From Terriglobales bacterium (GTDB taxonomy: Bacteria; Acidobacteriota; Terriglobia; Terriglobales; Acidobacteriaceae): a DNA stretch of 64,000 bases. Location of the stretch: positions 1-64,000 of the forward strand of contig DASPRM010000098.1 of NCBI GenBank assembly GCA_035624455.1. Direction: 5' to 3'. A program made the position numbers and the translations under genes. Shown here piece after piece: positions 1 through 64,000 of this stretch. Position 1 is the first letter of the stretch; each line of letters starts with the position of its first letter. The notes below the pieces were generated by a model. The model had not been told where the DNA came from. It made no database searches and saw only the letters and a list, made by a program, of their open reading frames with translations.

Positions 1-84
1 GGAGGCAGCGGGATCGGACAAGGCTGCAACTGGTTCGACCTTTTCCGGGGCGAGGGTGAGAGCGAGGAAGAGGAATAAGAGCAT
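1..84 (-). CDS. 5' fragment of a probable exported protein (runs off window)
   Basis: Reading leftwards from an ATG at 82-84 gives 28 open codons up to the window edge. The first residues form a hydrophobic run (MLLFLFLALTLA) followed by a polar, Ala/Pro-rich stretch, as in an N-terminal signal peptide or membrane anchor. No catalytic domain is inside the window, so function cannot be stated. It would be transcribed divergently from rplM. The start is uncertain because no clear Shine-Dalgarno sequence precedes it. Confidence 0.4.
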   Translation of the reverse strand, partial: MLLFLFLALTLAPEKVEPVAALSDPAAS

Positions 85-205
85 GGGGGCGTAGTCTGGC
101 AGATTGGGAGTGCAGCGGTCAGTGACGGGTGAAACGCAAGATCTGCTATTCTCAGTCTGGCCAAGAGAGCTCTCGAGTGGGCATCGGATCGCTCTTTAAG
201 GTCGC

Positions 206-293
206 TGAAACGCAAGATCCTTCCCTCTGCGCCCGCGACCCGCAGCGAACGCGGGTCGAAAAGGCAAAACCGGGCGCGTCGCTCGGATGACAG
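206..293. repeat. dispersed intergenic repeat, copy a (GATCCTTC ... GATGACAG)
   Basis: The copy begins GAAACGCAAGATCCTTC (about 206-222), has a GC-rich hairpin-forming centre (GACCCGC...GCGGGTC, 236-255) and ends GCTCGGATGACAG (281-293). The same start and end motifs recur in other intergenic gaps of this window (16392, 25497, 31488, 31982, 37276). A partial GAAACGCAAGATC also occurs at 129-141. It does not code for protein. The rest of the 85-476 gap shows no gene. Confidence 0.6.
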
Positions 294-345
294 TTGTGCT
301 GGTGAAAGTTTGCAGTCCAGGCAGGGCGGCTTTGGCGGGAGTTCG

Positions 346-374
346 TTGACTTCTCAGGCTCGTTAGGCTAGTCT
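346..374 (+). promoter_or_regulatory. candidate sigma-70 promoter of the ribosomal protein cluster
   Basis: TTGACT at 346-351 is followed after 17 bases by TAGTCT at 369-374. The -35 box matches the consensus at five of six positions but the -10 box at only three. It lies about 100 bases upstream of rplM in a gap without genes and is the best candidate for driving rplM-rpsI. Confidence 0.35.
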
Positions 375-476
375 AAAACCTTTGCGGTTCCGCAGTCGTC
401 CGCCCCGAGTGTGTCTCTCTCAGCGAAGGGGCTAAGTCAGCGGTTCTTCTAGCGTTAATCATCTTGGGAGATTGAG

Positions 477-911
477 ATGTCTACTTATTTCCCCAAAGAG
501 GGGGAAATTGTTCGGAAGTGGCTTGTGGTGGATGCGGCGGGGCAAACCCTGGGCCGGCTTTCCACGCGTGTCGCCCGCCTCTTGAGCGGCAAGGACAATC
601 CGCGATTCACGCCGTTTATCGATACCGGTGATCACGTGGTGGTGATCAACGCCGAGAAGATCAAGCTAACGGGTCTGAAGGCGGACGAAAAGGTTTACCG
701 GCGTTATAGCGGGTATCCGGGCGGGCTGAAGGAAGAGGATTTTCGCAAGCGTTTTGCGCGGAAGCCAGAACAGGTGGTCGAGGACGCGATTCTCGGCATG
801 TTGCCCAAGACGAAGTTGGGGCGGGCGATGGGCCGCAAGCTGAAAGTCTATCGTGGCGAAAAGCATCCGCATCAGGCACAGAAGCCGGAGGCGGTGGCGA
901 TCGCCGGCTGA
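477..911 (+). CDS. rplM: 50S ribosomal protein L13
   Basis: This 144-residue protein is full length for L13 (E. coli has 142) and keeps the family's core segments: [17 protein letters not shown] near the N-terminus, [11 protein letters not shown] in the middle and the basic [22 protein letters not shown] block before a HPHQAQKP ending. L13 binds 23S rRNA early in large-subunit assembly. It is followed after 135 bases by rpsI, the usual bacterial pair. The start follows GGGAGATTGAG, a usable ribosome site. Confidence 0.97.
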
Positions 912-1046
912 TCACGGCGAGAGGGCGGAAAGATTTGAGAACCTCGAAGTCAGGTGGAAACGGTAAAGGCTCTCTGAAGCACCGTTATAATGAAGAGATA
1001 GTTTGGGGCGTCTGCGCAAGCTGGAAGTCCCCAAGAAAGTTGGAGC

Positions 1047-1442
1047 ATGGCAGAACAAGTTGAGTATTACGGCACGGGACGTCGCAAGTCGAGTGTGGCG
1101 CGGGTGTTTCTTCGTCCCGGCAGCGGCGAGATCAAGGTGAATGATCATCCCTTCGATCAGTACTTTGTGACGGTGTCGCAGCGGGTGGAAGCGCGTCAGC
1201 CTTTGGTGGCCACCGACACGGCTGCGAATTTCAACGCGGTTATCACGGTTGCAGGCGGCGGCGTGAACGGGCAAGCCGGCGCGGTGAAGATGGGGATCGC
1301 CCGTGCGCTGTTGCAATTCAATCCCGAGCTGCGGAGCAAGCTGAAGGGTGAGGGATTCCTGACCCGCGATTCACGCGCCAAAGAGCGAAAGAAATACGGT
1401 CAGAAGGGCGCGCGCAAGAGATTCCAGTTCAGCAAGCGCTAA
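1047..1442 (+). CDS. rpsI: 30S ribosomal protein S9
   Basis: The 131-residue product starts with [19 protein letters not shown] and ends in the conserved basic tail [17 protein letters not shown], whose last residues reach the P-site tRNA in known ribosomes. Length and both ends match the family. It is probably cotranscribed with rplM. A perfect TATAAT at 986-991 in the gap lacks a recognisable -35 partner, so an internal promoter is possible but unproven. The ATG is preceded by a GTTGGAGC ribosome site. Confidence 0.97.
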
Positions 1443-1629
1443 CGGGTTTCGCCAGGCAGTATGTTCTGGTGTTTTGAGTTGAAGCTACGGTTCCAGATTC
1501 CGGGCCGCGGCAGGAGAAGTAAACAGGAATCGAATTTTCCCGTCCCTCCCAAGCAGTCAGGGGCGGGTGATGGGAATGTAATCCCGGCACCTCGAAGTCC
1601 GCTGGGATGCAATTCAAAAAGGAGGTTGT

Positions 1630-2550
1630 TTGGCTAACATCAGCATGAAGGAGCTGCTCGAAGCGGGCGTCCACTTCGGGCATCAGACCAAGCGCTGGAA
1701 TCCCAAGATGAAGGAATACATCTTCGGGGAGCGCAATGGGATTTACATCATCGATCTGCAGAAGACGCTGAAGATGTTCAAAGAGGCCTCGAACTTCATT
1801 CGCGACCTGGCAGGGGAGCGCAAGAGCGTGATGTTCGTGGGCACCAAGCGCCAGGCGCAGGATGCCATCGCCGAGGAGGCCCAGCGTTGCAGCATGTTCT
1901 ATATCAACCAGCGCTGGCTGGGCGGACTGCTCACCAACTGGGTGACGGTGCAGAAATCGGTCAAGCGGCTCAAAGAGCTCGACGAGATGGCCACCGATGG
2001 CCGTTACGAATTGCTACCGAAGAAGGAAGTGATCCGGCTGGAGCGCGAGCGCAAGCATCTGCAGGCCAACCTGGCCGGCATCAAGGAGATGACCCGTCTG
2101 CCGGACGCGATTTTTGTTATCGACTCCAATAAGGAGCAGATTGCGGTACGCGAAGCACGCAAATTGGGCATACCTGTGGTCGCCGTGGTGGATACCAACT
2201 GCGATCCCACGGAAGTGGATTACGTGATCCCGGGTAACGATGACGCTCTGCGCGCGATTCGGCTGTTTGCTTCGAAGATTGCCGATTCCGTGATTGAAGG
2301 TTCGCAGGCCGCGACCGATAAGCAAGTAGAAGACGTGCATGCGGCCCAGGCTGCGGTTGCGGCGGTGGCTGTGGCTGCCGAAGGTGAACTTCCCGAGGGA
2401 GCTGTGCTTTCCGAGTTTGCCGCCGAAGAAGAGGCGGGCGAAGACATCTCCATGGAAGACGTGCTGCGCGGAGGTGGGAAGAAACAGCCGGCCACGGCGG
2501 AGGCCGAGTCGGAACCGGAAGTCCGCCACGCAGAGCCGCAGACGCTCTAA
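1630..2550 (+). CDS. rpsB: 30S ribosomal protein S2 with extended acidic tail
   Basis: The protein has 306 residues and begins [19 protein letters not shown], the canonical S2 start. It is read from a TTG at 1630, four bases after a strong AAGGAGG site, so TTG is very likely the real initiator. The S2 fold occupies about residues 1-230 ([28 protein letters not shown] and [17 protein letters not shown] are visible). The last 75 or so residues form an Ala/Glu-rich tail not present in the 240-residue E. coli protein. S2 binds the small-subunit body with S1. tsf follows, as in most bacteria. Confidence 0.96.
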
Positions 2551-2619
2551 CGATAGCGCGTGGGTCTGCGACTCTGCCTTGGAAGATTGGGTTGCGTCGA
2601 CCTCTCCTGTTCTGCCGAT

Positions 2620-2640
2620 GGTTCCTGGGCAAGAGGAACC
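2620..2640 (+). other. hairpin in the rpsB-tsf intergenic region
   Basis: GGTTCCT (2620-2626) and AGGAACC (2634-2640) form a perfect 7-bp stem with a 7-base loop. No U-run follows, so it is not an intrinsic terminator by itself. It may affect RNA stability or the ratio of S2 to EF-Ts. Confidence 0.35.
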
Positions 2641-2706
2641 AGCAGTTGCGAGGCGCGGAATCGAATTGCTTCCCCGCCCATCTAATCCACAGGATTCATA
2701 GCTATT

Positions 2707-3393
2707 ATGGGAACGACTACAGTGAACATCTCTGCCAATCAGGTTCGTGAGCTGCGCGACAAAACCGGAGCTCCGATGATGGACTGCAAGAACGCCCTGA
2801 CCGAAGCCAAGGGCAACATGGATGAGGCGATCGTGCTTCTGCGGAAGCGCGGAGCTGCGATCATGCAGAAAAAAGCGGCGCGGGCGACTAGTGAAGGTTC
2901 GGTCGCCAGCTACATTCATGCCGGCGGCAAGATCGGGGTGCTGGTCGAAGTCAACTGCGAGAGTGATTTTGTGGCCCGCACAGATGATTTCAAAGAACTG
3001 GTGCACGATCTGGCCATGCACATCGCGGCCAGCGATCCGAAATTCATCCGCAAGGAAGATGTCACTCCCGAGGCTTATGAGAAGGAGAAGGACATCTACC
3101 GCGCACAGGCTGCGGCAACGGGTAAGCCCGCCAACGTGGTGGAGAAGATCGTGGAAGGCAAGATGGCAAAGTTCTACGAGGAGGTCTGCCTGTACGAGCA
3201 GCCCTTCATCAAGGACCAGACCATCAGCGTCTCCCAGCTTATCGGTCAGAAGATCGGCAAGCTGGGCGAGAACATTGCGGTGCGCCGCTTCGCCCGCTTC
3301 AAGGTGGGCGAGGCGGGCGCGACCATCGCCATCAGCACTCCCAAAACGCAGGATGGGAGCGACGGCGAAGCAGCGGCCCCGGTCGCGAAATAA
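2707..3393 (+). CDS. tsf: translation elongation factor Ts
   Basis: This 228-residue nucleotide-exchange factor for EF-Tu has the N-terminal UBA-like domain with LRDKTGAPMMDCKNAL (about residues 15-30), then the core with VNCESDFVARTDDF. It is shorter than E. coli EF-Ts (283), closer to the compact form known from other phyla. ATG at 2707 was chosen; a GTG five codons later is possible. It lies downstream of rpsB and is followed by a strong terminator that separates it from pyrH. Confidence 0.96.
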   Translation: MGTTTVNISANQVRELRDKTGAPMMDCKNALTEAKGNMDEAIVLLRKRGAAIMQKKAARATSEGSVASYIHAGGKIGVLVEVNCESDFVARTDDFKELVHDLAMHIAASDPKFIRKEDVTPEAYEKEKDIYRAQAAATGKPANVVEKIVEGKMAKFYEEVCLYEQPFIKDQTISVSQLIGQKIGKLGENIAVRRFARFKVGEAGATIAISTPKTQDGSDGEAAAPVAK

Positions 3394-3439
3394 CATAGGA
3401 CAGGCAATCCTGCCTGTCCGAGCAAACAGAAAGCGTCCC

Positions 3440-3470
3440 GCCCGGCCCTTTTTGGCCGGGCTTTATTTTT
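3440..3470 (+). terminator. intrinsic terminator after tsf
   Basis: GCCCGGCC (3440-3447) pairs with GGCCGGGC (3454-3461), an 8-bp all-GC stem with a 6-base loop, followed directly by TTTATTTTT. It ends the rpsB-tsf transcript 47 bases after the tsf stop. Confidence 0.9.
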
Positions 3471-3544
3471 CGAGTTCGACAGGATGCTGAGCGGCTTACC
3501 GCGATCCGTGAACATGCTTGCAATCTGTGGCCGCGCTTTCTAGT

Positions 3545-3574
3545 TTGCGCACCCGCCCCTCCTCCCGCTAGACT
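3545..3574 (+). promoter_or_regulatory. weak candidate promoter for pyrH
   Basis: TTGCGC (3545-3550) and TAGACT (3569-3574) are 18 bases apart, between the tsf terminator and pyrH. Matches to consensus are partial (3/6 and 4/6). Its main support is that pyrH needs its own promoter behind the terminator. Confidence 0.25.
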
Positions 3575-3602
3575 GAACGCGAAAAGGAAACGGACATCAC
3601 GC

Positions 3603-4319
3603 GTGGTGCAAGCTATCTTTAAACGAATCCTGCTGAAACTTTCCGGTGAGGCCCTGGCTGCCAATCAAGGATTTGGAGTGGATCCTTCCCGCATCCACGA
3701 AATTGCTGCTGAGCTGGCCGACGTGCATTCTCTCGGAGTGCAGATTGCCATCGTGGTCGGGGGCGGAAATTTCTTCCGTGGTGTGGCAGTGCAGGCCAAG
3801 AACATGGACCGTGTCTCCGCCGACCACATGGGCATGCTGGCCACGGTGATCAATGCCCTGGCGCTACAGGACGCGCTCGAGAAGCAGGGCATCTACACGC
3901 GCGTGCAATCGGCGATCGAGATGAACCAGGTAGCCGAGCCTTTTATTCGCCGGCGTGCCATCCGCCACCTGGAAAAAGGGCGCATTGTGATTTTCGCCGG
4001 CGGCACCGGGAATCCGTATTTTTCGACGGACACGGCGGCTTCGCTGCGTGCCATGGAGATTAAGGCCGACGCCATCCTCAAAGCCACCAAGGTGGACGGC
4101 ATCTATGATGCCGACCCTATCATCGTGAAAGACGCCAAGATGTTCCCCAATATCTCGTATCTCGATATTCTGCAGCGTGGACTGAAAGTCATGGACGCCA
4201 CCGCTATCAGCCTCTGCCGCGACAACAATCTGCCGATCGTGGTCTTCAACCTGAATCATCAGGGCAACATCCGCCGGGTGGTGCTTGGGGAGAGGGTAGG
4301 ATCGCTGGTCAGCGCGTAG
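3603..4319 (+). CDS. pyrH: uridylate kinase (UMP kinase)
   Basis: The 238-residue protein phosphorylates UMP to UDP with ATP in pyrimidine nucleotide synthesis. It shows the amino-acid-kinase fold: [11 protein letters not shown] at the N-terminus, [10 protein letters not shown] (about 50-60), [16 protein letters not shown] and [15 protein letters not shown]. The length is normal for bacterial hexameric UMPK. The start is GTG at 3603 with GTG again as the second codon; AAAAGGAAA lies about 12 bases upstream. It sits in the conserved rpsB-tsf-pyrH-frr order. Confidence 0.96.
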
Positions 4320-4331
4320 GTGCTGATGTGG

Positions 4332-4374
4332 GAACGGACGTCCGGTCCGTTCAGGTCGAGGCCGCAGCCTCGAC
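4332..4374 (+). other. two tandem perfect hairpins between pyrH and frr
   Basis: The first stem is GAACGGAC (4332-4339) with GTCCGTTC (4345-4352). The second is GTCGAGGC (4355-4362) with GCCTCGAC (4367-4374). Each has 8 perfect base pairs and a 4-5 base loop, and they are two bases apart. No U-run follows. A TATAAT at 4396-4401 lies downstream, without a good -35 box. Confidence 0.6.
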
Positions 4375-4435
4375 GAATCCCTGCAACGTCTCAGGTATAA
4401 TTTTCGCTCTTAGCACTCTGGGAGACATTTTCACT

Positions 4436-5020
4436 ATGGCGCAGACAATGGCGGGGATCCCCGCACTGAAGGAAAGTTTCGGCCAGCTGAGGGGGCGCAT
4501 GGATAAAGCGGTGGAAGATTTCCGCCGCGAGATGGCGGCGGTGCGCACCGGGCGCGCTTCGGTACACATGCTCGACAGTGTGCAGATTGAATACTACGGT
4601 TCCATGATGCCGCTCAACCAGGTGGCCCAGGTGCACGCTCCGGAAGCCCAGTTGATTACGGTGCAACCATTCGATCCCAGCTCGCTCCCGGGTATTGAGA
4701 AGGCGATCCGCAGCGCTGACCTGGGGTTGAATCCGATGAATGACGGGAAGATTATCCGCGTTCCAGTGCCGCCGCTCACGCAGGAGCGCCGCAAGGAGAT
4801 GGTGAAACATCTTCACAAGGTGCTGGAGGATCACCGCACAGCGATTCGCAATGTCCGCCGGGATGGCAATGAGACCATCAAGAAAGCGCTGAAGGATAAG
4901 AAGATAACCGAAGACGAAGAGCGCCGCGCGCTGGAAGACATCCAGAAACTCACCGATGACGAAATCAAGAAGATGGAAGAGATGAGCAAGGCGAAGGAGA
5001 AAGAAGTACTGGAAGTGTAG
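4436..5020 (+). CDS. frr: ribosome recycling factor
   Basis: This 194-residue factor splits post-termination ribosomes together with EF-G. It has the family signature REMAAVRTGRAS near residue 35, EYYGSMMPLNQVA, the hinge, and the C-terminal helix ending in EEMSKAKEKEVLEV. ATG at 4436 has GGAGA at 4421-4425 and gives a product close to the usual 185 residues; ATG at 4448 is an alternative. The reading frame stays open further upstream, but that part has no RRF similarity. Confidence 0.95.
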   Translation: MAQTMAGIPALKESFGQLRGRMDKAVEDFRREMAAVRTGRASVHMLDSVQIEYYGSMMPLNQVAQVHAPEAQLITVQPFDPSSLPGIEKAIRSADLGLNPMNDGKIIRVPVPPLTQERRKEMVKHLHKVLEDHRTAIRNVRRDGNETIKKALKDKKITEDEERRALEDIQKLTDDEIKKMEEMSKAKEKEVLEV

Positions 5021-5051
5021 CGGCAGATTCTGGCGATTGTGGGTATCGACT

Positions 5052-5498
5052 ATGAGCGACATTATTGAGCGTCAGCGGGAGATCGTGGCCCGGCACATAC
5101 GCGGCGAAAACGAGCATGACTGGGATGCGGTTTACGACACCTTTGTACAAGACAAACGGGCGCACTATGACGTTGTGCCTCTGGGCGCTAGCTTCCGGGG
5201 CATTGAAGGAGTCCGTGGTTTCTATCAGTCGATAGCCGCGGCGTTGCCGGACTTGCGCGTCGAAGTCGTCTCTGAGTTCGATGTGCCTGGGTGCTCCATC
5301 CGCGAAGTGGTCACCAGCGGCACTCACCGCGGTGAATTTGCAGGCATCAAGCCCCTGGGAAATGCGATTCGCATTCAGATGGCCGCGTTCTATACGTTTG
5401 ACTCCGACTCTCGAAAGCTCGTCTCAGAAAAGATCTACTACGACCAGGCCAGCGTGATGGAGCAGATGCAACGCGGGCAGAACTCGGTAGTAGCCTAG
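5052..5498 (+). CDS. SnoaL-like (ester cyclase family) protein
   Basis: The 148-residue protein resembles the SnoaL-like branch of the NTF2 fold: WDAVYDTFVQDKRAHYD, GIEGVRGFYQSIAAALPDL, TSGTHRGEFAGIKPLG and AAFYTFDSDSRKLVSEKIYYD occur in the order usual for small polyketide-cyclase-like proteins. Members of this group act on diverse small substrates or are non-enzymatic, so the substrate cannot be predicted. ATG at 5052 was preferred over a GTG/TTG extension. It follows frr by 31 bases but is not expected to work with it. Confidence 0.75.
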   Translation: MSDIIERQREIVARHIRGENEHDWDAVYDTFVQDKRAHYDVVPLGASFRGIEGVRGFYQSIAAALPDLRVEVVSEFDVPGCSIREVVTSGTHRGEFAGIKPLGNAIRIQMAAFYTFDSDSRKLVSEKIYYDQASVMEQMQRGQNSVVA

Positions 5499-5559
5499 AA
5501 GCTCTCAGCTGTCTCCTAATGAACCTCCGCGCGCTCAGCATGACGACCTTAGAATTCTG

Positions 5560-5661
5560 TCAGGGCTTATTCACGATTTCCACCTGTCCCAACAAGAAGG
5601 CGCAAGGGTAGTCCACCTCGCGTTTCTTTTCTTCGACAAGCTGCTCGCATTCGGCATCCAT
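5560..5661 (-). pseudogene. possible small gene or C-terminal gene remnant (33 codons)
   Basis: From ATG at 5661 leftwards, 33 codons read as plausible protein sequence with a charged helix (CEQLVEEKKREV) followed by CAFLLGQVEIVNKP and a TGA at 5560-5562. The frame continues open upstream for about a dozen more codons into the 5' end of the efflux pump gene before a TAG. It may be the tail of a lost gene. I do not recognise the family, and chance is not excluded. Confidence 0.2.
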
Positions 5662-5666
5662 AATCC

Positions 5667-7235
5667 ATGCGATCGCCGTGCGATGAAGCAGCGATTCAAT
5701 CTACAGGCGCCGAGACTCCCTGCCGCAAGGAATCCCGACCGTGGATTCTGGCAGCAACCATTCTGGGTTCCAGCATGGCCTTCATAGACGGCACGGTGGT
5801 GAATGTCGCCCTGCCAGCTTTGCAATCCAGCCTGCATGCGAGCGTCGTCGATGTGCAATGGGTGGTTGAGTCCTACGGACTGTTTCTCGCCGCGTTGATC
5901 CTGGCCGGCGGGGTTCTCGGGGACATGTTTGGACGGCGTCTGATGTTCCTGCTGGGCGTAAGTATATTTGCCGCGGCTTCCATTGCCTGTGCTGTTGCCG
6001 CGACCATTAATCAACTGGTGATCGCTCGCAGTGTTCAAGGCGTAGGGGCAGCGCTGATGGTGCCAGGCAGCTTGTCGATCATCAGCGCGTCCTTTGACGG
6101 CGAGACCCGGGGGAAAGCGATTGGCACCTGGTCTGGCTTCACCGCCATTACCACTGCGATTGGGCCGATTCTTGGCGGCTGGCTGATCGAGCACGTCTCC
6201 TGGCGCTGGGTGTTCTGGATCAATATTCCGCTTGCGGCTGCAGTGATTGTCATTTCGTTGTGGCATGTTCCGGAAAGCCGCAACCCCGAGGCCCACGATG
6301 TGGATTGGCTCGGCGCGGTGACGGCCACGGTGGCTCTGGCAGGCCTGGTGTACGGATTGATCGATTCCAGCAGCCGAGGTTGGGGCCATCCCTTGGTATG
6401 GGGAAGCCTGATTGTCGGTGCCGGAGGCCTAATACTTTTTGTACTGCTCGAGGCCAGAGAGCGATCACCAATGGTTCCGCTGGGTCTCTTCAAGTCGCGG
6501 AATTTCAGTGGCGCCAACCTGCTCACATTATTTCTGTATTCCGCTTTGGGGATATTCTTCTTTCTCTTTCCCATGAACCTGATTCAGGTGCAGGGATATT
6601 CCGCGACCGCCACCGGCGCTGCCGCTTTGCCCGTAATTTTGCTGATGTTTTCTCTCTCCCGCTGGTCGGGGGGGCTGGTATCACGCTACGGCCCGCGGAC
6701 TCCCCTGATTATCGGCCCGCTGATTGCGGCGGCAGGATTTGCGCTCTTTGCCGTTCCCTCGATAGGCGGGTCTTACTGGAGAACGTTTTTTCCCGGATTT
6801 TTGATTCTCGGTTTTGGGATGGCGGTCAGCGTTGCTCCACTCACTACGGCGGTGATGAGTTCGGTCGGTCAGGGTCGATCTGGCACAGCTTCGGGCGTTA
6901 ACAATGCAGTCGCGCGGCTGGCAGGTGTGCTCGCCATCGCCGTCTTCGGACTGGTAATGATCGGCGTATTCAGCTCACGGTTGAATGAGTCGCTGGCGAA
7001 GGTGTCGATCCCGGAGCCTATTTCCCACGAGATTCAGTCGCAAGAAGTCCGACTCGCGGCGTTGACTCTGCCCGCCGGGCTCGACGCAAACACGGCCAAG
7101 GAAGTAAAGATGCAGATCTCGCGGGCTTTCGTCTCCGGCTTCCGAGCGATCATGCTGATATGCGCGACTCTGTCGGTAGCCAGCAGCGTGGTTGCGTGGC
7201 GACTGATCTCCAAGAGAATCGAGGAGACGGCTTAG
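5667..7235 (+). CDS. DHA2-family MFS multidrug efflux transporter
   Basis: The 522-residue membrane protein belongs to the 14-helix EmrB/QacA (DHA2) group of proton-driven drug exporters. Visible family marks are FIDGTVVNVALPALQ in helix 1, motif A GDMFGRRLMFLLG between helices 2 and 3, and WRWVFWINIPLA before helix 6. Both halves carry dense hydrophobic segments. The start at 5667 gives a 25-residue polar lead before the first helix. No membrane-fusion protein (EmrA) lies beside it, so it may act alone; the substrate is unknown. Confidence 0.88.
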   Translation: MRSPCDEAAIQSTGAETPCRKESRPWILAATILGSSMAFIDGTVVNVALPALQSSLHASVVDVQWVVESYGLFLAALILAGGVLGDMFGRRLMFLLGVSIFAAASIACAVAATINQLVIARSVQGVGAALMVPGSLSIISASFDGETRGKAIGTWSGFTAITTAIGPILGGWLIEHVSWRWVFWINIPLAAAVIVISLWHVPESRNPEAHDVDWLGAVTATVALAGLVYGLIDSSSRGWGHPLVWGSLIVGAGGLILFVLLEARERSPMVPLGLFKSRNFSGANLLTLFLYSALGIFFFLFPMNLIQVQGYSATATGAAALPVILLMFSLSRWSGGLVSRYGPRTPLIIGPLIAAAGFALFAVPSIGGSYWRTFFPGFLILGFGMAVSVAPLTTAVMSSVGQGRSGTASGVNNAVARLAGVLAIAVFGLVMIGVFSSRLNESLAKVSIPEPISHEIQSQEVRLAALTLPAGLDANTAKEVKMQISRAFVSGFRAIMLICATLSVASSVVAWRLISKRIEETA

Positions 7236-7260
7236 GCGCAAGTCCTAAGTCAGGGGACCT

Positions 7261-8709
7261 TCAATCACTGGCCTTGCTTTCGCGTGCCCAGCCGCGAAGC
7301 ACGGCGTGGCATTCCTCTTCCAGCAGCTCTAATAATTGCTTCATGTGCTCGTTGCGAGTGCGGAAATTTACCGGATTAATGCGGAACCACGATTTACCCT
7401 TGAGCTCCGTAGTCGAGATCCAGAATTTGCCGCTCTGCTCAACTCGCCGCGCCACCTCGGCGTGCAATTCCTTGGCTTGCGCTGAGTCGAGATCGGCGGC
7501 GCAGTAGCGAATGCAGATTGCCGACATGGGCGGATCGCTCGCCGCCTCGAACTCACGATGCTTCCCTGCCAACGAATACAGATATTTCGCCTGGCGCACG
7601 TTGTTGTCGATCCACTCGGCGATCTGGCGCGCGCCGTAGCGCTTGAAGCTCATCCAGACCTTGAGACTGCGAAAACGCCGTGACTGCTCGAAGCCGTGGA
7701 CGTAATACTGGTAGCGCTCGCTCTCGCGATCGAGTTCGTCGGTCAGATATGCCGGCTTCATGCCGAAGGAAGCCGTCAGCCGCCGCTCGTCTTTGGCCAG
7801 GATCGCCCCCGCATCGAGCGGCGCATAGAACCATTTGTGAGGGTCGATGGTGATCGAATCGGCCAGCTCCAGGCCGTGATCCAGCATGGCGAATTCGTGC
7901 GAGAGCAGCATCCCGCCGCCATAGGCGGCGTCGGCATGAAGCCACATGCCCTCGCGATCGGCGATCTTTCTCAGCTCATGCAGAGGATCGATGGCACCGG
8001 TATTGGTGGTGCCAAAAATCCCGACGATGCACATCGGGCGCACGCCGCGCTTGTGGTCGTCTGCGATAGCCGATTCGAGGGCATCCAGGCGCACGCGAAA
8101 TTCGGCATCGGTGGGCAAGGCACGAAGCCCCGCGCGGCCCAGGCCCACCGCATCGACCGCCTTATCCACGGAAACGTGGCGTTCTTCGGACGCATACACA
8201 GCCCATTTTTCGTGAACCCCGTCGTGCTGGGCACGGTCGCGCGAAGCCCAATCCCGGGCCAGCTTGATGCCAATGAAGTTGGCCATCATGCCGCCGCTGG
8301 TGAGATTGCCTCCGGCTCGAGGGCCGTAACCGGCCAGATCCGTAAGCCAGCGAACCACTCTGCGTTCCATCGCTACCGCCGATGGGCCAATGGTGTAAGC
8401 GCCGATGTTCTGGTTCAGTGCCGAGCAGATGAAGTCGGCAATCACGCCTACGGGATTCGGCGAAGGAGTAATCAGGCCCATATAACCTGGGTGTCCGACG
8501 TGCGTGCAATAAGGCAGAAGCTTCTCTTCCAGCTCGTCCAGGACTTGCGTAGCCGGTTTGGGCTCCTGGGGCAAGGGCTCGGCAAAAAGCTCGGTGAGCA
8601 GGCTGGGCTCGACGTCAGGAAAGACCGGCTTCTCTTCGATGTGCTCCAGGTACTCCGCCAGCAGGTCAACCACGCGGTGCCCGATTTGCCGAAATTCACC
8701 TGCGTCCAT
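7261..8709 (-). CDS. PLP-dependent group II amino acid decarboxylase
   Basis: The 482-residue enzyme belongs to the aromatic-L-amino-acid/tyrosine/glutamate decarboxylase family. The cofactor lysine is K292 in TIDPHKWFYAPLDAGA and the pyridine-ring segment is HADAAYGGG (258-266). GYMGLITPSPNPVG and NLTSGGMMAN are also typical. It converges with the upstream efflux pump (26-base gap). The substrate may be an aromatic amino acid, but this cannot be fixed from motifs alone. Confidence 0.85.
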   Translation of the reverse strand: MDAGEFRQIGHRVVDLLAEYLEHIEEKPVFPDVEPSLLTELFAEPLPQEPKPATQVLDELEEKLLPYCTHVGHPGYMGLITPSPNPVGVIADFICSALNQNIGAYTIGPSAVAMERRVVRWLTDLAGYGPRAGGNLTSGGMMANFIGIKLARDWASRDRAQHDGVHEKWAVYASEERHVSVDKAVDAVGLGRAGLRALPTDAEFRVRLDALESAIADDHKRGVRPMCIVGIFGTTNTGAIDPLHELRKIADREGMWLHADAAYGGGMLLSHEFAMLDHGLELADSITIDPHKWFYAPLDAGAILAKDERRLTASFGMKPAYLTDELDRESERYQYYVHGFEQSRRFRSLKVWMSFKRYGARQIAEWIDNNVRQAKYLYSLAGKHREFEAASDPPMSAICIRYCAADLDSAQAKELHAEVARRVEQSGKFWISTTELKGKSWFRINPVNFRTRNEHMKQLLELLEEECHAVLRGWARESKASD

Positions 8710-8898
8710 GAGTGCACCTCAGCTCTGAGTGTATCCGATGGCAAGCATTCGACTGGAGTCGGCTGCCCCAAGTCCATCCGAATCTTGCTGCCGTAGTTTT
8801 ATGCGCACGCCTTTTGGGAGACAAGGTGCGGATTTGCTCTGCATCGCCGCCTGACTTCTGGAGATCGAATCCAGTGAACGGAGCAACCGGAGGGTCCG

Positions 8899-9381
8899 AT
8901 GAATATTCTGACTGTGAATTTTCTGTTCAGTACATTTGTGTTCTGGGTCGCCGCCCGGATCTACCTCTTCCCAAAACTCGCAGGGCTGAAACCTCAAACC
9001 CTGCTGCTCCCGATTCTCCTACTGCATGCAATGCGCCATCTCGGACTCATGTTTCTGGCGCCCGGAGCCACCTATGCCGGAATTCCGCGGCAATTCGCTT
9101 ATCCGGCGGCACTCGGGGACCTGCTCGCTGCCTTGCTGGCTCTGGTCGCGATTCTCGCCCTTGTGAGAAACGCGTCAGCCAGTCAAGTTCTGGTATGGAT
9201 TTTCAACATCGAAGGAACACTGGACCTGTTCAACGCTATAGCACTGGCTAACATCCATGACGCGCAACGCTACATGGGTCCGGCCTACTGGATTCCCGCT
9301 TTCTGGGTTCCGGCGCTGCTCGTGACCCACTACATCACCTTTGTCTTCCTCTGGAAGCACTGGAAGGGCGCGACCCAGTAA
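8899..9381 (+). CDS. small integral membrane protein, unknown function
   Basis: The 160-residue protein has four or five hydrophobic segments (about residues 3-22, 32-52, 68-92, 95-115 and 128-150) and ends in a basic WKHWKGATQ tail. A good GGAGGG at 8889-8894 precedes the ATG. I do not recognise a family with certainty. It is divergent from the decarboxylase, and the 8710-8898 gap holds nothing else I can support. Confidence 0.7.
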   Translation: MNILTVNFLFSTFVFWVAARIYLFPKLAGLKPQTLLLPILLLHAMRHLGLMFLAPGATYAGIPRQFAYPAALGDLLAALLALVAILALVRNASASQVLVWIFNIEGTLDLFNAIALANIHDAQRYMGPAYWIPAFWVPALLVTHYITFVFLWKHWKGATQ

Positions 9382-9533
9382 GCCAATTGCTGGGGGCGGA
9401 CCGAAAATGGGAAACCGCCGCCGACTCCTCTTTCCCAAATCGGCACCAACGACCGCAAGCCTGTCAGGGATCACAATTCCCGCCCTTCCCAGGGCGCACA
9501 ATACTGGCATCGAGGCCCGCTCCGGAGGTTCTT

Positions 9534-9719
9534 ATGCCATTCCTCGACGCTCCTCTCGCTGTCCTCGCTTACTCGGGTACGAATTCCAACCTCGACCTGG
9601 AAGACAATCTTACGGAAGAGCAAGAGCCGGTCTGCCCGGAATGCGGGGAACTCCTCTACGATCTCAGTGGCGATGAATGGCCGCAGCGCTGCCCGGAATG
9701 CGGCGCGAACGTAGGCTAA
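9534..9719 (+). CDS. small zinc-ribbon protein with paired CPECG motifs
   Basis: The 61-residue protein carries CPECGELLYDL and 13 residues later CPECGANVG, a four-cysteine zinc-ribbon arrangement. The N-terminal half is short and acidic (DLEDNLTEEQEP). GGAGG at 9524-9528 is five bases before the ATG at 9534, which fixes the start; the frame is open further upstream but without a signal. Function is unknown; such ribbons bind nucleic acid or protein partners. Confidence 0.65.
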   Translation: MPFLDAPLAVLAYSGTNSNLDLEDNLTEEQEPVCPECGELLYDLSGDEWPQRCPECGANVG

Positions 9720-9833
9720 CCTCGGCTGAGACGGGCCAAAGCTGCGGCGCGGCAAAAGTTATGGGTGCGGGTTGATGGTTTACCGTCCAGCTGTTAGCAT
9801 ATTTGTTACATTCCACCAGGGCAGATTTCCAAA

Positions 9834-10034
9834 ATGCACCAGCAGTACCCCTCTCCCCACAATTCAGCCGGAAAGACCTCACCCCGGCTGCCCCATAAAA
9901 ACAGAACGGCGTCCACCTGGCAGAGTATTGCGCAACAAATTTCAGAAGAAAGAAATCCTGAGCGTCTTAGCGAGCTGGTACAGGAATTGAATCGCGCGCT
10001 CGATGAGCACCTGGAACGCAAGAGACAATCCTAG
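9834..10034 (+). CDS. small conserved-type hypothetical protein (helical)
   Basis: The 66-residue product has a polar N-terminal third and a helical C-terminal part, WQSIAQQISEERNPERLSELVQELNRALDEHLERKR, here seen as two pieces (SIAQQISEERNPERL and SELVQELNRALDEH). The regular Leu/Glu pattern argues for a real protein. The ribosome site is weak (AGGGCAG, 9821-9827). Function unknown. Confidence 0.55.
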   Translation: MHQQYPSPHNSAGKTSPRLPHKNRTASTWQSIAQQISEERNPERLSELVQELNRALDEHLERKRQS

Positions 10035-10146
10035 TTCACCGCTTGCCCCTGTCCTACAGTAACCAGCAACTATCGCCGGTCGTGCGGGTTTCAAGTCTGC
10101 GTCAGTAGAAACAGCTCCCCCAGAATCCAAATCTCTGGAGTGTGTC

Positions 10147-11559
10147 ATGCGACGTGTGTTTTCGCTTGCGGCATTGGCCGCAATCCTGACGTTCACTTTC
10201 ACGGCATGCGGAGGGGGAGCTGGTTCCGGCAGCACGAACAACACCCAAGGCGACACTGGGGCTACGTTCGTCACGGCGGAAGATGCCCCACTGCCCTCCG
10301 TGCTGGCGTTCAATGTAACTATTAACAGCATCACTCTGAACAATTCTTCCAGCAGCGTGAACGCGCTGTCGGAAGCCACCACGGTGGATTTCGCCCGCCT
10401 GCTAGGGCTGCGGACGCTGCTGGCGTTTAATGCGGTGCCCGCAGGAACCTACACCAGCGCCACATTCAGCATGTCGAATCCCGTAGTCTCGTACCTCGAT
10501 TTGAGCCAGAATCCGCCGGGCGTGGGCACGATCAACGGATCATTCACGGCACCCAACAACACAACTTCTTCCACGACCACGGTGACGGTTTCGTTTTCGA
10601 AGCCGATGGTAGTAACTGCGAATGGGCTCTCGGGGCTGCATGTGGAATTTGATTTACGCCAGTCACTGCAGGTCGACGGCACAGGGCAGGTGACCGGCGT
10701 TGTCAATCCGCAAATCGATCTTCGCCCGGTGGCTCCGAAAGACGATGACGCGCAAATCACGGACCTTCGCGGAGGGCTGGTGTCGGTCAACGTGGCGGGC
10801 AACTCGTTCGTGATCCAGCGGCTGCATGGGCACCAGATCACGATCGATGTGAACAGCTCCACCACTTACAGCGGCACCAACAACCTCAGCACGCTCACCA
10901 CTCCGGCGGTGATCGAAGTGGACGGCACGGTGCAGAACGATGGCAGCGTGCTGGCGAGTTCGGTGGAAGTGGTGACGCATCATGCGAACTTCATCAGCGG
11001 CCGCATCGTGGCCGTGAATCCCACGAGCGGCCCGGCACAAACCGTCACGCTGCTGGTAGGAGAAGAGTGGCCGGATATCGCCAACATTCAGGTTGGCTTC
11101 CCGGTTACGCTCGACGTCAGCCAGGTGCAGGACTACGACATCTGTCATGTCGACAACTGGTTTACCAACTTCCTGTTCAACAATTCCGAATTGGTGGTTG
11201 GGCAACGAATCGCGATCGGCGGCACGCTGGATACCACGCAGAACCCTGCCGTTCTTGTGCCGCAGCGAGTGGTGCTGCGCCGGCAGGGAGTTGAAGGCGA
11301 CCTGGTGGCGGGCAGCGTGAATATCGTCAGCGGTAACCAGGGCAGCTTCCAGATCCAGAACAGCCGGCTATTCGGCTACATCCTGGGCGCGCCTCTGGAC
11401 GTGTCGACCAGTAACTTCACCCGCTTCCGCAACATCAACGGACTGAGCGGCCTGGCCGCGGCGGGAAGCGCAAAGGTCGGAACCTACGGCCTGGTGCTGA
11501 AAGACAATTCCACCGGCAATCCACGGATGTACTCGCATTGGGTCACCGTGCTGCCGTAA
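10147..11559 (+). CDS. DUF4382-type exported lipoprotein
   Basis: The 470-residue protein starts with a lipoprotein signal: MRRVF, a hydrophobic core and a lipobox ending FTAC followed by GGGAGSGS. Residues about 40-200 look like a DUF4382 domain (VTINSITLNN, LLGLRTLLAFNAVPAGTYTSA, HVEFDLRQSLQVDG). The rest contains repeated beta-rich modules similar to DUF5666 (GRIVAVNPTSG, IAIGGTLD). It is expected to be a membrane-anchored, periplasm- or surface-facing protein. GGAG lies about 10 bases before ATG. A strong terminator follows, so it is likely monocistronic. Confidence 0.8.
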   Translation: MRRVFSLAALAAILTFTFTACGGGAGSGSTNNTQGDTGATFVTAEDAPLPSVLAFNVTINSITLNNSSSSVNALSEATTVDFARLLGLRTLLAFNAVPAGTYTSATFSMSNPVVSYLDLSQNPPGVGTINGSFTAPNNTTSSTTTVTVSFSKPMVVTANGLSGLHVEFDLRQSLQVDGTGQVTGVVNPQIDLRPVAPKDDDAQITDLRGGLVSVNVAGNSFVIQRLHGHQITIDVNSSTTYSGTNNLSTLTTPAVIEVDGTVQNDGSVLASSVEVVTHHANFISGRIVAVNPTSGPAQTVTLLVGEEWPDIANIQVGFPVTLDVSQVQDYDICHVDNWFTNFLFNNSELVVGQRIAIGGTLDTTQNPAVLVPQRVVLRRQGVEGDLVAGSVNIVSGNQGSFQIQNSRLFGYILGAPLDVSTSNFTRFRNINGLSGLAAAGSAKVGTYGLVLKDNSTGNPRMYSHWVTVLP

Positions 11560-11584
11560 GGCTAAGCACAAGGTTAAACAATCG

Positions 11585-11612
11585 CAGGCGGCCGCGGGGC
11601 CGCCTGTTTTTA
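11585..11612 (+). terminator. intrinsic terminator after the DUF4382 lipoprotein gene
   Basis: CAGGCGGCC (11585-11593) pairs with GGCCGCCTG (11598-11606), a 9-bp stem closed by a GCGG tetraloop and followed by TTTTTAT. It is 26 bases beyond the stop codon. Confidence 0.9.
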
Positions 11613-11614
11613 TG

Positions 11615-11733
11615 TCAAACCGCAAAAATCACAAAGGAGCACCAAGGTGAGAACCGTTCACTACGATAATTCCCGATTTCCCCCACTAATTCCTGGTCGC
11701 GCCTGTGTGTTCCTCTGTGTCCTCTGTGGTTGA
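11615..11733. repeat. short inverted-repeat-bounded intergenic element (MITE-like)
   Basis: The left end (11615-11647, TCAAACCGCAAAAATCACAA and on) and the reverse complement of the right end (11702-11733, TCAACCACAGAGGACACAGA and on) align at roughly three quarters of positions. The enclosed 119 bp has no open frame. The right end contains the CCTCTGTGTCCTCTGTGG type of motif; a related fragment lies near 58440. Confidence 0.45.
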
Positions 11734-11762
11734 TGCAGTTTCCCTGCCCGTATAATCGATTC

Positions 11763-13937
11763 ATGAAGTCCGTGGTTCACGCCGCCTGTCCCCACGACTG
11801 TCCCGATGCCTGCAGTGTCCAGATCACCGTCGAAGATGGGCGAGCGACCCGGATCCGCGGCGATGCGGCGCATCCTGTGACGCGCGGTTTTCTGTGTGCG
11901 AAAGTTGCCAGGTATCTCGACCGCGTTTATTCGCCCGATCGCGTTCTCTTTCCGCTGCGCCGCCGCAAGGACGTTGCCAAAGGATCGGGCCACAAAGACT
12001 TCGCTGATTTCGAGCGCATCTCCTGGGAGGAAGCGCTGGCGCAGATCACTACTCGCTTGGCTGCGATTTCGGATGAATACGGACCCGAGGCCATCCTGCC
12101 TTACTCCTACGGCGGCAATCTGGGCGCGCTGAATGGCGGCTCCATGGACCGGCGCTTCTTCCATCGTCTGGGAGCTTCGCAATTGGACAGGACTATCTGC
12201 TCGACCGCGGGCGGAGATGCGCTGGTATCCGTGTTGGGCAAGAAGCTGGGCACCGAGCCCGAACAGTTCGCGCAGTCCCGCTACATCATTGCCTGGGGCG
12301 CAAACATCCACGGCAACAATGTTCATCTGTGGCCGTTCATCCACCAGGCCCGGCGCGCGGGAGCAAAGCTGGTGGTCATCGACCCCTACCGCACGCGAAC
12401 CGCGGACTGCGCGGACTGGTATCTGCCGATTGCTCCGGGAACCGACGTTGCCCTGGCGCTGGCGATGATGCACGTCATCATTAAAGAGGAGCTTTATGAC
12501 GCCGACTATGTCTCGCGCTACACAGTAGGGTTTGATGAGCTTCGCCAGCGCGTTGAGGAGTACCCACCAGAGCGGGTTGCGAAGTGGACGGGAATTTCAG
12601 GCGAAGACATTCGCAAGCTGGCGCGGGATTACGCCACGGTTCGCCCGGCGGTGATTCGCGTGAACTACGGGGTCTCGCGCTCGGAGAACGGGGGCATGGC
12701 GGTGCGTGCGATCGCGATGCTGCCCTGCGTCACGGGATCGTGGAAGGAGATTGGGGGCGGTCTGCAGCTTTCGACCAGCGGGGCGTTCCCGCTTAATAAA
12801 AGCGCGCTGGAGCGCCTCGATCTGATGGAGAAATCGCCGCTGGGCCGGCCCGCCCGGGTGGTGAACATGACGGAATTGGGCAAGGCGCTGGCGACTCTCA
12901 GCGATCCGCCGGTCAAGGCGCTGTTCGTTTATAACTCAAATCCCGCGGCGGTCGCGCCTAACCACAATCTGGTTGTCGAACAGCTCAAGCGACCCGATCT
13001 GTTCACGGTAGTGCATGAGCAGTTTCTTACCGACACTACCGACTACGCTGACCTGGTTCTGCCTGCCACGACTTTCTTCGAACACAAAGACCTGCAAAAT
13101 TCTTACGGACACTACTACCTGCAGATATCGAAGCAGGCGATCGAGCCGCTGGGGGAATGCCGCTCGAATGTCGAGTTGTTCCGCGAACTGGCTTTACGCA
13201 TGGGCTTTGAGGATGAGTGCTTTCGTGAATCGGTGGATGAGATGATCGACGCCGCACTCTCCACATCGCATACGTGGCTCAGGGGCGTCGGCCGGGATCG
13301 ATTGGAGCGAGAGAACTTCGTGCGCCTGGAGTTCAACGGATCGCGCTCCGGGAAGGATGCTGCGGCCGGGGACTCAGGTAGTAGCGGCGCCGATGGAGAT
13401 CATCCTTTTCTGCCATTCGCCAAGGGTGGCTTCTTCACGGCCAGCGGCAAGGCCGAGCTTTCGAGTCCGCAACTCGCTGCGCAGGGCCTGGATCCGGTGG
13501 CGTCTTTTGTTCCGCCGACTGAATCGCGGCATCGCCGAGAGGGTTCGGGCAACGGTGACGGGAAATTTCCGTTGGAGCTGCTGGCTCGCAAGGCTGACAA
13601 CTTCTTGAATTCCAGCTTCACCAATCTGCCGGCGATTCGCGCTCTGGAAGAGCCGGGGCTGCTGGAGATCCATGGCGATGACGCTCGCGACCGCAACATC
13701 CGGGATGGCCAGCAGGTTCGAGTGTTCAACGATCGCGGGGAGATCCGCCTGACTGCGCGCATTACTGATGGCGTGCAGCCGCGCGTGGTGGCGGCACGCC
13801 TTGACTCCGCCAAGCAGCGTGCTGACGGCATCAACATCAACGTGCTGACTTCGGACCGCCTCACAGACATCGGCCGCGGCGCCACGTTCTATTCGACGCT
13901 GGTGGAGGTTGAGCCGATTTCTGGGCGTGAGGCCTAG
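11763..13937 (+). CDS. molybdopterin-dependent oxidoreductase (formate dehydrogenase/DMSO reductase superfamily)
   Basis: The 724-residue enzyme opens with CPHDCPDAC and a fourth Cys in GFLCAKV, the Cys set for one [4Fe-4S] cluster. The Mo-bis-MGD domains follow (WEEALAQIT, YGGNLGALNGG, WGANIHGNNVH, NPAAVAPN) with a C-terminal molydopterin dinucleotide-binding part (IHGDDARDRNIRDGQQVRVFND). No twin-arginine signal is visible, so it is probably cytoplasmic. No accessory subunits flank it. ATG at 11763 was chosen because it sits just before the Cys cluster; an open frame upstream has no signal. Confidence 0.85.
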   Translation: MKSVVHAACPHDCPDACSVQITVEDGRATRIRGDAAHPVTRGFLCAKVARYLDRVYSPDRVLFPLRRRKDVAKGSGHKDFADFERISWEEALAQITTRLAAISDEYGPEAILPYSYGGNLGALNGGSMDRRFFHRLGASQLDRTICSTAGGDALVSVLGKKLGTEPEQFAQSRYIIAWGANIHGNNVHLWPFIHQARRAGAKLVVIDPYRTRTADCADWYLPIAPGTDVALALAMMHVIIKEELYDADYVSRYTVGFDELRQRVEEYPPERVAKWTGISGEDIRKLARDYATVRPAVIRVNYGVSRSENGGMAVRAIAMLPCVTGSWKEIGGGLQLSTSGAFPLNKSALERLDLMEKSPLGRPARVVNMTELGKALATLSDPPVKALFVYNSNPAAVAPNHNLVVEQLKRPDLFTVVHEQFLTDTTDYADLVLPATTFFEHKDLQNSYGHYYLQISKQAIEPLGECRSNVELFRELALRMGFEDECFRESVDEMIDAALSTSHTWLRGVGRDRLERENFVRLEFNGSRSGKDAAAGDSGSSGADGDHPFLPFAKGGFFTASGKAELSSPQLAAQGLDPVASFVPPTESRHRREGSGNGDGKFPLELLARKADNFLNSSFTNLPAIRALEEPGLLEIHGDDARDRNIRDGQQVRVFNDRGEIRLTARITDGVQPRVVAARLDSAKQRADGININVLTSDRLTDIGRGATFYSTLVEVEPISGREA

Positions 13938-13951
13938 GGTTAGTAACTCAA

Positions 13952-13989
13952 GTATAACGATTGACGTTATACGCCGAACGTTATACCAT
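13952..13989 (+). promoter_or_regulatory. operator/promoter of the HigBA module
   Basis: GTATAACG (13952-13959) and CGTTATAC (13965-13972) form a perfect 8-bp inverted repeat with a 5-base spacer. A third identical half-site CGTTATAC follows at 13979-13986. The half-sites overlap a possible promoter, TTGACG (13961-13966) and TACCAT (13984-13989) at 17 bases. This fits autorepression by the HTH antitoxin. Confidence 0.7.
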
Positions 13990-13997
13990 TCTTACCG

Positions 13998-14276
13998 TTG
14001 ATCAAGACGTTTCGTTGCAGGGATACGGAGCGGCTTTACAATCGCGAAAGCGGGAAACGCTTTCGTTCGATCGAATTTGTGGGGCGTCGCAAGTTACGGC
14101 AGTTGGATAGTGCCACACAATTGCGAGATTTGGCTGCGCCACCTGGAAACCGGCTCGAGTCTCTACGCGGCGATCGCCAGGGCCAACACAGTATCAGAAT
14201 CAACGATCAATGGCGCATCTGCTTCGTTTGGCGAAGCGGTGAGGCCTACGACGTGGAGATTGTGGATTATCACTAG
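13998..14276 (+). CDS. higB: HigB-type toxin (RelE/ParE superfamily)
   Basis: The 92-residue protein matches HigB, a ribosome-dependent mRNA interferase: IKTFRCRDTERLYN at the start, LRDLAAPPGNRLESLRGDRQGQHSIRINDQWRICFVW in the core (the RINDQWRICFVW strand is typical) and the DVEIVDYH ending. It starts with TTG at 13998 and ends 11 bases before higA. The toxin-first order is characteristic of higBA. The candidate promoter leaves almost no 5' UTR. Confidence 0.88.
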   Translation: MIKTFRCRDTERLYNRESGKRFRSIEFVGRRKLRQLDSATQLRDLAAPPGNRLESLRGDRQGQHSIRINDQWRICFVWRSGEAYDVEIVDYH

Positions 14277-14287
14277 GTGACATAGCG

Positions 14288-14608
14288 ATGCCGAAATCTC
14301 GAAGGCTTCCTCCCATTCACCCCGGCGAGATCTTGCGCGAGGAGTTCATGCTTCCCCTGGGCTTGAGCATGAACAGGTTGGCCCTGGCACTTCACGTGCC
14401 TGTGCCCCGCGTTGCGGAAATAGTGCACGAACGTCGTTCAATCACCCCTGACACGGCTTTGCGGCTGGCACGCTATTTCAATACCAGCGCCCGATTTTGG
14501 CTCAACCTCCAGGCTGCGTACGATCTCGAAGTTGCAGAAGACAGGCTGGCAGAGGAGATCGCTCGACATGTGCAACCCTTAGCGTTGAGCAATGGCTCTT
14601 CTGCGTGA
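14288..14608 (+). CDS. higA: HigA-type antitoxin, HTH (XRE family)
   Basis: The 106-residue protein begins IHPGEILREEFMLPLGLSMNRLALAL, the hallmark of HigA antitoxins, with the helix-turn-helix covering about residues 24-65 and the typical RFWLNLQAAYDLE segment. It should neutralise HigB and, with it, bind the 13952-13986 palindromes. Confidence 0.9.
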   Translation: MPKSRRLPPIHPGEILREEFMLPLGLSMNRLALALHVPVPRVAEIVHERRSITPDTALRLARYFNTSARFWLNLQAAYDLEVAEDRLAEEIARHVQPLALSNGSSA

Positions 14609-14658
14609 TTGCTCTGCCCCCTGCCCGTTCCCCGTTTTTTCCCAGACTGCCCTGCGCG

Positions 14659-15489
14659 CTACTTGCTGGATTTTTTATACGGGTCGTAGGTCACGTTGGT
14701 CTGAAACAGCGAATCCGGAACTCCGGCGTTGACGCGAGTGACGGTTAGAAAGCGCTGATTGGTAATGTCGCCGTTGCGCGTGCGCAGGATACTGTGTGGG
14801 ATCAATACCCCTCCGATGGACTTGAAGTTGTCGTAGATCTCCCCTTCTTCGTTCTTCAGATTGTCGAGCGGATCGCGCCAGGTCCAGGTCTTCTTGACCG
14901 GCAGGTGAGAATTACGGTCGATGAATATGGTGACCGAATCGTTCTTGCTGTCGAGGATGGTGACTGAGTCGCACGGCTTCTGCTCGGCGACAGCAGGTCC
15001 GTCATAGAACAGGGCGGTATCTTTCTGCTGCAGCCAAATGCGCAACACAGTCTCGAGGGAGTGCTCGCGCCGGCGGACATATTCCTCCAGTTGCTCTCTT
15101 TCCTGCGGAGCCGTGCCCTTATAGGTGACTTCGTAGCCGCGGTCGCCCACGTTGATGTAGACGATGTCGCGCTGCTTGGTGAGCTCAACCCGGTCCTTGT
15201 CGGGAAATTTCCAGAAACGCCAAAACGGTGCGCCCACACTGTTCGGTTTCCCCTGGAAAAAGCTGTAGGTGCGTCCTTCCTGTTGCATGTCCTGCACAGA
15301 CATGTAAGCCTGTCCGCCCATGGCCTGGATCATCTGGTCGAGCAAAGCGCGAGCTTTGACTGCGTTGGGGTCTGTAGTCTGGGTGGCGATGAACGACGAC
15401 GGAACGGCAGCCGCCGGAGGATTCGACGACGGAGTCTGGGCGCTCGCAGCCACAAATGCAAGAAACACAACTAGCGAAAAATATCGCAT
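14659..15489 (-). CDS. exported protein of unknown function
   Basis: The 276-residue protein has a signal peptide (MRYFSLVVFLAFVAASAQ, cleavage likely after the ASA) and then a low-complexity Pro/Ala linker. The body (LDQMIQAMGGQAYMSVQDM, IYDNFKSIGGVLIPHSI) resembles secreted beta-rich proteins of the outer-membrane lipoprotein-sorting type, but the match is only by general pattern. ATG at 15489 was preferred over one ten codons upstream because it places the signal peptide at the N-terminus. Confidence 0.7.
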   Translation of the reverse strand: MRYFSLVVFLAFVAASAQTPSSNPPAAAVPSSFIATQTTDPNAVKARALLDQMIQAMGGQAYMSVQDMQQEGRTYSFFQGKPNSVGAPFWRFWKFPDKDRVELTKQRDIVYINVGDRGYEVTYKGTAPQEREQLEEYVRRREHSLETVLRIWLQQKDTALFYDGPAVAEQKPCDSVTILDSKNDSVTIFIDRNSHLPVKKTWTWRDPLDNLKNEEGEIYDNFKSIGGVLIPHSILRTRNGDITNQRFLTVTRVNAGVPDSLFQTNVTYDPYKKSSK

Positions 15490-15564
15490 TGCGAAGAAAC
15501 CTGAGGGTGCCACACTCAAGCAGAGCTTGGGTGGGGTTTTCTCTTCAAATGGAGATCCAGTAAA

Positions 15565-16338
15565 TCATCCTATCAAGACCGCCCCACCATTTACGTTAAA
15601 GATTTCTCCGGTGATAAAGCCCGCGTGTTCGGAACAGAGAAACAGGATTGGAGCAGCAATTTCCTCGGGGGTGCCGGGGCGGCCCAGCGGGATGGTGCTG
15701 AGGACGCGCTGCCTGGTAGCAGGATCGTTCAGGGCGGGGGCTGCCATGTCGGTGACGACCCATCCCGGAGCGACGCAGTTCACATAGATCTTATCCCGCG
15801 CCAATTCCGCGGAGAGCCCTTTGACCATGCTGATCACCGCTCCTTTGCTGGCGGCGTAGTCGCAGTGAAAAGCCTCCCCTCGCTGGCCTGCGGTGGAGCT
15901 GATGACGACGATGTGTCCGCCGTCCTGCTTCTTCATTTGCGCGACGGAGTATTTGATGAGGCCGAAGACACTGTCCAGGTTGATGGCCAGGGTGCGATTC
16001 CACTGCTCGTCGGCCATCTGGTCGATGGGTGAGTCATCGGGAGGCCAGATGCCATGATTGGCGACCAGGATATCGAGGCGCCCGAAGCGCTTGATGGTCG
16101 ATTCCACCAACTGGCGCGCAGCGTTGGGACCGTCAAGATCGCTTTGAAACGTGGCGCAGTTGGCTGCACCGCAATGTGAAACCAGGGCTTCGGCTTCTAT
16201 CCTGGCTTTCTGGTAGTTGAAAGCGACCTTGGCGCCGGCTGTGGTGAACATACGCACGGCCGCCGCGCCGATGCCGCGCGATCCACCGGTGATGAGGGCC
16301 ACGCGGCCCGCCAGAGACCAACAGACTCCGTCCGTCAT
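15565..16338 (-). CDS. short-chain dehydrogenase/reductase
   Basis: The 257-residue SDR has the NAD(P)-binding TGGSRGIG (17-24), the NHG motif (94-96), and the catalytic Ser147/148, Tyr161 and Lys165 (YAASK). The C-terminal GEIFNVNGGAVLIG resembles FabG. The substrate is unknown; a 3-ketoacyl-type reductase is likely. It is downstream of the exported protein's 5' end and is transcribed towards it. Confidence 0.85.
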   Translation of the reverse strand: MTDGVCWSLAGRVALITGGSRGIGAAAVRMFTTAGAKVAFNYQKARIEAEALVSHCGAANCATFQSDLDGPNAARQLVESTIKRFGRLDILVANHGIWPPDDSPIDQMADEQWNRTLAINLDSVFGLIKYSVAQMKKQDGGHIVVISSTAGQRGEAFHCDYAASKGAVISMVKGLSAELARDKIYVNCVAPGWVVTDMAAPALNDPATRQRVLSTIPLGRPGTPEEIAAPILFLCSEHAGFITGEIFNVNGGAVLIG

Positions 16339-16382
16339 AAGACGAAGTTAGCAGAAGCGGGCGGCGGCAGTCAGCCCGGACA

Positions 16383-16436
16383 GGAAACGCAAGATCCTTC
16401 GACTCCGAAGCCGCGACCGGCGAAAGGCGCAGGACG
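16383..16436. repeat. dispersed intergenic repeat, copy b (degenerate 3' end)
   Basis: GGAAACGCAAGATCCTTCGACTC (as two joined motifs from 16383) has the same start as copy a. The far end reads GCGCAGGACG, a decayed version of the GCTCAGGATGACAG end. It lies between two minus-strand genes. Confidence 0.5.
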
Positions 16437-16438
16437 TT

Positions 16439-16621
16439 TTATGCAGGCTTCTTTTTCTCAGGCCTGTAGACTGTTTCGACTTCCGCGATGTCTTCTTCTA
16501 CCGCTTCGGGATCAGGTATTTCGAATTCGGGATCGTAGCGGCTCTTATCTCCAGCGGGCCGGTCAGGAAATCCCTGGCCGTGTATGTTCTTGGGAAGGTC
16601 GTCTTTTTTCTTCTTTGCCAT
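16439..16621 (-). CDS. small charged hypothetical protein
   Basis: The 60-residue product begins MAKKKKDDLPKNIHGQGFPD and has an acidic middle (DPEAVEEDIAEVETVYRP) and a basic KKKPA end. It is probably disordered. GGAGG five bases before the ATG at 16621 supports this start. It follows the amidotransferase gene by 47 bases and is probably in the same operon. Function unknown. Confidence 0.6.
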   Translation of the reverse strand: MAKKKKDDLPKNIHGQGFPDRPAGDKSRYDPEFEIPDPEAVEEDIAEVETVYRPEKKKPA

Positions 16622-16668
16622 GATTCCTCCAGGAAGTATCAAGCGATCCCAAGTTGAATAGATGCGGG

Positions 16669-17457
16669 TTAGCGGGGCAGCGTCTCAAAATCGGGAGCCG
16701 GGGTTCGGGGATGCGCATGGCGGCGCCGGGCTGCCTCCACAAAAGCACGGAAGATAGCCCGGGATGCAGGATCGTGTTCAAAGCCGCGCTCCGGGTGCCA
16801 TTGCACGCCAAGCACAAAGTGATCGGGAGAAGTTCCTTCCACCGCTTCGACGACGCCGTCATCGGGGCAGCGCGCCACCACGCGCAGGCCGTCGCCCACC
16901 GCGGCCACCGACTGATGATGGCTGGAGTTTACCCATCCGGAAGTTTGGCCGTGCTCAGCCGGCCAGACCGGAGCGAGAATTTGCGCGAGCGTCGAGCCGG
17001 GCTCGACCTGGACGGTATGCGCACGTGGAACTTTTTTGCCGGCTTCGTGGTTGATCTGGGTGTGGACCTCAGAGGGAATGTCCTGAAACAGCGTTCCCGT
17101 GCGCCAAACGTTGAGCGACTGTATGCCGTAGCAAATGCCGAGAATGGGCTTGTACATGTTGTGGGCGTCCTGGAGCAGCAGCTCATCTACGTTGTCGCGG
17201 CCGGGATCGGATGGGCTGGTTTCGGGACGCTTGGGAGCGCCATATTTTTCAGGGGACAAATCCGCCGGGCTGCCGGGCAGAAGGACGGCGTCGCAGGTGG
17301 TGACCAGCCGCGCGATCTCGGCATTGGGCTGGTCGAGCGGAATCACAACCGCTTCGCCCCCGGCGGCTTCCACTGCCTGAGTGTACTGCGGCAGCGAGCG
17401 CTCGTTGTATTCCGGTTTTTGCGAGTGCGGCTGGGGCACGGCAATGCGAGGACGCAT
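16669..17457 (-). CDS. class I glutamine amidotransferase-like hydrolase (peptidase C26, PuuD-like)
   Basis: The 262-residue protein has the class I amidotransferase triad: Cys109 in GICYGIQ, and His/Glu in VQWHPE near residue 220. LLPGSPADLSPEKYG matches the gamma-glutamyl-GABA hydrolase branch. No synthase partner is nearby, so it likely hydrolyses a gamma-glutamyl compound. It starts nine bases after the acyltransferase gene and is probably translated from the same mRNA. Confidence 0.85.
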   Translation of the reverse strand: MRPRIAVPQPHSQKPEYNERSLPQYTQAVEAAGGEAVVIPLDQPNAEIARLVTTCDAVLLPGSPADLSPEKYGAPKRPETSPSDPGRDNVDELLLQDAHNMYKPILGICYGIQSLNVWRTGTLFQDIPSEVHTQINHEAGKKVPRAHTVQVEPGSTLAQILAPVWPAEHGQTSGWVNSSHHQSVAAVGDGLRVVARCPDDGVVEAVEGTSPDHFVLGVQWHPERGFEHDPASRAIFRAFVEAARRRHAHPRTPAPDFETLPR

Positions 17458-17466
17458 GAAGTCAGT

Positions 17467-18288
17467 TTAACCCGGCTCCTGGCGGCGTGCAGTTTCGATT
17501 TCTGGGTTCGCAGACGACGCGGTGTGCCTGGGGTCAGGTACCGAGGCGCGAGCGTAGTACATATCTGCGATGACGGCCTGGACGCGCTGGGCAAGGGCGT
17601 CCATGTCGCGGGTGGTGTATTCCCCGGTGGAGACAGGTTTGCCGATCACCAGCTCAATCGGGTGCGGGCGGATGTGAAACGCGTTCATCGGCAGGCATTC
17701 ATAGGTTCCGACAATCGCCAGCGGGACTACTGGAACCCCGGCCTTGATTGCCACGTAGAACGCGCCGCTCAAGAACGGCCTGACCTGGCCGGCGGCAGAA
17801 CGTCCGCCTTCCGGAAAGACGACCAGGGGCATTCCATCATGCACAGTTTGGGAAGCGCGATTCAGCGCACGCAGGCTGGAGCGCGCGTCTTCCTGGTCGA
17901 CTGCAATCTGGCCGGAGCGCCGCAGGTGCCATCCCATGAAGGGGTAGCGGAAGAGATGCTCTTTGGCGATGATCCGGAACGGCATGGGCAGGTTGGCGTA
18001 GAGGACAGGAATGTCGAGCGCCGAGACGTGGTTGGCCGCATACACGGCGGGCTGGTGAGGTTGAAGATTTTCAAGCCCGGTAATACGGACCGGGGAGAGT
18101 GTGGTTTTGAGAATAAGCCACGACCACAGGCGTGCGAACCAGTGCTGAACGCGACCGCGGCGGTCAAATAACGAAGACCCCAGGGACAACGTCCCCAGGA
18201 CGACGGTGTAGAAATAAATCAGCGGGTCCAGCACAAAGATCGACCGGACCCAGCTGAGCGCATTCTGGAATTTGGAGGATCGGCTCAC
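17467..18288 (-). CDS. 1-acyl-sn-glycerol-3-phosphate acyltransferase-like protein (PlsC family)
   Basis: The 273-residue membrane-associated enzyme has the acyltransferase HX4D motif, His87-Asp92 (NHVSALD), and the substrate-binding FPEGGRS near residue 160. An N-terminal hydrophobic segment (about 18-40) should anchor it. It would transfer acyl groups to lysophosphatidate or a related lipid. The start is GTG at 18288 without a clear ribosome site. Confidence 0.87.
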   Translation of the reverse strand: MSRSSKFQNALSWVRSIFVLDPLIYFYTVVLGTLSLGSSLFDRRGRVQHWFARLWSWLILKTTLSPVRITGLENLQPHQPAVYAANHVSALDIPVLYANLPMPFRIIAKEHLFRYPFMGWHLRRSGQIAVDQEDARSSLRALNRASQTVHDGMPLVVFPEGGRSAAGQVRPFLSGAFYVAIKAGVPVVPLAIVGTYECLPMNAFHIRPHPIELVIGKPVSTGEYTTRDMDALAQRVQAVIADMYYARASVPDPRHTASSANPEIETARRQEPG

Positions 18289-18333
18289 CTACGAAGTGAA
18301 CAGGGTACCACGTCTGCCGTGAGCGGCAGCGGC

Positions 18334-18705
18334 TCAGACGTGCTGCAGCTGTTCCCGCGTTCTCTCGTTGCGAACGTTTCCGGTGTTAAGCGTCGTCTTA
18401 GGCTCGAGCAGCACCAGGTGAACCTCTTCGTCTGCGATCGGAAGATGCTCCATTTTCTTCGGCACGATGACGAACTCACCGGGGTGAAGCATCAGCTCGC
18501 TCTCCACGCCCTTTTCGCGGTACTTCATGCGCAAGTTTCCCTTGACGATGAGAAACAGCTCGTCTTCCTCATCATGGTGGTGCCAGACAAATTCGCCTTT
18601 CACCTTGACCAGCTTCACGTAGGAGTCGTTCAATTCACCGGCAATCTTGGGATCGTAGTAGTCCTGAAAACGGGAGAACTTCTCAGCAAGATTAACTTTT
18701 TGCAT
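18334..18705 (-). CDS. cupin-domain protein
   Basis: The 123-residue protein is a single-domain cupin. The first motif WHHHDEEDELFLIVKG supplies His/Glu metal ligands and the second is about 20 residues later (LHPGEFVIVPKKMEHLP). The ligand or reaction is unknown. It is the first gene of the probable cupin-plsC-amidotransferase operon (45-base gap). Confidence 0.8.
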   Translation of the reverse strand: MQKVNLAEKFSRFQDYYDPKIAGELNDSYVKLVKVKGEFVWHHHDEEDELFLIVKGNLRMKYREKGVESELMLHPGEFVIVPKKMEHLPIADEEVHLVLLEPKTTLNTGNVRNERTREQLQHV

Positions 18706-18879
18706 GGCTCTGCTCCTGCTGGATCAGATGTGCAGACGCGGGTTTCAGACTCAGTCTTATGACGGGTGGAATGAAGCGCAAGGCATGGGACGAATTGGTT
18801 CCTGATAGGTAGCGGGAAGAACTGGTGATACACTCGCGACTTTTCCTTTGTCATCGTTCAATACCAAGGAGCGGGCGCG

Positions 18880-20208
18880 ATGCTGGTCCGAGTTCTATGC
18901 ATGCTGGCGGCGAGCTCCGCGGGCGGTTGGTCCCAGGCGACAAAACCGAGTGAAGCTGCCCCGGCGCGTGTGGTTTATCTCAAGTGCGGCACGTTGATCG
19001 ACGGCCGATCCGATCAGCCGCGGCGGAGTGTAGTTATTACGGTTACGGGAGAAAAAATCAGCGAAGTAAAAGGAGGGGCATCGCTGCCTTCGGGAGCGGA
19101 GGTTGTCGACCTTAGTACCGAGACGTGTCTCCCAGGCCTGATCGACACCCACACTCATGTGTTGCTGCAAGGGGACATCACTCCGGCAGATTACGACGAG
19201 CAGCTGCTGAAGCAATCCCGGGAGTACCGGACGATTCTGGGCACACAGGCCGCACGTCGGGCATTGGAAGCGGGCTTCACCACGATCCGCGACCTAGAGA
19301 CGGAAGGCGCCATGTACGCCGATGTGGACATCAAGCGGGCCATCAATAACGGAATCATTCCCGGACCGCGCATGCAGGTAGCGACGCGCGCACTGGATGT
19401 TACCGGCGCCTATCCGCTGCTGGGCTATTCCCCGGAGGTTGAGGTGCCGCATGGATTGCAGATGGTGGATGGCCCCGATGAGGCGCGCAAGGCGGTGCGC
19501 GAGCAGATCAGCTATGGCGCGGACTGGATCAAGGTATACAGCGACCGCAGCTACCGGGTGCGGCCGGACAATACCGTCGACGGCATTCCAACCTTCACGA
19601 TGGAGGAACTGCGAGCCATCGTGGACGAGGCCCACCGCCAGCGGCATCGTGTGGCTTCTCATGCGATGGCTCTCAACGGGGTGCACAATTCAGTGGAGGC
19701 GGGCGTCGACACGATCGAGCACGGAGCATACATCGCGCCGGAAGATATGAAGGCGATGATCGCCAAGGGCATCTACTACGTGCCTACGCTCTATGTCGGT
19801 GAGTACGTGGCGGAAGGACGAGCCACAACCGGCGCCCCGGTATGGCGGGAGATTCCCAGAATTCACGGGGAAACGTTCCGCCGGGCGGTGCAATCGGGCG
19901 TGAAGATCGCCTTCGGCACCGATGCCGGCGGTTTTGACTGGAAGATGAACCCCGCGGTGGAGTTTCCGCTGATGGTGAAGTATGGGATGACGCCGATGCA
20001 AGCGATCAAGTCGGCGACACTGGTCGCGTCCGAGTTGCTCGATTGGCAGGATCAGATCGGAACTGTGGAACCGGGCAAATTTGCAGACCTAGTCGCTCTT
20101 CCAGGCGACCCGCTGGCTGACATTACTGCCCTGCAGAAAGTGAACTTCGTGATGAAGGGCGGGCAAATCTATCGCCGGCCGGAAAGGCCGCCCAGCATTC
20201 CACGTTGA
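18880..20208 (+). CDS. exported metal-dependent amidohydrolase (imidazolonepropionase-like)
   Basis: The 442-residue protein has a short signal-like N-terminus (LVRVLCMLAASSAGGWSQ), then the amidohydrolase fold. Metal ligands include HTH in LIDTHTHVLL, the Lys in DWIKVYSDRS, His in VASHAMALNGV and TIEHGAYI, and Asp in FGTDAGGF. The composite beta-sandwich ends with GKFADLVALPGDPL. This group includes Xaa-Pro dipeptidases and carboxypeptidases; the substrate is not predictable. It converges on the aminotransferase gene with a 3-base gap. Confidence 0.85.
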   Translation: MLVRVLCMLAASSAGGWSQATKPSEAAPARVVYLKCGTLIDGRSDQPRRSVVITVTGEKISEVKGGASLPSGAEVVDLSTETCLPGLIDTHTHVLLQGDITPADYDEQLLKQSREYRTILGTQAARRALEAGFTTIRDLETEGAMYADVDIKRAINNGIIPGPRMQVATRALDVTGAYPLLGYSPEVEVPHGLQMVDGPDEARKAVREQISYGADWIKVYSDRSYRVRPDNTVDGIPTFTMEELRAIVDEAHRQRHRVASHAMALNGVHNSVEAGVDTIEHGAYIAPEDMKAMIAKGIYYVPTLYVGEYVAEGRATTGAPVWREIPRIHGETFRRAVQSGVKIAFGTDAGGFDWKMNPAVEFPLMVKYGMTPMQAIKSATLVASELLDWQDQIGTVEPGKFADLVALPGDPLADITALQKVNFVMKGGQIYRRPERPPSIPR

Positions 20209-20211
20209 GCT

Positions 20212-21402
20212 CTAGGCGCTGGCGAAGAACTTTTTCATCCTCTCCAGGCCGCGATCGATCTCCTTCATCGAGGTGGCATACGACATGCGAATATGCTCGC
20301 CGGTGCCGAAGGCCTCGCCCGGTACCGTCACCACGTGGGCCTCGCGCAACAGACGCGAAGCAACCTCGGAGGCGGACTTCATACCGTCCTTGCGGATATA
20401 GGCCGATACGTTGGGATACGCATAGAATGCGCCTTGCGGCAGCGTGCAGTGGATGTGGGGAATCTCGCGCAAGCCATGCACCATGCGCTCGCGGAGCTTG
20501 ATGTAATCTTCCGCCATCTCGCGAACGCAGTCTTGTGGTCCGTTGAGCGCAGCTACAGCCGCCTTCTGCACGATGGAGGTGGGATTCGAGGTGGACTGGC
20601 TTTGCAGCTTTTGCATCGCAGCCACAATCTTCGCCGGACCCAGCGCGTATCCCATGCGCCATCCGGTCATGGCGTAAGTCTTGGAGAGTGAGCCAATGAT
20701 GACCAAATGCTCTTTGGCATCATGGATTGAGCCGGCGGAAAAGCGGCGGCCGGTGTGGTCGAGGTAGACGTAACACTCGTCGTCGATCACGTAGATGCCG
20801 CGAGCGTGAGCCAGCCGGACAATGGCGGTAATATCCTGCGGGCTCATCACGGCGCCGGAAGGATTGTTTGGCGAATTGAGGATGATGGCTTTGGTCCGCG
20901 GGCTGATGACGCGCTCCACCATTTCCGCTGTAATCTGAAACGCGCGGCGCTCATCGGTCTCGACGAACACCGGCACGCCTCCGGCATAACGGACGATGTC
21001 CTTGAACGACACCCAGTAGGGCACGGGAATGATCACCTCATCGCCATGATCCACGAGCACCTGAACGGCATTGAACAGCGCGTGCTTGCCGCCGGTTGAG
21101 GCGATGGCTTCTTCGCGCTTGTAATCGGAACCAAAGTCCTGCGCGTGGCGGCTGACGATGGCATCGCGAAGCTCAGCGATTCCTGCTACCGCGGTGTACT
21201 TATTGAAACCGGCCTGGACAGCGGCAATGGCAGCGTCGCGGATGTGCTGCGGTACCTGGAAGTGTGGCTCGCCTGCGCCAAAATCGACCAGATCGGCGCC
21301 GCCAGCCCGGAGTTTTTCAGCCTCAGCCACCACCGCCATGGTGGCCGACACTTCGATGCGATCAATGCGCTGGGTGAATACGGCTTGGGTTGCTACTGCC
21401 AT
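20212..21402 (-). CDS. aspartate aminotransferase family enzyme (class I)
   Basis: The 396-residue PLP enzyme has fold-type I marks: NSPNNPSGAV (176-185), the cofactor Lys241 in SLSKTYAMTGWRMGY, and the Arg of the C-terminal IRMSYATS. It closely resembles the bacterial AspC/AspAT Ib group that converts aspartate and 2-oxoglutarate. It follows coaD by 25 bases and AGGAAC precedes its ATG, so they likely share a transcript. Confidence 0.88.
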   Translation of the reverse strand: MAVATQAVFTQRIDRIEVSATMAVVAEAEKLRAGGADLVDFGAGEPHFQVPQHIRDAAIAAVQAGFNKYTAVAGIAELRDAIVSRHAQDFGSDYKREEAIASTGGKHALFNAVQVLVDHGDEVIIPVPYWVSFKDIVRYAGGVPVFVETDERRAFQITAEMVERVISPRTKAIILNSPNNPSGAVMSPQDITAIVRLAHARGIYVIDDECYVYLDHTGRRFSAGSIHDAKEHLVIIGSLSKTYAMTGWRMGYALGPAKIVAAMQKLQSQSTSNPTSIVQKAAVAALNGPQDCVREMAEDYIKLRERMVHGLREIPHIHCTLPQGAFYAYPNVSAYIRKDGMKSASEVASRLLREAHVVTVPGEAFGTGEHIRMSYATSMKEIDRGLERMKKFFASA

Positions 21403-21427
21403 TGCTTCTGTTCCTTTCCTGTGATTA

Positions 21428-21916
21428 TCAAGTTCCGTTGACTTTGCTGTGCAGGCGTTCTTCGACCATCTCGGGTACCAGTCCCCGCACTGATCCGCCC
21501 AGCTCGGCGATCTCTTTCACCAGCCGCGAACTGACGTAGCTGTAAGCCTCCGCCGGCATCATGAATACCGTTTCCATTTGCGGATATAGCTTGCGATTCA
21601 TAAGCGCCATCTGCAGCTCATATTCATAATCGCTGATCGCCCGGATACCACGCAACAGGACCTGCGCGTGAACCTTGCGGGCGTAGTCCACGAGCAGCCC
21701 TTCGAAGGTGTCGATACGCACGTTGCCCCAGCGTGCCGTCAGCTCCTTCATCATCGCCATACGCTCAGTCAGCGTGAACAGCGGGTGCTTCTCGGGGTTG
21801 CGCAGGATGGCGACTATGAGTTGGTCAAAAATCTCTGCCCCGCGCGCAATCAAGTCGAGGTGCCCGTTGGTGACCGGATCAAAAGACCCGGGATAGATGG
21901 CGACGACGTTCTTCAA
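21428..21916 (-). CDS. coaD: phosphopantetheine adenylyltransferase
   Basis: This 162-residue enzyme makes dephospho-CoA from 4'-phosphopantetheine and ATP, the penultimate CoA step. It has the nucleotidyltransferase motif YPGSFDPVTNGHLDLI (HxGH equivalent NGH), RGIRAISDYEYELQMA and the VSSRLVKEIAELGG end. Length and motifs are canonical. Confidence 0.96.
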   Translation of the reverse strand: MKNVVAIYPGSFDPVTNGHLDLIARGAEIFDQLIVAILRNPEKHPLFTLTERMAMMKELTARWGNVRIDTFEGLLVDYARKVHAQVLLRGIRAISDYEYELQMALMNRKLYPQMETVFMMPAEAYSYVSSRLVKEIAELGGSVRGLVPEMVEERLHSKVNGT

Positions 21917-22048
21917 TGTTCTCAGCGGCCTGCTGGAAGCGATTCTAAGGGCTGGCGAAGGTGCGGGGCAACCTGAAGATTGAGCAGCATGGGAAGCCGA
22001 GCGATCGGGCTGCAGGACACGCTTGCCTTTGTTATGCTGGAGCGCCGC

Positions 22049-23827
22049 ATGGGACTCCAGCTACCGACAATTTCGTTGCTTCGAAGGCTTGTCCTCTGCT
22101 GCATCCTTACCACTCTAGTCGTCACCGCCAGTCCCGGGACGCTTCGAGCCCAAGGCGCTCCTTCCGGCGCGGCGAAAGCGCCGGCTTCTGCTCCTGCCTC
22201 GTCCGATCCCTGGTGGAAGCATGCGGTCATTTACGAAATCTATCCGCGGAGTTTTCAGGACAGCGACGGAGATGGTGTCGGCGATCTGAAGGGCATCACC
22301 TCGCGTCTCGACTATTTGCGCGACCTTGGCATTGATGCCATCTGGATCACGCCCTTCTATCCTTCGCCGCAGGTCGATTTCGGTTATGACATTGCTGACT
22401 ATGAGGCCATAGACCAGCAATTTGGCACCATGGCGGATTTTGATCGTCTGATGCAGGAAGCCAAGAAACGCAATATCCGCGTGATCCTCGACCTGGTGCT
22501 CAACCACACCTCCGACCAGCATTCCTGGTTTAAGGAATCGCGCTCCTCGCGCACCAATTCCAAGCGCGACTGGTACATCTGGCGTGACGGCAAGAATGGC
22601 GGACCGCCGAACAACTGGCTTTCCTGGTTCGGCCATTCCGCCTGGACGTTAGACCCCAAAACCAGCCAGCACTACTACCACTATTTTTACGTCCAGCAAC
22701 CGGACTTGAATTGGCGCAATCCCGAAGTGCGGAAAGCCATGTACGACGTGCTGCGATTCTGGCTGGATCGCGGCGCCGCCGGCTTTCGCGTTGATGCCGT
22801 GTCACGGTTGTTTGAAGACCCCGACCTGCACGACGATCCAATACTGCCCGGCTTCAACGCCTACGGCGATCCGAATATTGAGCACAGGTACACAGACAAT
22901 CTTCCGGAAGTGCACGATGTTTTGCGGCAGTTGCGGCAAATCGTGGATGGCTATCCCGGGAATGCGGTGCTGATATCGGAAGCCGATGAGCCGAACATCA
23001 GCGAGCTTTCCAAGATGTATGGCAAGAGCAACGATGAGATCCAACTGCCCATGGATTTTCAGATTGCGGATGTGAACCGGCTCGCAGCGCCGGAATTCCG
23101 GCGACTGCTGGAGGAGATAGAGCACAATCCGGCTGGCGGCCAGCCGGAATACTTCTTCAGCAATCACGACCAACCGCGGCAATGGGATCGCTACGGCGAT
23201 GGTGTCCACAATGATCAGATCGCGAAGCTGATGGCGGCGCTTCTACTGACGACTCGGGCGACTCCGCAGATGTACTACGGCGAAGAAATCGGCATGCGCA
23301 CTACGTCACCGGTCCGCAAAGAAGATGTCCAGGATCCGGTGGGCAGAACAGGATGGCCGAAGGACAAGGGCCGCGATGGCGAGCGGACGCCGATGCAGTG
23401 GGATGCGTCGAGAAATGCGGGCTTCACGACTTCGACTAAACCCTGGCTGCCGGTGCCGCCCAGCTATCAGCAATACAACGTTGCGGTGGAAGCAAAGGAT
23501 CCCGATTCGATTTTAAGTTTTTACAAGCGCCTGCTGGCGTTGCGGCGAAACCAGCCAGGGCTGCGGGAGGGCGCTTATATTTCGGTGGACCGTGACGATC
23601 CCAACGTTTTGGCTTTTCTGCGCAAGCCTCGACAGGGAAATTCGGTGCTCGTGGCGCTGAATATGAGTGCTGAGCCGCGGACAATCAGCCTTGATCTTTC
23701 GGCGGAGGGGATCAGGAATCCCATCGCCCGCACGCTGCTCACGGCCCCGTTGAGTAAGGAGAATTCGGTGTCGCTCAAGTCCCTAGTCATTCCCGCGTTC
23801 GGGGTATTCATAGCTGCAGTGAATTAG
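22049..23827 (+). CDS. exported GH13 alpha-glucosidase/alpha-amylase family enzyme
   Basis: The 592-residue protein has a signal peptide (hydrophobic 11-28, then TLRAQGAPSG) and a GH13 barrel beginning at WWKHAVIYEIYPRSFQD. Catalytic residues are visible: nucleophile Asp249 in GFRVDAV, acid Glu311 in LISEADEP and Asp374 in FFSNHDQPR; also DLVLNHTSD. It most resembles oligo-1,6-glucosidase/alpha-glucosidase forms. ATG at 22049 has GGAG six bases upstream; two ATGs further 5' are possible. It is predicted to act outside the cytoplasm. Confidence 0.88.
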   Translation: MGLQLPTISLLRRLVLCCILTTLVVTASPGTLRAQGAPSGAAKAPASAPASSDPWWKHAVIYEIYPRSFQDSDGDGVGDLKGITSRLDYLRDLGIDAIWITPFYPSPQVDFGYDIADYEAIDQQFGTMADFDRLMQEAKKRNIRVILDLVLNHTSDQHSWFKESRSSRTNSKRDWYIWRDGKNGGPPNNWLSWFGHSAWTLDPKTSQHYYHYFYVQQPDLNWRNPEVRKAMYDVLRFWLDRGAAGFRVDAVSRLFEDPDLHDDPILPGFNAYGDPNIEHRYTDNLPEVHDVLRQLRQIVDGYPGNAVLISEADEPNISELSKMYGKSNDEIQLPMDFQIADVNRLAAPEFRRLLEEIEHNPAGGQPEYFFSNHDQPRQWDRYGDGVHNDQIAKLMAALLLTTRATPQMYYGEEIGMRTTSPVRKEDVQDPVGRTGWPKDKGRDGERTPMQWDASRNAGFTTSTKPWLPVPPSYQQYNVAVEAKDPDSILSFYKRLLALRRNQPGLREGAYISVDRDDPNVLAFLRKPRQGNSVLVALNMSAEPRTISLDLSAEGIRNPIARTLLTAPLSKENSVSLKSLVIPAFGVFIAAVN

Positions 23828-23902
23828 GACCGTCGCATGCCTGGGAAAGACATCTCTCTCGGATATGATTTTTCGCCAACAGAAAACTTGCCAAGGAACT
23901 CC

Positions 23903-25462
23903 ATGCCAGAAAACGATGCTGTTAGCAGACGCACATTTCTTAAGGGAAGCGCAGCGGTAGTTGCAGCGGCTGCGGTTTCTACGATTCCCGTAACATCATC
24001 AGCGGCGGCCAGCGCTGCGGCCGAATTGGAATTTGCCTCTGCATTCGAGGCCGCTGCTGCGATTCGCAAGAAAAAGATCAGTTCGGTTGAATTGACCAAA
24101 GCAGTCCTGGCGCGCATCGACCGCTTTAATCCCAAGCTCAATGCCATCGTCACGCTCACTGCCGACCAGGCGCTCGAGCGCGCCCGTGCCGCTGATGGGG
24201 CGCTGGCCAAAGGCCAGGTGTGGGGAGCGTTTCATGGTGTTCCTTGCACCATCAAAGACAGCTTCGAGGTGGAGGGAGTTCGCACCACCTGCGGCGCCAA
24301 AGAACTGGCGAACTATGTCCCCAAGCAGGATGCGGTGTGCGTTGCCCGCTATCGGAAAGCGGGCGCGGTCATCCTGGGCAAGACCAACGTGCCCACGTAT
24401 GCCGCCGATTGGCAGAGCTATAACGATATCTTCGGTACCACGAACAATCCCTGGGACGTGACGCGCACTCCGGGTGGATCCAGCGGAGGCGAAGCTGCCG
24501 CCATCGCCAGTGGACTGAGCTACTTTGGGGTGGGCAGCGACATTGGGGGCTCACTGCGCGTTCCCGCAGATTTCTGCGGCATCTATGCGCACAAGTCGTC
24601 GGTTGATGTCGTGCCCATGAAAGGACATATCCCACCACCGCCGGGGGTGACCGATATTCCTCTGCACCTCCCGGTTGCTGGGCCACTGGCGCGCAACGCT
24701 GAAGACTTGCGGGCGCTGCTTGAGGTGCTGGGTGGCCCGGTGGAGGCGGATCAGGTGGCATATCGCTGGTCGCTGCCGGCCGCGCGCCATTTGCGACTTT
24801 CGGAATTTCGGGTGGGTTACGTCCTGGATGACAAGAATGCGCCGGTTTCGTCAGAGGTACGCAGTGGGCTCGAGGAAACGGTGCGCGCGCTGCAAAAGGC
24901 AGGCGTTAAAACGGAGGAGGGCTGGCCGCAAGGAGTCAACCTCACAGAAGAGTATCTGACGTATGTCGAGCTGTTAGCGCCGATCATCTCTGGCGGGCCT
25001 CCGCCAGATTTATTTCAGAAGGCTCCGTTGCCGCCGCCCAAGAATATCGGCGAGGCATTTGCCTTCGCACCCTATGCGCCCCATATCTATTATTTCCGGG
25101 TCATGGCGGCGCGCGAGAACGCTGGCGCCGCCTGGCGCGAATACTTCAAGACGCATGATGTGTTTCTAATGCCGGTGGCCACAGTTCCCGCGTTTCCCCA
25201 TGATCACAGCCAGCCGATGCCGGCGCGCACGCTGAACACTCCTGAAGGCCCGCGCCCTTACACCGACACGCTCTTTTGGGCTGGTTTTGCGACCATGACG
25301 GGATTTCCTGCTACTGCCGCTCCAGTCGGGTTTACGTCCGGAGGATTGCCGTTGGGGGTGCAGATACTGGGTCCCTGGCTGGAAGACGCCACGCCGATCG
25401 AGTTCGCGGCTCAGCTGTCGAAAGTGATTGGCGGGTACAAACCGCCGAAGGGGTACGCCTAA
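23903..25462 (+). CDS. Tat-exported amidase (amidase signature family)
   Basis: The 519-residue protein begins with a twin-arginine signal, VSRRTFLKGSA, and an Ala-rich hydrophobic stretch. The amidase-signature triad is visible: Lys118 in CTIKDS, the cis-Ser in GGSSGGEAAA (193/194) and the nucleophile Ser217 in GSDIGGS. It is related to GatA, but export and the absence of gatB/gatC argue for a catabolic amidase. AAGGA at 23893-23897 supports the 23903 start. It lies 75 bases after the GH13 gene, probably in one operon. Confidence 0.87.
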   Translation: MPENDAVSRRTFLKGSAAVVAAAAVSTIPVTSSAAASAAAELEFASAFEAAAAIRKKKISSVELTKAVLARIDRFNPKLNAIVTLTADQALERARAADGALAKGQVWGAFHGVPCTIKDSFEVEGVRTTCGAKELANYVPKQDAVCVARYRKAGAVILGKTNVPTYAADWQSYNDIFGTTNNPWDVTRTPGGSSGGEAAAIASGLSYFGVGSDIGGSLRVPADFCGIYAHKSSVDVVPMKGHIPPPPGVTDIPLHLPVAGPLARNAEDLRALLEVLGGPVEADQVAYRWSLPAARHLRLSEFRVGYVLDDKNAPVSSEVRSGLEETVRALQKAGVKTEEGWPQGVNLTEEYLTYVELLAPIISGGPPPDLFQKAPLPPPKNIGEAFAFAPYAPHIYYFRVMAARENAGAAWREYFKTHDVFLMPVATVPAFPHDHSQPMPARTLNTPEGPRPYTDTLFWAGFATMTGFPATAAPVGFTSGGLPLGVQILGPWLEDATPIEFAAQLSKVIGGYKPPKGYA

Positions 25463-25496
25463 ATTGACCAGATCATCCCAGGTTTGGAAACAGCCG

Positions 25497-25586
25497 GTCC
25501 TTCGACTCGGGCCTCCAGCCACCCCAGCAAACCAACAGCGGGTTTGCTGGGGACCCCGGGCATTCGGCCCTCGCGCAAGATGACAG
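25497..25586. repeat. dispersed intergenic repeat, copy c with strong central hairpin
   Basis: It starts GTCCTTCGACTCGGGCC and ends CGCGCAAGATGACAG. In the centre CCCCAGCAAACC (25522-25533) pairs perfectly with GGTTTGCTGGGG (25541-25552), a 12-bp stem with a 7-base loop. It lies between the convergent amidase and recA genes and could also act as a bidirectional transcription barrier, although no U-run follows. Confidence 0.65.
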
Positions 25587-25643
25587 CCTGGAATTACGTC
25601 AGTTCTCACACAGACTCTGACGCCGAGGACACACCTGGAATAC

Positions 25644-26723
25644 CTAGCGTCTTATCGACACCGCCTTGGCGTGTTCGATTTGCGGTGGGCTCGCCGGTGC
25701 TGGCTTTTCTTCCTTTACGACCAGACCGATGGCTTTCTTGACTTCGGCCTCGATCTTGGCGGTGATGTCCTTGTTCTCTTTCAAAAAGGCGCGCGCATTC
25801 TCGCGCCCCTGGCCGATGCGCTCGCCCTTGTAGCTGAACCAGGCGCCAGATTTCTCGACGAGGTTATTGTTCACGGCGATGTCCAGCAGATCGCCTTCGC
25901 GCGAGATGCCTTCGCCGTACATGATGTCGAATTCCGATTCACGAAATGGAGCCGCGACCTTGTTCTTCACTACTTTTACTTTAGTTCGCGATCCCACCAC
26001 CTGATCGCCTTCCTTGATGGCGGCGATGCGGCGGATGTCCACCCGCACCGAGGCATAGAACTTCAGCGCACGACCACCGGTGGTGGTCTCGGGATTGCCG
26101 AACATCACGCCGATCTTTTCACGGATCTGGTTGATGAATACCAGGCAGGTGCGCGACTTGGAAACAATGCCGGTGAGCTTGCGCAGGGCCTGCGACATCA
26201 AGCGCGCCTGAAGGCCGACGTGGCTGTCGCCCATCTCGCCATCGAGTTCGGCTTTCGGTACCAAGGCGGCGACGGAGTCAATGACCAATACGTCAATCGC
26301 CCCCGAGCGAACCAGAGCCTCGGCGATCTCCAAGGCCTGCTCGCCGTAGTCGGGCTGAGAGACGAGCAGGTTGTCCACATCCACGCCCAGCTTGCGGGCA
26401 TATTGCGGATCGAGAGCGTGTTCGGCATCGACGAAGGCAGCCATGCCGCCGGTCTTTTGCGCCTCGGCGATTACCTGCAGAGCTATGGTGGTCTTGCCGG
26501 AAGATTCGGGTCCGAAGATCTCGACTACTCGACCGCGGGGGAACCCGCCCACGCCGAGGGCGGCGTCGAAGGATATGCAGCCGGTAGGGATGACCGCGAT
26601 GGGAACAATAGCTTCCTTGCTCCCCAGGCGCATGATGGAGCCCTTGCCAAACTGCTTTTCGATTTGCGAGAGGGCCAGATCGATGGCCCGGTTCCGTTCT
26701 ACTGTGGCTTCAGCCATGAACAC
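25644..26723 (-). CDS. recA: recombinase RecA
   Basis: The 359-residue strand-exchange ATPase has Walker [10 protein letters not shown] (71-79), the [23 protein letters not shown] region, the loop-2 [33 protein letters not shown] block and a typical acidic/basic C-terminus. Two start codons (residues 1 and 3) are possible. It drives homologous recombination and LexA cleavage. No clear palindromic SOS box was found upstream. Confidence 0.98.
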
Positions 26724-26865
26724 ACTCCTGATATGTTGCCGCTGATTGGCATGGGCATTGGCCGTCCGCCGGGATGGGGGAGGGCACCAGTCTGCGAATA
26801 TCCATCAAGGAATCGAATCAGTGCGGCCTTTTGTATGACTCCACCCCGATTGTACTGGACGCCAG

Positions 26866-26871
26866 ATTATA
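26866..26871 (-). promoter_or_regulatory. possible -10 box of recA
   Basis: On the minus strand a perfect TATAAT lies 143 bases before recA. The -35 region (about 26889-26894) is poor. It is listed because the 26724-26974 gap must hold the recA promoter and nothing better is seen. Confidence 0.25.
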
Positions 26872-26974
26872 TCTCCTGTGGAAACCAGAAGCGAATAAAA
26901 AGCGAAGCAAAGCCGATTCGGGAGGTTAGCATTCCTGGCACCATTCCCCAAGCTTGGGGCGACATGGGAAGGCG

Positions 26975-28549
26975 CTATCGCTTCAGCAAATCCACAGGCT
27001 CCGTCACATCTTTGACGCGAAAGACCGCAGCCAACGTGGGATGCTTGCGCGCCACCTCTTCGTACATGGCATAGGCCACACGGCGGTACGAGATGTGCCC
27101 TTCGGGCTTGGAGCGCAGCTCCGCGATGTACACGGCTTCGGCGAAGTCCATCTTAAACAGAGTTCGCCGCCGGAAGGCGAGCGGAATCACGTACTGCGCA
27201 CTCTCAGTCGCTGACGGCTGGCCCGGGCGTTTTGCCAGCCAGTCATAAGCTGCCGCGGCACGCTTCATTGCCGCGTCATATATGTCGCGCTTACCAGCGG
27301 CGACGATCTCCTCGGGAGTGTCGTAGCCGTGTGCCGTGGTGAACTCCTGCCCGATCTGGGTGCAGCGGCGGTGCCGGTGCATATCGCGGAAACCGCCGAT
27401 GTCCATCAGGATGTCGAAACGAAGCGCCTGCCCAGCGGCGAACGCGCGCAGCAACTCATCGTGACGCCCACGGTGCTTCGTGCCCATGCTGATGACTTCT
27501 TCGCGCCGGGCGGAGCTCAGGGCCTCAACGCGCTCTCGCAATTGCCGGTAGGGATACTGGCAGTGCTCGTACAGCAGTGTGGTCGCGAGTTCAATTTCCA
27601 GCGGATCAGGGTCGAGAAGTTCCACCGGACGTGCTGGTTGAATTTCAGCGTTCCGCATCAACTCCGCGGCGGCTTGCCGCAGTTCGTTGTGCGTGTCCGT
27701 GAGGTATGCGCTCTTTTCTGCATATTTCACTAATGTAGGCGCCACACGAACTTCTCTCAGCAACAGTTCGCTTGCCTGGCGCGCCAGGTCTTCATCGATT
27801 TGGCACAGCTTCGCAATCAAGTCGCTAAACTTCGCCTGATTCACATTCCAGGCCGGCGCGCGCGATGCCTGCTTCAGTAGTTCGCCGAGGTGCTGAATCT
27901 CGGGATGCGGGTCGGAAAGCAGACGCGAAATCTGCCCTTCCAGGGTGCGCGCGTTGACGATCTGCCCCAGCGACGTGTTGGTCGCCAACGGCAGCAAATA
28001 GCGTGTGATGTCGAAAGCGCGGGCCCGGAGCGTACGTTCATAAGCGTCGGGCTTCATGTCTTCGGGTCGCGGCGTGAGATTCCGCAAATACTCGAATAAC
28101 TGCTCAGAAAGGATTTCGTAGTCGCGGAAGAGCGAATCAACGGTCTCCTGAAAAAGCTGCTGCGCGTCGCGGTCGCCGCCAAAATCCGGGACGTAATATT
28201 TTCCCTTGCGAAAATCCTGATAGCGGGTGGAGCGCTCCTGGCCATCCCAACGCTGCTCGTCGACCAGGGTGATCGCCGCCAGAATCGAAAGCTTCTCGAT
28301 GGCCATGGCGATGTGGGCCAAGTCCGCGATGGAGCGATGGCCGTACTGAAAGTAGAAGGTGTTGAGAAATTTTTCCGCCTTCTGCTCGTTGATCTCGCGC
28401 AGCGACTCCTTCATCGACAGCGCGGAACGCGAGTACTTCGCCATGGCGTAGGCTTGCACTTCGGGATCGACGCCATGAACCGCAAACACTTCGATGGTTG
28501 AAGCCTCTGTGGATTGCTGTTGCGGAGTCATGAGAGTTTCCATGAACAT
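26975..28549 (-). CDS. double-length ThyX-like protein (FAD-dependent thymidylate synthase fold)
   Basis: The 524-residue protein appears to contain two ThyX-type halves. The first (about 30-250) has FQYGHRSIADLAHIAMAIEK and QERSTRYQDF, but lacks the RHR of the ThyX signature. The second (about 300-510) has the RHR-like MHRHRRCTQIGQEFTTAHG. ThyX methylates dUMP to dTMP using folate, NADPH and FAD, and is usually about 220-250 residues and homotetrameric. Whether this form makes dTMP is unproven. It may start at residue 7 (MTPQQQ) instead of 28549. Confidence 0.7.
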   Translation of the reverse strand: MFMETLMTPQQQSTEASTIEVFAVHGVDPEVQAYAMAKYSRSALSMKESLREINEQKAEKFLNTFYFQYGHRSIADLAHIAMAIEKLSILAAITLVDEQRWDGQERSTRYQDFRKGKYYVPDFGGDRDAQQLFQETVDSLFRDYEILSEQLFEYLRNLTPRPEDMKPDAYERTLRARAFDITRYLLPLATNTSLGQIVNARTLEGQISRLLSDPHPEIQHLGELLKQASRAPAWNVNQAKFSDLIAKLCQIDEDLARQASELLLREVRVAPTLVKYAEKSAYLTDTHNELRQAAAELMRNAEIQPARPVELLDPDPLEIELATTLLYEHCQYPYRQLRERVEALSSARREEVISMGTKHRGRHDELLRAFAAGQALRFDILMDIGGFRDMHRHRRCTQIGQEFTTAHGYDTPEEIVAAGKRDIYDAAMKRAAAAYDWLAKRPGQPSATESAQYVIPLAFRRRTLFKMDFAEAVYIAELRSKPEGHISYRRVAYAMYEEVARKHPTLAAVFRVKDVTEPVDLLKR

Positions 28550-28733
28550 GCGATGGCATAGTAATCGGCCATCAGCGGCGCTGCAATCCTTCCAGTTGGC
28601 AGGGCAGCAGCGGCTTTTCCTATGAATCCTTTACAGGATTGGTGACTCTAATAAGAAAGGTGTTGGCGAATGAAGTTCTTGTCGATGATAATAGCGGATT
28701 ATTCCTTGGATAGCCTGGGCTCTCATACTCTGA

Positions 28734-29564
28734 ATGAGTAAGTTCTCATACATAGCAGTGGGGATTTTGCTGTCTCTTGCGCTGGTCGCGCCCTCGCCCG
28801 CGCAAAACTTTTTCTCCCCGGATCACAGCCCCGGCGTCGCCGAGTTCTTCGCTGACGACAGCATCTCCGTATCGAGACCGATCGCGTCTGAGATACCTGA
28901 CCCTCGCGCTGTTATGCCGTCTGATGTAGCCCTGCGCACATACCTGGAGCACGCGAGACACCAGATGGCCGAGTTGGGCGCCACCAGCGATCTCACCATT
29001 GTCGAAGCCGTTCTTCCCGATAGTTCCCAGCGTGGCCGGTTCGAGTTGCACCGGGTATTTTCAGCGCCGCGATCTTTGGCCTTTACCTCGGTTTCCTTTG
29101 TCGGCGACACGTTCGTGAAGACCAACATCATCAATCGATTCCTGCAATCGGAAGTTGAACACGTCGAGAAAGGTAACGGGGCGCAATCGGCGATTACTGC
29201 CGACAATTACCACTTCAGCTACAAAGGGACCGACACGCTGAACGGGCAGACGGTTCACGTTTTCCAGGTGAAGCCCCGTAAGAAGCGTGTGGGGCTTTTT
29301 AAAGGCAAGATTTACCTCGACGCCTACAGCGGGAGCCTGCGTCGTTCCGAGGGCACGCTGGCAAAGTCTCCGTCATTTTTCGTGAAGAGGATCAGCTTTA
29401 CCCAGGACTACGCGGATGTCACCGGATTCAGCTTGCCGGTGCGGATGCACTCGGTAGCCCAGACCCGCCTGGTAGGGCGCGCGATCGTAGATGTGGTGCA
29501 TCAGGATTACCAGGCCTCGCCGATCCAGTCTTCTTCTAGCACGCAGGTTGCCGCAGGCAAATAA
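28734..29564 (+). CDS. exported protein of unknown function
   Basis: The 276-residue protein has a clear signal peptide (YIAVGILLSLALVAPSPAQ) and a mature region with alternating strands (FELHRVFSAPRSLAFTSVSF, TLNGQTVHVFQVKPRKK, GKIYLDAYSGSLRRSEGTL). It resembles beta-rich lipoprotein-sorting-like proteins in style only. No clear ribosome site precedes ATG at 28734. A short palindrome, AATCCT (28625-28630) with AGGATT (28635-28640), lies in the upstream gap. Confidence 0.65.
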   Translation: MSKFSYIAVGILLSLALVAPSPAQNFFSPDHSPGVAEFFADDSISVSRPIASEIPDPRAVMPSDVALRTYLEHARHQMAELGATSDLTIVEAVLPDSSQRGRFELHRVFSAPRSLAFTSVSFVGDTFVKTNIINRFLQSEVEHVEKGNGAQSAITADNYHFSYKGTDTLNGQTVHVFQVKPRKKRVGLFKGKIYLDAYSGSLRRSEGTLAKSPSFFVKRISFTQDYADVTGFSLPVRMHSVAQTRLVGRAIVDVVHQDYQASPIQSSSSTQVAAGK

Positions 29565-29682
29565 TCAGTCCAGTTTCGACTTAGGATTTTACCGATAGCG
29601 ATGTTTGCAGCACCGCGCTGATCTTTCGCCTGATCGGCCCATCTTGCTTCTCTCACAACAAATTTGATTATTATCGGAACCA

Positions 29683-30426
29683 ATGAACACAATTCTCGAC
29701 AGGGTCGACCACCGACCCTGGCCGCTACCTAGCGGGGCACATGTCATGGTGCAGACCTGGCGTGATCTGCTATTCGCGCACTGGCCGCTGGCGCCGGAGA
29801 AACTTCGGGCTCTTGTACCACGAGAATTGACCTTAGACGTTCGCGAAGGTCTGGCGTGGGTGGGATTAATTCCATTCACCATCGTTGGCCTGCGGCGGCC
29901 ATTTCTGCCCGCGATTCCGGGGATTTCGAATTTCCACGAGCTCAATGTACGAACTTACGTGACGGTTGGAGGCAAGCCTGGGGTTTACTTCTTCAGCCTG
30001 GACGCGGCCAACTTGTCCGCGGTCAGGGCTGCCCGCTGGTTGTACAAGCTGCCCTACTTCCACGCGCGGATGTCACTGCGGCGCCAAGGAGGCTGGATTT
30101 CGTATCAGAGCCGGCGAAGGAATTGCCCTCTGGGAGAGGCTGACTTCCGCGGACGATACCGGTCAGTGGGAGAGGTTTGGCACAGTTGCGCCGGGAGTCT
30201 TGAGCACTGGCTTACGGAGAGATATTGCCTTTATACCGTGCGGCAGGGACGGGTTTATCGCGCGGAGATTCATCACCTGCCGTGGCCGCTGCAGGATGCG
30301 GAGCTCGAGCTTGAGTTGAACAAAGTGGCTCAGGCCGACGGCATCGAGTTGCCCGATTCCCAGCCCGTGCTGCAGTTTGCCCGAGAGTTAAAGGTTCTGG
30401 TTTGGCCGCTGAGAAGGATCCTGTGA
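29683..30426 (+). CDS. DUF2071 family protein (YqjF-like)
   Basis: The 247-residue protein shows the DUF2071 pattern: QTWRDLLFAHWPLAPEKLRALVP near the start, AWVGLIPFTIVGLRRP, ELNVRTYVTVGGKPGVYFFSLDA and the LPYFHARM segment. Family members are about this long and their biochemical role is unknown. It is followed by an inverted-repeat element. Confidence 0.85.
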   Translation: MNTILDRVDHRPWPLPSGAHVMVQTWRDLLFAHWPLAPEKLRALVPRELTLDVREGLAWVGLIPFTIVGLRRPFLPAIPGISNFHELNVRTYVTVGGKPGVYFFSLDAANLSAVRAARWLYKLPYFHARMSLRRQGGWISYQSRRRNCPLGEADFRGRYRSVGEVWHSCAGSLEHWLTERYCLYTVRQGRVYRAEIHHLPWPLQDAELELELNKVAQADGIELPDSQPVLQFARELKVLVWPLRRIL

Positions 30427-30435
30427 AGGAAGTTT

Positions 30436-30622
30436 GGCCAAGGATTTCACGGATTCACACGGATCAGCATCAGGAAATCAAAAACCAGCAAATCTGGACT
30501 TCATATACAGCCCGCCCCAGCCGAGAAGACGTCCGCAGCGAGAGACTTCAACCGGATCTGCAAACGACCTTGTGAATCCAGATTTCAAAAGAGATCCATA
30601 TGAATCTGTGAAATCCGTGGCC
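30436..30622. repeat. 187-bp inverted-repeat element (MITE-like)
   Basis: The ends GGCCAAGGATTTCACGGATT (from 30436) and the reverse complement of 30602-30622 agree at 19 of 21 positions. A second, inner inverted pair exists: AAATCTGGACTTC (30490-30502) against GAATCCAGATTT (30574-30585). The whole element can fold into a long hairpin. It carries no gene and sits directly upstream of the FabG-like gene, with a TATAAT at 30640-30645 just outside its right end. Confidence 0.6.
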
Positions 30623-30670
30623 AGGGCTCTGCGAACCCGTATAATCTCGGCTTCCTGTCGGGAGCGATGG

Positions 30671-31417
30671 ATGGGCGATCTGAAGGGACATGTGGCGCTG
30701 GTTACGGGCGCATCACAAGGCATCGGACGCGCCTGCGCGCTGCGATTAGCAAAAGCAGGAGCGACGCTAGCCCTGGCTGCACGTAACCAGCAGAAACTGG
30801 CGGAGGTCTGCGGCGAAATCACCAGTGCCGGCGGACAGGCTGCAGTCTTCAAGATGGACGTGGCCAATGAAGATGAAATCAAATCGGCAATCAAGGCGGC
30901 GCTCAGCCAACTCGGGAAGATCGACATCCTGGTCAATAATGCCGGGATCACCCGCGACCAGCTCATTCTGCGCCTGAAGCGCGCCGATTGGGATGCGGTG
31001 CTCAATACCAATCTCACCAGCGCTTACCTGACTATTCAGCAGGTGCTCAGTTCGATGCTCAAACAGCGTTGGGGACGGATCATCAACATCACCAGCGTCT
31101 TCGGGCGAATGGGGCAGGTGGGACAGGCGAATTATGCGTCGTCAAAAGCCGGGCTGATCGGGCTGACGATGGCCATCGCGCGCGAGGTAGCTTCGCGCAA
31201 TATTACGGTCAATGCAGTAGCGCCCGGATTCATCGAGACGGCGATGACCGCGGAGCTCCCTGCCGATTTCAAAGAGAACGCACTGAAACTCATCCCGCTG
31301 GGACGAGTCGGGACCGACGAAGATGTAGCCAATGCCGTAGCGTTTCTCGCCTCGGAGGAAGCCGGCTACATCACCGGCCACGTGCTCAACGTGAACGGCG
31401 GGATGCTGATGGGGTGA
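30671..31417 (+). CDS. fabG: 3-oxoacyl-[ACP] reductase (FabG family SDR)
   Basis: The 248-residue enzyme has TGASQGIGRA (12-21), NNAG (89-92), catalytic Ser142, Tyr155 and Lys159 (YASSK), and the FabG-typical GRMGQVGQANYASSKAG and GHVLNVNGGMLMG. It should reduce 3-oxoacyl-ACP in fatty acid elongation. The assignment to the housekeeping FabG is likely but not certain because no acpP/fabF neighbour is present. ATG at 30671 has GGAG six bases upstream. Confidence 0.85.
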   Translation: MGDLKGHVALVTGASQGIGRACALRLAKAGATLALAARNQQKLAEVCGEITSAGGQAAVFKMDVANEDEIKSAIKAALSQLGKIDILVNNAGITRDQLILRLKRADWDAVLNTNLTSAYLTIQQVLSSMLKQRWGRIINITSVFGRMGQVGQANYASSKAGLIGLTMAIAREVASRNITVNAVAPGFIETAMTAELPADFKENALKLIPLGRVGTDEDVANAVAFLASEEAGYITGHVLNVNGGMLMG

Positions 31418-31487
31418 GGGCGTTCTTGTGCACGGCCACCGCGCAATGTCCCCCTGAGCGGCGGTCACGTGCGAAGTATGCAACTGC

Positions 31488-31526
31488 GGATCCCTCGTCG
31501 GACTTCGTTCTCCTCGTGATGACAAA
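31488..31526. repeat. dispersed intergenic repeat, copy d (short)
   Basis: GGATCCCTCGTCGGACTTCG to GTGATGACAAAA is a shortened, diverged copy of the GATCCTTCGACTC...GATGACAG family in the gap between the convergent fabG and the small membrane-protein gene. Confidence 0.4.
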
Positions 31527-31545
31527 ACCGGGATCGCAACTCCAC

Positions 31546-31842
31546 CTACTGCCGGATCTCCACCACCAGGATGATGCGGTTCATCTTGGGATCCACGGTA
31601 ACGGCCACTGCCTTCGCGCCGGGATACTTTGTCAGAAAATCGTTCAACTCGCTCAGCCCGACATCGTTGTTAAAGGAATAGGCCCGCGTGGTGACTTGCG
31701 ACTGGCTGCTGGCGGCGGGCGGAGGCGGGGCCTGACTCGAAGATGATGCCTGGCTTGCGGAAGCAGCGGCCCGCTGACTAGCGGTCCACATTGCGATCAA
31801 AAGGGTGATCAGGAGAATCGGCCACAGAAGGTTCTTTTGCAT
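31546..31842 (-). CDS. small membrane-anchored hypothetical protein
   Basis: The 98-residue product has an N-terminal hydrophobic segment (NLLWPILLITLLIAMWTASQ), a Ser/Ala/Pro linker (residues 22-50) and a compact C-terminal piece (LSELNDFLTKYPGAKAVAVTVDPKMNRIILVVEI). The membrane segment may be an uncleaved anchor, with the rest in the periplasm. Not recognised. Confidence 0.6.
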   Translation of the reverse strand: MQKNLLWPILLITLLIAMWTASQRAAASASQASSSSQAPPPPAASSQSQVTTRAYSFNNDVGLSELNDFLTKYPGAKAVAVTVDPKMNRIILVVEIRQ

Positions 31843-31892
31843 GCTGACTCCTCGAATAGAAGATCAAGGAGATTGTCGCATGCGAACGGGAG

Positions 31893-31925
31893 TTAGCAGT
31901 TGGCACTTAGCAATTAGCGATTGGC
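31893..31925. repeat. imperfect tandem repeat TTAGC(A/G)RTTGGC
   Basis: TTAGCAGTTGGC (31893-31904), TTAGCA (31907-31912) and TTAGCGATTGGC (31914-31925) follow one another. It is noncoding and lies in the 206-bp gap beyond the end of nrdJ. Confidence 0.4.
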
Positions 31926-31981
31926 GTCAAGCAATCCAGCTGGTGATCAGCTTCGATCCGATGGTCCTGCTTCAACCGCGA

Positions 31982-32035
31982 AATCCTTCGACTCGGACGC
32001 GGCTTGGCTCGCCGCGTCCTCGCTCAAAATGACAG
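31982..32035. repeat. dispersed intergenic repeat, copy e with central hairpin
   Basis: It starts AATCCTTCGACTC and ends CTCAAAATGACAG. In between GGACGCGGC (31995-32003) pairs perfectly with GCCGCGTCC (32011-32019). It is 14 bases beyond the nrdJ stop, so it may help to end that transcript. Confidence 0.65.
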
Positions 32036-32048
32036 CGCCATGGCTGTC

Positions 32049-35000
32049 TTAGCTACACCCACTGGTCGAGCCGCAGCTCATGCAGCGGTAGCAGGAACCG
32101 TTGCGCGTCATGATGGCGCCGCAGACGTGGCAGGTGGGTGCGTCGCCCAGGTCCACGAAATTCTTGAGCGCATCGGCGGCGTGGATGTGAGCCGCGCCGC
32201 CTGTATGAGCGCCTGCGCCGGCACGCGGTCCCGCCGTCTTCATGGAAGACGCCGCGTGCACATCACCTCCGACCGAGCTGCCGTTTTCCTCCGGCAAAGC
32301 GGCAATCGGCGACTTGGGGCGCAATCCCTCGAACAAGATTCCCTGCTGGCCTTCGATGAAGCGCAACTGCAGCCAGCGGAAGATATAATCCATAATCGAC
32401 TTGGCGTAACCGATGTCAGCGTTGGTGGTCCAGCCGCTGGGCTCGAAACGGGTATGCGAGAACTTCTCGCACAAGAGCTTGAGCGGCACGCCATGTTGCA
32501 GGGCGATGGAAATGGCCAGGGCGAAGGAATCCATAAGGCCGGAGATGGTCGATCCTTCCTTGGCCATGGTGATGAAGATTTCCCCCGGTTGGCCGTCGGG
32601 ATAGAGGCCCACCGTGATGTAGCCCTCGTGACCGGCAATGTTGAACTTGTGGGTGAGCGAGGCGCGCTCCACCGGCAGATGATGACGCACCGCGCGCGGT
32701 GGCGACTGCGCATCACGCTCGTCGATTGGCCCGGAGCTGCGCTCCGGCTGGGCGGCTTGTCCTGCGTCTTCTTTCTTCGACATCGCTGTGGCGGTGCCCG
32801 CGGCTGAAAGCGGCTGCGACTTCTTGCAGCCGTCGCGGTAGATAGCCACCGCCTTCAGACCCAGGCGCCAGGCCTGCATGTAGGCCTGCTCGATCTCTTC
32901 GATGGTGGCCGACTCGGGAAGGTTCACGGTCTTCGAGATGGCGCCCGAGATAAATGGCTGTGTGGCAGCCATCATGCGCAGGTGTCCCATGTAATGGATG
33001 GAGCGCGTGCCCTTCGCGGGCTTGAAGGAACAGTCGAACACCGGCAGGTGGTCTTCCTTGATGTGCGGAGCTCCCTCGATGGTTCCAGTGGCGTCGATGT
33101 AGCCGACGATGGCCGCAGCCTGTTCAGTGGTATAACCGAGCTTGAAGAGCGCAGCCGGAACGGTGTTGTTGACGATCTTGATCATGCCGCCGCCGACCAG
33201 CTTCTTGTACTTCACCAGAGCGAGGTCGGGCTCGATGCCGGTGGTGTCGCAATCCATCATGAAGCCGATGGTGCCGGTCGGCGCCAGTACCGTGACCTGC
33301 GAATTGCGATAGCCGAACTTCTCTCCGTGAGCCAGGGCTTCGTCCCAGGTGGACTTGGAAGCGGCGATCAACTCCGGAAGCTGCGAGCTTTTCACCAGCG
33401 ACGTGGTCGAGGACAGCGAACTGCCCACGCTGTTCACGGAAGCGCGGTGCATGCGGATCACGTCAAGGAAGGGCTCGCGGTTGAGGTAAAAGCCCGGACA
33501 GGCTCCGCCGGAGATCAAGCCCGCGTTTTGCGTGAGCAGATCGGTGGCCGGTTCCAGTTGCGGGCATTGCTCGGCAATGATCGATGATTGCTTGTAGGCC
33601 TCGCCGCACATGATGGCGGTAACGCAGGCAGCATAATCGCGGCCGCCATCGGAGTCGTAGGGCAGACCTGCGGCCATGAGCAGCGCGCCCAGGTTGGCAT
33701 AGCCAAGGCCTAGCGGGCGATAATCGTGCGAGTTCCTGGTGATGGCTTCCGTGGGATAGCCGGCAAAATCCACCAGGATTTCCTGCGCGGTGATGAGCAC
33801 GTCCACCGCGTGACGGAAGGCCGCGATGTCGAAGGTGCCGTTGGGGGCAAACTTCATCAGGTTCAGCGATGCCAGATTGCACGCGGAATCGTCAAGGAAC
33901 ATGTACTCAGAGCAGGGGTTGGAAGCGTTGATCCGCGCCGTATTCTTCGACGTGTGCCAGCGATTGACAGTTGTATCGAACTGCATGCCGGGATCGCCGC
34001 ATTGCCAGGTGGCTTCGGCGATCTTGGTCAGCAGGGCGCGAGCCTTGTAGGTCGAGACGGTCTTGCGGTCTTTGACGGTCAGAGTCGAAAAGTCGGCATC
34101 GCGCTCGACGGCCAGCATGAAGTCGTCGGTAACGCGAATCGAGTTGTTGGCATTCTGGAAGAAGATGGAGCTGTAGGCTTCCGAATCGGGCGACGAGCCA
34201 TCGTAGCCAGACTGCACCAGTGCCCACGCCTTGGCTTCCTCCTTGGCCTTGCAGTCGATGAAGTCCACGATGTCGGGGTGATCGATGTTGAGGATCACCA
34301 TCTTGGCAGCACGGCGGGTCTTGCCGCCGGACTTGATCACGCCGGCGAAAGCGTCAAAGCCTTTCATGAAACTCAGGGGACCCGAAGCCTGGCCGCCGCC
34401 AGACAGGTTCTCCATCGACCCACGCAGTGGCGAAAGGTTGGTGCCTGTTCCCGATCCCCACTTGAAGAGCATGCCTTCGGTTTTCGCCAGGGTGAGGATG
34501 GAATCAAGAGAATCGCGAACCGAGTTGATGAAGCAGGCAGAGCACTGGGGATTGCGATATCCGGTGCGAGTGAACTCGACGCGCGCGGTCTCGCGATTCC
34601 AGTGCCAGTTGCAGGCGTCGGAGTTGGGTTCGATGCGATCGCAGCCCACGTTGAACCAGACCGGCGAGTTAAAAGCCGCCATCTGATAAAGCAGGATGTG
34701 AGCCAGTTCGTCGTGGAAGACACTGGCATCGTCGGGGCTGCGGAAGTATCCGCCCTGAAGGCCCCAATCGCGAATAGTTTCAGCCACGCGCGTAATGAGC
34801 TGGCGCACTCCGGTTTCGCGCTCCGGGGTATCCAAAGGTCCGTGCAGGTATTTGCTGGCTACGATGTTGGTCGCCGTCATCGACCAGTCTTTGGGGACTT
34901 CTACGTTCTTCTGCTCGAAGATGGTCTTGCCATTGGCATCGGAGATCTGAGCAGTGCGCAATTCCCACTCCACCGTGTCGTAGGGCGAGACTCCGGCAGT

Positions 35001-35141
35001 GGTGAACAGGCGGCGGAACTGCAGGCCGGGAGCACGCTTGCGGTCGGATTTCTCTTTCTCCGGGATGCGGTCCTGGATGCCAACAGCGGGAGAGGAGTTG
35101 GTTTCAGAGGTGATGGCGGATTTTTCTTTGAGTTCGGACAT
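32049..35141 (-). CDS. nrdJ: adenosylcobalamin-dependent (class II) ribonucleotide reductase
   Basis: The 1030-residue enzyme reduces ribonucleotides using coenzyme B12. It has the RNR barrel with ACNWHWNRETARVEF, NPQCSACFIN, RRAAKMVILNIDHPDI, NPCSEYMFLDDSACNLASLNL and PTGTIGFMMDCDTTGIEPD. The C-terminal region contains a TSCPD-like domain (GYITVGLYPDGQPGEIFI, LCEKFSHTRFEP) and a Cys-rich end (CHVCGAIM...CYRCMSCG). Length and domain order match the long NrdJ of many bacteria. A NrdR box lies upstream. No NrdA/B genes are present here. Confidence 0.96.
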   Translation of the reverse strand: MSELKEKSAITSETNSSPAVGIQDRIPEKEKSDRKRAPGLQFRRLFTTAGVSPYDTVEWELRTAQISDANGKTIFEQKNVEVPKDWSMTATNIVASKYLHGPLDTPERETGVRQLITRVAETIRDWGLQGGYFRSPDDASVFHDELAHILLYQMAAFNSPVWFNVGCDRIEPNSDACNWHWNRETARVEFTRTGYRNPQCSACFINSVRDSLDSILTLAKTEGMLFKWGSGTGTNLSPLRGSMENLSGGGQASGPLSFMKGFDAFAGVIKSGGKTRRAAKMVILNIDHPDIVDFIDCKAKEEAKAWALVQSGYDGSSPDSEAYSSIFFQNANNSIRVTDDFMLAVERDADFSTLTVKDRKTVSTYKARALLTKIAEATWQCGDPGMQFDTTVNRWHTSKNTARINASNPCSEYMFLDDSACNLASLNLMKFAPNGTFDIAAFRHAVDVLITAQEILVDFAGYPTEAITRNSHDYRPLGLGYANLGALLMAAGLPYDSDGGRDYAACVTAIMCGEAYKQSSIIAEQCPQLEPATDLLTQNAGLISGGACPGFYLNREPFLDVIRMHRASVNSVGSSLSSTTSLVKSSQLPELIAASKSTWDEALAHGEKFGYRNSQVTVLAPTGTIGFMMDCDTTGIEPDLALVKYKKLVGGGMIKIVNNTVPAALFKLGYTTEQAAAIVGYIDATGTIEGAPHIKEDHLPVFDCSFKPAKGTRSIHYMGHLRMMAATQPFISGAISKTVNLPESATIEEIEQAYMQAWRLGLKAVAIYRDGCKKSQPLSAAGTATAMSKKEDAGQAAQPERSSGPIDERDAQSPPRAVRHHLPVERASLTHKFNIAGHEGYITVGLYPDGQPGEIFITMAKEGSTISGLMDSFALAISIALQHGVPLKLLCEKFSHTRFEPSGWTTNADIGYAKSIMDYIFRWLQLRFIEGQQGILFEGLRPKSPIAALPEENGSSVGGDVHAASSMKTAGPRAGAGAHTGGAAHIHAADALKNFVDLGDAPTCHVCGAIMTRNGSCYRCMSCGSTSGCS

Positions 35142-35265
35142 CTTTGGTCTCCTGAATCCGATGGCAATTCTGCCCAGCTCACCGGCAATCGCTGCGGGGG
35201 CACAGCATCCATACCGGGAAGGAGTTCAAGCCAGATGGAAGCTCAAAACTCGCTATGGGATGCTG

Positions 35266-35294
35266 AAAGTACGCCCGTATGTTGGGCCTGTCAA
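35266..35294 (-). promoter_or_regulatory. candidate nrdJ promoter
   Basis: On the minus strand a perfect TTGACA (35289-35294) is followed after 17 bases by TACTTT (35266-35271; 3/6). It is 125 bases upstream of nrdJ and directly downstream of the NrdR box. The -10 is weak. Confidence 0.4.
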
Positions 35295-35301
35295 GTACCT
35301 C

Positions 35302-35317
35302 ATACTATATATTGTAC
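35302..35317. promoter_or_regulatory. NrdR-box-like operator
   Basis: ATACTATATATTGTAC matches the 16-bp NrdR box consensus (ACACWATATATWGTGT) at 13 positions. NrdR represses ribonucleotide reductase genes when dATP is high. Boxes usually come in pairs about 31 bp apart; I see only one clear box. The rest of the 35142-35694 gap shows no convincing gene; CTGTCAAGT (35288-35296) and ACTTGACAG (35357-35365) form a distant inverted pair. Confidence 0.7.
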
Positions 35318-35694
35318 ATCTGTTACTTAACCTGGGCGATTCTTACCCGTAATGGGACTTGACAGATTTGGCCGCTGAAATCCGCACATTCTCTGAATTC
35401 AGCTATTTACTCAATGGTAAATCCCGGATTAATTTCCACAACTGGAAGACCGAAACAAATTTTGCGGCAACTGACCCGGAAGCTGTCCGGCTTCTCGGGT
35501 GATGCCGCCAGGCTGGAGGCGAATCCCCCGGGGTCGCGCCTGTAGTTTGGCGCTAACCTCGGTGCGATCCAAAACTCATCTGCTTCGCAATCTACGAACG
35601 GGCAGCAGGAAGGTCAATTCAAGAAATGCAGTGCTCACTATGATTTCTGTGGAACTCCTGTGCGGAAAGAAGTGGCGCTGTGCAGAAGTTCGTC

Positions 35695-36465
35695 CTACGC
35701 CGCATCGTGGAAGATCAGGCCCAGAGTGAAGCGGGTTCCGGAACGCACGCGGCTGACACCGTGACGCAGATTGAGGCGATAAAAACCGCGGCTTCCTTTG
35801 GCAGGGCGGTAACGCGTGGTAAAGATCAGAATTTGTCCCTGCTGGGGCACAATGACTTCGGGACGCGATTGCGCTCGTGGCTGCTGTTCGACCAAGACGA
35901 ACTCGCCGCCGGTGTAATCCACGTCTTTGCGACTGAGAAAGCAAGTCAGCTGCAGAGGAAATGCAATCTCGCCGTAGACGTCCTGATGCAGGCAGTTGTA
36001 GTCGCCGGCTTGGTAGTGGAGGAGGAGAGGCGTGGGCCGTGTCTGTGCATGTTCCGCGCACACCTCGAGAAACTCCGGCAGAGCAGCAGGAAAGCGGGTT
36101 GCGATTCCGAGCGCTTCATGCCAGGCATTGGCGATCGGGGCCAGCGGTGGATAGGCGGACTCGCGAAGCTGTTGAATGATGGGCGGAAGCGGGTAAGCGA
36201 AGTACTTATAGTCGCCCGAGCCGAAGCGATAACGCTTCATGACGATGTGACTGCGGAATTGCGAGTCGTCGCCATAAAGACCTGTGAGTTCGCCGCATTC
36301 TTTTGGCGTGAGGACTGCCGGAGTGAGGGCGCAGCCGTCATTCCACAGATCTTGAAGGATGCGATCCCAATCGAGCTGCGCCAGACGTGCCTGGATCGAA
36401 GGGGCCTCGGCTCTTTCTGAAATACCTGTGCTTTGAGAAATGCTTCCTGATCGCGTTGCAGCCAT
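35695..36465 (-). CDS. 2-oxoglutarate/Fe(II)-dependent oxygenase family protein
   Basis: The 256-residue protein has the iron triad His160-x-Asp162 (CLHQDVYGE) and His235 (NLRHGVS), with Arg245 (RFTLGLIFHD) to hold 2-oxoglutarate. The region resembles prolyl-4-hydroxylase-like enzymes; YTGGEFVLVEQQPRAQSRP is typical of the core. The substrate is unknown. ATG at 36465 was chosen over an upstream extension that overlaps hisA. It lies 73 bases after hisA on the same strand. Confidence 0.8.
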   Translation of the reverse strand: MAATRSGSISQSTGISERAEAPSIQARLAQLDWDRILQDLWNDGCALTPAVLTPKECGELTGLYGDDSQFRSHIVMKRYRFGSGDYKYFAYPLPPIIQQLRESAYPPLAPIANAWHEALGIATRFPAALPEFLEVCAEHAQTRPTPLLLHYQAGDYNCLHQDVYGEIAFPLQLTCFLSRKDVDYTGGEFVLVEQQPRAQSRPEVIVPQQGQILIFTTRYRPAKGSRGFYRLNLRHGVSRVRSGTRFTLGLIFHDAA

Positions 36466-36538
36466 AAGTGGTGTATAAGACAGCGTACCGCGATCCCAAC
36501 CGCAGCAATATCCATTTCTTGCGATGGCATTCAGCGGC

Positions 36539-37213
36539 TCAGACCAGAATTCGCCCCGTGTAAATGGCCATTCCGACAATCGCATCAATTCCCTGCTGAT
36601 GCAGTTGCTCGATTTCCGCCTGAGTGCTGATGCCGCCAGCCACCATGAGTCTTCGTTTGGCAGCCGCGGCCAACTCGGGAATCACCTCCAGGGGAAAGCC
36701 CTGCATCAGTCCTTCGGTGTCCACGTGGGTATAGAGGAAGGCGCCACAGTAATCGTTCAGGGCGCGCATGGCAATCGCGGGAGAAAAATCGGTGAGCGTG
36801 CGCCAGCCATGGATGGCGACGCGGCTCTGCTTGCTATCCACTCCAAAGGTAAGCTTGTCGAGACCGAGGGCGGTGGCGAGTTCGGCGGCAAATTGATGTT
36901 GAATGGCGCCATCGCGGAACAGCGCCGAGCCGATAATGACCCGGCGAGCACCCAAATCAATCGCCCTCCGCGCACCCTCAAGAGAGCGGAGCCCGCCCCC
37001 AACCTGGCAGGGGAGGCGCGACAAAAAGCGGGCGATCAGGTCCGCGTTATTTCCTGTGCCGATGGCAGCATCGAGATCGATGAGCTGCACCAGTGGATAA
37101 CGCGCGAATCGCTCGATCCAGTATTCAAAGTCATCGAAGGCGAGCGCCTTCTTATCGCCTTGCACCAGCTGGACGATCTTGCCGCCCATCAAATCGATTG
37201 AAGGAATCAGCAT
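36539..37213 (-). CDS. hisA: ProFAR isomerase (HisA)
   Basis: The 224-residue (beta/alpha)8 protein catalyses the fourth histidine step, the Amadori rearrangement of ProFAR to PRFAR. It has the N-terminal IPSIDLMGGKIVQLVQGD (catalytic Asp in SIDL), QVGGGLRSL, VIIGSALF, and the C-terminal VAGGIST phosphate site and AIVGMAIYTGRI. It is slightly shorter than E. coli HisA (245). It is the last his gene, 115 bases after hisF with a repeat in the gap. Confidence 0.93.
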   Translation of the reverse strand: MLIPSIDLMGGKIVQLVQGDKKALAFDDFEYWIERFARYPLVQLIDLDAAIGTGNNADLIARFLSRLPCQVGGGLRSLEGARRAIDLGARRVIIGSALFRDGAIQHQFAAELATALGLDKLTFGVDSKQSRVAIHGWRTLTDFSPAIAMRALNDYCGAFLYTHVDTEGLMQGFPLEVIPELAAAAKRRLMVAGGISTQAEIEQLHQQGIDAIVGMAIYTGRILV

Positions 37214-37275
37214 GCGGAGTAAAGCGACCTTTCGCCAGGACAGGCAGCAACCTGGTCCGCAAATTCAGGCACAAC

Positions 37276-37325
37276 TTCTTTCGATTGGGACGGGATTTGT
37301 GTACCCGTCCTTGCTCAAGATGACA
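37276..37325. repeat. dispersed intergenic repeat, copy f inside the his operon
   Basis: TTCTTTCGATTGG leads into GGACGGG (37288-37294), which pairs with CCCGTCC (37304-37310), and the copy ends GCTCAAGATGACAT. It lies in the only sizeable gap of the operon, between hisF and hisA, where a hairpin could alter hisA expression. Confidence 0.55.
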
Positions 37326-37328
37326 TTC

Positions 37329-38237
37329 CTAGACCGGCCAGCGCATGGCAATGCCAGCAGCCTGGATTTCGCGCTTGAGGTCGCCGATGGAATGAATGCC
37401 GAAATGAAAAATCGAGGCCGCTAATGCGGCGTCGGCATGGCCATCTCGGAAGACCTCGATGAAGTGCTCGATCGAACCAGCGCCACCGGAGGCAATTACC
37501 GGAATTGAGACCACGCGTTCCACCGCGGCCGTCAGCTCGCAGTCGAAGCCCTCACGCGTGCCATCGCGATCCATGGAGGTAAAGAGAATTTCCCCCGCAC
37601 CGCGGCTTTCGGCTTCTTTGGCCCAAGGGAAAAGAAGCCGGCCTGTCGGCTTGCGGCCTCCGGACACATAGACTTCGGCATCGCCCAACAAATTGTGGCT
37701 CGAAGCGAGGTCGGCATCGTGTCCCTGATGGGTTTCAGAAGAGCCTTGCCGGGTGGGCGGACGGTTGACGTCAGTGGCCAAACGCTTGGCATCGATAGCG
37801 ACCACTACCGCCTGCGAGCCGAAGCGTTCGGCGATCTGGGTAATCAAAGACGGGTCGGCAACGGCTCCAGAGTTGATGGTGATCTTGTCTGCTCCCGCGT
37901 CGAAGATCGCGGCCGCGTCTCTCAGGGTGCGAATGCCTCCGCCTACGGTAAAAGGCACAAAGAGCACGCGCGCGGTGTGGCGAACGGTGCTCACCAGGGT
38001 TCCACGTCCTTCGTGGGTGGCGCTGATATCGAGCAGCACGATTTCATCGGCGCCGGCTTCCGCGTGTGCAGCAGCCAGTTCCGCCGGATCTCCAGCGTCA
38101 CGGAGATTCATGAACTGAACACCTTTGACCACACGTCCGCGCGAGCAGTCGAGGCAAGCGATGATGCGTTTGGTCAACACCGGATCGAGACTCGTTTGTT
38201 CAGAGACCTTGCCGAGGACCTGCGAATCAGGCGGCAT
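37329..38237 (-). CDS. hisF: imidazole glycerol phosphate synthase cyclase subunit (HisF) with insertion
   Basis: HisF closes the imidazole ring from PRFAR and ammonia delivered by HisH. It has [21 protein letters not shown] with the catalytic Asp30, [19 protein letters not shown], the second catalytic Asp149 in AIDAKR, and [10 protein letters not shown]. The 302-residue length exceeds the usual 253: about 19 extra N-terminal residues and a 34-residue insertion near 154-187. ATG at 38237 overlaps hisH by 11 bases; a GTG at residue 20 would give the canonical MLTKRII start. Confidence 0.93.
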
Positions 38238-38835
38238 CCTCGAGCATGGCGAAATTGTCCAGGATTCGCAGTCCCGCCTGGCCAGATTTTTCAGGATGAA
38301 ACTGCACACCAAACAGATTTGCTCTCTCCACCACACCGGTGAACGGCGTCCCATAGTCGGTCTTGGCAACGGTTGCTTCCATCACCGGTACGCGGTAGGA
38401 ATGCGTGTAATAAACAAAGGCGCCGGAAGGTACGCCTGCGAGCAGCCGCGATGGGGCAAGCATTTCAATCTGGTTCCAGCCCACGTGAGGCGACTTCACG
38501 CGGCTGGAAAACTTTTCCACCTCGCCGCGAAACAGGCCCAGCCCGGGCACTCCCGGCGCCTCCGTACTGGATTCGAACATCCACTGCATGCCCACGCAGA
38601 TGCCGAGGAAAGAGGCGCCTTGTGCGAGCGCCTCCCGGATGGCCTCGCGTAATCCGACCTCAGTGAGCCGCTGTGTGGCAGTGAAGTGGCCGACACCGGG
38701 AACCACCAGACGGCGAGTTCTGCGCACCAGCCCGGGATCCTCGGTAATTACAGTTTCGTGGCCGAGATGCTCGAATGCCTTGCGCACCGAGGCGAGATTC
38801 CCGGCATGGTAGTCGACAATGGCAAGCTTGGTCAC
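38227..38835 (-). CDS. hisH: imidazole glycerol phosphate synthase glutamine amidotransferase subunit (HisH)
   Basis: The 202-residue class I amidotransferase releases ammonia from glutamine for HisF. The triad is Cys80 (GICVGMQ), His180 and Glu182 (VQFHPEKSG). It starts with [17 protein letters not shown] at a GTG whose bases overlap the hisB stop (GTGA). Its 3' end overlaps hisF, which fits coupled translation of the two partners. Confidence 0.95.
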
Positions 38836-39419
38836 AGCAACCCCTTCGTACTGGGCAGAGCTTTAGCCAGTTGCTTGTCGCGCGCGCAGGCCACGCGTAG
38901 TGCGCGGGCAAACGCTTTGAACAGCGCTTCCACCTTATGATGATTGGAACGGCCATAGAGCACTTTAAGGTGGATGTTGGCGCGCGCGCCGCGGGCAAAG
39001 CCGTCAAAAAAATCGTGCACCAGCTCCGACTGCAAGTCCCCCACCAGACGTGTACGAACCTTGCTCTCGACGACCACTGCGGTACGGCCGCTCAGATCAA
39101 CCGCGGCCAAGCCCAGAGTTTCATCCATCGGCATGAGGAAGTATCCGGCGCGGTTAATGCCCTTCTTGCTGCCCAGAGAACTATCAAACGCTTCGCCCAA
39201 TGCAATGCCGACGTCTTCCACGGTGTGATGCTGGTCTACATCCAGATCACCGCGGCAGGTCAGCTTGAGATCGAAGCCGCCGTGACGAGTGAACAGCTCG
39301 AGCATGTGATCGAGAAAACGGATCCCGGTGGACACGGAATATTTTCCTGAGCCCTCGATGACCAGTGCGAGACGGATATCGGTTTCCGTGGTTTGCCGGT
39401 GCAGTTTCGCCTTCCTCAT
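38832..39419 (-). CDS. hisB: imidazoleglycerol-phosphate dehydratase
   Basis: The 195-residue monofunctional IGPD has the two metal-binding His motifs, [15 protein letters not shown] and [18 protein letters not shown], and later [10 protein letters not shown] and [12 protein letters not shown]. It dehydrates IGP to imidazole acetol phosphate. No histidinol-phosphatase domain is fused. ATG at 39419 overlaps the hisC stop (ATGA); the frame is open upstream but lacks family similarity. Confidence 0.95.
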
Positions 39420-40492
39420 GCGCTCACCCGGTTGGTGACCCCGATATCCGCCAGGGCCAGACGCATAGCAGCGAGCAATTGCTCGGTATGCTGGCGGAGT
39501 CCGATGGTGATGCGCACGCAGCCGGTGCAACCCGGCTCCGAGCTGCGGTCGCGCACCAAAATGCCACGGCGCTCAAGCGCTGCGCTTAATTGCTGGCTGC
39601 GTGGGCCCACACGCACCAGAACGAAATTCGCCTGACTTGGCCAGTAATGCAATCCGAGATCGTCGCAGAGCTGTTGCAGGCGGGCTCGGCCCTCTCTGAC
39701 CTGTTCGACGTAAGAGTGCACGAACTCCTGATCCGCCAGCGCTTCCCCAAGACAGGCGAGCGCCACCCCATTCACATTGAAGGGCGGGACAAACCGACGA
39801 ATCAGATCAACCTGCGTTGCAGCCCCGAGGAGAGCGCCCAAACGAAGGCCCGCCAGCCCATAGGCCTTGGACAAGGTACGGGTGATGAAGAGATGGTCGA
39901 AATCTGGAAGCTGGTCGAGAAGGGTTTGCCCGAAAAACTCAAAATAGGCCTCGTCCACGATCACTGCGGCATCGGGAGCTGCCTGCAAGACTCGAAGCAG
40001 GTCGGTGCGCGGCACTGTGGTTCCAGTGGGGTTATTGGGATTGGCGATGGCGATCAGGCGGGTGCGCGAGTTGATGGCCTGGAGCACGCGATCAGTCGGA
40101 TAGGCAAAATCTTCGGCACAAGGGATCTCAACAATGCGCGCACCGGTGGCTTGAATGTAGATGGGATACATGGTGAAGGTGGGAGCGATCAGAATGGCCT
40201 CGTCGCCTTCTCCGAGGTAGGTTTCAGCCAGCAGGTGCAGAGCTTCGTCCACCCCGTTGGTCAGTAGAACCTGCTCAGGACTCAATCCCAGGAAATCTGC
40301 AACCAGGCGCTCTCCCTGCTCGCGCTCAGGATATCGGGCGATGTCCAGGGTAGTAAGCGACTTCAGGCGTTGAAGGACGCGGGGCGAGCAGCCGCCAGTA
40401 TTTTCGTTCAGGTCCAGATTCAGGCCCGAGCGGCCCGCAGCCGGGGCGTGATATGCGCTCAGGCAGCGAATTGACTCGCGGGGTTTAAGCAC
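39416..40492 (-). CDS. hisC: histidinol-phosphate aminotransferase
   Basis: The 358-residue PLP enzyme transfers an amino group from glutamate to imidazole acetol phosphate. It has LDLNENTGG near the start, NPNNPTGT (151-158), VDEAYFEF, and Lys209 in [14 protein letters not shown]. Its start overlaps hisD by 8 bases and its stop overlaps hisB. Confidence 0.94.
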
Positions 40493-41732
40493 GGCTGCAC
40501 CTCACACGGACGGAATCAGCGTGCGCTTGCAGGCCCTCCGCCCGCGCCAGGGTTTCGACCACAGGCGCGAGACTGCGAATGCCATCGCTCGTCGCCTGCT
40601 GCACGGTGACGATCTTCAGAAAATCCAACACGCTCAGACCGCCACGAAAGCGCGCCGCCCCGGCGGTGGGCAGAACATGATTGGGGCCGGATGCGTAGTC
40701 GCCCAAGGCCTGCGCAGTGTAGTCACCGATAAATATCGATCCCGCATTGCGAACATCTCCGAGTTGCGCCTCGGCCACGGTGAGGTGCTCGGAGGCGATC
40801 GCATTGGCAACTTCCATCGATGCTGCCGGCGACCCGGTCAGAAAAATCAGTCCGTTCCTGGCGAGCGATTGCGCAGCCGCGGAATTGGTCTGCGCTCCCT
40901 TCTTCAGTTCGACGGCCAGGGCTTTCGCGAGATCAGGCCGAGATGTGATGAAGACAGCGCGGGCATCGGGGTCATGCTCCGACTGCGCCAGCATATCAGC
41001 GGCAATAAATGCGGGGGTTCCGGTGTCGCTTACCAGGACAGTCTCCGTAGGTCCGGCGAGAAAATCGATGGCGCAATCGAATGCGACGAGTTTCTTGGCG
41101 GTGGTCACGAAGCGATTTCCTGGACCTACGATCTTCCGCACGGCAGGAATGCTCCGGGTTCCATAGGCCAGAGCCGCAATGGCCTGAGCGCCGCCAATCG
41201 CATAGAACTCGTTCACTCCGAGCAGGGCTGCCGCAGCGAGCGTCTCGAGCGCAGGTCGCGGAGATGCCACCGCGATCCGCCCGACACCGGCCACTTGGGC
41301 TGGGATGACTGTCATCAACAGCGACGAGGGCAAGGGATAACGGCCACCGGGGACGTAACATCCTACCGATTCCAGTGGCCGAATGACCTGTCCTACTGAG
41401 ATGCCAGGCTGAACCTCGCGCAGGAATTCCTGCGGCTTCTGCCAGTCCGCGAATTGGCGGATATTGCGAGAGGCGCTTTCGAGAGCCCGGCGGAATTCGG
41501 GGTTCACCGAAGTCAGCGCGCGCTGCAGTTCTGTCTGCGTAACCCGAAACGGCTGCTGCCGCGAGAGGCCGTCGAGCCGTTCGGCATAGCGGCGAAGCGC
41601 GACGTCACCCTGGCTTCTGACATCGCGGACAATTCGCGCCACCACGCGCTCGGTTTGCGCGGCGAACAGCAGACGGCGAGATTCCAGATTCTTTAGTTGT
41701 GCGGCAATCGCCCGTCCTTTGATTATGCGCAT
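40485..41732 (-). CDS. hisD: histidinol dehydrogenase
   Basis: The 415-residue zinc enzyme oxidises histidinol to histidine in two NAD-dependent steps. Conserved stretches are CYVPGGRYPLPSSLLM, VRKIVGPGN, DFLAGPTETVLV, AQSEHDPDARA, the catalytic SEHLTV and DYASGPNHVLPTAGAAR. It lies 34 bases after hisG. Confidence 0.95.
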   Translation of the reverse strand: MRIIKGRAIAAQLKNLESRRLLFAAQTERVVARIVRDVRSQGDVALRRYAERLDGLSRQQPFRVTQTELQRALTSVNPEFRRALESASRNIRQFADWQKPQEFLREVQPGISVGQVIRPLESVGCYVPGGRYPLPSSLLMTVIPAQVAGVGRIAVASPRPALETLAAAALLGVNEFYAIGGAQAIAALAYGTRSIPAVRKIVGPGNRFVTTAKKLVAFDCAIDFLAGPTETVLVSDTGTPAFIAADMLAQSEHDPDARAVFITSRPDLAKALAVELKKGAQTNSAAAQSLARNGLIFLTGSPAASMEVANAIASEHLTVAEAQLGDVRNAGSIFIGDYTAQALGDYASGPNHVLPTAGAARFRGGLSVLDFLKIVTVQQATSDGIRSLAPVVETLARAEGLQAHADSVRVRCSRA

Positions 41733-41766
41733 TGCGCTGTTCCGATTTCGAGCCGGCTTGGCAAAA

Positions 41767-42651
41767 TCACATCACAACCTTATTTAGAGGGTACTCCACG
41801 ATCCCCTGCGCTTTCGCTGCCTTCAATCTCGGGATGATGTCGCGCGCGGTGGTTTCTTCGATGATGGTGTTCACCGCTACCCATTGTTCGCCGTCATCGG
41901 CGGCGAGTTCAGAAATGGTGGGTCGCTTCAGAGCGGGAAGCACTGCGAGAACCCCTGCCAGGTCATCCTTGCGCACATTGAGCATCAGCCCGACCCGACC
42001 CTGAGCGGCGATCGCTCCGGTCAGCATCAGCGCCAGGTTCTGGATCTTCTCCTGTTTCCAGGGATCGGCGAAAGACTTCCTGTTGGCGATCACCTGGGTA
42101 TAGGACTCCATGATGGTGTCGATGATCCGTAAGCGGTTGGCGCGCAGCGAAGAGCCTGTTTCGGTGACTTCCACAATCGCGTCCGCCAGCGTCGGCGGCT
42201 TGACTTCGGTCGCGCCCCAGGAAAAATCGACTCTGACATTAATGAGCTTGCCGGCGAAATATTTCTTAGTGACATTCACCAGTTCGGTGGCGACCACGCA
42301 CCCATCCAGGTCCTCGGCGCGGTGGAAGCGCGAGTCCTCGGGAACTGCAAGCACCCAGCGAACCTTGCCGCGGCTCTGCTTGGCATAAATCAGATCAGCG
42401 ACCGCCTCGACTTCCAGGCCGCTTTCGATCAGCCAGTCTTTTCCGGTGAGACCGACGTCAATTACTCCCTGTTCGACGTAGCGCGCCATTTCCTGCGCAC
42501 GAATCAGCATGCAGTCGATCTCGGGATCATCGGCGACAGGAAAATACGATCGACCGCTGACATAGATTTTCCAACCCGCGCGTTCGAACAGTTGCACGGT
42601 GGCGTCCTGCAGCGAGCCTTTGGGAATGCCGAGAGTGAGTTTTCGGCTCAT
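41767..42651 (-). CDS. hisG: ATP phosphoribosyltransferase, long form
   Basis: HisG joins ATP and PRPP in the committed and feedback-regulated step. The 294-residue length with a C-terminal segment ([21 protein letters not shown]... [33 protein letters not shown], shown here in part) marks the long form with its own ACT-like regulatory domain, so HisZ is not needed. The core has [18 protein letters not shown] and [20 protein letters not shown] at 42651 overlaps the hisI stop (ATGA). Confidence 0.95.
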
Positions 42652-42998
42652 CGCTTCGTCTCCCCAGGGGGGAGGGTCAGGTCGCGCGTAAAGCATGAGC
42701 GAGTCCCCTCGTGGCATACGAGTCCGTCGCCTTCTACGGTCACGCGGTAGAGCACTGTGTCGTAATCGCAGTCGGTGCTGGCGGAGAGAACCCGCAGGCG
42801 ATTGCCCGAGGTCTCGCCTTTGGTCCAGAGCTGATTACGGGTGCGGCTGAAGAAGGTCACGTAACCTGTGCGCATGGTCAGTTCAAAAGCGTCACGGTTC
42901 TGAAAACCCACCATAAGCACTTCGCCATCGGAGGCGTCCTGTACCACGGCCGGGGCCAGGCCCTGCATTTTGTCAAAGTCGATGGTCACGGTGTTCAT
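42648..42998 (-). CDS. hisI: phosphoribosyl-AMP cyclohydrolase
   Basis: The 116-residue zinc enzyme opens the purine ring of PR-AMP. It has [16 protein letters not shown], the [23 protein letters not shown] block and the [10 protein letters not shown] and HEGTRSCF cysteine segments. It has no HisE domain, and no separate hisE is in the window. It is the first structural gene of the operon and starts 14 bases after the U-run of the leader terminator; GGGTGA is its ribosome site. Confidence 0.95.
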
Positions 42999-43012
42999 TG
43001 CATGGTCACCCG

Positions 43013-43050
43013 AAAAACAAAAGGCCCGCTGATTTTAAGCCAGCGGGCCT
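43013..43050 (-). terminator. his attenuator terminator
   Basis: On the minus strand AGGCCCGCTG (43041-43050) pairs perfectly with CAGCGGGCCT (43022-43031), a 10-bp stem with a 9-base loop, followed by TTTGTTTTT (43013-43021). It stands between the leader peptide and hisI, so it must be read through for the operon to be expressed. Confidence 0.9.
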
Positions 43051-43132
43051 CGGAATCCTGATTTGCTATTGCGTTATCCGCAGACCTCCGCTGACTTGGG
43101 CGCCGAATGGTGATGATGGCGATGGGTCAGCG
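43037..43132 (-). promoter_or_regulatory. his attenuator: competing RNA pairings
   Basis: Segment 1, CGCTGAC (43126-43132), is complementary to segment 2, GTCAGCG (43089-43095). Segment 2, AAGTCAGCGG (43088-43097), is complementary over 10 bp with one G-U to segment 3, CCGCTGGCTT (43037-43046). Segment 3 also forms the 5' arm of the terminator (43041-43050). A ribosome stalled at the His codons covers segment 1 and frees segment 2 to block the terminator; a ribosome at the stop codon covers segment 2 and lets the terminator form. Confidence 0.85.
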
Positions 43133-43139
43133 AGATCAT
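43074..43139 (-). CDS. hisL: his operon leader peptide (21 residues, five His in six codons)
   Basis: ATG at 43139 opens a 21-codon frame ending at TAA (43074-43076). Codons 6-11 read His-Arg-His-His-His-His; the peptide begins MISLTHRHHHH and ends SAEVCG. Its position upstream of a terminator and hisI, and the pairing segments placed before and after the His codons, show a regulatory leader peptide. No Shine-Dalgarno sequence is visible. An in-frame ATG at 43154 exists but lies within the predicted -10 box. Confidence 0.88.
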   Translation of the reverse strand: MISLTHRHHHHSAPKSAEVCG

Positions 43140-43149
43140 AAGAAAGGCA

Positions 43150-43179
43150 AGCATATGTGTTTATTGACCCCGATGTCAA
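43150..43179 (-). promoter_or_regulatory. his operon promoter
   Basis: Minus-strand TTGACA (43174-43179), an 18-base spacer and TATGCT (43150-43155; 4/6). Transcription would begin near 43143, only about four bases before the leader-peptide ATG. It lies in the divergent gap with the aminotransferase gene. Confidence 0.65.
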
Positions 43180-43242
43180 AGGAAAGTTGCGGCCATTACG
43201 GGCTGGGCATTGGGTAATATAGAGCTCAGTCCAGGAACGATC

Positions 43243-44406
43243 ATGCCACAGCTAAGCCAAAGAGCCGCGCACATAAGCCAGTCCGATATCCGCACTATGT
43301 CCGTGGAGTGCGAGCGCGTACGGGGAGTGAATCTGGCGCAGGGTATCTGCGACACGCCGGTGCCGCCCGAAGTTCGGGCAGCGGCCGAGCGGGCTATCGA
43401 AAGCGGACAGAACCAGTACACGCGACTGGACGGCGTTGGCGCACTCCGCCAGGCGATTGCCGAGAAGATGCGTGCGTTTAACGGAATCGAAGCCGATCCG
43501 GAGCGCGAGATCGTGGTCACGGTGGGATCCACCGGCGCATTCTATTGTGCGTCTCTCTCGATGTTGAATCCGGGCGATGAGGTGCTGCTGTTCGAGCCGT
43601 ACTATGGCTATCACGTGCACACGGTGGAGGCTGTCGGCGGCGTGCCCCGTTACATCACGCTGCGGTCCCCCGACTGGAAATTTGAGCGCGAAGACCTGCA
43701 GCGTGCCATTAGCCCACGTACACGCGCCATCGTAGTCAACACCCCCGCGAATCCATCGGGCAAAGTATTCACTCGCACCGAACTGCAATGGATCGCGGAG
43801 GTCGCGCAGGAGCACGATCTTTTCGTCTTCACAGATGAGATTTACGAATATTTCGTGTACGACGATGCTGGCCACATCAGCATCGCCACGCTGCCGGGGA
43901 TGGGTGAGCGAACGATTACGATTTCTGGCTATTCGAAGACCTTCAGCATCACGGGCTGGCGTATCGGTTATGCGGTCTGCTCGACTTGCTGGGCGGGTGC
44001 GATCGGCTACTACAGCGACCTGGCATACATCTGCGCGCCGGCGCCGCTACAGCACGCGGTAGCAGCCGGAATCAAAGTACTGCCAGAAAGCTTTTACGCA
44101 GGTTTGCGCCGTGACTACAAGAGGAAGCGCGACCTGCTCTGCCGGGCATTGGCCGAAGCGGGATTCACCTGCGGTATGCCTGCTGGGTCTTATTACCTTT
44201 TGGCGGATGCATCCCGGCTGCCGGGCAAAAACAGCAAAGATCGAGCGATGCACTTGCTGGAAACCGCGGGTGTGGCGGCGGTTCCGGGCGGCGCGTTTTA
44301 TCATGACAAAGCCGGTGAAAACCTGCTGCGCTTCTGCTATGCCAAGACCGATGCCGACCTGGAAGAGGCTTGCCGCCGCCTGCAACGGGTCCTGGTGCGC
44401 AGCTAG
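43243..44406 (+). CDS. class I/II PLP-dependent aminotransferase
   Basis: The 387-residue fold-type I enzyme has NLAQGICDTPVPPEV, the NTPANPSGKVF motif, DEIYEYFVYD, the cofactor Lys in ISGYSKTFSITGWRIGY and LLRFCYAKTDADLEEA near the end. It resembles aspartate/kynurenine-type transaminases; the amino donor is not predictable. AGGA six bases before ATG at 43243 supports the start. It is divergent from the his operon and may share its control region, but that is inference. Confidence 0.82.
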   Translation: MPQLSQRAAHISQSDIRTMSVECERVRGVNLAQGICDTPVPPEVRAAAERAIESGQNQYTRLDGVGALRQAIAEKMRAFNGIEADPEREIVVTVGSTGAFYCASLSMLNPGDEVLLFEPYYGYHVHTVEAVGGVPRYITLRSPDWKFEREDLQRAISPRTRAIVVNTPANPSGKVFTRTELQWIAEVAQEHDLFVFTDEIYEYFVYDDAGHISIATLPGMGERTITISGYSKTFSITGWRIGYAVCSTCWAGAIGYYSDLAYICAPAPLQHAVAAGIKVLPESFYAGLRRDYKRKRDLLCRALAEAGFTCGMPAGSYYLLADASRLPGKNSKDRAMHLLETAGVAAVPGGAFYHDKAGENLLRFCYAKTDADLEEACRRLQRVLVRS

Positions 44407-44413
44407 ACTCGGG

Positions 44414-45460
44414 GTGGGACAACTCTCTTTCTTTCTGAGGAGCGGGGGAGAGAGAGCGGACGCCAGGCGCAGATGGCGCAGTGATTCCGTTTCAAGCTGG
44501 ATTTTGATTCTCTCGTGCCTTTCCTGTGCAGCGTTGGCACAGAGTCCGTCACGCGCACGAGCCACTACGGGAGCTGCAACCAGCGACTTCCAGTCTGCGC
44601 CCGCAGCTGAATTGCAATCCGCTCTCACCCGGGCGATGGCCGGCCGTAGCGGGAGCGCGGTGGTTGTGGATGTAGATTCGGGAAAGATCATCGCCGCGCA
44701 CCATCCTGCTGCGGCTGCTCGCCGCCTGGCCCGGCCGGGTTCAGCAATAAAACCGTTCGTCTTGTTGGCGTTGTTACGGAACGGCAAAACCGGCGCTGAT
44801 ACGCGCCTGATGTGCCGGAGGACGGTTGAGGTCGGCGGGCATCACCTCGACTGCACACATCCCGAGACGGGAGTGCCGCTGAATTCGATCGAGGCACTGG
44901 CATACTCCTGCAACTCCTGGTTCATTCAAAATGCGGCGCGGCTGACAAGTGCAGAGTTGCGCGACGCACTCGTGCAAGCAGGACTCACTTCCCGAACCCG
45001 AGCGGTACCGGACGAAACAACCGGCAACGTGAACGAGGCGGGCACGCTGGAGCAACGCGAGCTGCAGTCGGTTGGGGAGTATGGAATTGAGGTCACGCCT
45101 CTGGAATTGCTGTGGGCTTATCGTGGGGTGGCGCAGGCCAGCAAGTCTGGAGACCGGGATAGTTCGCTGAAGACAGTGGCCGCGGGACTCGAAGCTTCCA
45201 TTCGCTACGGCATGGCACAAAAGGCGAGGGTTGCGGGAATGGACCTAGCCGGAAAGACGGGGACCGCACTGGCCGATGAGGGATCGTGGACGCACGGCTG
45301 GTTTGCGGGATACGCTCCGGCTGATCGGCCCGAAATTGCGCTGGTGGTTTTCCTCGAGCGAGGCCGCGGACCCACGGACGCAGCGGCGATCGCAGGGCAA
45401 ATATTTTCAGCCTATTTTGCTGGGCACCAAAAAATGAGTTCAAGTAGGAACAGCAACTGA
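44414..45460 (+). CDS. small penicillin-binding transpeptidase-domain protein
   Basis: The 348-residue protein carries the three penicillin-binding motifs: Ser110-x-x-Lys113 (GSAIKPF), SCN at 165-167 and KTG at 281-283. A basic stretch (ARRRWRS) and a hydrophobic segment (SSWILILSCLSCAALAQ, about 27-43) target it to the membrane. It lacks the N-terminal pedestal of normal class B PBPs. The start is unsure: GTG at 44414 is used; a TTG near 44503 inside the signal is an alternative. It ends 13 bases before the SpoIID-like gene, so both probably act on the cell wall. Confidence 0.75.
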   Translation: MGQLSFFLRSGGERADARRRWRSDSVSSWILILSCLSCAALAQSPSRARATTGAATSDFQSAPAAELQSALTRAMAGRSGSAVVVDVDSGKIIAAHHPAAAARRLARPGSAIKPFVLLALLRNGKTGADTRLMCRRTVEVGGHHLDCTHPETGVPLNSIEALAYSCNSWFIQNAARLTSAELRDALVQAGLTSRTRAVPDETTGNVNEAGTLEQRELQSVGEYGIEVTPLELLWAYRGVAQASKSGDRDSSLKTVAAGLEASIRYGMAQKARVAGMDLAGKTGTALADEGSWTHGWFAGYAPADRPEIALVVFLERGRGPTDAAAIAGQIFSAYFAGHQKMSSSRNSN

Positions 45461-45476
45461 AGACGAAAACACATTG

Positions 45477-47207
45477 GTGAGAATCCGTCCCAATCCGTGG
45501 CCGGTTTTTCCGCTTCTGCTGTTGCTTTTGATGGGCAGCGCCCGCGCCGAGCCGCGCTGTGTCCGCGTGCGTCTGTTCTGGCTGCATCCGCCGACAGCGA
45601 TAAAGGTCATACCCATGGAGGCGAGGGCAGGCGTAGTTGTTCATCCAGAAAGCGCTGCTCAGGCTTGCACCTGGAAGGAGGCCATCGCGTTTTCGGCGGA
45701 CGGCGACCGCCTGCGGGCTTCGGGCCGGCTTTGGCGGCGGGGAGAATTTTTCGGCAAAATTCGCGTGGAGGGAGAAGGCTTCGCGCCATTCGAGGTTTCG
45801 GGGCCTCTAACGATCTCCGGGTATCACGGCCATTTGCGATTAACCGCGAGAATGCCGCTGGAGGATTACGTGGCCGCGGTGCTGGCCGGTGAGGCGGGAG
45901 GATTCAAGTCCGATGAAGCGTTAAAAGCCATGGCGGTTGCGGCTCGCACTTACGCGGTGAGATTCCTGCCTCGGCATGCAGCTGACGGATTCGATTTCTG
46001 CGACACGACGCATTGCCAGGACCTGCGGCTAGGAGTGGAGCCCGCGCGGGTGCGTGCGGCAGTGTCCGCGACCGAAGGTGAATTACTCTGGTACGACGGG
46101 CGGCCCGCGGCCACCTACTACAGTCGAAGCTGTGGCGGGATGATCGAGCGCGGGAGCGTTCTCGACGCTGCCTTGGAAGCACCCTATCTGCGTGAGCATG
46201 AAGACCAGTTCTGCCTGCGCAGCGATCGCGGCGAGTGGCACGGCGAAATCAGCAAATCGGAACTGGGACAGGCGCTCGCTTCCGCTGGATTGAAGGTGCC
46301 GCCTCGGCTGCGCACTGTTGCTGTCGAAACACGCCTCCCCTCCGGTCGAGTGGAAACGTTAAACATCGACGGGGTCAGCATTCCGGCTGCAAGCCTGCGG
46401 TTCGCTATAGGGCGCGCACTTGGCTGGGATCAATTGCGCAGCGATTTGTATGAGCTTCAGGATGACGGTGACCGCATTATCTTCCACGGCCGGGGTCAGG
46501 GGCACGGGGTGGGTTTGTGCCAGTCGGGCGCGGAATTGATGGGAGCAGCCGGTAAAAATTATCAGGAGATTCTGGCGTACTACTATCCGGGAACGCTTCT
46601 GGGGATCAATGCACAGGGGTTGCGCTGGCAGGCATTAGGCGGCGAGGAAGTGGAGGTGGTGACTACGCAGCCAAACGCGGACCGCGAGGTGGTAATCGCT
46701 TCCGAGAGGGCGCTGAAGAAAGCACGACAAGCGACGGGGTGGACGCCAGGCACGAGGCCCCAGGTGAGAGTCTTTCCGACTGTCAGTATCTATCGTGACA
46801 CGACAGGACAGCCGGGATGGGTGGCGGCGAGCACACGCGGCCGGGTGGTTAGAATTGAGCCGCCGTCGGTTCTCGGCGAAAAGTTGGAAGCAACACTGCA
46901 CCACGAATTTCTGCATCTGCTGGTCGAGAGCCGGGCCCGTCCCGATCTGCCCCTGTGGTTTCGCGAAGGACTGGTCTTGTGGCTCGAGCAAAATCAAACC
47001 AATACACGCCGACGCCAAATTGACTTGATTCAAGTGGAACGAGATCTGAGATCAGGTGAGCAGGAGAAGCTGCGGGCTGCATATCCCCAGGCGCAAAGAG
47101 CGGTAGGCTCACTGGCAACCCAATATGGCAAAGATTCGGTGTTGAACTGGGTGACGACAGGGCTTCCGCCGTCGATTGCTGACAGCCAGATTATCGGGAT
47201 GCGCTGA
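45477..47207 (+). CDS. SpoIID/LytB-domain protein fused to an HExxH peptidase-like domain
   Basis: The 576-residue protein has a signal peptide (WPVFPLLLLLLMGSARA), then a SpoIID-type domain (about 120-385: MPLEDYVAAVLAGEAG, LKAMAVAARTYAV, YYSRSCGG, GRGQGHGVGLCQSGA). SpoIID cleaves denuded glycan strands in spore formers and related proteins occur in non-sporulators. The C-terminal part (about 440-576) has HHEFLHLLVE and 20 residues later WFREGL, a gluzincin (peptidase MA-like) zinc site. A TTG one codon earlier could be the start. Confidence 0.8.
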   Translation: MRIRPNPWPVFPLLLLLLMGSARAEPRCVRVRLFWLHPPTAIKVIPMEARAGVVVHPESAAQACTWKEAIAFSADGDRLRASGRLWRRGEFFGKIRVEGEGFAPFEVSGPLTISGYHGHLRLTARMPLEDYVAAVLAGEAGGFKSDEALKAMAVAARTYAVRFLPRHAADGFDFCDTTHCQDLRLGVEPARVRAAVSATEGELLWYDGRPAATYYSRSCGGMIERGSVLDAALEAPYLREHEDQFCLRSDRGEWHGEISKSELGQALASAGLKVPPRLRTVAVETRLPSGRVETLNIDGVSIPAASLRFAIGRALGWDQLRSDLYELQDDGDRIIFHGRGQGHGVGLCQSGAELMGAAGKNYQEILAYYYPGTLLGINAQGLRWQALGGEEVEVVTTQPNADREVVIASERALKKARQATGWTPGTRPQVRVFPTVSIYRDTTGQPGWVAASTRGRVVRIEPPSVLGEKLEATLHHEFLHLLVESRARPDLPLWFREGLVLWLEQNQTNTRRRQIDLIQVERDLRSGEQEKLRAAYPQAQRAVGSLATQYGKDSVLNWVTTGLPPSIADSQIIGMR

Positions 47208-47231
47208 GCTTAGAGCAGGTGTTGCTGCGAA

Positions 47232-48122
47232 CTAAGGATAAGGTTCACCGGTGATGCGTGAACCTTTTTCTTCAGGCGGCTCGGCAACAGGCTCGGAGAC
47301 CGCAACCTCCTCCGGCGGCTCCGCTCTCTCCGCTGTGAGCCTGCCCAGCGCAGAAGCAAGCAGCAGCCACGCCGTGAGCAACAGCAGATATCCTACGAAG
47401 AAGCGCCAGCCCGCGCTGGTTGCCTGCTCGCGCAGTGTTCCGGAATCGTTCCAGCGGGGAAACCTCTTCGCCAGCTTCCATGGCACCCATATGCCAGCCA
47501 GATAACAGACGGCATACAAGATCCAGAATCGCAGGCTAAAGAAAACCCGAAGAGCGCGAGCGAGGCTGTGTCCTACAAAGCCGCGGAATCCACGGGCCGC
47601 CACTTGTGTGCCGATCGGCAGCAAGAGAAGTGGAATCAGGAACCAGAAAATGAAAAAGAATAGCCATCTTCCGAACCTGGCGGCTTGCCGCGGGCTTACT
47701 GACGAGCGCACAAATTCCGGCAATAGATGACGGACGTAGCCCGCAAGCTGGTCGTTATAGGTTCGCGCAACGGTCACCAGCCATAGTGCCACCGCGAAGA
47801 CGATCAAGCAGAACAGAAACGCGGGCAGATGGCGCAATGAGCGTCGCCAGGCCGAAGCCAGCGATGCCTCGGAAAGCTCGTGATAACTCTGAAAATATGT
47901 GAGTGTGCTGGCGTGCAGCCAGAGCGTCAGGAAAAGGATCAGCAGCCCGGCAACCACGGTGAGCAGAATCTGGCTGGCGCGCTGATCCGGAATGCGCAGC
48001 CATGCAAAAAATGCGGCGAACAAGGCTGCATTCAGGAAAAAATGCAGCAGCCAGAGCCGCTTGGAATTACCAAGTGCAGTCGCGGAATCTACTTCGAAAT
48101 GTTCCATCTGAACGCGATCCAT
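47232..48122 (-). CDS. integral membrane protein of unknown function
   Basis: The 296-residue product has six or so hydrophobic segments (for example LWLLHFFLNAALFAAFFAWL, ILLTVVAGLLILFLTLWL, FLFCLIVFAVALWLVTVA, WLFFFIFWFLIPLLLLPIG) and an acidic, Pro-rich C-terminal tail (AEPPEEVAVSEPVAEPPEEK). Not recognised. It lies 69 bases after the alpha-2-macroglobulin gene on the same strand. ATG at 48107 is an alternative start. Confidence 0.65.
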   Translation of the reverse strand: MDRVQMEHFEVDSATALGNSKRLWLLHFFLNAALFAAFFAWLRIPDQRASQILLTVVAGLLILFLTLWLHASTLTYFQSYHELSEASLASAWRRSLRHLPAFLFCLIVFAVALWLVTVARTYNDQLAGYVRHLLPEFVRSSVSPRQAARFGRWLFFFIFWFLIPLLLLPIGTQVAARGFRGFVGHSLARALRVFFSLRFWILYAVCYLAGIWVPWKLAKRFPRWNDSGTLREQATSAGWRFFVGYLLLLTAWLLLASALGRLTAERAEPPEEVAVSEPVAEPPEEKGSRITGEPYP

Positions 48123-48191
48123 TATTTGCTTCGCTTCACATTGGGGTACGAATGCTCTCCACAAATGCACTCAAAATTCCATCCCCGCGGT

Positions 48192-51100
48192 TCACTTCAC
48201 TTCTACCTCCACCGGATCACTGGTGGCCCAATACTGGGGTTGATACATGGGCTCGATCTTTGCCGGGCTGACGCGGAATTTCCCTGGATTCACTACCTTC
48301 AGCAAGTAATAGAAATCGTGCTGGCCGGCGGAGAACCCAGTCTGGAAGAAGGCAGCGCGATCGTCGTGAAATTCGCGGCGCGTAAACCAGAAATCCCACC
48401 AGGACGGTTTGTCCTTGACCTCATACAGGTCATCGCGCTGGATAAATTCGGTGCCTGCGGGAATCGGGTCTTCGATCATCATGTAGCGCCAGTTGCTGCC
48501 GCTGGCGGTCAGGCGAACGGCGAGGGTATCTCCCGGTTGCACTGGTCCGGAAAGGCTATCGGCCTGATAAACGATGCGCTCGCCCTGGCGGGTCGGCGTC
48601 AGTTTGAAGTACTCGCGCGCCAGAGTCAGTGAGAAGCTGCCTACATTGGTCAGTTTCTTTTCTGCAGAGTAGTAATCGCCATTGACGGACCAATACAGCC
48701 GCCCGGTTCCGGTTTTGCGAATGCGGACATGGTTGGTTGCTCCCACATCTTCCGGCGGCAGGCTCAGGCTCGCGGGAGCAGGCAAGAGCGCGTCCGCTTC
48801 GGTGAACTTCCTGGTAAGAACGGTTTTGCCGTTCGCCACGACTTCGACAGTGAAATCCGGCTTCAGTTCACCGCTGCGCTTGAGGAAACCGGTCAGGCCA
48901 TAGATGACCATCGCGGTTTGCTTGGTGGAATACCAGTAGTAGCCATCGTTGCGGTGCGTCACCAGCCACACGGCAGCCTTGGGTACCAGCGGGCTATCGG
49001 GCTTCACCGTGGTCAGGAATTTCAAAGCGTAGGCTGTGGTCTCGGGACTAGTGTCTTCGTAGAAGTCCATGAGATAGTCGCGATCGCTCTCCCACCAGGC
49101 CTGCTGATCATCACTCTTAGCCTGGTTTTCCAGGTTGGTCGCCAACTCGCCTGTACGTGCGTCGCCCAGCTTGCTCATGGCCAGGCCCAGAAAAGCCAGG
49201 CCGTGGGGCGTGAGGTTGGAGCGCTGGTTCCACACGGAATCGAGAGCGCCGCGGTCATTGAGTCCGCTCTCGACCAGAGCGTAAAGCATGTAGGCACGCA
49301 GATCGGCGATGATTTTGGGATCCTTGTCGAACTCGCTTTTCATCCAGGTGCGAGCGCGATCAATCACGCCCGGCTTGATGGCATAGCCTGCCTGTTGCGC
49401 CTGGCTGAGTCCGGCGAGTACGTACGCAGTCATGAAGACGCCGCTGTCATCGGTCTGCCACCAGCCCCATCCTCCATCTTCATGCTGGAACTGGTAGAGG
49501 CGATCGAGCCCGGCGGCGATTTTCTTGGCCAGATCCTGGGGATTGATGTTGGTGTTGATTCCCAGTTCCCGCGTCGCCTGGGCCACAATGATATTGGGCA
49601 GGAAACTGGACATGGTTTGCTCGGTACACCCGTAGGGATAGGTGACCAGGTACTCGAGTGCACCAAACACGGCGCCGGCGAGGGAAGGAGAGGCTGTAAT
49701 GGTGAGTGCGCGCGAGGTAGGTTCGGCTTTTTCGGGGAACACAACGTCCACCGGGGTGTCGGCACTGTTCTCGGCAATGGAACCTGACCGGGCGAGGCTG
49801 AGCTTCACGCCGTAGGGGATTACCGGCAGAGTGATTTCCATGGCATCGGATTCTTCGGTGGTGAGAGCCTTGCCGAGCAGATCGGCCTGGCGAACATTCG
49901 CCGCGCGTACGCGCCAGTCAACCTTGGCGTCACCGCGGCTGGGGACGTCCACATCGCGGGTCGAGCCTTCCAAAATATCGAGTCCTTTGACATCGAGCGA
50001 TACGCGGGCGGTCTTCGCGTCTTTGAGGTAATTGTGAACGATGGCGGAGACGGTGACTTCGTCTCCCTGGCGGAAGAAGCGGGGCAGCGCCAGTTGCAAC
50101 ATGATGTTCTTGCGAACCACAACCTTGTCGGTGGCGCTGCCGACCTTGGAATCCTGCGTAATCCCACGAGCAGTGGTTCGCCACGTAGTCAGCGAGTCGG
50201 GGAAATTGAAGCGCACCTGAAGGCGTCCGCTGGCATCGGTGCGTGCGTCCGCCACCCAGAAAGCAGTATCGGGAAATGCCTTGCGGATACGCGGCTGCAC
50301 CAGGCGCTCGGGTTTGAGCTGCGCCAGAGCGCGGGTGGTCGCCACGGCGGCAAGCTGCATCTGCTTCTTGCCGGCTTGGCCATAGAAATAATAGGCGAGA
50401 GAGCTGTCAGTGCCCACGCGGTTGAACGTGCGCCCATAGAAGAACTTCATGATGTCCTGAGTAGCATCAGGACGAATGGCATAGATGGCTTCATCTACCA
50501 CGCCGAGACTGAATTCGGCGCCGGAAACCAGTTTCCCGCTGGAGTCGGCGGCAGTGAGGGTATAGGTTGCCGCTTCTCCCGGCTGGAACTGGGGCTTCGA
50601 AGGCTGCAGCTTCACATTGAGACGGAACTGGTCAGGCGGAACGTTGAGGCTCTTTGAGCCTTGATGCAGTTTGTTGTCGTGCAGAAACGCGGCCACCACA
50701 AAAACATTGGGTGCGTATTCGGCTTTGATCGGAACATCGACGGCGGCGGTTCCACCATTGGTGTGCACGACCTGGCGGCTAAGGATAGTAGCGCCTTCCG
50801 TGGTTACCAGCACGTGAGCCGCGCCCTTTCCGGTCATGATCAGCAGGTGGGCCACGTCGCCGGGCTGGTACGACTTCTTATCGGGAATGATCTGGAGTTG
50901 CTCGGTTCGCGGTCCCATCCAGGAAGCCTGATAGTCGGGCAACCAAAGCATGGTTTGCGTTTCGAGTTCACGCAGCTCGGGCGTAATCGCAGTCACGGTC
51001 ACGCGAATCTCACCGCTGCGATTACCTAGCGGAAGACTGATTTCAGCGTTGCCGTTAGCGTCGGTCTGTCCATCGGTGGAATAGAACTGCGGGCAGGTCT

Positions 51101-52850
51101 TGCGATTCCAGACGTAGGGACAGGCGGCCAGATGAAATGCCGTTTGCACCGGGTTATTGTCGTAATCGCGAGCCTGCACCTTGAGTTTGGCGGTGTCGCC
51201 TGCCTGGTAGACATAGGAGTTGGGTTCGACATTGATGCGGAAGCGGCCATAGGTCGCCAGCACGTAACCGTGACCGGCGATCTCGCGATTGGCCTCGTCC
51301 ATGACGCGGGCTTCAATGCGGTAGTTGATGTCGTATTTATGGGGATTGACCTTGGTGGGAATGGTGATGTCGAGGCGTCCATTCTGATCCAGGCGGGCGG
51401 TGACTTCCTCAGTCTGCTCGCCGGCGTAATAGCCGCCTTCTTCGCCCTCCCCTTCTTCGTCTGAGGAATACTGCTGTTCTTCCTCATCCCCGCCAAAACC
51501 CCACGACCAGTAGCGCGCCTGGTGCACCACCCAGGTGACCTTCGCATTCGCCACTGGTTCGCCGAAGTAGTAGCGGGCGTCGATGGTGGCGTGGATGGCT
51601 TCACCTTGGAGGACGCGAGGTTTCTCAGGGGTGACGCGTACTTCGTATTCGGGCTTTTTGTATTCCTCGACGTAGAAGCTGCCCCCTTGCAGGTAGGCAT
51701 CGGCGGCGTGCAACTGAATAAAGTAGTTACCGAGAGCCGCACCGGCGGGCACAGCAAACTCGCCGTGGAAGGTACCCATCGGCGATAGAGTCATCGCCTT
51801 GGCGAAGACAGATTTCCCCTCAGGATCGAGAATTTCTACCCGGTACTCGGTATTGGGCGGCATGGTGTAGAGAACACCGGGCCGCGCGCGCAGGATGGCT
51901 TTGAAGTGCATCGTATCGCCGGGCCGATATACAGGGCGATCGGTATAGACGTAGCTGGTGACAGTTCGCGCCGGATCGCTGCCCAGGTACCAGGAATACG
52001 GGGCATTCACTGCGAAATCGTCAGGCGTACGAGCCATCACCAGCACTTGCTCAGGACGATCCTGCTGGATGACGGTCTCGGCGAGACCACTGGCATCGGT
52101 TTGCTGCTGCGCGACCTGCGCTCCGTTAGACCAGAAGCGCACAGCGGCTCCGGCGACCGGGGCGCCGCTGCCGCGGTCGGCAGCAAACACCAGGATGTGT
52201 CCGGGTGCAGTCTTGGTGATGATCGCCAGGTTGCTGATCATCACGATGGTGTAGGCGCGAAGCTTGCCGTCCGTGACTTCGATCAGGTACGTGCCCTTCT
52301 CCGAGATGGGCAACGAAACCTGCTGCGACTGCCAACGATATTTGGATTCGCCGAAATTCTGGCGAAAAGTGGCAACCAGTTGGTCGCGATTGATCAGCGG
52401 AATTTGAGCAAAGATGTCGGCGCCAGGGTGGCCAGCAACGGGCGGTGGAGGAGCTTTACCTCCGGCGCGCCACTTGCGAATGATTTCGCGGTTATTGGCG
52501 GTGAATTGAAAGCGGAAGAAGTCGCGAATGGCAGCGAAGATTCGATATTTCCAGTTGTGAAAGCGCTCAATCAGGGTCTGGGTGTGCGGGACCTTGGGGG
52601 CGCGCCCCCCGAAGCTGTGAGTGTCGCGCAGTTCGGTGAAAAACTTCACCGGATCTTTGACCTTGTAAATCCGAAACTCCAGCATTTTCTGGTTCTGGGC
52701 CCAAACATCGATGGTGGGGTTCTGGCCTGGCGCCCAGGTGCGGTTGCTGTTGACCGAGAAAAACGATTCGCGGTTTTGGTCTTCCTGCGGGGTTGCCGGC
52801 AACGGCAGCAAAAGGCTCAAGAGCAGAGTGAGAGCCGCAATGGGCCTCAT
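48192..52850 (-). CDS. bacterial alpha-2-macroglobulin (thioester-containing, YfaS-like)
   Basis: The 1552-residue exported protein has a signal peptide (IAALTLLLSLLLPLPATP), macroglobulin domains with VYTDRPVYRPGDTMHFKAI, a bait-like acidic stretch (DEEEQQYSSDEEGEGEEGG), the alpha-2-macroglobulin segment FPDSLTTWRTTARGITQDSK and the thioester motif GCTEQ (about 49613-49640), followed by the terpenoid-like helical domain (YQFHEDGGWGWWQ-type repeats are partly visible). It should trap proteases in the periplasm. No lipobox is seen, so it may be soluble. It starts one base after the DUF1175 stop. Confidence 0.9.
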   Translation of the reverse strand: MRPIAALTLLLSLLLPLPATPQEDQNRESFFSVNSNRTWAPGQNPTIDVWAQNQKMLEFRIYKVKDPVKFFTELRDTHSFGGRAPKVPHTQTLIERFHNWKYRIFAAIRDFFRFQFTANNREIIRKWRAGGKAPPPPVAGHPGADIFAQIPLINRDQLVATFRQNFGESKYRWQSQQVSLPISEKGTYLIEVTDGKLRAYTIVMISNLAIITKTAPGHILVFAADRGSGAPVAGAAVRFWSNGAQVAQQQTDASGLAETVIQQDRPEQVLVMARTPDDFAVNAPYSWYLGSDPARTVTSYVYTDRPVYRPGDTMHFKAILRARPGVLYTMPPNTEYRVEILDPEGKSVFAKAMTLSPMGTFHGEFAVPAGAALGNYFIQLHAADAYLQGGSFYVEEYKKPEYEVRVTPEKPRVLQGEAIHATIDARYYFGEPVANAKVTWVVHQARYWSWGFGGDEEEQQYSSDEEGEGEEGGYYAGEQTEEVTARLDQNGRLDITIPTKVNPHKYDINYRIEARVMDEANREIAGHGYVLATYGRFRINVEPNSYVYQAGDTAKLKVQARDYDNNPVQTAFHLAACPYVWNRKTCPQFYSTDGQTDANGNAEISLPLGNRSGEIRVTVTAITPELRELETQTMLWLPDYQASWMGPRTEQLQIIPDKKSYQPGDVAHLLIMTGKGAAHVLVTTEGATILSRQVVHTNGGTAAVDVPIKAEYAPNVFVVAAFLHDNKLHQGSKSLNVPPDQFRLNVKLQPSKPQFQPGEAATYTLTAADSSGKLVSGAEFSLGVVDEAIYAIRPDATQDIMKFFYGRTFNRVGTDSSLAYYFYGQAGKKQMQLAAVATTRALAQLKPERLVQPRIRKAFPDTAFWVADARTDASGRLQVRFNFPDSLTTWRTTARGITQDSKVGSATDKVVVRKNIMLQLALPRFFRQGDEVTVSAIVHNYLKDAKTARVSLDVKGLDILEGSTRDVDVPSRGDAKVDWRVRAANVRQADLLGKALTTEESDAMEITLPVIPYGVKLSLARSGSIAENSADTPVDVVFPEKAEPTSRALTITASPSLAGAVFGALEYLVTYPYGCTEQTMSSFLPNIIVAQATRELGINTNINPQDLAKKIAAGLDRLYQFQHEDGGWGWWQTDDSGVFMTAYVLAGLSQAQQAGYAIKPGVIDRARTWMKSEFDKDPKIIADLRAYMLYALVESGLNDRGALDSVWNQRSNLTPHGLAFLGLAMSKLGDARTGELATNLENQAKSDDQQAWWESDRDYLMDFYEDTSPETTAYALKFLTTVKPDSPLVPKAAVWLVTHRNDGYYWYSTKQTAMVIYGLTGFLKRSGELKPDFTVEVVANGKTVLTRKFTEADALLPAPASLSLPPEDVGATNHVRIRKTGTGRLYWSVNGDYYSAEKKLTNVGSFSLTLAREYFKLTPTRQGERIVYQADSLSGPVQPGDTLAVRLTASGSNWRYMMIEDPIPAGTEFIQRDDLYEVKDKPSWWDFWFTRREFHDDRAAFFQTGFSAGQHDFYYLLKVVNPGKFRVSPAKIEPMYQPQYWATSDPVEVEVK

Positions 52851-52851
52851 G

Positions 52852-53643
52852 TCAGTCCGCCTCCCGCAGAATGTTCCAGCGAAACACACCCAAGAAGGCG
52901 GGATTGTTGGGCAACGGGCGCCAGCGGGTAAAAGGGAAATTCAGTAACTCCTGCACGCTGAAACGGCGGAGTTCGCCGCTCGTGTGGCCGCTGGGGCCGG
53001 TGTGATAGACCACCCACTCCTGCGGCCCGCTCGAGAACTGGCTCTGGCCCAGGTAGATCATGGCGTGCCAGGGAGAGCGCTGATCGGGCTGGTGAAAGAA
53101 GAGCAGATCACCGGGACGAGCGCGACGAATTTCCCGCGAAATGAAGTGCGTGTTGAATTTCTGCAGCTTGTCGGCATCTGCGAACTGGCGGAATGCGCCG
53201 GAATTCAAGTCTTCCGGGCGAAATGGACCGGGGACGACGCGGAAAATGGCTGCCCCCAGCGCAGTGTGCGGATAGTTGTATTCCGTGATCGAAGGAAGCG
53301 CCGGCACCACGGGCAATCTTAATTCTGTGGCCCAGGGTCCATCGTGCTTGCGTAGAGCCTCGCGATAGGCGAACCGCAGCAAAGCGGCACAGTCGGTAAT
53401 TTCCGGAACGCGATTCTGCGGCGGCGCCACATATTCCGCCTCGGCGAGGAAAGTGAACCAGCGAACAAACGCGTCGCGGTCCGAGGGCTGGCGGAGACGA
53501 AGCTGGTCGGGAGTACCGTCGGAAAATGTATCCGTGAAATCGGGGATTTTCGCGCTTGGGGAGCCTGCGATGCCAAAAGCCGCAGTTAAAGCGAGGAAAG
53601 CGGTTGCCGCGAACAGGCGACGGCTGGAGATCAGCTTGCGCAA
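52852..53643 (-). CDS. DUF1175 family protein (YfaT-like), exported
   Basis: The 263-residue protein has a signal peptide (LFAATAFLALTAAFGIAGSPSA) and the DUF1175 core: FVRWFTFLAEAEY, ITDCAALLRFAYREAL, ARPGDLLFFHQP and WHAMIYLGQS. The Cys and His placement resembles NlpC/P60-like folds. In E. coli, yfaT (DUF1175) stands beside yfaS (alpha-2-macroglobulin), and the same pairing occurs here with a one-base gap, so the two very likely work together. Its own activity is unknown. Confidence 0.85.
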   Translation of the reverse strand: MRKLISSRRLFAATAFLALTAAFGIAGSPSAKIPDFTDTFSDGTPDQLRLRQPSDRDAFVRWFTFLAEAEYVAPPQNRVPEITDCAALLRFAYREALRKHDGPWATELRLPVVPALPSITEYNYPHTALGAAIFRVVPGPFRPEDLNSGAFRQFADADKLQKFNTHFISREIRRARPGDLLFFHQPDQRSPWHAMIYLGQSQFSSGPQEWVVYHTGPSGHTSGELRRFSVQELLNFPFTRWRPLPNNPAFLGVFRWNILREAD

Positions 53644-53729
53644 GATTCTCTTCCCGAGCGGAGCGGGTGATTATAGCGCGGGGACTTCGATCTCGGATGA
53701 ATCTTCCGGAGGTTCGCTTCAATAGAGAT

Positions 53730-55538
53730 TTAGTCGGGACGATTGCTGAGAATGTATTTGCCGCCGCTGTGAGCCAGCTCAAATGTCGGATTTCCGGCCA
53801 GCTGAGGTGCTTCGCGCACGTCGGTCCAGAGAAAAACGCGAGCAGGGCTGTTCCAAAGCTGAAGGAACGATCCGTCGGTCTCAAACACATGAGGGGCATC
53901 CGGGAAGCAGGAGCCATACCACAGATTGGCGCTGCGCTCGTGAAGTATGTGCACGGGAATTCTGGTATAGAAGTTAAGCGTTGAGGCGGATTCATATTCG
54001 CCGTTGATGACGATGATGTCTCCCGGGCGGTAAGCCTTCTCAACGGCAATGGCGAGGTCCTTCGAGCCCAGGATAGGGGCGAATTTCCGCAAAGCGAGCC
54101 AAACGGCGAACAGAACTGCCACCATCATCAGAGCGAGTACGGCATTGCTCTTCGCGGGCTGGCGGCGGTGGCGCATCCACCAGGCCAGACCAGTACCCAA
54201 CAGGAACGCGATTCCAACCAGCAACAATTCAGGGCGAAACATTCCCAGGGCCTCAGGCGTGAGATCGAAGACGTGTCCCAGGGAAAGAGCGTACTGTTCA
54301 GGATTCTTCTTCAGCAAATCTGCGAGTTCAGCGCCGGCGGCAGGACGGCGAGAGAACAGAAGCAGGCTGGTAGCGGCGATGAATACTACTATTCCCAGAA
54401 TCAACAGGCCGAGTGCTGAAATGCGGCCGGCGCGTAGCGCAGAAGAAGCGGACACATCGGATGCGTCGCTCTCCCGTGCCAGCCAGGCGCCAATCAACAG
54501 CGCCAGCGCCGGAATCGCCGGGATCGTGTAGTACTCCTGCCGGGTGGAAAAGCTGAAGAAGACAAGAATTACCAACGCCCAGATGGCAAACAAGAGACTG
54601 GCTTTGTGAGGGCGATCGAGCCTGGAGACGAAATCTCGCAGGCGATGCGGCACCTGCGCCAGCGACTGGGGAACAAATGCGCACCAGGGCAGCAGCCAGA
54701 CCAAAACCAACCCCCAAAAAACTAGAAGAGGAACCGTATCGTAGTCGCGCGGCACGCGTTTATTGAGATAGCGCAGGAAGTGCTCATTGACGAAATAGAA
54801 CCAGAAGAATCCGCGAGCCTCGCCGGCAGCAGGATTGCGAATTCCCGCCAGAATGTGCCAGGGCGCGGCGATCAGCAGAAACACAACAAGGCTCGAAAGC
54901 AGACGCATGCGCAGCAGCCGCCGCAGATCATGCGTCAGCAGCAAATACAAGAAGATGATGGCTGCGGGAAACACCAGACCAATCAGGCCCTTGGTTAAAA
55001 CGTTCAGCGCGGTCGCTGCTGCCAATCCCCAGCACGCCGCCCGAGAAGGCGATTCCTGTTCGAGGATGTGAAAGAAGAAGTAGAAGCTCAGCGTGAGCCA
55101 CAGGCCCAGCAGGAGATCTGGAATCAGGATGCGAGTGAAGATGTAGGCCCCGAGGCTGGTAGCCAGCACCAGCGAGCTGTAAAAGCCGGCCTTCTCTCCA
55201 TAAGCCCGGCGGCCGAGCGCGAACACGGCCAGCATAGTTGCCAGCATGCCCAGAACCAGCGGCAGACGCGCCGACCATTCGTGAACGCCGAACCCCCGAA
55301 AGCTGGCTGCGATGGTCCAGTAGAGCAACGGCGCTTTTTCGAGATAGCGAATGCCGTCGGCGTGCAGCGTGACCCAATCGTGGCGGACCAGGATCTCTCG
55401 CGCGGCTTCCGCGTGCACCGAATCCGCATCGTCAAAGAGCGCGGGGGCAAACAGTCCAGGTACATAAATCACCAGCCAGAGCAGAACCAGGGCGAGGAGA
55501 TAAGTCCGGGGGCGCGGCTGAGGGGTCTGTGCGAGCAC
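53730..55538 (-). CDS. ArnT/GT39-like membrane glycosyltransferase
   Basis: The 602-residue protein has an N-terminal hydrophobic helix, then LFDDADSVHAEAAREIL with the catalytic-type acidic pair, YLEKAPLLYW and about ten more membrane segments. This is typical of lipid-linked-sugar glycosyltransferases such as ArnT. A C-terminal soluble domain follows residue 480. It starts with GTG at 55538, five bases after the DUF190 gene. The sugar and acceptor are unknown. Confidence 0.85.
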   Translation of the reverse strand: MLAQTPQPRPRTYLLALVLLWLVIYVPGLFAPALFDDADSVHAEAAREILVRHDWVTLHADGIRYLEKAPLLYWTIAASFRGFGVHEWSARLPLVLGMLATMLAVFALGRRAYGEKAGFYSSLVLATSLGAYIFTRILIPDLLLGLWLTLSFYFFFHILEQESPSRAACWGLAAATALNVLTKGLIGLVFPAAIIFLYLLLTHDLRRLLRMRLLSSLVVFLLIAAPWHILAGIRNPAAGEARGFFWFYFVNEHFLRYLNKRVPRDYDTVPLLVFWGLVLVWLLPWCAFVPQSLAQVPHRLRDFVSRLDRPHKASLLFAIWALVILVFFSFSTRQEYYTIPAIPALALLIGAWLARESDASDVSASSALRAGRISALGLLILGIVVFIAATSLLLFSRRPAAGAELADLLKKNPEQYALSLGHVFDLTPEALGMFRPELLLVGIAFLLGTGLAWWMRHRRQPAKSNAVLALMMVAVLFAVWLALRKFAPILGSKDLAIAVEKAYRPGDIIVINGEYESASTLNFYTRIPVHILHERSANLWYGSCFPDAPHVFETDGSFLQLWNSPARVFLWTDVREAPQLAGNPTFELAHSGGKYILSNRPD

Positions 55539-55543
55539 GCTGG

Positions 55544-55870
55544 TCAGCCCAGACCCTGTTCGATCTCCACGTTTTCCCGGACGATGAGCCGGTGGGGCGC
55601 CATTTCGCGAAGAGTAGGCAGCACGCGTTGTATGTGCTCTTCGGTATCAATGAAGGTAAGCAGGATGGGAAGATTTCCACCCGCATCCACCAGGTGGCTG
55701 GTGTGGACCTGCTGCCTGCCAGTAAAGCCTGCAACTGCGTGCAGGACAGTGGCGCCCGCTACATTCTCCCGCCGCAGATAATTCAGGATCTCTACATGCA
55801 ACGGCTTGTGGTGCCACTTGTCGGCTTCGTTGAGATACATGGTAACCTGCACACCCATGAGGAGCGGCAT
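55544..55870 (-). CDS. DUF190 family protein (PII-like fold)
   Basis: The 108-residue protein shows the DUF190 pattern: VTMYLNEADKWHHKPLHVEILNYLRRENVAGATV (in part), VLHAVAGFTG, LPILLTFIDTEEHIQRVLP and RLIVRENVEI. The fold is like PII signalling proteins, and members are often beside or fused to CrcB. It starts one base after the crcB stop, so a role with fluoride export is likely. ATG at 55858 is a second possible start. Confidence 0.85.
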   Translation of the reverse strand: MPLLMGVQVTMYLNEADKWHHKPLHVEILNYLRRENVAGATVLHAVAGFTGRQQVHTSHLVDAGGNLPILLTFIDTEEHIQRVLPTLREMAPHRLIVRENVEIEQGLG

Positions 55871-55871
55871 T

Positions 55872-56246
55872 TTATAGCACCCGCGCCAGCGCCGCACCGG
55901 CGAGGACAGCCGCCAGGCAGAGAAGGTTGCTGGCCAGAATGTTCAGCGCGAACAGCGTCCACTGGCCCTGCTCGAAATAGGCCATGGTCTCGAAGGCAAA
56001 GCTGGAGAAGGTCGTGTACGCGCCGCAAAAGCCTACGGCAATCATCAGCCGCCACCGAGGATCGGCGAGAACGCGTTCCGTGGTCCACACCAGGAAAAAT
56101 GCCAGGACGAAGCTGCCGCTGATGTTGATGATCAGCGTGCCCCAGGCAAATGCCGGCGACCAGACAAGTGCCACCCAACGGCTGAGAAAGTAACGGGCAT
56201 TGGCGCCCAGAATTGCGCCTAAGGAAATCCAGACGATCGCGGCCAA
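55872..56246 (-). CDS. crcB: fluoride channel CrcB/Fluc
   Basis: The 124-residue four-helix protein forms dual-topology dimers that export fluoride. It shows GAILGANARYFLSRW, WGTLIINISGSFVLAFF and VGFCGAYTTFSSFAFE, the most conserved Fluc segments including the Asn and the Phe-box region. It starts with TTG at 56246 preceded by GGAG at a suitable distance. It is controlled by the riboswitch just upstream. Confidence 0.93.
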   Translation of the reverse strand: MAAIVWISLGAILGANARYFLSRWVALVWSPAFAWGTLIINISGSFVLAFFLVWTTERVLADPRWRLMIAVGFCGAYTTFSSFAFETMAYFEQGQWTLFALNILASNLLCLAAVLAGAALARVL

Positions 56247-56269
56247 ATGGAGTTCTCCAAAACGAGTTT

Positions 56270-56320
56270 GGTAGGAGTTATCAGCTCGTGTGCGGAGCGG
56301 TTATGGCGAACTCCATCGCC
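56270..56320 (-). promoter_or_regulatory. fluoride riboswitch (crcB motif)
   Basis: On the minus strand the segment GGCGATGGAGTTCGCC (56305-56320), then AACCGC and, after a variable loop, CTGATAACTCCTACC (56270-56284) match the conserved core of the crcB motif RNA. It ends 23 bases before crcB. A CCAAACTCGTTTTGG hairpin and the GGAG ribosome site follow at once, so control is probably at translation initiation or by early termination. Confidence 0.92.
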
Positions 56321-56331
56321 GTCCGCGAGCC

Positions 56332-56360
56332 AGTGTAACAGCCGGACCCCGGTCTTCCAA
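56332..56360 (-). promoter_or_regulatory. promoter of the fluoride riboswitch/crcB transcript
   Basis: Minus-strand TTGGAA (56355-56360), a 17-base spacer and TACACT (56332-56337), each 4/6 to consensus. Transcription would start near 56325, just before the riboswitch. Confidence 0.55.
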
Positions 56361-56372
56361 CCCGTGAGTCGC

Positions 56373-56410
56373 GTCACTGGGGCCAGTGACGATCCGCACA
56401 GTGAGTGCGG
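56373..56410. other. two palindromes in the crcB/amidohydrolase divergent gap
   Basis: GTCACTGG (56373-56380) and CCAGTGAC (56383-56390) form a perfect inverted repeat with a 2-base spacer. CCGCAC (56394-56399) and GTGCGG (56405-56410) form a second. They lie upstream of both divergent genes and could be regulator sites. Confidence 0.4.
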
Positions 56411-56449
56411 ACTGCCGGAGCTAGCGTTAGAGGGTCGGGAGGTGGGCGC

Positions 56450-57313
56450 ATGGCGAATAATTCAGCGATTGACGTGATGTACTTCCCGCCTGCCCGCCAA
56501 GGCCTGGTGGAAGCCGGTGCAGGGGAGCCGCGATGTCACGAACCGGTAGAGCGGGCACTGGAATTGCTGAACCGCGCTGGCCTGGAGAAAGTCCTGATCT
56601 CCCAATGCAAGCGCTGGTCCTGCGAGCGGCGCTGGATGTGCGAAGATGCCGCTCTCGACGACGTCCTGCGGTATACGCTGCCCTATCCTCAAAAATTTGT
56701 CGGCATTGCCGGCTACAGCCCGCACAACATTTCGCAGAGCCTGCAGGAAGCGGAGACTGCAGTGAAGCTGTATGGGTTCCGCGGAGTGCACGTGCATCCG
56801 GGAAGCTTTGGACTCTCGGTTAATGACCGCCGCATGTACCCGTTATATGCCAAAGCGGCGGAGTGGCATGTTCCAGTCATCCTCGATATGCGGCACCTGC
56901 GCGACTTCAGCGATGGGCTGACGCCAGCGGCCATGGCGCGGGTATTGTGGGATTTCGAGACGGCGACGTTCGTAGTGGCCCAGAGCGGCTGGCTGGCAGC
57001 GGATATGGAGCGGCTGGCAGAGCGCTGCGAGAATGTGTGCTTCGCGTTTGATTCCCACGCGCTGAGGAGAGAGGATCTTCGCGAGCTCGCCAGCTTGCCG
57101 CTGCTAGATGGGCGCTGTCTCTGGGGCAGCAACGGCTATCCGTGGGAAGTTTGTTTGCCTGTGGTTCAGACCATGCCGTTCCCGAGCGAAGTCCGGGAAA
57201 AGCTTCTACGTGAAAATGCCAGGCGGATCTTCGGTCTGGAAAGGCTGGAGTTTGTGATGCCGCGCGCCTGGCAGCCTGCTGCAGCGGGCAAACCGATTGT
57301 GGCGGAACGCTGA
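56450..57313 (+). CDS. amidohydrolase-related TIM-barrel protein
   Basis: The 287-residue protein resembles the amidohydrolase-2 group: FVGIAGYSPHNI, YGFRGVHVHPGSFGL, VPVILDMRHL, LWGSNGYPW and the C-terminal LLRENARRIFGL that ends these barrels. The usual N-terminal HxH metal pair is missing, so metal binding or activity may differ. GGGAGG nine bases upstream supports ATG at 56450. The substrate is unknown. Confidence 0.7.
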   Translation: MANNSAIDVMYFPPARQGLVEAGAGEPRCHEPVERALELLNRAGLEKVLISQCKRWSCERRWMCEDAALDDVLRYTLPYPQKFVGIAGYSPHNISQSLQEAETAVKLYGFRGVHVHPGSFGLSVNDRRMYPLYAKAAEWHVPVILDMRHLRDFSDGLTPAAMARVLWDFETATFVVAQSGWLAADMERLAERCENVCFAFDSHALRREDLRELASLPLLDGRCLWGSNGYPWEVCLPVVQTMPFPSEVREKLLRENARRIFGLERLEFVMPRAWQPAAAGKPIVAER

Positions 57314-57321
57314 TCTTGCCG

Positions 57322-58344
57322 TTAACGAAACCACAAAGACCAAACCACATCGACCAGGGTATGGGTGGTGCCTGACGTCAGCAGGCGCCTGCGGTCGCGC
57401 CAGGCTCGACCGTAGAACAACCCCGCAATCGTCGCCAGCAGGACATAGCGCCAGTTGAACGGTAAGGGCTTGTTGAAGTGTGACAATCCGAAGATTACCG
57501 AGGCGGTCACCCAGGCATTTGCGCGTCCAATCCGCGCTTCCAGCAGATTTTGCAGCAAGCCGCGGAAGAAGAGTTCCTCGGGGATGGCGACAAAGAAGAA
57601 TGTGATCAGGAGGGCGGACAAAGCCTTCGAGAGAGGCGGCCAGCCGGCATGAAACCGGATGAAGCCGAGAGCCAGGCCCAGCCCAATCGCGATCGGGGCG
57701 TAAAACGTCCATTCCCTCAGGCCGATCGCGAGATCGCGCAGACGTGGCCGAAAATCGAAGCCCACTCCCTCCAGCCTGCGGAGGACGAGGAAGACGTAGA
57801 GCGCGGAATCAACCAGCAAGATTTTGGGCAGGGCACTGAGGCCGGAGTGAGGCCATGATCCCGCGAGCAGACGAAACTCCACCGGAAATCCCACCACAAC
57901 CAGGGCCACAACATCCTGCCAAGCGAGCCGGTTGCTTTGCGGCGGCACAAACTCGAACAAGGCGGCCAGTCCGACGGGAATGGCAACCAGAATCACGGCA
58001 TAGAAAAACCGAAATTCACCCCGCGGCAAAGCGAATATCAAGTAGGGGATCAGAAGCACCGCCGGCGCGAGCACCCGGGAAGCGGGGCTGAACAACCTGT
58101 GACGCAGAGTCTCGTCCAGTCCAAATCCAAAAAACCAGTAAGGAGTGAACAACAGGGCAAAGCTGGCGAAGGTGCTGGGCAGGTGGCCGCCGATGCGCTC
58201 TTCCATATTGAAGTGCTGGGCGGCAAACCAGAAAGCGACGAGAGCGAGCCCGTAGAGCAGCACAGCGGCCACAGGGATCGGGGACTGCCGGCGGTGGTGG
58301 TGGATCTCGGTTGTAGTCTCGTCGGAAGTAGATTTCAGGTGCAT
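57322..58344 (-). CDS. CPBP-family intramembrane protease
   Basis: The 340-residue membrane protein has the CPBP/ABI motif IPEELFFRGLLQNLL (Glu-Glu-x-x-x-Arg) and the following catalytic-type histidines in FGLSHFN and TSGTTHTLVDVV. About eight hydrophobic segments are visible. Members process prenylated or other membrane proteins; bacterial substrates are mostly unknown. It converges with the amidohydrolase gene. Confidence 0.85.
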   Translation of the reverse strand: MHLKSTSDETTTEIHHHRRQSPIPVAAVLLYGLALVAFWFAAQHFNMEERIGGHLPSTFASFALLFTPYWFFGFGLDETLRHRLFSPASRVLAPAVLLIPYLIFALPRGEFRFFYAVILVAIPVGLAALFEFVPPQSNRLAWQDVVALVVVGFPVEFRLLAGSWPHSGLSALPKILLVDSALYVFLVLRRLEGVGFDFRPRLRDLAIGLREWTFYAPIAIGLGLALGFIRFHAGWPPLSKALSALLITFFFVAIPEELFFRGLLQNLLEARIGRANAWVTASVIFGLSHFNKPLPFNWRYVLLATIAGLFYGRAWRDRRRLLTSGTTHTLVDVVWSLWFR

Positions 58345-58501
58345 TGTTTGATCCCAAGTCCTAAGTGGGGCAAATAGCGCATTTTCCCGGAGAATTTTGA
58401 GTATCTGTCCCCACGTTCAGCTAGTTGAGCCCGCTAAGTCACAGAGAATCAGCAGCACGGAGTCACGCATGCTGGTATGAGCCGTGCTCTCCATCAATAG
58501 A

Positions 58502-59752
58502 ATGGCCACGAGTGAAGCCCAGATCAGTTTACCCCCGTGCCGGGAAAAGGCGATGCCAAGGGCGGTCCCGGCATCCGGCGCCGAAATCCGCGAGGCTGCT
58601 TCGAATCAGCCCGAAATCTCGGTCGTCATGCCTTGCCTGAATGAGTCCTCGACGTTAGCCAGCTGTATTCGTCAGATTCAAATCACGTTTGCGGCACATG
58701 GTATCGAAGGCGAGATTATCGTGGCAGATAACGGGAGTACAGACGGCTCACAAGGGATCGCGGAGTGGATGGGAGCCCGAGTAGTGCCGGTAGCGTCGCG
58801 CGGATATGGCAGCGCTCTGATGGGAGGTATCGCTGCGGCGCGCGGGACCTACGTCGCAATGGGTGATTCCGACGCCAGCTACGACTTTGGAGATCTTCCC
58901 AAGTTCCTGACCGAGCTGCGGGGCGGAGCGGACCTGGTCATAGGAAATCGATTCCGCGGCGGTATCCGGCGCAATGCCATGCCGGCGCTGCATAAGTATC
59001 TTGGCAATCCGGTACTGACGGGAATCGGACGCTTGCTCTTCGACAGTCCATGTGGGGACTTCCATTGCGGACTGCGTGCTTTTCGCAAAGACGCCTACCA
59101 GCGCATGGATCTGCAGACAACAGGCATGGAGTTCGCCAGTGAGATGGTGGTGAAAGCTACGCTTTTCGGCATGCGCATCGCGGAGGTAGCGACGACCTTG
59201 TCTCCTGATGGACGCGACCGCGCGCCACATCTGCGGAGCTGGAGCGATGGCTGGCGCCATCTGCGTTTCCTGTTGATGTACAGCCCTCGCTGGCTCTTCC
59301 TGTATCCTGGCGGGCTGCTGATGCTGATCGGTGCACTCACCGCGCTGTGGCTGCTGCCGGGACCGCGTCACGTGGGCGGCGTCACTTTCGACATTCACAC
59401 GCTGCTTTATGCAGTGCTGGCGGTGCTGGTGGGATTTCAGGCGGTGCTGTTCGCGGTCTTCACGAAGGTCTTCGCGATCACGGAAGGGCTGCTTCCCGAT
59501 GATCCCCGCTTCGCAAATCTATTTCGCTATGTGAAGCTCGAAACCGGTCTCGTCACTGGAGCCGTTCTTATGGTGGCCGGATTCGCCACAGGTATCTATT
59601 CGCTGCTGCGCTGGGATGCGATGGGCTTTGGCTCGCTGGATCCAGTAAAGATAGTGCGGCTGGTGGCGATCACTATGCTGTCAGTAACGCTCGGCGTGCA
59701 GATTTCCCTCTCCAGTTTCTTCTTGAGCATACTCGGTCTGCGCCGGCGGTGA
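58502..59752 (+). CDS. family 2 glycosyltransferase with C-terminal membrane domain
   Basis: The 416-residue protein has a GT2 domain: PEISVVMPCLNESSTL, EIIVADNGSTDGSQ (DxD-like part), MGDSDASYDF and FHCGLRAFRKDA. Four hydrophobic segments follow from about residue 255. It resembles dolichyl-phosphate-sugar synthase-type enzymes that make lipid-linked sugars, which the nearby ArnT-like proteins could use. The start is unsure; GTG at 58484 and ATG at 58553 are also possible. Confidence 0.83.
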   Translation: MATSEAQISLPPCREKAMPRAVPASGAEIREAASNQPEISVVMPCLNESSTLASCIRQIQITFAAHGIEGEIIVADNGSTDGSQGIAEWMGARVVPVASRGYGSALMGGIAAARGTYVAMGDSDASYDFGDLPKFLTELRGGADLVIGNRFRGGIRRNAMPALHKYLGNPVLTGIGRLLFDSPCGDFHCGLRAFRKDAYQRMDLQTTGMEFASEMVVKATLFGMRIAEVATTLSPDGRDRAPHLRSWSDGWRHLRFLLMYSPRWLFLYPGGLLMLIGALTALWLLPGPRHVGGVTFDIHTLLYAVLAVLVGFQAVLFAVFTKVFAITEGLLPDDPRFANLFRYVKLETGLVTGAVLMVAGFATGIYSLLRWDAMGFGSLDPVKIVRLVAITMLSVTLGVQISLSSFFLSILGLRRR

Positions 59753-59753
59753 G

Positions 59754-60470
59754 CTACTCTGGGCGCCGGCAAAGAATCTGATATTGGCCTCCCAGCGGCA
59801 ACTTCGACAGGACAGGTTCGAGGAAGCGCAACGGCGCCAGCGAGCTCGGGAAAAAGAAGAGGAAGTCAGTGGCGAGAATTTCGAATCCTGCCCGTTTCAC
59901 CAGCCGCTTTGCTTCCCAGTGAGTAAGAGGGATCGCATCTTCATCAAAGGCGCATTTCGACATGACGTAGCGAGTTCCGGGATTCAGCGGGTTGTTTTCC
60001 CAGAATCCAAACAACCCTCCCGGATGCAGTGCATGCCAAACTGTTGAGGCCGCCTCCAGCCGCTTCTCGGGAGGAATGTGGTGAAAGACGCCATTGCAAT
60101 AGGCGGCGTCCGTCTGCCCGGCGGGGAGAAACTCATCCAGACTGATGAACTTTGCGTGCCCTGAACCGTAGAATCGCCGCGCCTGCTCGATCTCCTGTCG
60201 CGATATATCAACCCCGAGCAGCGAACTGGCTCCCGTGAAGTGCAAAAGGATGGGAGCGCTATTTCCTACTCCGCATCCGTAGTCGAGCACAGCTTGCGGT
60301 GCTCGGCCCCGGCGATGCAATTGAGCTGCGAACCAGGAGATGCGACGGGAGGCAAAGTAGTCGGCATTTTCTCCGGTAACAGAAAGAGCGTCTCCCAAAA
60401 CCTGCTGATAATTCTCAGCATACTGATCGAACCCATGACCGGCAGCAACCTGGCAAGAAAATCCACTCAT
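59754..60470 (-). CDS. class I SAM-dependent methyltransferase
   Basis: The 238-residue protein has the SAM motif VLDYGCGVGNSAPILLHF, LLGVDISRQEIEQA, a YCNGVFHHIPPEKR segment and FGFWENNPLNPGTRYV. ATG at 60470 has GAGG eight bases upstream; a GTG at 60479, overlapping the stop of the preceding gene, is an alternative. It is translationally linked to the membrane glycosyltransferase-like gene, so it may methylate a glycan or lipid. Confidence 0.8.
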   Translation of the reverse strand: MSGFSCQVAAGHGFDQYAENYQQVLGDALSVTGENADYFASRRISWFAAQLHRRGRAPQAVLDYGCGVGNSAPILLHFTGASSLLGVDISRQEIEQARRFYGSGHAKFISLDEFLPAGQTDAAYCNGVFHHIPPEKRLEAASTVWHALHPGGLFGFWENNPLNPGTRYVMSKCAFDEDAIPLTHWEAKRLVKRAGFEILATDFLFFFPSSLAPLRFLEPVLSKLPLGGQYQILCRRPE

Positions 60471-60475
60471 CTGGG

Positions 60476-62149
60476 TCACCTCTTAATTCCAGGGTAGGGG
60501 AGGAGTTGCGGAGGACGCGCGTCGGCGTTGAGCAGCCAGACGCGGCGTGTGGGGTAGTAATTCAGCAACTCGCGGTTCCACATCGGACCCATATCGTGCG
60601 CCCACACCACCGCTGAGGAGTCGATGCTCGCAGCGTTGTAAATCCACTCCTCGGCTTTGTCATGATTGGGCGTGTAACGCACGAGAACCAGATGTTGTCC
60701 GCCTTGTTGCTTGAGGTCGTGAATCATCTGGGCGCGTTGGTAGCCGTAGTTGGAATCGTTCAACTCGATGGGGTGAGGATCCGCGAAAGCCAGTACGACA
60801 GCCACAAGCACCAAGGCAGCCACCACGAGTGGACCGATTGGAACAGCAATTCCAGGCAAGCGCAGCCTGGACAAGCGCCGCAGAGCCAGAGTCAGGAGCA
60901 AAAAGTACAGTGGCAGGCTGGGGCTGATGTAATTGCTGTTCAGCCAGGTAGGAAAGAGAAGCGCCATGAAGAAGACGATCGAGAGCAGCAGCACGGGCCG
61001 AAGCCACCGTTGACGCAGGGCGGGCACGATGGCAAGCATTGCCAAGGCCACGAAGTCACCCACCCACCACACAAGAATGAGCGGCCGCTTCAGCAGGATT
61101 TCGGCGCCGCCCCGAGCATGAATGTCGCGGTAGCTATCGAGCTCCCATTGATGAAACATGTAGATGTTTTCGTGACGATACTCGGGCATGTGCTGTGCCG
61201 ACTGCAGCCAGAAGGAAGGAGCCATGTCATACTGCCGCAAGTGCTCGGCATAAGGCAGACGCCAGAGGGACCCGGTCACGCGCCAGTTGTAGTAGCCCAT
61301 CGCTACCACACCGGCGGCGAGCAGGACTACCGCGAGCGGCAATAAGCGGAGCAGCGCATGATGATTTCCCTTCCCAATGAGCCATGCGGTTGCCGCCAGC
61401 GACAACACGGCGCCTTCGTAAGGACGAGTATTCGCCAGCACGATGATGGCGATGGCAAACAATGTCGCGTCACGGCTGGTGGGGCGACGCTCAAGCCGCT
61501 TGGCCGCGCCTAATAAGAGCGCGCCGGCAAACACCCCCAGATTGCAGCACAGGTAGAAGCGGCTCCAGGCCACGATGATCGACTGGACTGCCGCGAGTGC
61601 GCCGCCCAGCATTGCCCATCGAACAGGCATCCACCCCATCAGCATCCAGGTCACGGCGGCACAGGCGAGCGTCGTGGTCAGCCATATTCCCCAGATCGGG
61701 GATCCGAAGATCCCCTGGCCCAGGGCGAGGAACAACGCTGGTCCAGGCGGATACTTTGAGGTGTAGGAAGGCTTCATCAGGACATGCAGAGTTTCGAAAT
61801 GAACCCACATGGGATGAGTTGGATTGGTGACGCGCCCGTGGGCGAAGGTATCGGCAGCTACCAACGCGCTGAATTCATCCATGTTCGAGGGCAGCGGCAT
61901 TCTGCGGATCGCGCCCTGCACCGCAAATGCGAATGCGAACAACGCGACCAGGCTGATTGCGGTTGCTCGGTGGAGAGTGAGCCAAAGCAACAGTGAACTT
62001 TGCCGGGTGGATTGCAAGCCAACCACCTGAGGCTCCGGGATTGCGCTGGTCCCGGCGACACCTGAGCGTCCGACTTTGGCAGTTCTGGCCATCCTTTTTG
62101 GAATCTGCGCGGGCGCTTGCGCCTGCGAAATTGCAATTGGGGAGTGCAT
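60476..62149 (-). CDS. polytopic membrane protein, GT39-like
   Basis: The 557-residue protein has a polar N-terminus of about 55 residues, then PSNMDEFSALVAADTFAHG, KPSYTSKYPPGPALFLALG and about ten hydrophobic segments. The DE pair after the first helix and the YPPGP loop are like ArnT/PMT glycosyltransferases. The C-terminal soluble part follows residue 470. Its 3' end overlaps or abuts the methyltransferase start. The start codon is uncertain. Confidence 0.7.
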   Translation of the reverse strand: MHSPIAISQAQAPAQIPKRMARTAKVGRSGVAGTSAIPEPQVVGLQSTRQSSLLLWLTLHRATAISLVALFAFAFAVQGAIRRMPLPSNMDEFSALVAADTFAHGRVTNPTHPMWVHFETLHVLMKPSYTSKYPPGPALFLALGQGIFGSPIWGIWLTTTLACAAVTWMLMGWMPVRWAMLGGALAAVQSIIVAWSRFYLCCNLGVFAGALLLGAAKRLERRPTSRDATLFAIAIIVLANTRPYEGAVLSLAATAWLIGKGNHHALLRLLPLAVVLLAAGVVAMGYYNWRVTGSLWRLPYAEHLRQYDMAPSFWLQSAQHMPEYRHENIYMFHQWELDSYRDIHARGGAEILLKRPLILVWWVGDFVALAMLAIVPALRQRWLRPVLLLSIVFFMALLFPTWLNSNYISPSLPLYFLLLTLALRRLSRLRLPGIAVPIGPLVVAALVLVAVVLAFADPHPIELNDSNYGYQRAQMIHDLKQQGGQHLVLVRYTPNHDKAEEWIYNAASIDSSAVVWAHDMGPMWNRELLNYYPTRRVWLLNADARPPQLLPYPGIKR

Positions 62150-62412
62150 CCAAAATGCCACTGCGATCGACGGTGGAGCATCAGCTTAGCCGACAGAGGT
62201 TCGATGACAAACGCGTCAAATCACCCGGCAACGAGTGAGATCGCCCAAATTTTCCCCAAACCGGTACTCACAACCAACGTGCCAATCCTGCGCAACCCTT
62301 GTGTTTTCTTAGCGGCGAAATAGCACGTGAATTTTCAGAATTGGTACTCAGGATGCCCTACACAAATGCCGGGGGCAGGTGGATCTCTGCGCTCCCAGGC
62401 TGAGGAGGTTCG

Positions 62413-63084
62413 ATGGCGACCAACGAGGAACCGAGACGAGGATCGGGGCAGACCTGGACCAGCACGCAGGCTTACGTGCTCTCGATAATTTGCCTGATTG
62501 CCGGAATCGCTGTCGGATATCTGGTCCGCGGCTCGGGTTCGGCTGCAGTTACGACGCCAGCAAGCACTCAATCGGCGGCAGCGCCCGCCGCCATGCCTGC
62601 CGGACAGCAGGTTACCCCTGAGCAACTGGCACACATGGCGCAGAAACAAGCGGAGCCGCTGTTGGCTAAGCTCAAGACTGATCCCAAAAATGCGGAGCTG
62701 CTGGCACAGATTGGAAACGCTTACTACGACGCGCAGCAGTATCAGGACGCCATCCCTTATTACCAGAAATCGCTGGCGATTCGGCCGGATAACGTCGATG
62801 TCCGCTCGGATATGGGAAGCTGCTACTTCTATGGCGGCGATTCCGACCGCGCCATCGCAGAATTCGAGAAGGGTCTCAAGTACAAACCCTCGCACGCCGG
62901 AACTCTTTTCAACATGGGGATCGTGAAGTGGCAGGGCCGCATGGATCCGGCAGGAGCGCTGCAGGCCTGGGAAAAGCTGCTGCAGACCAATCCTGATTAT
63001 CCCAATAAAGCCAGGGTCGAAGAACTGATCGCCCGCGCTCGCCAGCACGCGCAGGGTGGCATGACCGGCATGGCGAAAAACTGA
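62413..63084 (+). CDS. membrane-anchored TPR protein
   Basis: The 223-residue protein has one N-terminal membrane helix (AYVLSIICLIAGIAVGYLV, about 20-38), an Ala/Pro/Thr linker and three tetratricopeptide repeats (AELLAQIGNAYYDAQQYQDA, VDVRSDMGSCYFYGGDSDRA, AGTLFNMGIVKWQGRMDPAG). Such proteins scaffold complexes at the inner membrane. GAGGAGG precedes the ATG. Partner unknown. Confidence 0.82.
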   Translation: MATNEEPRRGSGQTWTSTQAYVLSIICLIAGIAVGYLVRGSGSAAVTTPASTQSAAAPAAMPAGQQVTPEQLAHMAQKQAEPLLAKLKTDPKNAELLAQIGNAYYDAQQYQDAIPYYQKSLAIRPDNVDVRSDMGSCYFYGGDSDRAIAEFEKGLKYKPSHAGTLFNMGIVKWQGRMDPAGALQAWEKLLQTNPDYPNKARVEELIARARQHAQGGMTGMAKN

Positions 63085-63394
63085 TCCAGCAACTGCCACG
63101 GATCTCACGAAGCGCACGAATCACAAGAGATTTTTCGCAGTATTCCGAAGGGTTGAGCAAGAAGCCGGGCCCTTTCTTCAGGCATGTCCGGTGCAACCTT
63201 CCAGAATTGTTCTCGGCGCTTCATAGTTTCGTCGAGACGATTCCATCGTGCACAAACGGCCTCGTTCTAGCGCCACTCCTACAGGCTTTCTCCTAGATAG
63301 CGCTCCCGCCTGGGCAATTTTTCCGTTTGGGTGCATGGCTCTCATTCCTGGCCCTCAGGAATTCACATTCCTTTAATATTCGCGGTTTTTTGGG

Positions 63395-63426
63395 TGGCAT
63401 CGCGAGACTGCCGGTTGGCATCGCAA
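63395..63426 (+). promoter_or_regulatory. direct repeats upstream of pstS
   Basis: TGGCATCGCGA (63395-63405) and TGGCATCGCAA (63416-63426) are 21 bp apart, two helical turns, and end 37 bases before pstS. This is the spacing expected for tandem binding of a response regulator such as PhoB, although the sequence is not the E. coli Pho box. The rest of the 63085-63463 gap shows no gene; GCCACGGATCTCACGAAG at about 63097 resembles the end of the 30436 element. Confidence 0.35.
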
Positions 63427-63463
63427 ATCTGAACGAAACCTTTGTTGGCCAAAGGAGTATCGA

Positions 63464-64000
63464 ATGCGACGCAAACTAAACAAGGTGGCTGACCTGGCAT
63501 TGGCCATCGCATTATTGAGCTTGTTGATAGTGGCGGCGTGCAGTTCAGGATCGAAGTCACTGCCGAGCGCCTCTCAGATGAGCAGCAATTCCAATCAGGT
63601 CATTGGAGCGGGAAGCACGTTTATCTATCCCGTGATGACGCGGTGGATCAGCGATTTTCAGAGCTCCCACCAGGGAGTTCAGATCAACTATCAGTCGATC
63701 GGCAGCGGCGGCGGTATACAGCAATTGAAGAAAGGCGTGATCGATTTCGGCGCCTCCGATGCAGCTTTGAAGGATGATGAGCTGAAAGAAATGCCTCCGC
63801 TGGTGCAAATTCCCGAGAGTGCGGGGCCGGTTTGCATTACTTACAACCTGCCCAACGTGAAAGGCTCTCTCAAACTGAGTCCAGATACACTGGCGGGAAT
63901 TTATCTGGGGAAGATCAAGACCTGGCAGGATCCCGCGATCAAGAAGGACAATCCGGGTGTGGCATTGCCTGACAATGCCATCGTGGTGGCGCATCGCTCC
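63464..64000 (+). CDS. pstS: phosphate ABC transporter substrate-binding lipoprotein (5' part)
   Basis: The 179 codons inside the window begin with a lipoprotein signal (LALAIALLSLLIVAAC, lipobox VAAC) and then VIGAGSTFIYPVMTRWISDF, NYQSIGSGGGIQQLKKGVIDFGASD and a TWQDPAIKK segment, all canonical for PstS. It captures phosphate for the PstCAB importer, whose genes presumably follow outside the window. AAAGGAG six bases before ATG supports the start. Confidence 0.95.
   Translation, partial: MRRKLNKVADLALAIALLSLLIVAACSSGSKSLPSASQMSSNSNQVIGAGSTFIYPVMTRWISDFQSSHQGVQINYQSIGSGGGIQQLKKGVIDFGASDAALKDDELKEMPPLVQIPESAGPVCITYNLPNVKGSLKLSPDTLAGIYLGKIKTWQDPAIKKDNPGVALPDNAIVVAHRS

Follow-up and report, generated by a model that had tools for sequence, protein, structure and literature searches.

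The window analysed here, that is, the whole stretch of 64,000 nucleotides, carries a set of histidine biosynthesis genes on the minus strand, and the question raised by this locus is whether the segment directly upstream of the first of them is a regulatory RNA and, if so, of which kind. Eight ORFs behind this segment, all on the minus strand, could be read from Pfam domains and order as an operon, hisIGDCBHFA: hisI (phosphoribosyl-AMP cyclohydrolase, PRA-CH; 42648–42998, PF01502), hisG (41767–42717, PF01634 and PF08029, with a true ORF start that may be further in), hisD (histidinol dehydrogenase; 40485–41732, PF00815), hisC (class I/II aminotransferase, named by position; 39416–40492, PF00155), hisB (imidazoleglycerol-phosphate dehydratase, IGPD; 38832–39530, PF00475), hisH (glutamine amidotransferase, named by position; 38227–38835, PF00117), hisF (37329–38369) and hisA (36539–37213), the last two both possessing the His_biosynth domain PF00977 and distinguished by position and sequence. 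A HisE (phosphoribosyl-ATP pyrophosphatase) domain was absent from the Pfam results of these eight ORFs (36539–42998, minus strand). Behind hisA, an ORF at 35695–36588 (minus strand) matched PF09859, described as an oxygenase with damaged DNA as its substrate. The window also contained an ordinary fluoride riboswitch (RF01734, 58.4 bits; 56265–56329, minus strand), just downstream of which a minus-strand ORF (56246–55872) encoded a protein resembling the CrcB/FluC fluoride channel.

In front of hisI, a leader ORF of 21 codons plus stop, MISLTHRHHHHSAPKSAEVCG, was located at 43139–43074 on the minus strand, as were all leader parts described below. It contained the His-Arg-His-His-His-His run (HRHHHH, 43124–43107) that an earlier note on this DNA had reported and that was read here as the regulatory codons; counterparts of this ORF were present in most relatives (see below). 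A second in-frame ATG further upstream (43154–43152) would make an ORF of 26 codons; because it falls within the predicted -10 box (43155–43150), this start is less likely and the 21-codon start is the better one. The -10-like hexamer, TATGCT, ended 10 nt before the leader ATG and was separated by a spacer of 18 nt from a -35-like hexamer, TTGACA (43179–43174), the position of which relative to the leader ATG was conserved in relatives. The promoter scan of nt 42900–43400, by consensus match only, gave just two promoter-like sites, both upstream of the terminator; it thus offered no sign of the transcript starts behind the terminator that the earlier note had named as a refutation. This terminator, a stem-loop formed by strands 3 and 4 (43051–43021), began 22 nt 3′ of the leader stop codon (43076–43074) and consisted of 12 pairs with a loop of 7, longer than the 10 bp assigned to it in the earlier note. 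Its T-rich run (43020–43013) ended, as stated there, 14 nt before the hisI ATG at nt 42998. Strand 1 (43137–43126), the partner of strand 2 when no ribosome is present, lay at the start of the ORF; strand 2 (43095–43077) was entirely within the ORF, its end adjoining the stop codon, and began 11 nt, i.e. nearly the four codons previously given, 3′ of the last His codon; and strand 3 (43054–43039) could pair with either strand 2 (antiterminator) or strand 4 (terminator). As argued below, it is highly probable from this arrangement and its comparison among genomes that the segment controls the his operon as a ribosome-mediated transcription attenuator, whose leader ORF is probably leaderless.

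Conservation was assessed through hisI. A search of 100 genomes detected HisI in 77 of them, own genome included, with 78 match rows altogether. Of these rows 70 were examined; the other 8 were weak or were fragments lying at the ends of contigs. Just upstream of hisI, 65 of the 70 loci had an ORF with at least 3 His in 8 residues. Among the five loci lacking it, the contig of L021 ends 48 nt upstream of hisI, so that the leader was missed for lack of sequence; L055 had none in the 260 nt available, and L068 to L070 had distant HisI proteins in long open frames. At a stricter threshold of at least 5 His in 8 within 300 nt, 59 of 69 loci were positive versus 0/69 reverse complements and 0/1380 dinucleotide shuffles. 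The His-rich ORF upstream of hisI is therefore not due to chance. Named records were assigned to a phylum by their titles and kept if the upstream sequence was 150 nt or longer, as it was for 34 of 36 acidobacterial and 44 of 44 other loci. Of these, 30/34 acidobacterial loci, including those of Terracidiphilus gabretensis and Granulicella rosea, had at least 4 His in 8, versus 3/44 non-acidobacterial loci. One of these three, L102 (JAIEMQ010000004, a MAG titled Cyanobacteria), has the same his leader as the acidobacterial genome G261 and is probably a mislabelled record. In 37 of 63 leaders an Arg codon adjoined the His run or interrupted it (HRH or RHH), for which no reason was found; the idea that it is retained to pair with a later GGCG was rejected, the association not reaching significance (Fisher p 0.07 overall and 0.09 within the family).

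These counts bear on the possibility that the operon is controlled by some other His-responsive RNA or a repressor (a T-box, a riboswitch or a HisR-like protein) and that the leader ORF is incidental. Such control has precedent, since the available text of PMC9413887 describes his genes under T-boxes and HisR in Firmicutes. Yet no Rfam family, T-box included, reached the gathering score in the operon and 16 relatives, no T-box covariance match was found before the window operon, and the excess of His-rich ORFs over reverse complements and shuffles means that the ORF cannot be incidental. Control of this kind in place of the attenuator is thus extremely unlikely, but a repressor may act in addition to it.

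Pairing of the strands was examined in an alignment (A1) of 23 of the 28 leaders from the window's family; the five divergent sequences L011, L020, L026, L038 and L039 were left out, and the covariation counts therefore describe the more alike part of the family. The terminator helix 3:4 had 91.3% of cells paired, with five pairs changed on both sides, and the antiterminator helix 2:3 had 86.2% paired, with three pairs changed on both sides. Both the paired cells and the covariation score of 2:3 exceeded those of all six slid versions, although two slid versions also had at least three double-changed cells. For 1:2 in the window's fixed register, 60.3% of cells were paired with zero covariation, and RNAalifold on A1 returned the terminator and a short unconvincing stem, without 1:2. 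When 19 leaders of other families were aligned with MAFFT (A3), strand 2 did not come into register, and this alignment was excluded from the counts.

An alignment-free test was applied to 63 of the 65 leaders, the near-duplicates L053 and L056 being left out. Each leader's own strand 2 fitted its own downstream region best (0 of 20000 permutations as good, z −7.95); the same test for 1:2 gave z −4.69, where the control pairing was also off chance (z −2.15, 347/20000). With only the terminator arms as the downstream side (n = 49), 0 of 20000 permutations did as well for 2:3, 18 for 1:2 and 791 for the control. These 49 were the leaders retained from the 65 after removal of those for which the simple scan gave no terminator, or gave one at too great a distance or in a clearly wrong place; a terminator-like hairpin could be seen by eye at most of the dropped loci. 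Permutations inside the family alone were as good in 7/20000 cases for 2:3 and 902/20000 for 1:2. Thus, of the three mutually exclusive pairings proposed earlier, 2:3 and 3:4 stood and covaried, while 1:2, strong in the fold of the window, was weakly supported across relatives, with permutation support against an imperfect control. The leader has an antiterminator in competition with its terminator, and this antiterminator includes the stretch that a ribosome at the stop codon would mask.

A core pattern of strand 2 was recognized in 33 of the 63 leaders and was absent from the other 30. Of these 33, 26 carried it in frame 0, two in frame 1 and five in frame 2, and it was read as V-S-A in most of the window's family and as C-Q-R or similar elsewhere. 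Its occurrence in all three frames suggests that strand 2 is selected more as RNA than as peptide. The same observation weighs against a different reading, in which the ORF encodes a functional His-rich microprotein, e.g. a metal-binding one, with the downstream hairpin as a normal terminator of this ORF. In its favour, metals are bound by His-rich peptides, HisI is itself a metalloenzyme, and the peptides of 63 relatives, with 14 to 29 residues and 3 to 9 His, would suit such a role. However, the sequence after the His run follows the RNA, with the same core in three frames and covariation with the terminator arm, and the ORF precedes whichever his gene is first (hisI, hisZ or hisG), so that we consider the microprotein very unlikely and retain attenuation. 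The RNA logic is thus retained although the peptide changes in sequence and frame.

The helices were next considered as alternative states of the RNA. Folding of the leader, which the earlier note had put forward as a check for nt 43010–43143, showed its 134 nt to be more stable than 200 of 200 dinucleotide shuffles (z −3.74). The window leader RNA was able to form the helices 1:2 (−22.6 kcal/mol for 43139–43077), 2:3 (−21.8 kcal/mol for 43096–43039, with strand 4 not yet transcribed) and 3:4 (terminator region folded while strand 2 is masked, −22.5 kcal/mol). The 2:3 pairing, for which 10 bp had been reported, was confirmed as a pairing but amounted to 16 bp in three blocks. State folds were computed for 47 loci, i.e. 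the 49 terminator-bearing leaders minus two near-duplicates. A 2:3 helix of at least 5 bp formed before strand 4 is made at 45/47 loci, and a 3:4 helix of at least 5 bp formed at 47/47, these loci having been selected for possessing a terminator. At equilibrium, 2:3 won in only 16 of the 47 loci, and the minimum-energy fold of the complete window RNA retained the terminator even with strand 2 free. Since the terminator is favoured at equilibrium in the window, antitermination would have to be kinetic.

On this basis the following mechanism is proposed. Transcription would begin at the leader AUG or a few nt upstream of it, and a ribosome would load on the 5′ end of the RNA. When charged His-tRNA is abundant, this ribosome would pass the His codons and reach the stop at 43076–43074, masking most of strand 2 (the general size of a ribosome footprint is assumed here); strands 3 and 4 would then make the terminator, and transcription would end near nt 43013. 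With charged His-tRNA scarce, the ribosome would stall on the His codons and cover strand 1, leaving strand 2 free to pair with the emerging strand 3, so that the terminator would not be made in time and hisIGDCBHFA would be transcribed. If there were no translation, 1:2 would form and the terminator would follow.

The leader might instead act on translation of hisI, through a hairpin that hides the start region or through reinitiation coupling, rather than on transcription. Attenuators of the translational kind exist (PMC9413887, in the part of the text available), and for short leader genes close to the gene that follows, a role in helping reinitiation has been proposed, also in Acidobacteria (PMC4833913, likewise in part). 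The hairpin here, however, is a GC-rich stem followed by a T-rich tail, ending in the window at least 14 nt before hisI. Across relatives the hairpin mostly lay 20 to 29 nt 3′ of the leader stop, and the distance from the leader stop to the hisI start was 49 to 181 nt, which is long for coupling. Action on translation is accordingly judged most improbable, and transcription attenuation remains the preferred reading.

How the leader ORF itself is translated was approached through its upstream region. A promoter-like pair scoring at least 8 of 12 was found at 55/63 loci versus 9/63 shuffled sequences, and in 53 of those 55 the -10 box ended 6 to 14 nt before the leader ATG; since the ATG closest to the His run was counted as the start, this analysis may be biased towards short 5′ regions. 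Shine-Dalgarno-like motifs preceded the leader ATG in 2/63 loci and hisI in 22/63. Among 35 further leaders, listed by hand and including L089 with only three His, 24 scored at least 8 (versus 6/35 shuffled), 17 of the 24 with a gap of 8 or 9 nt. In the class of G261, 10/15 leaders scored at least 8, 8 of those with a gap of exactly 9 nt. The gap between the -10 box and the leader AUG was nearly fixed, mostly at 8 to 10 nt, in at least two classes. In the window's class and that of G261, promoter spacing and the rarity of SD-like motifs fit a leader ORF that is probably leaderless, a feature that the earlier note had missed. Among the leaders of the G180 class, 0/7 had a promoter scoring at least 8, and the claim therefore does not extend to that class. 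Leaderless genes have been predicted in 3/3 acidobacterial genomes in the material available from PMC3160421 (2011).

The breadth of the element was examined with a covariance model of the leader. In the own genome it gave one strong match, 96.5 bits, at the his operon, the next scoring 15.7. In 297 genomes of the phylum, 162 matched at E 0.1 or better, many of them weakly and with the hairpin only. Sixteen matched loci, nearly all among the better matches outside the window's class, were inspected: 9 had a His-rich ORF before a his gene, namely hisI in 7, hisZ at L189 and hisG at L192, and 7 had none. In the class of G261 (loci for 30 of 39 HisI match rows), the leader was found at 15/30 hisI loci, and these were split by HisI identity: 15/15 at 61% or above had the leader, versus 0/15 at 55% or below. 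In the class of G180 (loci for 30 of 43 hisG match rows), 7/30 hisG loci, all from family f30, had the leader and 23/30 did not; an eighth f30 member, G180, had it before hisZ. Within the window's class, nearly every operon that begins with hisI has the leader; elsewhere its occurrence is patchy. The conservation of the His run and the pairings in relatives, sought by the earlier note, was thus found, and the element recurs in two further classes, hence in at least three classes of Acidobacteriota, before hisI, hisZ or hisG, a breadth that the earlier note had not noticed. A more far-reaching proposal, and a speculative one that we hold only tentatively, is that this is an old, widespread leaderless his attenuator in Acidobacteriota, with the ribosome loading at the 5′ AUG on its exit from the polymerase. 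If so, the device would sense how well the cell can initiate on leaderless mRNA as well as the charging of His-tRNA, and every termination event would set free a small leaderless mRNA, the RNA or peptide of which could act in trans, as with trpL of Sinorhizobium meliloti.

Leaders for other amino acids were also sought. In the window's class, 11/30 trpE loci passed a loose tryptophan threshold, and a strict scan found a terminator in 0/30; 9/30 asd loci passed a loose Lys/Arg threshold and 7/30 had a terminator-like match, without a consistent pattern; and 2/30 ilvB loci passed the composition threshold. No attenuator was seen at the trpE, ilvB and asd loci of the own genome (L222, L246 and L289). 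In another acidobacterial family, the ORF at L198 (G123:C121) ended in MMIAATFNRYYWWYR and had two neighbouring Trp codons; a terminator hairpin came after it, and this leader is likely a trp attenuator before a trpE-like gene (named by resemblance). Upstream of ilvB in five f6 genomes (L234, L236, L237, L239 and L241) were Ile/Leu/Val-rich ORFs, several ending GPA or similar; a terminator was found by the scan at two of them (L236 and L241), and these leaders are possible branched-chain attenuators. Upstream of asd-like genes, L195 (G269:C19) and L199 (G112:C37) had small ORFs that resembled each other, rich in Lys and Arg (ARKR...KR...) and with ends rich in Ala and Val; terminator hairpins came next, and the arrangement is possibly an attenuator of the lysine type.

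Compared with known systems, the leader resembles the enteric his attenuator (hisL; Rfam His_leader) in having a run of His codons, competing helices and an intrinsic terminator before the his operon. The enteric his leader peptide ends soon after its His run, whereas the window ORF has about 10 residues after it, with strand 2 inside the ORF; unlike the enteric system, the first gene behind the leader is hisI. Rfam His_leader gave no match at the gathering score for the window leader and 16 relatives, nor up to E 10 for the window leader, on which the sub-threshold matches were Thr_leader (15.5 bits, cut-off 55) and Trp_leader (14.3 bits, cut-off 41). Six leader peptides had no Pfam match, and one irrelevant match in NCBIfam (E 0.98). 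According to the available parts of PMC2965389 and PMC9413887, leader-peptide attenuation is known mainly from Proteobacteria and Actinobacteria, with his attenuators predicted in some Firmicutes, and in the 2010 survey (PMC2965389) almost none of the predicted acidobacterial attenuators had an assigned function. No acidobacterial his attenuator is described in the accessible portions of PMC2965389, PMC4833913 and PMC9413887, and among the mostly open-access titles and abstracts searched, without the 2010 survey of Lopatovskaya and others, none reported a his attenuator in Acidobacteria. A major soil phylum thereby gains a concrete, testable regulatory RNA.

Two other known systems come close. 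As far as its available text goes, PMC9413887 predicted his attenuators by comparison in 17 genomes from three Firmicutes lineages, with three to five His codons, and never mentions Acidobacteria; those attenuators resemble the present one in having a His leader peptide with a terminator and an antiterminator before the his operon. For the start, the parallels are the leaderless leu, trp, ilv, met and thr leaders of Streptomyces lividans (PMC8079986, which in its available part lists eight, none for histidine) and the leaderless leader peptide trpL of S. meliloti (PMC7298713, available part), in which the transcript starts at the leader start codon and the attenuator precedes amino-acid genes. 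Unlike these leaders for other amino acids, the start in the window was deduced from promoter spacing. The mechanism is very probably classical attenuation, the unusual feature being the probably leaderless leader ORF, and the likeness to the Streptomyces and Sinorhizobium leaders suggests that leaderless leader ORFs are a recurring arrangement in distant phyla.
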